Part shown: piece by piece, positions 1-20,149 of the stretch
Position numbering within the stretch: the first letter of the stretch is position 1
Layout of the letters: every line of letters begins with the position of its first letter
From: a virus
Length of the DNA stretch: 20,149 bases
IMG/VR virus record: IMGVR_UViG_3300042475_003008
Coordinates: 1 to 20,149 of that record
Strand: one strand, 5' to 3'
Program-made: the position numbers and the translations under genes
The notes under the pieces: generated by a model
Database searches by the model: none
Told to the model about the DNA's origin: nothing
Seen by the model: the letters and a program-made list of their open reading frames with translations, nothing else

Positions 1-124
1 CATTGTATTTGGCTTGAGCACCAAAAATACCAATGGTATCTACACCAGTTCGGTTCTTTTTAAGTCTTCCGTTTGTCAAAATATCATTGACAATTCTGAA
101 ATATTCTGTGTCTACTTTATTCAT
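1..124 (-). CDS. thyA: Thymidylate synthase / dCMP hydroxymethylase family protein, N-terminal fragment
   Basis: Partial gene running off the left edge; only the first 41 residues are present. The ATG is at 124-122. Residues 22-36 contain NRTGVDTIGIFGAQ, which matches the thymidylate synthase N-terminal block (DRTGTGTLSIFGHQ in E. coli as I recall it), including the phosphate-binding arginine and the RTG turn. The family makes dTMP from dUMP with methylene-tetrahydrofolate. Phage homologues such as T4 gp42 instead make 5-hydroxymethyl-dCMP and have a KTGV variant; the 'TGV' here is shared with those. The residue that separates the two activities (Asn/Asp in the pyrimidine pocket) lies outside the window. 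The start overlaps the stop of the upstream 83-residue gene by 8 nt. DHFR four genes upstream would recycle the dihydrofolate made by a true thymidylate synthase. Family confident; exact substrate not. Confidence 0.85.
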   Translation of the reverse strand, partial: MNKVDTEYFRIVNDILTNGRLKKNRTGVDTIGIFGAQAKYN

Positions 125-368
125 AGTTTCTTATTTCTTTACTGACATTTGCCAACATATTAACCATAAAGTTATAGAATTCTGTGATTTCTTTATTTTC
201 CACGGTTTTGTTTATTAGAACATCTCTAATGTGTTGTCTGACATCGTTATGTTCATCGTTGAATACTGGACATTTGTTTCCGTATCTTATTTCCATTTCA
301 ACATCTCTGATGCATCTCATGTGATTAACATCATTACGGTTGAATATTTGTATATCTACTTTGTTCAT
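117..368 (-). CDS. Hypothetical protein (83 aa)
   Basis: Not recognised. A small, charged, probably soluble protein with no signal peptide or membrane segment; predicted mostly helical from its spacing of hydrophobic residues. It has only two cysteines, far apart, so no zinc ribbon. The ATG at 368-366 lies just after the TAA of the 74-residue gene, and its own TAA overlaps the start of the thymidylate-synthase-family gene, so it sits inside the co-transcribed chain that begins with RNA ligase. Its coding status rests on the tight packing and unbroken frame. Confidence 0.65.
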   Translation of the reverse strand: MNKVDIQIFNRNDVNHMRCIRDVEMEIRYGNKCPVFNDEHNDVRQHIRDVLINKTVENKEITEFYNFMVNMLANVSKEIRNYE

Positions 369-369
369 A

Positions 370-594
370 TTACTTATTCAATGTATTATCGATAAAGTCG
401 ATGGCCGATCTTTCCCACTCTGCCACATCGGCGATATCGGGTCCAAACTTGGCATCATATGCTATAGTGACAAACTTATGTGTAAGTTCTTTATCACCTT
501 CTTTGATTACAAGTTCACCCTTGTAAGGTTCAACTCGTTCAACGTAAATTTTATACTTTTTATCTAATTCTGCTTCCCAAATGATATAATTCAT
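370..594 (-). CDS. Hypothetical protein (74 aa)
   Basis: Not recognised. The frame can be extended two codons upstream to a TTG at 600, but the ATG at 594-592 is the better start: it lies two bases after the TGA of the glycosyltransferase gene. The product is small, acidic-to-neutral and soluble-looking, with alternating hydrophobic residues in the first half that suggest a beta-rich fold and a helical C-terminus. It is followed one base later by the 83-residue gene. Translation is probably coupled to its neighbours because no Shine-Dalgarno sequence is visible. Confidence 0.65.
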   Translation of the reverse strand: MNYIIWEAELDKKYKIYVERVEPYKGELVIKEGDKELTHKFVTIAYDAKFGPDIADVAEWERSAIDFIDNTLNK

Positions 595-596
595 AT

Positions 597-1364
597 TCAA
601 CTAAATTTCAAGTTTTCATCTTGGGTATAATTGACACTGGTGGGTTCTTTTTTGACGCCTGAATTGAGAAATTCAAAACTATAAGAATACTTTCCAATGT
701 GTGACAACTTTACCCGTGTGTCACTATACAATGGTACACCGATTTGTTTTAGTCGATGACAAAATGCAAAATCTTCACCCAGATATTCACCATCAATCAA
801 AATTGGAAAGAAGTATGGATATACGTTATATTGTCCACCCCAAATCTTGACCTTTTCCATGTTCAGTTCTTTTGCCATCTTTTCATATACACTACGATGC
901 GTATACATGAATCCAGTGGCAGCATAGTTAACTTCGTATATTCCTCCATTCTCACCCAATTGAACGTTTTTGTTCTTAAATTGAGTAGTCAACACTGGCC
1001 ATCCCTTTACACTATAAGGTGCGCTCATAAATGTAAATCCATGACTAATCAATTTTTCCACATCGTAAGGCCAAAACACTACATCAGCATCAATCCAAAA
1101 CAAATGTTCAAAACCAGCATCAAGTGCTTCTTGAGCCATCGCACACCGTCCCTGATCAATAGCAGACCAACCATACTTTCGCCATACTGTATAACCCATC
1201 GATTCCAATTTACGTAACGCATCATCTACGGCGGGTTCAATGTGATGTCCAACAGGAACCAAAATTACAGTTGAACTTTTAGATTTTGCGGTTTGAACGA
1301 TAACTTCTGACGTTTTCTTTTTTGAAAACAAGTTTCTCACAAATGATTTGATTGATGTAAACAT
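597..1364 (-). CDS. GT-A-fold glycosyltransferase-like protein
   Basis: Predicted nucleotide-sugar-dependent glycosyltransferase of 255 residues. A short basic N-terminus (residues 1-30) precedes a Rossmann-like start (VILVPVGHH, 33-41). A DAD motif at 92-94, in the string FWIDADVVFW, is the usual metal and nucleotide-sugar site of GT-A enzymes. GEDFAFCHRLKQIG (195-208) resembles the acceptor-side ED motif of GT2-like and Anp1/Mnn9-like families, and LSHIGKY follows at 219-225. The target could be a virion glycan, host glycan or modified DNA base; the sequence does not say. It lies 15 nt after DHFR and 2 nt before the next gene, inside the RNA-repair/nucleotide operon rather than in the main glycosyltransferase block at 12292-14806. 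Fold confident, donor and acceptor unknown. Confidence 0.75.
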   Translation of the reverse strand: MFTSIKSFVRNLFSKKKTSEVIVQTAKSKSSTVILVPVGHHIEPAVDDALRKLESMGYTVWRKYGWSAIDQGRCAMAQEALDAGFEHLFWIDADVVFWPYDVEKLISHGFTFMSAPYSVKGWPVLTTQFKNKNVQLGENGGIYEVNYAATGFMYTHRSVYEKMAKELNMEKVKIWGGQYNVYPYFFPILIDGEYLGEDFAFCHRLKQIGVPLYSDTRVKLSHIGKYSYSFEFLNSGVKKEPTSVNYTQDENLKFS

Positions 1365-1379
1365 ATTTTTGATATATAG

Positions 1380-1856
1380 TTAGTTTCGAGTGTAACGAAA
1401 TATTTTATGTCCGTCTTCTAAAGACGCAATTAATGTAGTTTGATTCAATGAATCGCTAAATGGTGGCATATATGTGTCTCCATCATAAGAACCATTAACA
1501 TGCGTAACATAAAATTCTTTGATAAAATCCATGAATAACGTATATGTCTTTGCACCTCCGATAACAATAACATCTCGTTTTTCTGCAATTCCCAACACAT
1601 CAAACAGTGACACCGTACACATTGCTGTGTCATTTACTGGGTTGAACCATCGATCCTGAAAAGAATCGGTCAATACCAACAGTTTACGACCCGGCAAAGG
1701 TGGCAAAGTTTTGTATGTCGTAGACCCAACAACAAGATATTGATTTGCTGTAAAAGTCTTGAACCACTGAAAGTCTTCTTTGATGGTAGGCCAGGGAAGT
1801 CCACCACCCCGTCCGATTAGACGGTTATTATCCATTGCTGCAATTGCTTTAATCAT
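1380..1856 (-). CDS. folA: Dihydrofolate reductase
   Basis: NADPH-dependent reduction of dihydrofolate to tetrahydrofolate. The 158-residue length is normal for bacterial and phage DHFR. Visible motifs in order: IAAMDNNRLIGRGGGLPW (5-22) with the substrate-loop LPW; EDFQWFK (27-33), where Asp28 aligns with the catalytic acid; VVGSTTYKTLPPLPGRK (42-58), the cofactor-binding 'MGRxTWES..PLPGR' block; VIVIGGAKTY (96-105), the GG cofactor loop; and YVTHVNGSYDGDTYMPPF (116-133), with the conserved acidic turn and final strand. The start overlaps the stop of the CysC-like kinase gene by 4 nt (ATGA). It is in the same operon as the thymidylate-synthase-family gene, the classic pairing in phage dTMP synthesis. 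Confidence 0.95.
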   Translation of the reverse strand: MIKAIAAMDNNRLIGRGGGLPWPTIKEDFQWFKTFTANQYLVVGSTTYKTLPPLPGRKLLVLTDSFQDRWFNPVNDTAMCTVSLFDVLGIAEKRDVIVIGGAKTYTLFMDFIKEFYVTHVNGSYDGDTYMPPFSDSLNQTTLIASLEDGHKIFRYTRN

Positions 1857-2281
1857 GAGTTTATATATTCTTTGGCTTTGGCCAAAGTTTCAAGGACATC
1901 GTTAGTATCGGTATCAATATGCAAGTAATTATTAACCGGTGGCGAATAATAGTCAACCATTTTACCTTCTCGTTCACGATTCGATTTCAAATAGATTTCT
2001 TTAACGTTAGTCTTTGTTTTAATCCAATCACGTTGATCACGAAATGGACTAACTACAGACACAATATTGTAATCGTATTTGTGTTCATCAACCAAAATAT
2101 TGGTCATGATTCGTTCTATATTTAGTCTACGTCCAACCCGTGAGTAATCATTGTTGTCTGTCAATTTACGAAACATATCACCGTCCATAATCCGACAAGA
2201 TTTGTGTCGGAAATAATCACGCAAATTTAAAGCCAGTGTCGTTTTTCCACTAGCAGGTTGTCCTGTAATCCAAATTATCAT
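1853..2281 (-). CDS. CysC-like (adenylylsulfate-kinase-related) P-loop kinase
   Basis: P-loop kinase of 142 residues most like adenylylsulfate kinase. Walker A is GQPASGKTT (7-15). DGDMFRKL (33-40) is equivalent to the APS-kinase 'DGDNxR' substrate motif, SRVGRRLNIERI (47-58) to 'SxxDRxENIRRI', and VVSPFRDQRD (76-85) to the 'SPYRxxR' segment. The C-terminal part is short and lacks the 'KGLYKKA' lysine loop of true APS kinases; REREGKMVDYYSPP stands in its place. Sulfate activation is therefore doubtful, and phosphorylation of another small nucleotide or sugar is as likely. It overlaps both neighbours by 4 nt: the receiver-like gene upstream and DHFR downstream. Superfamily confident, substrate unknown. 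Confidence 0.8.
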   Translation of the reverse strand: MIIWITGQPASGKTTLALNLRDYFRHKSCRIMDGDMFRKLTDNNDYSRVGRRLNIERIMTNILVDEHKYDYNIVSVVSPFRDQRDWIKTKTNVKEIYLKSNREREGKMVDYYSPPVNNYLHIDTDTNDVLETLAKAKEYINS

Positions 2282-2670
2282 GGCAACGAAAAACTTCTAT
2301 TGTAACTATTGACGTAACTAACAATATTCTTTTTTCCAACGGGATTCATGCTGTGTACAGCAAACCTCGGATGTTTGATTCCCTTATTCATACACTGGTT
2401 GACCAAAAACTGAGCACACTCGTAGCCAGTCTTTTCCCGATACTTGTTATAATTGATGTCGTTCTGGTTTAAAGTAATGATGGGTTGATAGTGTTGATCA
2501 GACAAATCGTGGTCATACGTAACAAAAGTTGGAATGCCTTTGCTTACAATCGTATTACGAAACTCTTCGTAATTTCTTACGATAAGCCATTCAACTGTAG
2601 GTAACTTAATCCAAGTTACATCTTCTGGAACTCGGATGTCATCCAAAAAAATATTGTAGGGTTCTTTCAT
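2278..2670 (-). CDS. cREC-type receiver-domain protein, predicted cyclic-phosphate processing
   Basis: A 130-residue protein matching, from memory, the small family described as 'cyclic-phosphate processing receiver domain' (cREC). Visible signature: FLDDIRVP (8-15), with the acidic pair of receiver domains; FVTYDHDLSD (49-58); KTGYECAQFLV (80-90); and FAVHSMNPVGKKNI (103-116). The conserved Asp and His residues could form an active site. The family has been predicted from gene neighbourhoods to act in RNA repair on 2',3'-cyclic phosphates; I know of no direct assay. That prediction fits its place here, directly downstream of a polynucleotide-kinase-type kinase and an RNA ligase. The start is 13 nt after the kinase stop, and its end overlaps the CysC-like gene by 4 nt. 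Family fairly confident, chemistry inferred. Confidence 0.7.
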   Translation of the reverse strand: MKEPYNIFLDDIRVPEDVTWIKLPTVEWLIVRNYEEFRNTIVSKGIPTFVTYDHDLSDQHYQPIITLNQNDINYNKYREKTGYECAQFLVNQCMNKGIKHPRFAVHSMNPVGKKNIVSYVNSYNRSFSLP

Positions 2671-2683
2671 AGTTTTATATAGA

Positions 2684-3145
2684 TTACTTCACAAAATGAA
2701 CAATGTCAAATCCTTCTTCTCTGGAAGGTGTAACATAATTGTTCAACATACGTTCAATAACATCAGCCGGAACGTCACGTCCACCCTCTGCCCCACGCTT
2801 TTTATTCCGTTCAATAAGAATGTCCTTGTCAACAATAAAAACGTATGCCTCAAGAACAACACCATATTTTTTTGCTAATTCAACCCAAGGTTTTCGAGCC
2901 TTACGATGCATATTGGTCGCGTCGATCAACACGGTATTTCCGTTTCGGACCAAACTATCTGCTTCAGCTTCCATATATTGGAAAACCTTACCGCTCACGC
3001 TTTGATCGTTTTCATCTCTTCCATAGACTGCTCTAAGAGCATCACTACTAAGTACACTCACATGCGGGTGGGAGCGGTTGTATTTTTCAATCCAAGTTGA
3101 CTTGCCACTACCGGGAGCACCAACCATAACAATAATTTTATTCAT
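2684..3145 (-). CDS. Polynucleotide-kinase-type P-loop kinase (kinase domain only)
   Basis: A 153-residue AAA_33/PNK-type kinase, predicted to phosphorylate 5'-OH ends of RNA. Motifs: Walker A GAPGSGKST (9-17); LSSDALRAVYG (32-42), where the 'SSD' acid is the general base in T4 Pnkp-like kinases; VLIDATNMHRKAR (72-84), with the typical DATN; IERNKKR (111-117), the lid arginines; and GRDVPADVIERM (122-133), then PSREEGFDIV. T4 Pnkp carries a C-terminal HAD 3'-phosphatase that is absent here, so 3'-end healing must come from another protein. It starts 2 nt after the RNA ligase stop and is followed 13 nt later by the cREC-like gene. Kinase fold is certain; the polynucleotide substrate is inferred from motif pattern and neighbours. 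Confidence 0.85.
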   Translation of the reverse strand: MNKIIVMVGAPGSGKSTWIEKYNRSHPHVSVLSSDALRAVYGRDENDQSVSGKVFQYMEAEADSLVRNGNTVLIDATNMHRKARKPWVELAKKYGVVLEAYVFIVDKDILIERNKKRGAEGGRDVPADVIERMLNNYVTPSREEGFDIVHFVK

Positions 3146-3147
3146 TT

Positions 3148-4161
3148 TTATCCGTGTTTCAGTTCAAACTGTTCGCTGATAATCTTTCCGGTCAAACGTC
3201 CTTTTAGAGTCTCACTATAAGTCTCCACAAGAGGACGAACAACAATTCCCTCAGCAAAATTGCCGTTCTCGTACACTAAGTTATTTGCCATCTCTTGAAG
3301 TTGAGGAAGAGTCTTGTTGAACTCTGTACCAACATCCAACGTTTCAACAATAGGAACGTAATTGTAAAAACAAAATTCCTGTAACTCAGTCCATCCAAGA
3401 TACATACCCTTGTCAATATCAAACAAGTTAAATGCTCTGAATTGAATTTCGGACACACCCAACAAGTTGCCGTTAATGCCAGGTCCATAAACCTCACCTT
3501 GTACGGCAAGATTTCGACCAGACGCTTTCAGTTTCTCTTCAAGACCATACTTTTCAGCAATACGCCAAAAAGCGTTTTTCTCGTCGTGTTTCAACTGATA
3601 GTTACGACTGCACACTCCAAACAGACCATCCTTGATGTAGTAAGTTCCACTGCTACCATCAACCTTAACGGTGATGTAGTACGGCTTACCAGTCAACTCA
3701 TCAATGATCTCTGGATTGTTCTTGATGTTGTCTTCATCCGTCTTGGGAATGTAACTTGGTCGTAATCCAAACACTTGGCCAGCCAATTGAGCCGGAAGAG
3801 GCTTTTCGTAGTGTTTGGCATAAACATATTGACTCACATCACTTCCGATAATGCCCGGTTCAGAAAACACAACGGTATCGTGTCCAAGCTGCTTGAACAG
3901 AGTCAACGGAAACGCAATTCCTTGACTGATTTGTCCACGAAGTTTGACGGTCTTGATACGAAAGTGTTTGCTGCTCAAGAATTGATACGGTGGCTTGTCT
4001 TCAAGAACGCTATCAATGCAAATATAAATGCACATATCACCTTTCTTGAACTCCCCCTTCTTGATGCACACCTGCCATCCCTTGATGGTTGCGAGTTCCA
4101 ACGCATCGGCGTTGGGATGTGGTTTGACTTCGATAATTTCTTCGATTGTAGCGACTTTCAT
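3148..4161 (-). CDS. RNA ligase, DRB0094 (Rnl5) family
   Basis: ATP-dependent RNA ligase of 337 residues that seals 3'-OH/5'-phosphate ends through a lysyl-AMP intermediate. The N-terminal third (1-110) is the OB-like module typical of the Deinococcus DRB0094 group, with PHPNADALELATIKGWQ (15-30), GDMCIYICIDSVL (41-53) and KLRGQISQGIAFP (73-85). The nucleotidyltransferase domain has motif I KVDGSS (Lys166 is the predicted nucleophile), CSRNYQL (184-190), QGEVYG (221-226), motif III FRAFNLFDI (241-249), motif IV EGIVVRP (304-310) and motif V GKIIS (325-329). It is the first gene of an operon with its own promoter at 4168-4196, whose -10 box ends 6 nt before the ATG. The kinase gene follows after 2 nt. 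Family assignment is strong. Confidence 0.92.
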   Translation of the reverse strand: MKVATIEEIIEVKPHPNADALELATIKGWQVCIKKGEFKKGDMCIYICIDSVLEDKPPYQFLSSKHFRIKTVKLRGQISQGIAFPLTLFKQLGHDTVVFSEPGIIGSDVSQYVYAKHYEKPLPAQLAGQVFGLRPSYIPKTDEDNIKNNPEIIDELTGKPYYITVKVDGSSGTYYIKDGLFGVCSRNYQLKHDEKNAFWRIAEKYGLEEKLKASGRNLAVQGEVYGPGINGNLLGVSEIQFRAFNLFDIDKGMYLGWTELQEFCFYNYVPIVETLDVGTEFNKTLPQLQEMANNLVYENGNFAEGIVVRPLVETYSETLKGRLTGKIISEQFELKHG

Positions 4162-4167
4162 AACTTT

Positions 4168-4196
4168 ACTTTAGACTATATAGTGGTTACTGTCAA
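4168..4196 (-). promoter_or_regulatory. Promoter of the RNA-repair operon
   Basis: On the minus strand TTGACA (4196-4191) is followed after 17 nt by TAAAGT (4173-4168), and the ligase ATG begins 6 nt later. A transcript starting at the usual distance from the -10 box would begin at or next to the ATG, with no room for a ribosome binding site. It lies just downstream of the terminator at 4200-4223, so it opens a new transcription unit. Confidence 0.7.
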
Positions 4197-4199
4197 CAA

Positions 4200-4223
4200 A
4201 AAACCCACCTTTCGGTGGGTTTT
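4200..4223 (-). terminator. Rho-independent terminator after the DUF262-HNH gene
   Basis: Perfect 10-bp inverted repeat AAAACCCACC / GGTGGGTTTT with a 4-nt loop. Read on the minus strand it continues into a run of T residues. It begins 18 nt after the stop of the DUF262-HNH gene and directly precedes the promoter of the RNA ligase operon. Confidence 0.9.
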
Positions 4224-4241
4224 CGTATCATATGTGGATCG

Positions 4242-5828
4242 TTATCCTACTTTCTGTTTCATATATTGATCAAAATGTTCGGCACCCTGTTTAAGGTTAT
4301 CAAACTTGTTGATCAAGACCGTGTTATCTACACTGGAATCTCCTCCTTTGGAGTGAGCAACCACATGACCCTTTACGAGGTCGTCGATTGGCATATCTTC
4401 TCCGGTAACCGCGTCTTTTCCGTTTTGACGAACATACACTGTGAGTGCTTCTACATCAGAGATGGTACGACGTTTGTCTTTGGCTAAGATACCAATTGAC
4501 TTCAATTGTTCTGGATTATTGACGTAAGATTCAAATGACTTTTCCCATTCAGAAAAAATTCCATCAAGTTCATCTTTGTTACGATGCGCCTTACGAGTTT
4601 TCAATCCGTATGCACTTTCAACTGGTTTACCGGTAACAGGATCAATTTGAACGACCAATTGATTTTGAACTGGATCAAATGTTTTGACTTGAGATAGGTC
4701 ACAATGAGTCACCCAGAACCACATGAAGAACTTACGAGGATCTTCATATTCAACTTCACAATTCTTCAAGTAATACTTTTCAATGTGGAACAATAGAGAA
4801 TACAGTGTAAACAGTGTACCTTTGTTAAGCAACATACCCGAGTTACGTTGAACGTTGTTGAATTGAACCATATTGTGAATCAATGTCAACCTATCCTTTA
4901 CGGTATTCAACAACTTTCTGAATGATCCTTCCTTGGAATATCGTTCATATAGATTATCCAATGATTGAATTCCTACACTGAAGTGTGCGTTTCTATCAAA
5001 GTCATCTTCAAACAAACAAAGTTCAGCCAGAGTGCGTTCCATTTCGTAACGTCCAAAGCTAATCTTTGTCCATCGTCCTACAACTTTTCCAGAAGTTGAA
5101 GTTGTGACTTCAAACAACGGATGAAGTTTGAATGTCTTGTGTGTTTCCGCGTCATATCGTGCAGTTTTACGAATGGCGACACATGCTTCTCCACCAAATG
5201 CGTTCCGCATTTCTTGGTCATTAAGCTTGGTTTTGTTGTTGATCTTACGAAAGATGTCAGCAATTTCATCAATTTGATAATTGACATACTGAGAGACATC
5301 AAAAGTACGTTCAACGAGAACATCCTCAAGGTATGAATCCAATTCCGGACTATACTGACGAAGATTGTTCAATTCTTTCCATGACATTCCACCCATGTTC
5401 AAAATCTTTCCTTGATATGGAACAATAATGTCATCATCCAAGTGATACTTGCTATCATCTTGAAAGAAGTCATAAATGGCACGAAGACGTTGACCACCTT
5501 CAACAACTTGCAACTTTACATGACCAGTGTCATCAGCAACTTCACGAATATGAAGTTTATCAAAGTGACTAAATCCGTCCTTTGCGAACAATGTTGATAC
5601 CCATTGTCTTCCAAAGCCAGACCAGCCGGTTACTTGTCCACGTTGATAATCTTCGGGAAATTCAAATCCTTTGGATTTGAATGTGTTGATGATAAACTTG
5701 ATTGAATAGTGTTTACGATCAACTCGCTTGTGGTTTGATTGAACTACAATACCGTCTCCAACGACCTTATTGAGTTTTTCCTGCGTTTTAGAGCCAACGA
5801 TTGGCGTCTTGTATATTTTATCAGTCAT
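4242..5828 (-). CDS. DUF262-domain protein with C-terminal HNH nuclease motif
   Basis: A 528-residue protein with an N-terminal DUF262 (ParB/GmrS-like) domain and a C-terminal HNH-type region. The DUF262 region shows PEDYQRGQVTGW (58-69), the 'YQR..xW' block, and VVEGGQRLRAIYDFF (108-122), the nucleotide-binding 'DGQQR' block in the form EGGQR. A helical middle section follows. The end (about 472-511) reads DAVTGEDMP, then GHVVAHSKGGDSSVDNTVLI, with His488, His492 and Asn502/Asn511 in HNH spacing. The zinc cysteines often found in HNH proteins are missing. Known relatives include the GmrSD type IV restriction enzymes that cut modified DNA using NTP. In a phage it might attack competing or host DNA; this is inference. 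It is monocistronic, with its own promoter (5843-5870) and terminator (4200-4223). Confidence 0.82.
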   Translation of the reverse strand: MTDKIYKTPIVGSKTQEKLNKVVGDGIVVQSNHKRVDRKHYSIKFIINTFKSKGFEFPEDYQRGQVTGWSGFGRQWVSTLFAKDGFSHFDKLHIREVADDTGHVKLQVVEGGQRLRAIYDFFQDDSKYHLDDDIIVPYQGKILNMGGMSWKELNNLRQYSPELDSYLEDVLVERTFDVSQYVNYQIDEIADIFRKINNKTKLNDQEMRNAFGGEACVAIRKTARYDAETHKTFKLHPLFEVTTSTSGKVVGRWTKISFGRYEMERTLAELCLFEDDFDRNAHFSVGIQSLDNLYERYSKEGSFRKLLNTVKDRLTLIHNMVQFNNVQRNSGMLLNKGTLFTLYSLLFHIEKYYLKNCEVEYEDPRKFFMWFWVTHCDLSQVKTFDPVQNQLVVQIDPVTGKPVESAYGLKTRKAHRNKDELDGIFSEWEKSFESYVNNPEQLKSIGILAKDKRRTISDVEALTVYVRQNGKDAVTGEDMPIDDLVKGHVVAHSKGGDSSVDNTVLINKFDNLKQGAEHFDQYMKQKVG

Positions 5829-5842
5829 ATGTAATTGTAACC

Positions 5843-5870
5843 ACTATAACTCAACAGTTTAAACTTCCAA
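5843..5870 (-). promoter_or_regulatory. Putative promoter of the DUF262-HNH gene
   Basis: Minus-strand TTGGAA (5870-5865), 16-nt spacer, TATAGT (5848-5843), then 14 nt to the ATG at 5828. Unlike most promoters in this window it leaves a short leader, although no Shine-Dalgarno sequence is visible in it. Confidence 0.5.
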
Positions 5871-5887
5871 GTTTTAGACTAATGATG

Positions 5888-5923
5888 TTGATACTAATCA
5901 CTCTATATTTCTGTTAGTATCAA
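5888..5923. repeat. 10-bp inverted repeat in the 5829-5970 intergenic region
   Basis: TTGATACTAA (5888-5897) and TTAGTATCAA (5914-5923) form a perfect 10-bp inverted repeat around a 16-nt AT-rich centre. It lies about 20 bp upstream of the putative -35 box of the DUF262-HNH gene and about 50 bp after the end of the 72-residue gene. It has no T-run, so it looks more like a protein-binding site or a weak hairpin than a terminator. Confidence 0.6.
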
Positions 5924-5970
5924 TAACAGTGTCTTTCACCATTGACTTACAATCGTCACACTAAAACATA

Positions 5971-6189
5971 TTATGCGACTTCCTCAAAGATTTCTTTTTT
6001 TGTTGTTGGCTGAGACTTTTGTGTTTCAAATAACTTTTCTGACTTCTCAATCACCGATTTGATAAAGTCATCGGTAAGACCAGTATACACACCTCTAGCA
6101 AGATCTTCTTTGACAGCACCTTGCTTCCATTTTGGGAGTTTAACAAATTCTTCATTGTATACCTTTTTGTAGAGTTCAGCCATTTGCAT
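5971..6189 (-). CDS. Hypothetical protein (72 aa)
   Basis: Not recognised. A small, highly charged, probably all-helical soluble protein. Two in-frame ATGs exist (6189 and 6183); the second gives a 70-residue product beginning MAELYKK, and neither has a clear ribosome binding site. It lies 5 nt after the stop of the zinc-ribbon gene and is the last gene of that two-gene unit. The 141-bp gap downstream holds an inverted repeat and the promoter of the DUF262-HNH gene. Confidence 0.6.
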   Translation of the reverse strand: MQMAELYKKVYNEEFVKLPKWKQGAVKEDLARGVYTGLTDDFIKSVIEKSEKLFETQKSQPTTKKEIFEEVA

Positions 6190-6194
6190 ATTGA

Positions 6195-6446
6195 TTAGAA
6201 AGAAGTGGAGATTCGACTAGCGTAGCCCATGTTGCTGCCTTTGTTCATACGATAAGAAACCTTGCTGTAGTTATCAAACCCCGCCTTGGAGGTAATAACG
6301 ATGCTGCCGGCCGTTTTATGACCGTAGTGTACGTAACCAAATGGCTTCTTCTTGAGTGCAATCTTTTCTCCACATGCAATACACACCTTGAATCCAAGAT
6401 TGAGACGTTCTTCAGGAATTTCGTTTCCACATCCACAGTTCTTCAT
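6195..6446 (-). CDS. Small zinc-ribbon protein, DksA/TraR-like finger
   Basis: An 83-residue protein whose N-terminus reads CGCGNEIPEERL and then VCIACGEK. Cysteines at 4, 6, 22 and 25 and the 'IPxxRL' linker resemble the C-terminal zinc finger of DksA/TraR proteins, though the first pair is CxC instead of CxxC. The remaining 55 residues are basic and unrecognised (GYVHYGHKTAG, then a Ser/Tyr-rich tail), so it is not a full DksA, which has a coiled coil in front of the finger. It could bind nucleic acid or RNA polymerase; that is inference. It is first in a two-gene unit, with a promoter overlapped by a near-perfect palindrome (6449-6463), which suggests regulation at this site. Confidence 0.7.
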   Translation of the reverse strand: MKNCGCGNEIPEERLNLGFKVCIACGEKIALKKKPFGYVHYGHKTAGSIVITSKAGFDNYSKVSYRMNKGSNMGYASRISTSF

Positions 6447-6448
6447 AC

Positions 6449-6463
6449 GGTACAGACTGTACC
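6449..6463. promoter_or_regulatory. Palindromic operator-like site GGTACAG-A-CTGTACC
   Basis: Perfect 7-bp inverted repeat around a single central base, lying 2 nt upstream of the zinc-ribbon ATG and covering the predicted -10 box (6456-6461). The arms and position are what a dimeric repressor site would look like. The one-base centre makes an RNA hairpin unlikely. Confidence 0.6.
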
Positions 6464-6483
6464 ATCAAGATTACAAAAATCAA
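6456..6483 (-). promoter_or_regulatory. Promoter of the zinc-ribbon gene
   Basis: Minus-strand TTGATT (6483-6478), 16-nt spacer ending in TGG, and TACAGT (6461-6456): an extended -10 arrangement like those at 9439-9466 and 10866-10893. The ATG follows 9 nt later. The -10 box lies within the palindrome 6449-6463. Confidence 0.55.
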
Positions 6484-6572
6484 GTTTTTTGTAAAGCAAA
6501 GGTAAAAGAAAAATTGATGATCGTTTTGATGACTATGTATGAGTGAACATCAGCGTTATTTGCTGAAACGAA

Positions 6573-6576
6573 AGGA
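6573..6576 (+). promoter_or_regulatory. Shine-Dalgarno site of the EF-hand gene
   Basis: AGGA, within AAAGGAAA, sits 5 nt before the ATG at 6582. This is one of only two clear Shine-Dalgarno sequences in the window (the other is before the gene starting at 7582), so the plus-strand gene is set up for translation differently from most of its neighbours. Confidence 0.75.
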
Positions 6577-6581
6577 AATCT

Positions 6582-6899
6582 ATGAAGTATATATTTTTGT
6601 CACTACTGTTGGCATTATCTGTGAGTGCTCAAGATCAAAAGAGGCCAGAACGTAAGGGTCCACCTCCCGGTGAACGTCCCAAGTTGACTGAGGAACAAAA
6701 AAAGCAACGTGCTGAACTTGTTGCAAAGTATGATGCAAACAAGGATGGCAAGTTGGATAAGGAAGAACGTGCCAAGGTTAGTGAAGATGATCGCAAGTTG
6801 TTGAGAAGTTTTGGTCCTCCTCCGGGTGGTCCGAAAGGTCCAAAACATGATGGTCCACCAAAAGATGGTGATCGTCCAACCAAACCAAAGAAGAACTGA
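6582..6899 (+). CDS. Secreted EF-hand protein, the only plus-strand gene
   Basis: A 105-residue protein with a classic Sec signal peptide: Lys2, a hydrophobic core at about 4-13, and a likely cleavage after Ala16 (SVSA-QD). The mature chain is very rich in Pro, Gly and Lys and has one textbook EF-hand loop, DANKDGKLDKEE (51-62), with Asp51, Asn53, Asp55, Gly56, Asp59 and Glu62 at calcium-ligand positions. A helix (36-50) leads into it. The tail (78-105) is Gly/Pro/Lys-rich and likely disordered. Predicted destination: periplasm or outside of the host cell. It has its own ribosome binding site, and it ends at a terminator shared with the convergent gene. Similar short Pro-rich EF-hand proteins occur, as I recall, in Verrucomicrobia and Planctomycetes, so host origin is plausible. 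Function unknown. Confidence 0.85.
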   Translation: MKYIFLSLLLALSVSAQDQKRPERKGPPPGERPKLTEEQKKQRAELVAKYDANKDGKLDKEERAKVSEDDRKLLRSFGPPPGGPKGPKHDGPPKDGDRPTKPKKN

Positions 6900-6906
6900 T
6901 AAACAA

Positions 6907-6934
6907 AAAACCCCACCGTTAAAAGTGGGGTTTT
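6907..6934. terminator. Bidirectional terminator between convergent genes
   Basis: 10-bp inverted repeat AAAACCCCAC / GTGGGGTTTT with an 8-nt loop, flanked by A-runs on the left and T-runs on the right. It therefore works in both directions: 8 nt after the EF-hand gene on the plus strand and 5 nt after the 117-residue gene on the minus strand. Confidence 0.9.
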
Positions 6935-6938
6935 ATTT

Positions 6939-7292
6939 TTAAGAGATATCCCAGTGAAAGTCAATTGATACTTTATGTTTTGAAAACGTATCTGATGCCA
7001 TTGTTCGAAATTCGTTAAACGTGTCATCGACTTCTTGTTTTGAATGTCCAGTTATAGACAGGTCAATTACGAATTTATATCTATTTGTTGATGGAGATAA
7101 ATCCCACGCTGGCTTTGTATAAGTAACTTCACTAAAAGATCCTTCTAAAAGATGTCCTAGAGCCTTAATAGATGTAACAATAGCATCTTTGTTGTCAGAA
7201 ATGATAGTAAGCTTAATTTTTACAGGTTTACTGTGTGAAATAGGTAACGTGGTTACTTCTTTTAAATTAGTATTTATCTCTCTTGGTATCAT
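6939..7292 (-). CDS. Hypothetical protein (117 aa)
   Basis: Not recognised. The second half has the alternating pattern of a beta-alpha-beta unit (KFVIDLSITGHSKQEVDDTFNEF, here 73-95 in outline), and an earlier strand-like stretch KIKLTIIS (25-32) is followed by a helix. It thus looks like a ferredoxin-like two-repeat fold, but this is only a guess from pattern. There is no signal peptide, membrane segment or cysteine cluster. It is bounded by hairpin terminators on both sides (6907-6934 and 7321-7346), so it must have its own promoter in the AT-rich 7293-7320 stretch, where I could not pick a convincing one. Confidence 0.65.
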   Translation of the reverse strand: MIPREINTNLKEVTTLPISHSKPVKIKLTIISDNKDAIVTSIKALGHLLEGSFSEVTYTKPAWDLSPSTNRYKFVIDLSITGHSKQEVDDTFNEFRTMASDTFSKHKVSIDFHWDIS

Positions 7293-7320
7293 ATTTCAAA
7301 TAAATATCTATAAAAAACAA

Positions 7321-7346
7321 AACCCCACCAAATTAATAGTGGGGTT
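7321..7346 (-). terminator. Rho-independent terminator after the 72-residue YELR protein
   Basis: 8-bp inverted repeat AACCCCAC / GTGGGGTT with a 10-nt loop. On the minus strand it is followed by TTGTTTTTT. The arms match those of the terminator at 6907-6934, so the 117-residue gene is bracketed by two near-identical hairpins. Confidence 0.88.
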
Positions 7347-7366
7347 AGTATTAGTTCTTTAAATGT

Positions 7367-7582
7367 TTACTTCTTACAAATAAATGATGCATATACATTT
7401 TCCGCACGTTGCAACGCATCATGTAATGGAATATCACCGATATATTCAAGTGATTTACCGCTTTTTTCAGCGTTGTATTGAGCTAATTCTTTTTTTGTAG
7501 ACCACTCTTCTCTGGTAATACAGAGCATTTCTTTTAGAATTTCCCAACGTAGTTCGTAGGGGGTTTTATTATTATCTGCCAT
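7367..7582 (-). CDS. Hypothetical small phage protein with a YELRWEILKEML helix (71 aa)
   Basis: The open frame extends to 7630, but the ATG at 7582 is chosen because AAAGGAAA (7593-7586) sits just upstream at Shine-Dalgarno distance. The product begins MADNNKTPYELRWEILKEML. Short phage proteins starting with 'TPYEIR...L' are common in T4-like phages, but I know no function for them. It is a helical, soluble-looking protein. The leader carries an imperfect hairpin (7608-7629). A terminator follows 20 nt after the stop. Confidence 0.7.
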   Translation of the reverse strand: MADNNKTPYELRWEILKEMLCITREEWSTKKELAQYNAEKSGKSLEYIGDIPLHDALQRAENVYASFICKK

Positions 7583-7607
7583 ATGTTTCCTTTGTGTTTG
7601 TGTGTTA

Positions 7608-7629
7608 TGATAGCCACGATTGACTATCA
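7608..7629 (-). repeat. Inverted repeat in the leader of the gene starting at 7582
   Basis: TGATAG (7608-7613) and CTATCA (7624-7629) are perfect complements around a 10-nt loop. Flanking GTGT and ACAC extend the pairing if two bases bulge. It lies 15-25 nt upstream of the Shine-Dalgarno site, so it could be an mRNA hairpin or an operator. Confidence 0.45.
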
Positions 7630-7653
7630 CACATACATATACAAGAAAAAACC

Positions 7654-7708
7654 CTACTAATTTATTTTAATTTTTTAGAACTTGGAATAAAAACTTCTTA
7701 TATTCTTC
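7654..7708 (-). pseudogene. Repeated 3' end of the Rnl1-type ligase gene (copy A)
   Basis: This 55-bp stretch matches 8313-8367 at all but four positions. On the minus strand it encodes EEYKKFLFQVLKN followed by TAA, almost the same as the real ligase C-terminus EEYKKLLFQVLKN. It begins 5 nt after the methyltransferase stop and has no start codon, so it is a gene remnant. It marks one edge of the inserted methyltransferase cassette. Confidence 0.85.
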
Positions 7709-7713
7709 CTTAA

Positions 7714-8265
7714 TTAAAATAATCCAACTATCCAACAACCTTCACTTTCATAGATAGAGTGATCCTTAAAAAACTCAGTGATTGCTTTACGAACCTCATC
7801 ACGTCCATAGTCATGTCCAGCTATTACTCCTCCATTTTTTACCTTTGGAAACCACGCATTGATGTCCTTTCTAACACTCTCGTAGTCATGTGCAGCATCA
7901 ATGAAGACAAAATCCAGTGAGTTGTCCACATACAAGGATGCGCCATCCCAAGACAAAGACTTGACTGGATTGATTTGGTGTATTACGGGTTCTATGTTTT
8001 TGATGAATACATCATACAGACCGTTGAAAAGATCCGGTGATATTTCTGTTTGTGGTGATGCAACAACGTCCCATGTGTCTACACAGTCAAATCTGATGTC
8101 TTTCTCTGAATTGATAATTTCTACAGCCATGTAAGCAGCACTCATTCCTTTCCATGTTCCAACCTCAACAAAGTGAGAACCGCTGGGGAATTTTTTAACA
8201 ACTGTGGAGTACAACTCGGGATAATCGAACCATGTTTCTCCCAAGTTTTGGTAAAAATGTTTCAT
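7714..8265 (-). CDS. Class I SAM-dependent methyltransferase (Methyltransf_24-like)
   Basis: A 183-residue Rossmann methyltransferase. Motif I is FVEVGTWKGMSAAY (32-45), a post-I acidic residue is in CVDTWD (61-66), motif IV is DFVFIDAAHDYESV (118-131), and motif VI is GGVIAGHDYG (145-154). The 'IDAAHDY' and 'GGxxxGHDY' strings are typical of the group often found next to glycosyltransferases, where it is thought to methylate sugars; the acceptor here is unknown. The gene has its own promoter (8292-8319). It is flanked on both sides by copies of the 3' end of the RNA ligase gene (7654-7708 and 8313-8367), so it appears to be a later insertion. Confidence 0.88.
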   Translation of the reverse strand: MKHFYQNLGETWFDYPELYSTVVKKFPSGSHFVEVGTWKGMSAAYMAVEIINSEKDIRFDCVDTWDVVASPQTEISPDLFNGLYDVFIKNIEPVIHQINPVKSLSWDGASLYVDNSLDFVFIDAAHDYESVRKDINAWFPKVKNGGVIAGHDYGRDEVRKAITEFFKDHSIYESEGCWIVGLF

Positions 8266-8291
8266 ATGACAATAATCGTAATTGACTATAA

Positions 8292-8319
8292 ATTATATAA
8301 TAAATAAAAAGACTACCAA
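8292..8319 (-). promoter_or_regulatory. Promoter of the methyltransferase gene
   Basis: Minus-strand TTGGTA (8319-8314), 16-nt spacer, and perfect TATAAT (8297-8292), then 26 nt to the ATG at 8265. The -35 box lies inside the repeated ligase-tail segment; in copy A the corresponding hexamer is TTAGTA and no good -10 follows. Confidence 0.55.
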
Positions 8320-8367
8320 TTTATTTTAATTTTTTAGAACTTGAAATAGTAACTTCTTATATTCTTC
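8313..8367 (-). repeat. Ligase 3'-end direct repeat (copy B, in the intact gene)
   Basis: Direct repeat of 7654-7708 (about 51 of 55 bases identical by eye), covering the last 13 codons, the stop of the Rnl1-type ligase and 13 bp beyond it. Weaker similarity continues downstream: ATTGACTAT occurs at 7619-7627 and again at 8281-8289, so the duplicated unit was probably about 90-100 bp. Confidence 0.85.
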
Positions 8368-9432
8368 ATTGCCTAACGACTTACCATCAAGCAACTTGAA
8401 CAAAAAAGCCGCACGATTAGTATTACCATAAGCTGAAATTACTTGTTCAGCCTGTAACTTACGACTTGGTAACGTCTTGAGTCGGTTATTCACAAACTCA
8501 TTCATACCATTCACGATAAGATCCACTTCCTTCTTGGCATCACAAATACGGCTAATCATGCCACGACACTGTTCAGCCAATTCATAATCAAAGGTGGTAA
8601 AGATATAGTTATAAAAAGTCTGATAGTCAGGCATACCCTGTTCCAACCACACATCCATAACCTTTTCAATGTTTGACAACTCGCTCTTCATGTGGTGAAG
8701 AGCAAGATACCACGCACCCTTTACCTTGTGAAGCATTTGGTCATTCTTTGAATAAACAACCACACCTTCCTTACCTCTCCATTGGTCAACATCCTTTAAC
8801 AGATCTTCAACACCAGAAAAAGTATAGGTAGGAGGGCGTTTGAGATTAAACTCATTGGCCATCTCATTCAAACGGGATTGAGACCACACAGAGTAGTGAT
8901 CGTGATTTACCACGCCAACCAAATACCAGTCTGGTTCATCACCATAGTTCAACACAATCTTGTTGATAGGACTAACCCACTCAAACAAAATAGAATAGTG
9001 CCAACTACCGTTTATATCGACGGGCAAACAAACATCAAGGGTCTTGAGAATAGTATCCTTGAAAACTTCCAACTCATGACCATTAGCCATAGTAGAAGCA
9101 TCAACAGTTCCACGGGTACGTAGAATGTATTTGCCGTTATGCTTGCTAACAATCAACAATGAACCATCAAGCTTTTCAACCACGGTACAATGATTCAACG
9201 AATTGGGAACTGGAAAGTGTTCAGGATTCTCGCCCCAGTTGGTAAACTTTGGAAAGCCTGCACTGATAACTTCACCAGCATAATTCACAACCACACTACG
9301 CATGTGCTTGTTGTCTTGTCGCCATTTCGTGCCGATATGTTGCGGTTGAATCAAATGAACGATTTCTCCGTTGAGAAAGTGTTCATGCACCATGAATTGG
9401 GTGAGGTCAACCTTTTCTATGTCAATCTTCAT
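8326..9432 (-). CDS. rnlA: T4 RNA ligase 1-type (Rnl1) RNA ligase
   Basis: ATP-dependent RNA ligase of 368 residues, close to T4 Rnl1 in length. Motif I is EKLDGSLLIV (86-95), with Lys87 as predicted AMP acceptor. RTRGTV (105-110) follows. Motif III/IIIa is ILFEWVSPINKIVLNYG (148-164), with the FEW..P.N.IV..Y pattern of Rnl1. Motif IV is KEGVVVYS (221-228) and motif V HKVKGAWY (235-242). A helical C-terminal domain (about 245-368) fits the tRNA-specificity domain of Rnl1. In T4 this enzyme works with Pnkp to mend tRNA cut by host anticodon nucleases. Here it is far from the kinase (2684-3145) and has its own promoter (9439-9466). Assignment is strong; use of symbol rnlA assumes orthology with T4. 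Confidence 0.9.
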   Translation of the reverse strand: MKIDIEKVDLTQFMVHEHFLNGEIVHLIQPQHIGTKWRQDNKHMRSVVVNYAGEVISAGFPKFTNWGENPEHFPVPNSLNHCTVVEKLDGSLLIVSKHNGKYILRTRGTVDASTMANGHELEVFKDTILKTLDVCLPVDINGSWHYSILFEWVSPINKIVLNYGDEPDWYLVGVVNHDHYSVWSQSRLNEMANEFNLKRPPTYTFSGVEDLLKDVDQWRGKEGVVVYSKNDQMLHKVKGAWYLALHHMKSELSNIEKVMDVWLEQGMPDYQTFYNYIFTTFDYELAEQCRGMISRICDAKKEVDLIVNGMNEFVNNRLKTLPSRKLQAEQVISAYGNTNRAAFLFKLLDGKSLGNEEYKKLLFQVLKN

Positions 9433-9438
9433 ACGTCT

Positions 9439-9466
9439 AATTTACCATGACTTTGCAGAAAGTCAA
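9439..9466 (-). promoter_or_regulatory. Promoter of the Rnl1-type ligase gene
   Basis: Minus-strand TTGACT (9466-9461), 16-nt spacer ending in TGG (extended -10), TAAATT (9444-9439), then exactly 6 nt to the ATG at 9432. This is the same geometry as at 4168-4196, 10866-10893 and 12259-12287. No Shine-Dalgarno sequence is present. Confidence 0.7.
9448..9465. promoter_or_regulatory. Inverted repeat inside the Rnl1 ligase promoter
   Basis: TGACTTT (9448-9454) and AAAGTCA (9459-9465) form a perfect 7-bp inverted repeat around GCAG. It overlaps the -35 box and fills the spacer, a position from which a bound repressor would block RNA polymerase. Confidence 0.55.
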
Positions 9467-9525
9467 CTCAAATTCATAAAAATTTAGAACCAGAAACGTG
9501 AACCAATAATTGTTCCATAATATGA

Positions 9526-9654
9526 TTATTTACACGAAGCAAAATGCCAGAGCAACAGCCACGCAATAATGATCAAATAGAAGGCGTGAGTAAGCCAACG
9601 CCCATTCATTCCGAGGAAGATTCCCAACAGAAATGCAAGGGTTGCTTTGGTCAT
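9526..9654 (-). CDS. Small membrane protein (42 aa)
   Basis: A short gene found by reading the frame 1 nt after the stop of the 146-residue gene: ATG at 9654, TAA at 9528-9526. The product starts MTKATLAFLLGIFLGMNGRW and continues into a second hydrophobic stretch, LIIIAWLLLWHF, ending in ASCK. Two short membrane segments (about 5-16 and 26-38) with a polar turn suggest an inner-membrane hairpin. It is adjacent to another membrane protein. Its function is unknown; the size would suit a membrane-active or regulatory microprotein, but nothing proves this. Confidence 0.6.
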   Translation of the reverse strand: MTKATLAFLLGIFLGMNGRWLTHAFYLIIIAWLLLWHFASCK

Positions 9655-9655
9655 T

Positions 9656-10096
9656 TTAGTTCTGGTTAGTGGTTACTTCGATTGTCTCAACTGGCTTACC
9701 AGTGATGCTTGCTTCAGCCTTATTGAGTAGACCTTGAATGATGTTCTTGATCTTGGACCGAAGTTGGCCGTTCAAAAATAAATGGTCAACAATTAGTGCA
9801 AGTACCACCCAATAAACGATTTGGCGGTGTTCCTTGATGAAGTTTTTGATATCAGACGTTACAGTGTTATTCATATTTTTTGTTTCTTCAATTAGATCTT
9901 CCATTGCTCGATCACGTTCAGCTGGATCAGCAAATTTCAGTGTCGATGAACTGCCAACTAAAACGATGTAATAAGGATGATCATCTTTTTCATCCGACAC
10001 ATTCTTTTTATAGAATGTCTCTAGTTGAGACAGATTAACCGATTCATCTCCTTCAATAGAAGGATATTGCTTTTGTGTAAGTGTATAGTAACTCAT
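9656..10096 (-). CDS. Hypothetical protein with one membrane segment (146 aa)
   Basis: Not recognised. A soluble N-terminal part of about 90 residues, rich in charged residues and with a strand-like YYIVLVGSS (42-50), is followed by one hydrophobic segment at about 93-109 (IVYWVVLALIVDHLFLNG) and a C-terminal basic, amphipathic helix (110-135). Lysine and arginine right after the membrane segment suggest the C-terminus is cytoplasmic, with the N-terminal domain outside or re-entrant; topology is uncertain. The ATG at 10096 is 3 nt after the stop of the preceding gene, and the 42-residue membrane protein follows directly, so the two may work together. Confidence 0.65.
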   Translation of the reverse strand: MSYYTLTQKQYPSIEGDESVNLSQLETFYKKNVSDEKDDHPYYIVLVGSSSTLKFADPAERDRAMEDLIEETKNMNNTVTSDIKNFIKEHRQIVYWVVLALIVDHLFLNGQLRSKIKNIIQGLLNKAEASITGKPVETIEVTTNQN

Positions 10097-10099
10097 AAA

Positions 10100-10333
10100 T
10101 TATCCAATTCGTAGTGCGTCAACAGCGTTGGTCTTTAACAGTTCAGAGTTTTTGCCGTAAAGGGACTCAACATCTTCATGTTTACCATAATACCATTCTT
10201 CATTAAAGTCAATCACAATCTTCATGGTCTCAAACTGATCAACGTCGTTGTATCCACCTTCATAACCACGCACAACTACCCGTAAATCTGGTGGGTACAT
10301 TTGTAGTCGTTTAATTAATTGGTCTACATTCAT
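10100..10333 (-). CDS. Hypothetical protein (77 aa) of a common small phage/bacterial type
   Basis: The frame opens at a TTG (10345), but the ATG at 10333, one base after the TAA of the upstream gene, is preferred. The product begins MNVDQLIKRLQMYPPDLRVVVRGYEGGYNDV. The 'LI..L..YPPD..V.V.GYEGGY.D' pattern recurs in many small phage and bacterial proteins of unknown function. Small, acidic, soluble, probably alpha/beta. It is second in the four-gene unit started by the promoter at 10866-10893. Confidence 0.7.
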   Translation of the reverse strand: MNVDQLIKRLQMYPPDLRVVVRGYEGGYNDVDQFETMKIVIDFNEEWYYGKHEDVESLYGKNSELLKTNAVDALRIG

Positions 10334-10334
10334 A

Positions 10335-10859
10335 TTAGTCAACAAAAGTTACATTTTCAAATCCAACGATACGACCACCCTTTGCATTAATATTATCACT
10401 AATCGTCACTTGATAAGTGTCTGGTCTAATTCCAGTAATGTAGAGGTTCTCATACTTACGAGAACCCTGTTTAACATTAACTTTCTTACCAACCACATCA
10501 TCTGATATGGTCAAAAAGTTTTCCTTAACCCATTGTTTCAACATTTCATCTTCTAAAGACTTCTTGACATAGATCATATCATCCAAAATATCTACAAGTT
10601 CAGCATCACAAAAGGCAAGATTAACCTTAGATTTTAGATATTCTGCCAAATTATAACCATCCAAGTCATATTCAAAGAGACAATTAAAAATGTCATCTTC
10701 ATATGTCTCACGTGGCTCATCAGCAGTGATAGACTCATTCCATTTCTGGTAGTTATCAACCATCCTAACAAATGCCTTGTTGGCACGATTAACAGTCTTC
10801 TCACTGAGTACAGGACGCTTTACTGCATCTTTTAGGTTCATGTAGGTTTGTTCAGTCAT
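10335..10859 (-). CDS. Hypothetical protein (174 aa)
   Basis: Not recognised. The N-terminal two thirds is acidic and helix-rich. The last 45 residues (from about 123, VGKKVNVKQGSRKYENLYITGIRPDTYQVTIS in outline) look like a small beta-barrel, resembling a KOW/SH3-like fold by pattern alone. There are no metal-binding cysteine clusters, signal or membrane segments. It is first in its transcription unit, directly downstream of a good promoter, with the -10 box ending 6 nt before its ATG. Confidence 0.7.
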   Translation of the reverse strand: MTEQTYMNLKDAVKRPVLSEKTVNRANKAFVRMVDNYQKWNESITADEPRETYEDDIFNCLFEYDLDGYNLAEYLKSKVNLAFCDAELVDILDDMIYVKKSLEDEMLKQWVKENFLTISDDVVGKKVNVKQGSRKYENLYITGIRPDTYQVTISDNINAKGGRIVGFENVTFVD

Positions 10860-10865
10860 GATTGA

Positions 10866-10893
10866 ACTTTACCATACATCCGTGAACAGTCAA
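10866..10893 (-). promoter_or_regulatory. Promoter of the 174-residue gene unit
   Basis: Minus-strand TTGACT (10893-10888), 16-nt spacer ending in TGG, TAAAGT (10871-10866), then exactly 6 nt to the ATG at 10859. The -35 box overlaps the stop codon of the upstream gene. Nearly identical in form to the ligase promoter at 9439-9466. Confidence 0.7.
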
Positions 10894-11090
10894 GAGATTT
10901 TTTGAAGTTTCCAATCAGGAATTTGGTCTTTGAACCAGAAAAAATCCTCATCGAAGCTGTAAAAGAAATGTTGTTCAGTGGCAGGATTATACGCTTCAAT
11001 GATTGTTCGATCATGGAGTTGTCGTTGTTTGCCACGAAACTCCATGTGAGCATATTTAGACTTAATTTCTTCTGGAACGTGTACGTTCAT
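10890..11090 (-). CDS. Hypothetical protein (66 aa)
   Basis: Not recognised. The frame runs up to a TTG at 11126, but the ATG at 11090 is preferred because AGG lies 5 nt upstream; it overlaps the end of the zinc-ribbon gene by 29 nt. The product begins MNVHVPEEIKSKYAHMEFRG and ends with an aromatic-rich segment (HFFYSFDEDFFWFKDQIPDW in the last third). Small, soluble, possibly a beta hairpin with a helix. A competing overlapping frame (10856-11053) is judged spurious. Confidence 0.6.
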   Translation of the reverse strand: MNVHVPEEIKSKYAHMEFRGKQRQLHDRTIIEAYNPATEQHFFYSFDEDFFWFKDQIPDWKLQKIS

Positions 11091-11301
11091 AATAGCCTGG
11101 AAAATTACGTTCAATATTTGATTCAATTATCTTAGACGCTTTAGAATCTAAAATTTCACCACCACAAGTGTCACAACGTTGAATTGTTACATCTTTGGTT
11201 ACGAGACTTCTTCCCCCACTTAATTGTGAGAAATAATTGACAGTTACATCTTTGTATGTACCTGTCTCACATTCAAAACATTGTGATGGTCTAATATTCA
11301 T
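11062..11301 (-). CDS. YgiT/MqsA-type zinc-ribbon protein (79 aa)
   Basis: A 79-residue protein with CxxC pairs at 8/11 (CFEC) and 43/46 (CDTC), followed by GGEILDSKASKIIE. This is the layout of the YgiT-type zinc finger at the N-terminus of MqsA-like antitoxins and of many free-standing small proteins. The DNA-binding HTH domain of MqsA is absent; the protein instead ends in a basic tail (ERTRSRRN). No toxin-like gene is adjacent, so a toxin-antitoxin role is not supported. The start overlaps the stop of the 56-residue membrane-protein gene (ATGA). Confidence 0.75.
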   Translation of the reverse strand: MNIRPSQCFECETGTYKDVTVNYFSQLSGGRSLVTKDVTIQRCDTCGGEILDSKASKIIESNIERNFPGYYERTRSRRN

Positions 11302-11468
11302 TTTTCAGCAATCCAATCGTGGAACTTCTGTGGCAACAAAAGATAAGCCACGATCAACATGATAGAAATAATTGTAGGTGACACATCAAGTTTGAATTGT
11401 GTGTAAAACAACACACTCAATCCCAACGATAAACCCAAGTTAAACAACATTGCCAAAAATATTTTCAT
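11298..11468 (-). CDS. Small two-helix membrane protein (56 aa)
   Basis: A short gene filling what would otherwise be a 171-bp gap: ATG at 11468, 4 nt after the metallophosphoesterase stop, and TGA at 11300-11298 overlapping the next ATG. The product has two hydrophobic segments, about 3-22 (MKIFLAMLFNLGLSLGLSVL start) and 31-47 (PTIISIMLIVAYLLLP), separated by a polar loop, with a charged C-terminal KFHDWIAEK. It is predicted to be an integral inner-membrane hairpin. The perfect fit between both neighbours is the main argument that it is real. Function unknown. Confidence 0.7.
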   Translation of the reverse strand: MKIFLAMLFNLGLSLGLSVLFYTQFKLDVSPTIISIMLIVAYLLLPQKFHDWIAEK

Positions 11469-11472
11469 AGTT

Positions 11473-12252
11473 TTATAGATCCGTGTAGTTTTTCAATTCC
11501 AACTTTCCATTAGTCAACACAAGATACTGATTCAAATGACAATCAATACAAATGTTGTTTGCGTCTGCAATGTTCATCACACCTTCGGTGATATGCTGTT
11601 TTGCTCGTCCGGTTTCCCATTGACTGGTATGACCCACAATTTGTCTCAAGTCATCAATAGGACTGAATTCATAATCAAAGTCACACCAAACGATTCCTCC
11701 AGCTTTAAATCGTCCTCCACGACTGTGGCCAACTTGGTAAAACCAATGAACATCGTTTGAAATCAACTTGGAAGAAACTTGTTGTGTCTGACTATCAAGG
11801 TAATTGAATATATCTGTATTGGTTTTGAGATGTGGTGGCAATAGTCTGTTATCTAACCCAGCATGAGTCAGTAGAATATCGTCCAACACAATAAACCAAT
11901 GAAACTTGTTACGAACAGATCCACGGTCTTTACCCAACGCATCGTCAATGGTTCGATATTTCCATTCTTCGTAACCACTGCACATTGCACTTTCGTTGTA
12001 ATATAGATAATGAATATCGTGGTTACCAAATAGAGTGTAGTTTCTCGGATCTGGTAGAAATGTGTCTCTCAGATATTTGGTAGTTGCTTCGTAATCCAAA
12101 GGGCTATCATATACAAAGCTATCATACCAATCACCAAGACAGATGTTGATATCCGCATCCTCTCGTTTGATGATGTTATCAAGTTTTTGAATGTCATTGT
12201 GGGGGTCAGCCACAATGACAACCTTCTTTTTCTTTGAGTTCAACGTTAACAT
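11473..12252 (-). CDS. Calcineurin-like metallophosphoesterase
   Basis: A 259-residue two-metal phosphoesterase. The open frame extends to 12291, but the promoter at 12259-12287 lies inside that extension, so the ATG at 12252 is taken as start (product begins MLTLNSKKKK). Metal-site motifs: ADPHND (15-20, the DxH), LGDWYD (39-44, GDxxD), GNHD (76-79), LLTHAG (127-132) and VGHTSQ (206-211), all in the order seen in PPP-like phosphoesterases. Substrates of this superfamily range from phosphoproteins and ApnA to nucleic-acid ends. Since the RNA kinase in this phage lacks a phosphatase domain, a 3'-end-healing role is conceivable but unproven. First gene of its unit. Confidence 0.9.
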   Translation of the reverse strand: MLTLNSKKKKVVIVADPHNDIQKLDNIIKREDADINICLGDWYDSFVYDSPLDYEATTKYLRDTFLPDPRNYTLFGNHDIHYLYYNESAMCSGYEEWKYRTIDDALGKDRGSVRNKFHWFIVLDDILLTHAGLDNRLLPPHLKTNTDIFNYLDSQTQQVSSKLISNDVHWFYQVGHSRGGRFKAGGIVWCDFDYEFSPIDDLRQIVGHTSQWETGRAKQHITEGVMNIADANNICIDCHLNQYLVLTNGKLELKNYTDL

Positions 12253-12258
12253 GGGTGA

Positions 12259-12287
12259 AATATACACCATGAACGGGCCTTTGTCAA
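12259..12287 (-). promoter_or_regulatory. Promoter of the metallophosphoesterase gene
   Basis: Minus-strand TTGACA (12287-12282), 17-nt spacer, TATATT (12264-12259), then exactly 6 nt to the ATG at 12252. It begins a few bases after the stop of the upstream glycosyltransferase. This promoter decides the start codon of the gene, since the upstream in-frame codons would not be transcribed from it. Confidence 0.7.
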
Positions 12288-12291
12288 CCAC

Positions 12292-13527
12292 TTACTGAAG
12301 TTTTAAATTGGCATGATACAAGTTGTTCTCAATTCGACCACGATGTTCAGTAGGAACCAGATGTTTATAATTGTCCGACAATAACAAACGGGCGGCATCT
12401 CTTGAATCTTCGAAGAATCCCATGTGATAGGAAGACACTACATAATAGTCGAGTGCCTGCCATCCAGTGTCTACGTATGCGTCTTTTTCAACCCATACCA
12501 CTCGTTTATCAGGAAACGGATATTTATTTCGTATTGCGATACTAGAATACAAATACAAATTAGGAACATCATCAACTCTATTGAGATAATGTCTGCACAG
12601 AGCCATTATTGCTTCGTTACGAATTGGATCAAAATTAAAAGCTCTCTTCCAATAATCCAATGCTACATCAATATGACCAACATTTTCATTCATACAACCA
12701 ATCAAATAAAGTCCGTAGTAAACGTACTCTGCTTTTGCGGGAATTTTGAATAGATTGACATTTGGATACTCTGGAATATGTTGTTTGATGTACTGTTCAA
12801 AGTAGAATGTAGCACGGCGTACAACTTCTTTAGCGTGATCCAATTTAAACGGAAAGATTTCACCGTTAACGGTATCGTTATACGATTTACCCACATAAAA
12901 CAGATGGTAAAGATCTTTACAGTTTTGTTTGGTAACAACCTGATTTTCCAATTCAAGTGCGTCGATGAAAAACTTGAATGGATTTTCCCACGTTACACCA
13001 CCGGGCAACAACACATGGCGAAACTTGTGTGAAAGCATTCCAACGCTGTATGTTTGGTTGTCTTTCATGTGAATAGTTTCATGTCGTTTATCATCAGCGA
13101 AGTACCATGGCAATCCTGTCTTCCACAACCACATACGATAATAGTCATAATTGCCACTACGAGCAACCATATTCCAAGCATCATGACTTTTGATAGTGTC
13201 CCAATCAAAATCTTCATCAACTTCTAAGATTTCGTCAGCGTCCATACGTAAAATATAATCACATCCATGATTAGATTGCAAACAATGTTGAAGAGTATGG
13301 TTACGATTATAACCGGGGTATTGCCATGGCTCGTAATACAAAATACCCGGAATATTCTTGCTTTCAAAGAAGTTCTTGATGATATCCTGTGTTCCATCGG
13401 TAGAACCGTTGTCTTGAATAACCCAGTAATCAATATATTTGTAGGCAGATTCAAGCATTCGTTCAATGACGGCTGCTTCATTCTTGACCATTGCGTTCAA
13501 TACAATTTTTACAGTTTTGTTCTTCAT
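12292..13527 (-). CDS. GT2 family glycosyltransferase with TPR-like C-terminus
   Basis: A 411-residue inverting GT-A glycosyltransferase. Motifs: LNAMVKNEAAVIERML (10-25), the 'MIVKNE' start of this GT2 branch; IQDNGSTDGTQDII (37-50), the nucleotide-binding 'DNGSTDGT'; and RMDADEIL (94-101), the metal-binding DxD. About residues 270-330 contain a tetratricopeptide-like repeat (IDVALDYWKRAFNFDPIRNE), as in many members of this branch. Donor and acceptor are unknown. It is the last gene of the decoration block carbamoyltransferase / DUF6445 / GT / GT; one base separates it from the upstream GT gene. Confidence 0.9.
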   Translation of the reverse strand: MKNKTVKIVLNAMVKNEAAVIERMLESAYKYIDYWVIQDNGSTDGTQDIIKNFFESKNIPGILYYEPWQYPGYNRNHTLQHCLQSNHGCDYILRMDADEILEVDEDFDWDTIKSHDAWNMVARSGNYDYYRMWLWKTGLPWYFADDKRHETIHMKDNQTYSVGMLSHKFRHVLLPGGVTWENPFKFFIDALELENQVVTKQNCKDLYHLFYVGKSYNDTVNGEIFPFKLDHAKEVVRRATFYFEQYIKQHIPEYPNVNLFKIPAKAEYVYYGLYLIGCMNENVGHIDVALDYWKRAFNFDPIRNEAIMALCRHYLNRVDDVPNLYLYSSIAIRNKYPFPDKRVVWVEKDAYVDTGWQALDYYVVSSYHMGFFEDSRDAARLLLSDNYKHLVPTEHRGRIENNLYHANLKLQ

Positions 13528-13528
13528 A

Positions 13529-14806
13529 TTAAGGTGTAAAATCTATGTTTGCACGTTGTTCTTCTTCCCCGGATCGTGCATAATTTTGTCCGAGATAAAA
13601 ATCTTTCACTGAATCTGGGTTTTTTGGATTGTATCCCCAGTCTACTTTTCCCAACTCTTCAAATCTGGCTTTAATTTTGCCCGTATAATGGTTTTGAATG
13701 TATCGTACATGACGCATAATGTCACCATGATACTCCCATCCCAATCCTCCATTACTAACTTTGGTGTTATGATCGTAAAAATACTGAATCGAACAAAAGT
13801 GATGTAGATGAACCATTCGCGTGTTCAAAAACGTTCGTAACATCAGTTCATAGTCATCGGCACTATTAAGATATCGATTATGTCCACCAATTTTAATGTA
13901 AAAGTCTTTCTTCCATGACTTTGGATGGTTAAACAAACTCCACAAACGCCTTATACTCAACGGATTTACACTTGGTGCGCATGCCACTTTCATGTCTCTA
14001 TCATGAAATGGATGTTTTACAGTGTAATATGATCCATATCCCCATGCGTATGGATCACCATAATCTATTTCTTGTTTGGACTCAAAATGCATTTCAACCC
14101 AATCAGCATAAACAAAACCACACTCTGGGAATTTTTTGTGAGTAAATAGTATTTTTTCTAACGCTGTAGGTGTAAAAGCGTCATCATGGTCCAATTCAAC
14201 AAGATAGTTTGATGAACAATGCGTTGCTGCACTAAACTTGTTGAATCCTATTCTGGAATATCCAGACTGATTTGCGTTTTTGTTAATGTTGATACGACCA
14301 TCAGTTTTTGCCAACTCTTTGACAATTTCCCATGTCGTTTCATCGGTAGAATCATCATAAATTGACCATTCCCAGTTTTGGTGGGTTTGATTTATTAATG
14401 ATTCGTATGCAACTCTGATTCTATCTTTTGTGTTACACGACGCGGTATATACCGAAATCTTGTTGAGAGAATTATAATTGGTTATACTATTTTTGATGTA
14501 TCGATTAAAGAACTCTTCTACATAATAGTTTGATCCATTACACTCCCACTCTTGTTTAGACAACAAATAGAGTTTGGATTTAAGATGTTCTTGCCACCGT
14601 GATACAATAGGAAAGTGATTAAGGTTCCCAATAACTACAACGATATCGGGTTCCCAATTATTGTAGATCTCAGTGAAGTTAGAATCATCTTTAAACGTTG
14701 TTGTTTCAATCCCAGAATATTCTGGTTGATAACTTGGTGCGTTTGTAGATAAATCAATAGTTTCAGAAAGACCGTATATAACAACCTTTACTATTTTTAA
14801 AGGCAT
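13529..14806 (-). CDS. GT2 family glycosyltransferase with extra N-terminal domain
   Basis: A 425-residue protein. Residues 1-110 form a separate alpha/beta region (PDIVVVIGNLNHFPIVSRW at 53-71) that may be a degenerate second transferase or binding domain. The GT2 domain starts near 116 with ISVYTASCNTKDRI; IYDDSTDE (149-156) is the nucleotide-binding block and ELDHDDAFTP (204-213) the metal-binding DHDD motif. NSADDYELMLR, further on, is the acceptor-side D/E-D motif. It follows the DUF6445-like gene after 3 nt and precedes the second GT gene by 1 nt, so all three are probably translated from one mRNA. Specificity unknown. Confidence 0.9.
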   Translation of the reverse strand: MPLKIVKVVIYGLSETIDLSTNAPSYQPEYSGIETTTFKDDSNFTEIYNNWEPDIVVVIGNLNHFPIVSRWQEHLKSKLYLLSKQEWECNGSNYYVEEFFNRYIKNSITNYNSLNKISVYTASCNTKDRIRVAYESLINQTHQNWEWSIYDDSTDETTWEIVKELAKTDGRININKNANQSGYSRIGFNKFSAATHCSSNYLVELDHDDAFTPTALEKILFTHKKFPECGFVYADWVEMHFESKQEIDYGDPYAWGYGSYYTVKHPFHDRDMKVACAPSVNPLSIRRLWSLFNHPKSWKKDFYIKIGGHNRYLNSADDYELMLRTFLNTRMVHLHHFCSIQYFYDHNTKVSNGGLGWEYHGDIMRHVRYIQNHYTGKIKARFEELGKVDWGYNPKNPDSVKDFYLGQNYARSGEEEQRANIDFTP

Positions 14807-14809
14807 AGA

Positions 14810-15379
14810 TCAATATTCAGTATCAAAGAAAAACACTTGAAACAACCTACAATTTTCAAGCGTTCGACCAAAATAATCACGACTCATGTGATATGCCTTT
14901 CCACGATACAATACCAACCGATTGAATACATTGCCAAAGGTATCAACGGTTTCCCACTTGGTTACATCACTTCCATCAGCATCAGCGTCTTTTGCCTGTT
15001 CATCATTGAGTTCTGTTGAAAAGTACGCACCTGTTGGTTTATGACGATACGTAGCTGTACCTCCAGTCAACGGTGCATTTGGAGTCAAATAACATATTCC
15101 CGCCCATGTATTGAATGAATCAGCATGAATCCACGACTTTTCCCATGCATAGGTGATTTGAAAAGATCCATTGTAACCATCATTCGGAAACGATGTGATA
15201 CGACCACCTGCGTTCAAAACAAGAGCCTGAATGGTGTCACGAATAGAATCATTGACCATCGGTTCAGTTCTTGCTCCCGGATAATTTCCACGTACCTTAA
15301 ATTCTTGACCCAATGCAAATTGCCGAACTTCAAGAGGATTCGTATAAAAATCGTCTGTGATAATAACATTTGTTCTCAT
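14810..15379 (-). CDS. DUF6445-like protein with 2OG-Fe(II) oxygenase-type motifs
   Basis: A 189-residue protein beginning MRTNVIITDDFYTNPLEVRQ, with YPGARTEP (33-40). A candidate facial triad of the double-stranded beta-helix oxygenase fold is visible: His85-x-Asp87 in WIHADSFNTWAGICYLTP and a distal His164 in LYRGKAYHMSRDYFG, with Arg159 placed to bind 2-oxoglutarate. GGTATYRHKPTG (106-117) is also typical. This layout is what I associate with DUF6445 and prolyl-hydroxylase-like proteins. It would hydroxylate an unknown substrate using O2 and 2-oxoglutarate. It sits between the carbamoyltransferase and two glycosyltransferases, so a sugar or modified-base substrate fits. Fold fairly confident, activity inferred. 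Confidence 0.75.
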   Translation of the reverse strand: MRTNVIITDDFYTNPLEVRQFALGQEFKVRGNYPGARTEPMVNDSIRDTIQALVLNAGGRITSFPNDGYNGSFQITYAWEKSWIHADSFNTWAGICYLTPNAPLTGGTATYRHKPTGAYFSTELNDEQAKDADADGSDVTKWETVDTFGNVFNRLVLYRGKAYHMSRDYFGRTLENCRLFQVFFFDTEY

Positions 15380-15384
15380 ATTTG

Positions 15385-15413
15385 ATTATAACTATTGTTT
15401 GTATGTGATTCTA
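15385..15413 (-). promoter_or_regulatory. Possible internal promoter before the DUF6445-like gene
   Basis: A perfect TATAAT (15390-15385) lies 5 nt before the ATG at 15379, the same spacing as other -10 boxes here. The -35 position holds only TAGAAT (15413-15408), a poor match, so the promoter is weak or needs an activator. Confidence 0.35.
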
Positions 15414-17147
15414 CTATTTTTTTAAATGTGTAATTACGAAGTTTTCAATACACAAAGCATTCATCTTGTTTCTCACAAAACAACGCATTGCATCATATGG
15501 CGATTCAACGATAGGTTCATCATTGCCATTGAAACTGGTGTTCATTACCAATGGTACACCTGTAAATTCATGAAACTTAGATATCAACTTGTGATACTTC
15601 AAATTAACATTTTTTGAAACTGATTGAAACCGTGAAGTATTATCAATATGAACCACAGCAGGAATCTTTGACGCCCAATTTGGATTCACTTGACTGGTCA
15701 CCAACATAAACGGTGAATAAACACTCAACGTAAAGATCTCAGACGCATACTCTTCAAGAACAGACGGTGCAAATGGTCTATACCATTCACGTTTCTTGAT
15801 CTCAGCATTCACATATTCTTTCATCCACGGTGCACACGGTGAAGCTAAAATACTTCTGTGTCCCAAAGCACGTGGTCCGATTTCTGATCCTCCACTGAAA
15901 TATCCAATCACCTTATTTTCTGCCAACATCTTGGCAATCGCTTCAATTTGTTCATCTTCAGAATCATAACGTTTAACCACAAAATTGTGGTCGTTAATTA
16001 CATCCATATACTTGTAAACACCATATGCGATATCAGTTTCACTATATTGTTTACCAAAGTACGCATGTTTCATCTGAGATGTAGTTTCTTCGTATCCCAA
16101 GACAACATGTCCATACCACGCACATCCCAACGGAATACCACTATCATCAGCTGGCGGTAAAAAGAAGTAATCCTTATATAATCCCGATTTGATCAACTGT
16201 TCATTGGTGTTACAATTCAAGAAACATCCACCAGCAACACACAAGTTATCACTGTTTGTTTCACGTTTGGCATGTTCAGCCAAAATCGTTATACCCCTTT
16301 CAAGTGATCTTTGATAAAGTCCAGCAATATTTGCACGTTCCTGAAATCCAGATTCATGGTTCACATGAGAATGATAAAAATGTGGCCAACCAAATACCTT
16401 AAACGATTTGGTTGCGGGATTGATATCAATCAAATCCGGTTGTTTCTCCAACCATTCAGTATCAGCGTATGATGCCAATCCCATCAGTTTTCCAGCTGCC
16501 CATGTATTGGTTTCAGCGTTGTACACCAATTGACGTGTTCCAGTTCCATAAAAATATCCCAAACTATGTCCGTCACCATTGTTAGGATGGTCTGGATGAT
16601 GCATGGGATATGAAACCCACTTCTTGTATACTTCTTTGTACTTTTGATCACGTTTGAAATGATAAATGGAATGTCCTTCGGCAAACTCACCTCGTCTAAA
16701 CGGATAATCATTATTGTACCAATCAGCAGTTTTGTTGTTGAACACACTTCCCATTGCATCAACAACAACAACTGCTGCATCATCAAATCCCGAAGAATAA
16801 AAAGATGAAAACGCATGTGCCAAATGATGTGGAATGTACACCAACTTATCAAGTGACAACTTTGTTTCGTTTACAAAGTGTTGTTCAACATGATCAGAAG
16901 CGTTCTTGTAGTCTTCTGTGAAGTTATAGACGTACAAATCAACTTGATCAAACCTCAATCCATAAGCGTCCAAACAGTAGTAAATGGACGCAAATGGAAC
17001 ATCGTAATCAGGTGTATGAGCATCTTTCCACGCACCATCATGTTTGATTCTTGATAGTCTTTCCTGTGAAATACCAATTTTGACTTGTCCATCAACAATC
17101 AACACAGCACCTTTATCATGACCGATTGAAAACCCCATTGTAATCAT
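15414..17147 (-). CDS. NodU/TobZ-family O-carbamoyltransferase
   Basis: A 577-residue full-length enzyme transferring the carbamoyl group of carbamoyl phosphate, through carbamoyl-AMP, to a hydroxyl. The N-terminal Kae1-like domain has FSIGHDKGAVLIVDG (6-20) and the metal site HHLAH (107-111), then VVVVDAMGS (126-134) and CVAGGCFLNCNTNE (303-316). The C-terminal part has GGSEIGPRALGHRSILA (419-435), WYRPFAPSVLEE (455-466) and VPLVMNTSFNGNDEPIV (531-547), all diagnostic. Known acceptors include Nod-factor sugars, antibiotics and, in a report I recall on phage-derived enzymes, 5-hydroxymethylcytosine. Here it precedes an oxygenase-like protein and two glycosyltransferases. The start overlaps the preceding stop (ATGA). 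Family certain, acceptor open. Confidence 0.95.
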   Translation of the reverse strand: MITMGFSIGHDKGAVLIVDGQVKIGISQERLSRIKHDGAWKDAHTPDYDVPFASIYYCLDAYGLRFDQVDLYVYNFTEDYKNASDHVEQHFVNETKLSLDKLVYIPHHLAHAFSSFYSSGFDDAAVVVVDAMGSVFNNKTADWYNNDYPFRRGEFAEGHSIYHFKRDQKYKEVYKKWVSYPMHHPDHPNNGDGHSLGYFYGTGTRQLVYNAETNTWAAGKLMGLASYADTEWLEKQPDLIDINPATKSFKVFGWPHFYHSHVNHESGFQERANIAGLYQRSLERGITILAEHAKRETNSDNLCVAGGCFLNCNTNEQLIKSGLYKDYFFLPPADDSGIPLGCAWYGHVVLGYEETTSQMKHAYFGKQYSETDIAYGVYKYMDVINDHNFVVKRYDSEDEQIEAIAKMLAENKVIGYFSGGSEIGPRALGHRSILASPCAPWMKEYVNAEIKKREWYRPFAPSVLEEYASEIFTLSVYSPFMLVTSQVNPNWASKIPAVVHIDNTSRFQSVSKNVNLKYHKLISKFHEFTGVPLVMNTSFNGNDEPIVESPYDAMRCFVRNKMNALCIENFVITHLKK

Positions 17148-17698
17148 ATTTTATGAACTATTTTATTGAACAAACTTGTTGCTTCTTTATTGTGAATATT
17201 TCGTTTAGAACCCTTTGCATGTTTTTGACATACATTACGAATCCATCCACTAGTCGAACCAACATCAACTGTGCTTCCACATTCCTCACATATATATTGG
17301 GTATACGATTCATAAAAATCAACAATCGAAGTGATTCTTTCATCACCGCCAATATAATAAAATCGAAGAGTTCCAAATTTCTCCTTTATTTGTACAGCAG
17401 TAACCTGTGGAATAGGAGTTTGATTGTCACGTAAATAATGATATCGTGAACGCTTATATATTGACCACAACTTCTTATACCAAGGAAGTTTGTTGTAATG
17501 CTGAGTCAAATTTTCATAGTTGGTCTCACTAAAATCAATCGTTGATTGAATAGCGGCAAACATTCTATCCAAATGCAAAAACCAACCATCTTTACACTCA
17601 AATCCAAACATGCCATAACAATGTTCTTTGTTATAATTTGACACAGTTAGAATCTTTGGATATTTTTTAATCAAATATTCTTCAAGTTCTTTATTCAT
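17144..17698 (-). CDS. Conserved phage hypothetical with C-terminal zinc-binding motif (184 aa)
   Basis: The segment VQIKEKFGTLRFYYIGGDE (102-120) followed by CEECGSTVDVGSTSGWIRNVCQKHA (136-160 in outline) is a pattern I have seen in many phage hypotheticals ('KEKFG.LRFY...CE.CG...GW..T.C..H'). The CxxC, distal Cys and His make a likely zinc site. An N-terminal GWFLHLDRMFAAIQ segment (38-51) is also usual. No function is known to me. It overlaps its upstream neighbour and the carbamoyltransferase start by 4 nt each. Confidence 0.75.
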   Translation of the reverse strand: MNKELEEYLIKKYPKILTVSNYNKEHCYGMFGFECKDGWFLHLDRMFAAIQSTIDFSETNYENLTQHYNKLPWYKKLWSIYKRSRYHYLRDNQTPIPQVTAVQIKEKFGTLRFYYIGGDERITSIVDFYESYTQYICEECGSTVDVGSTSGWIRNVCQKHAKGSKRNIHNKEATSLFNKIVHKI

Positions 17699-17901
17699 GC
17701 ACTAAAGGTATATGTTTGTGAAATAGCACTGTCAAATGTAAATCCCTTTGGATCTAAATTAATATTACACACTGCAGCATTATCAATAATATTTTTAATA
17801 TCTCGTTCAACATGTTCAGAACTGAAACACTCAGTTGAAACCCATCCCTTCTTAAGAAGAAGAGTCAGAATTTCTTTGGCTGCATAATTAGAATTATTCA
17901 T
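17695..17901 (-). CDS. Hypothetical protein (68 aa)
   Basis: Not recognised. Small, slightly acidic, helical in its first half (AAKEILTLLLKKGW) and possibly beta in its second (FTFDSAISQTYTFSA). Two isolated cysteines, no membrane segment. It starts 3 nt after the preceding stop and overlaps the next start by 4 nt, which is the main support for it being a gene. Confidence 0.6.
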   Translation of the reverse strand: MNNSNYAAKEILTLLLKKGWVSTECFSSEHVERDIKNIIDNAAVCNINLDPKGFTFDSAISQTYTFSA

Positions 17902-17904
17902 AAT

Positions 17905-18183
17905 TTATTTGATGTCAAAAATTGTTCTGGTTACGTTTTTCATGATTGCATTGATTGCATCATTCTTTCCCTGTTCACGACCCTCAGAATATGTTTGTTC
18001 CACAATGATCTGAAGCAACTTTTTTAATGAGGTCACTTTGATTGACCTATTCAAAGTAATCGATATTACATCTGGATAATCATATGCGATTTTGATGCTA
18101 TGACCAATTAAAGGTCTTGCAACAAATCCAAGATCCGTCAAAAACTTGTGACTTTCGTCGTCTAATAATTGTGATGTAGGCAT
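17905..18183 (-). CDS. Hypothetical protein (92 aa)
   Basis: Not recognised. The first half is strand-rich (VARPLIGHSIKIAYDYPDVISITL, 21-44 in outline) and the second is an amphipathic helix with EGREQGKNDAINAIMKNV. No cysteines, signal or membrane segment. It is the first gene of the long unit leading to the carbamoyltransferase and glycosyltransferases, with a good promoter 7 nt upstream of its ATG. Confidence 0.65.
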   Translation of the reverse strand: MPTSQLLDDESHKFLTDLGFVARPLIGHSIKIAYDYPDVISITLNRSIKVTSLKKLLQIIVEQTYSEGREQGKNDAINAIMKNVTRTIFDIK

Positions 18184-18190
18184 AACCAGT

Positions 18191-18219
18191 AATATATACT
18201 AACAACTTTTCTTTATCAA
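18191..18219 (-). promoter_or_regulatory. Promoter of the carbamoyltransferase/glycosyltransferase operon
   Basis: Minus-strand TTGATA (18219-18214), 17-nt spacer, TATATT (18196-18191), then 7 nt to the ATG at 18183. It follows directly after the terminator at 18230-18258, so it starts the unit running to 12292. Confidence 0.7.
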
Positions 18220-18229
18220 GACATAAAAA

Positions 18230-18258
18230 ATCCCCACATGTTTTTATAATGTGGGGAT
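18230..18258 (-). terminator. Rho-independent terminator after the metallophosphoesterase gene
   Basis: Perfect 10-bp inverted repeat ATCCCCACAT / ATGTGGGGAT with a 9-nt loop, followed on the minus strand by TTTTT. It begins 5 nt after the stop of the 18263-18898 gene. Its CCCCAC/GTGGGG core is shared with the terminators at 6907 and 7321. Confidence 0.92.
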
Positions 18259-18262
18259 GTTG

Positions 18263-18898
18263 TTACTTAACGTGATGATCTGCTTTCCTAATCTGTTTCT
18301 GATTCATGATACTAACAATTTCATCAAACAACAGAGGTTTGGCATGACCATCCCATCCACAATCCAATGTCAATCCATCAGCACTATCCACTTGAGTTGC
18401 TGGATAACTGTAATGACTGTGACCACACAACATATATGCTCCCTCCTTCATGTTTTCCCAAATGGCAATAGGAAAATGATTCAGAACCACATATCGTCCA
18501 TGAATGACGCACTCATGATGATAGCCAAGAATAGTCACATTGCGATATCGATATGGATAAACCTCAATATCATCCTGACAGTATCTAGCACAAATCATGT
18601 TTCGATACATCTTGAACAACGGATTAGGATGATTACCCCAAATCAATTTGATGTTTTGACACACAATTCGATCCAGATACGTTTCAAACTGCTTTTCATC
18701 AGTGTTCAAACAGAAATCACCCAGTGAAAACAGAATATCATCCGGACCAACCAGTTCGTTGATTTTGGCAATAACAGCACTATCATGTTCCTCGACGGAC
18801 GAATATCCACGCTTACCCCAGATAAACTCCTTCTTATGACCAAGATGTAGGTCACTTACAACCCAACACTTGGCATCATTATATTTTGCAACTTTCAT
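18263..18898 (-). CDS. Calcineurin-like metallophosphoesterase (second copy type)
   Basis: A 211-residue phosphoesterase with all metal-site motifs: SDLHLGH (15-21), LGDFC (59-63), GNHP (88-91, with Pro instead of the usual Asp or Glu), LNHFP (139-143) and CGHSHYSYP (158-166). It belongs to the short, stand-alone bacterial/phage phosphoesterase branch (SDLHxGH...NHFP...GHxH) rather than the PPP-like branch of the gene at 11473, so the two are not recent duplicates. Substrate unknown. It lies 13 nt after the deoxyribosyltransferase-like gene and ends the prs operon at a strong terminator, so a nucleotide or nucleic-acid phosphate substrate would fit. Confidence 0.9.
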   Translation of the reverse strand: MKVAKYNDAKCWVVSDLHLGHKKEFIWGKRGYSSVEEHDSAVIAKINELVGPDDILFSLGDFCLNTDEKQFETYLDRIVCQNIKLIWGNHPNPLFKMYRNMICARYCQDDIEVYPYRYRNVTILGYHHECVIHGRYVVLNHFPIAIWENMKEGAYMLCGHSHYSYPATQVDSADGLTLDCGWDGHAKPLLFDEIVSIMNQKQIRKADHHVK

Positions 18899-18911
18899 GG
18901 TATATACTGTA

Positions 18912-19424
18912 CTATCGGTTCACGATACATTCAATCAAATTCTTCAGAAATTCATCATAATCGTCGTAGTAGAACACAAAATCTTCCTTGGGTCCATCTA
19001 CAACCATCGAATTGTACGTCTTCAAGATCATTTGAGTTTGAAACTCAACATCAAACTTTCGACGATACTCGGGTTCACAGTAAATGAGAATCTTTTGCTT
19101 CTTGGGACTCATCAAGTTTCGTTCCAAAGCTGCACCCAACTCAAACAACGTGATCGGACCCAACGTTTCATGACTGAAATAAAATGAAATGATGTCTGCT
19201 TGATGCAGTTGAATGTACTCCCATTCAATCTGAACAGCACTTTCGTTTGGATCGTTGAAGTCGAAATGTTCCCGTCTTGGATTGTAGACGGTTCCATTAC
19301 ACAAACGAATTCGTTCAAATAGATTTTTCTGCCAATCTTTAGCACCCGTAATAGTGCCTGCAAAAAATACAGACGGATACGGAACATTCAAACATTCGTA
19401 ACTTGGTGCCTCAATATATTTCAT
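18912..19424 (-). CDS. Nucleoside 2-deoxyribosyltransferase-like protein
   Basis: A 170-residue protein of the nucleoside 2-deoxyribosyltransferase / DRTGG-like superfamily. Motifs: VFFAGTITGAKDWQ (19-32), the 'FLAGsI...DWQ' start; VYNPRREHFDF (46-56); VQIEWEYIQLHQADIISFYF (64-83); and ETLGPITLFELGAALE (86-101), where the Glu in FELG is the expected nucleophile. Such enzymes exchange or hydrolyse the base of deoxynucleosides or deoxynucleotides. Its neighbours (Prs, HAD-like protein, phosphoesterase) support a role in nucleotide salvage or in clearing unwanted nucleotides. The start overlaps the HAD gene stop by 4 nt. Confidence 0.85.
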   Translation of the reverse strand: MKYIEAPSYECLNVPYPSVFFAGTITGAKDWQKNLFERIRLCNGTVYNPRREHFDFNDPNESAVQIEWEYIQLHQADIISFYFSHETLGPITLFELGAALERNLMSPKKQKILIYCEPEYRRKFDVEFQTQMILKTYNSMVVDGPKEDFVFYYDDYDEFLKNLIECIVNR

Positions 19425-19885
19425 GACAAACTGTCCTCCATAATTCTTTTTTGTTTGGTGCTGTAAACCTTATCGGTGTTCGTTAATGCTTCGTAAATCT
19501 CACGCCAATCTTTGGTGCCATCAAATCCTGCTTTATCATCAAGTACAAAATTGAAGTAAAACTTGCTTTGAAAGTCACACAACGTTGTATTAGGACATTC
19601 AGGATTACAGTTAATTCCGTTAAAATTCAAATCAAAACGTTGAACCACATCTTGAATTGATGTCATATAACTGCTGGTCCAAAGAATGGTATAATGATCT
19701 GGACTATTGAATAGATAGTCAAGAGTTTCCTTGGCATATGGATAAATGACTGCCCCATCATTAAATCGGTTATACGTACCCGTAATGATAGTATCATGCA
19801 TGTCAATTGCCCAATACAACTTTTGCCATTTACGTTCAATTTTTTGTTTCTGAACGTGTTGAATAATTTGAGTCCAAGTTTTCAT
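19421..19885 (-). CDS. HAD-like protein with altered catalytic motif
   Basis: A 154-residue HAD-fold protein. Motif I region WAIDMHDTII (25-34) has Asp28 in the nucleophile position, but the usual second Asp two residues on is His30, with Asp31 following. Motif II is ILWTSSY (67-73 region), and motif IV is VLDDKAGFD with the paired aspartates. Spacing is right for a capless HAD such as a phosphatase or nucleotidase. The DxH-D arrangement could shift the acid/base role to Asp31 or remove phosphatase turnover. Its start overlaps prs and its end overlaps the deoxyribosyltransferase-like gene, each by 4 nt, so it belongs to nucleotide metabolism by context. Confidence 0.75.
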   Translation of the reverse strand: MKTWTQIIQHVQKQKIERKWQKLYWAIDMHDTIITGTYNRFNDGAVIYPYAKETLDYLFNSPDHYTILWTSSYMTSIQDVVQRFDLNFNGINCNPECPNTTLCDFQSKFYFNFVLDDKAGFDGTKDWREIYEALTNTDKVYSTKQKRIMEDSLS

Positions 19886-20149
19886 ACAAACAGTTCACTT
19901 ACACTTTCATTCTTGTTGATACTACGAATAGCTTTAGCAAACAACATACTTACATCCAATTCTGTAACATTAGCTGGTTTAAATCCAATATTACCCCATG
20001 TATTTGTTGTATTGCTATGAATAAATTCGTCAATACTATTATTCTCTGCCAATCGTTTGATACCCATATCAGTCAAACAACCATGCGTAACAGCACAAGT
20101 TACCTTTGTAGCACCTTGTTTCTTACATTCATTAGCCGCCTGAACCATT
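19882..20149 (-). CDS. prs: Ribose-phosphate pyrophosphokinase, C-terminal part
   Basis: Partial gene entering from the right edge; the last 88-89 residues are present. The sequence reads CKKQGATKVTCAVTHGCLTD, then SIDEFIHSNTT, then ELDVSMLFAKAIRSINKNESVSELF. It matches the end of bacterial PRPP synthases: 'L...GA..V.A..TH..F', the 'I....VTDT' strand and the 'S....LAEAI.RI...ESVS.LF' C-terminus, which are diagnostic in combination. The enzyme makes PRPP from ribose 5-phosphate and ATP for nucleotide and NAD synthesis. Large phages such as KVP40 carry prs next to nampt for NAD salvage; whether nampt is present here lies outside the window. The internal ATG at 20148 is not the start. Confidence 0.88.
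   Translation of the reverse strand, partial: MVQAANECKKQGATKVTCAVTHGCLTDMGIKRLAENNSIDEFIHSNTTNTWGNIGFKPANVTELDVSMLFAKAIRSINKNESVSELFV

Follow-up and report, generated by a model that had tools for sequence, protein, structure and literature searches.

Gene content of the locus

The window analysed here is the whole 20,149-base virus record IMGVR_UViG_3300042475_003008, a fragment whose genes lie almost all on the minus strand. Three adjacent minus-strand open reading frames lie between positions 2278 and 4161 and encode, in order, an ATP-dependent RNA ligase (4161–3148, 337 aa), a kinase-only polynucleotide 5'-kinase (3145–2684, 153 aa) and a cREC protein (2670–2278, 130 aa). This adjacency is as the initial annotation had described it: the reading frames are present, the families are matched by profile, and the catalytic motifs are intact. 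The family assignments and the RNA-repair reading attached to them are likewise supported, both by the profile matches and by recurrence.

The grouping is real but does not form the closed three-gene cassette originally proposed. The end of the cREC gene overlaps by 4 nt (ATGA) the start of a gene for an APS-kinase-like P-loop kinase (1853–2281, minus strand, 142 aa; PF01583, 1e-12), which in turn overlaps a DHFR gene; the transcription unit is therefore probably longer, with the three genes as its first part. The APSK-DHFR(-TS) order is kept in relatives that have no neighbouring ligase and kinase, which groups the APS-kinase-like gene with DHFR and not with RNA repair. The set can do without this gene, since it is missing or truncated in four relatives (L014, L015, L016 and L018).

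The three genes had also been placed behind one promoter, which is plausible from the sequence in front of the ligase gene. A promoter-like element (TTGACA-17-TAAAGT, 4196–4168, minus strand) ranks among the best-scoring matches in this region. Matches of this kind are nevertheless no commoner than in shuffled sequence, and the -35 is variable (TTGACT in three relatives, absent in two). The element is directly preceded by a terminator-like hairpin, read from the sequence (AAAACCCACC-TTTC-GGTGGGTTTT, 4200–4223), which lies between the ligase gene and a GmrSD-like gene and occurs also in L009, L014 and L015. The latter gene, directly upstream of the ligase (4242–5828, minus strand), has a weak, below-cut-off similarity to GmrSD_N/DUF262 as well as weak endonuclease VII/HNH-type matches, and is present in some relatives only.

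Elsewhere in the window, the only clear plus-strand gene (6582–6899) encodes a small, secreted-looking Pro/Gly/Lys-rich protein with an EF-hand-like loop and no match in a Pfam search; most relatives have it, likewise in the opposite orientation. The minus strand also carries genes for a DUF6445 protein (14810–15379; 4e-12) and a NodU/Nol-type carbamoyltransferase (15414–17147; PF16861, 2e-65; phrog_1601), the latter near two glycosyltransferase-like genes. Neither the window nor the loci of its phage group yielded a tRNA; contig L004 contains four.

The RNA ligases and the polynucleotide kinase

The 337-aa protein consists of an N-terminal OB domain (PF21189, 2e-28) and a nucleotidyltransferase domain (PF09414 RNA_ligase, 8e-24; phrog_968, 3e-59), and its motif I reads K166-V-D-G-S, with K-x-D-G-S invariant in seven sequences. 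This combination of an OB domain and a KxDG-bearing nucleotidyltransferase is that of OB-type RNA ligases (NgrRnl/DraRnl type), and the protein is predicted to seal 5'-phosphate to 3'-OH RNA ends. It shares its architecture with DRB0094 (DraRnl) and the Naegleria gruberi RNA ligase. The sequence comparison is with the N. gruberi enzyme, the sole match among solved proteins (2e-51; residues 2–311, approximately 310 residues); unlike these two, the window enzyme is phage-borne and lies beside a kinase and cREC. Around OB-type ligase genes in five other phages, none of the neighbours is annotated as a kinase, many being hypothetical. A second RNA ligase of the T4 Rnl1 type (8326–9432, minus strand, 368 aa; PF09511, 4e-15; phrog_562, 5e-38) is encoded in the window and is kept in relatives.

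The 153-aa kinase (P-loop GAPGSGKST, D35xxR38, lid R113–R117) matches the profiles AAA_33 (5e-30) and phrog_505 (1e-25), the latter over positions 1–143 of 295 only, which marks it as a kinase without the phosphatase half. Searches of large related contigs from this group gave no match to the C-terminal HAD phosphatase half of PNKP. A HAD-like open reading frame at 19421–19885, considered as the missing PNKP phosphatase, was rejected, as it matches phrog_1238 only and not the phosphatase half of phrog_505. Among solved proteins, the 153-aa kinase comes closest to the kinase domain of Clostridium thermocellum Pnkp (3e-19; the entry is listed as "Metallophosphoesterase", which we take to be Pnkp) and then T4 Pnk (5e-14). 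Residues G9–T17, D35, R38, R113 and R117 are invariant in seven sequences, so that the P-loop, the aspartate with an arginine three residues on, and the arginine lid of Pnk-type 5'-kinases are all present. In the alignment, D35 falls at the position of the catalytic aspartate, the general base, in C. thermocellum Pnkp. By its clear homology to characterised enzymes, the window kinase would phosphorylate the 5'-OH ends of cut RNA.

Two known repair systems provide a frame of reference. In comparison with T4 Pnkp and Rnl1, the window likewise has a T4 Pnk-type 5'-kinase and an Rnl1-type ligase, and the same joining chemistry is expected; it differs in that the kinase has no PNKP phosphatase domain, and in that an OB-type ligase and cREC are added. 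C. thermocellum Pnkp, of the bacterial Pnkp/Hen1 repair system, pairs its kinase with a metallophosphoesterase. Among solved structures, that kinase domain is the one most similar to the window kinase, but in the window the kinase, ligase and phosphatase are separate genes, and no Hen1 was identified there.

Fold and conserved residues of cREC

Similarity of the 130-aa protein to the cREC family is clear (PF20274, 1e-17; 64.9 bits against a curated cut-off of 27), in agreement with the initial annotation. A sequence search against solved structures returned nothing up to E=10. The AlphaFold2 model (pLDDT 86) has four strands, with the fifth absent, and gave no significant Foldseek match (best E 0.16). 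On a structural second look, the best 50 matches were all receiver domains or receiver-containing entries (Z 8.0–9.2; rmsd 2.5–4.3; 85–102 residues aligned). A Z value near 8 may by itself reflect a common structural arrangement; it is the uniformity of the match list, together with the receiver-like positions of D10, D11, D53 and S107 in the model, that supports a relationship to receiver domains.

The best structural alignments reach only to around residue 100 of about 120, which indicates that the lysine-bearing strand of receivers is missing, and at K113/K114 there is no invariant lysine among 80 homologs from phages and bacteria. In other words, cREC lacks the fifth strand with its conserved lysine that would make it a two-component receiver, and no partner histidine kinase was recognised among the scanned window proteins, which represent part of the open reading frames of a fragment. 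The same 80 homologs are virtually uniform at a set of other positions: D10, D11, R13, D53, D55 and H106 are each conserved in 79, H54 in 78 and S107 in 77. The two invariant histidines are not features of receivers.

Recurrence in related phages

The relatives, gathered by scanning viral contigs, have ligases that are 75–97% identical. The order of ligase, kinase and cREC recurs, recurrence being a check that the initial annotation had set; it is kept in some six distinct genomes of related phages, with kinase and cREC adjacent in all of them, so the grouping is not due to chance. The ligase gene lies directly upstream of kinase-cREC in two groups and 170–180 nt off in two others. In L017 an unrelated gene of 262 residues, running in the other direction, lies between it and kinase-cREC, and a gap of equal size is found in L014, L015 and L018.

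A sister group (L026–L034) is arranged differently. Here cREC stays near the APS-kinase, DHFR and TS genes and mostly a metallophosphatase gene, while the kinase and ligase, where they could be placed, are approximately 9–16 kb from cREC. This separation counts against a role of cREC in RNA repair.

cREC neighbourhoods in other phages and in bacteria

A link between cREC and RNA ligases, and with it the hypothesis that cREC acts on cyclic phosphates, was published in 2021–2022 (PMC7824862, PMC9503650); the later account describes cREC as experimentally uncharacterised, with cyclic-phosphate cleavage as a prediction (PMC9503650). The published neighbourhoods are from phages and bacteria (PMC7824862; PMC9503650); those of the V5/Mydo type contain a sirtuin, a T4-like tRNA ligase, cREC, a nucleotide kinase, MazG and sometimes a calcineurin-like phosphoesterase (PMC9503650). 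They resemble the window in combining cREC with an ATP-dependent RNA ligase and a kinase, and carry the same functional prediction. They differ in that the window has an OB/NgrRnl-type ligase, a Pnk-type kinase domain and downstream APS-kinase/DHFR genes, and no sirtuin or MazG was recognised near its cassette. In the literature examined we did not find the OB-type ligase family, a Pnkp split around cREC, the recurrent phrog_547 partner described below, or a model without Rec strand 5 and with the invariant histidines.

Ochrobactrum phage OC provides the most informative of the separate groupings, with four neighbouring genes for a PNKP-type phosphatase, cREC, Rnl1 and a kinase domain (PF13671, 7e-15). 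The first of these (L046 5546–5986, QIG65775.1) is annotated as a polynucleotide kinase and corresponds to the phosphatase half of PNKP (PF25109, 4e-15). Nearby are a phrog_547 phosphoesterase gene, a macro-domain gene and NadR/PnuC. Judged by these profiles, the locus amounts to a T4 Pnkp whose two halves flank cREC and the ligase. The initial annotation had called the three window genes a split version of T4 Pnkp/Rnl1, a description that is literally true of phage OC but not of the window. Since phage OC has both proteins, cREC is no simple stand-in for the PNKP phosphatase. In T4, the PNKP phosphatase handles cyclic ends; cREC would accordingly be redundant in phage OC, which counts against the repair reading.

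Acinetobacter phage AciJM_313 has a PRPP synthetase/Nampt pair followed by cREC and then a full Pnkp, and in LR756502 cREC is 2.4 kb from a kinase gene. In two Chryseobacterium genomes, cREC occurs with an RNase H-like protein, an Rnl2-type ligase (PF09414 and PF18043), a beta-lactamase-fold protein, a phrog_547 phosphoesterase and an exonuclease; four further Chryseobacterium genomes have parts of the cREC/Rnl2/phosphoesterase gene set. Thus cREC is found beside three RNA-ligase families, namely the OB/NgrRnl type (window), Rnl1 (phage OC) and Rnl2 (Chryseobacterium), which supports a function in RNA repair.

The broader bacterial context points in another direction. Among 51 bacterial cREC loci (L059–L110), the genes seen most often beside cREC are those for WYL-type regulators and not those for ligases; such a regulator is among the nearest neighbours in 22 of the 51, as judged by eye from one member. 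This counts against the repair reading, and the surroundings resemble a defence-island context. AAA ATPase genes and DUF262-looking genes are also nearby in several of these loci.

Candidate phosphatases

The three window genes had been credited with sealing, 5' phosphorylation and, hypothetically, ring opening. The ligase and kinase families bear this out for the first two, but a 3'-phosphatase is missing from the set. A general point made previously is that phosphate must be removed by a phosphatase before ATP-dependent ligation (PMC7824862). On their own, the three genes are insufficient for the repair of a 2',3'-cyclic end, because the opened ring leaves a phosphate that the ligase is unable to use. 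The locus is thus real, and its main points were correctly named, but it is incomplete on its own as a repair pathway.

Two genes of the window are candidates for the missing step. The first encodes a PPP-type metallophosphatase (11473–12252, minus strand, 259 aa; PF00149, 5e-8; model pLDDT 84). Sequence and profile searches against solved structures gave nothing meaningful for this protein. The model matches a Shewanella phosphatase, PP5 and ApaH (Z 16–18), and the modelled fold is clearly PPP-type, a fold that does not distinguish between protein, Ap4A and RNA substrates. The gene is found in eight related records, at 1.5–5.7 kb from cREC in the relatives measured, and its product may be the 3'-phosphatase or cyclic phosphodiesterase of the system.

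The second candidate is a calcineurin-like phosphoesterase (18263–18898, minus strand, 211 aa; phrog_547, 6e-40). Genes of this family adjoin cREC in phage contig L007, three Chryseobacterium genomes and Sulfitobacter dubius, are approximately 1 kb from it in Flavobacterium phage immuto, and are 2–3 kb from it in phage OC and three more Chryseobacterium. Each of seven bacterial genomes (six Chryseobacterium and the Sulfitobacter) has only one strong phrog_547 gene in its 3.7–5.3 Mb, so the closeness to cREC is not a consequence of abundance. The bacterial association comprises two lineages only, most of the 51 bacterial loci being without phrog_547.

Proposed function

We consider the best explanation to be a phage RNA-repair cassette in which cREC is most likely the opener of cyclic phosphates and a metallophosphatase is supplied from elsewhere in the phage, a reading to which we assign a probability of roughly 0.5. 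In this scheme the kinase would add phosphate to the 5'-OH ends of cut RNA. cREC, as a receiver-derived phosphoesterase, may open the 2',3'-cyclic phosphate that metal-independent ribonucleases leave behind or, alternatively, a closely related cyclic phosphate formed during repair. The leftover 2'- or 3'-phosphate would be removed by the metallophosphatase at 11473–12252 or that at 18263–18898, and the OB-type ligase would join the 5'-phosphate to the 3'-OH end, so that tRNA or other RNA cut by a host defence would be restored; counter-defence against anticodon nucleases, as suggested in the initial annotation, is a possible setting. The nearly invariant acidic and histidine residues on a receiver fold support cREC as an enzyme in such a pathway. 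A more specific proposal, which we offer tentatively and hold with rather less than even confidence, is that the loss of strand 5 and its lysine reduced cREC to a minimal, four-stranded receiver and that the protein became a true phosphoesterase, with an active site built from Asp and His residues (D10, D11, D53, H54, D55, H106), acting in sequence with a dedicated metallophosphoesterase.

A different substrate is the strongest alternative, although we regard it as somewhat unlikely. cREC might degrade or bind cyclic ADP-ribose-type immune signals, or ADP-ribose 1'',2''-cyclic phosphate, rather than act on RNA, and share only a counter-defence block with the repair genes. Consistent with this, NAD or ADP-ribose genes are neighbours of cREC in many phages: it adjoins NadR/PnuC in AhSzq-1, follows the PRPP-synthetase/Nampt pair in AciJM_313, lies within Nampt-Sir2-nudix blocks in jumbo phages, and has macro-domain genes nearby in OC and phi17:2. 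Nampt-type genes are present in 13 of the 20 cREC-bearing phage records searched, a figure that includes several fragments and stands without a base rate for large phages. A different phage enzyme, from a NARP1 locus, cleaves 2'cADPR/3'cADPR and feeds NAD+ synthesis (PMC13232231, a 2026 preprint). The end of the window (18912–20148, minus strand) carries a nucleoside deoxyribosyltransferase-like gene, the HAD-like reading frame and the end of a PRPP-synthetase-like gene; given the Nampt-type genes of relatives, a NARP1-like NAD+ pathway may start beyond the window edge. Against this substrate, the direct neighbours of cREC in the window group are the kinase and ligase, no KptA or 2H partner was found in that group (such partners being rare elsewhere), and links between cREC and ligases occur in cells and phages alike. 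Roles at RNA ends and on NAD-derived signals could both hold, for different members of the family.

It is improbable that cREC is no enzyme and serves instead as a regulator or a sensor of ligands, a remnant of a receiver that would adjust the repair enzymes on binding a cyclic or phosphorylated nucleotide. The loss of Rec strand 5 and of the conserved lysine, and the frequency of WYL-type regulators beside bacterial cREC, would suit such a protein, but the near-absolute conservation of D10, D11, R13, D53, H54, D55, H106 and S107 in the 80 homologs is more like that of an active site. Least probable is the absence of any functional link, with early and metabolic phage genes simply piling up and cREC riding with an APS-kinase/DHFR/TS nucleotide module, as the run-on of the transcription unit into the APS-kinase-like and DHFR genes and the retention of that module near cREC, without ligase and kinase, in the sister group might suggest; groupings of cREC with a ligase or kinase arise independently in unrelated phages and bacteria.

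cREC is a large family in phages and bacteria whose members are predicted to represent a new type of enzyme. If the phosphoesterase proposal is true, it would represent a further, unrelated solution to the healing of cyclic RNA ends, besides the 2H enzymes and the Pnkp phosphatases. The loci described here offer a compact testable set of three small proteins and two candidate phosphatases, and knowledge of the cREC substrate would separate the healing of cut RNA from the destruction of NAD-derived alarm signals.
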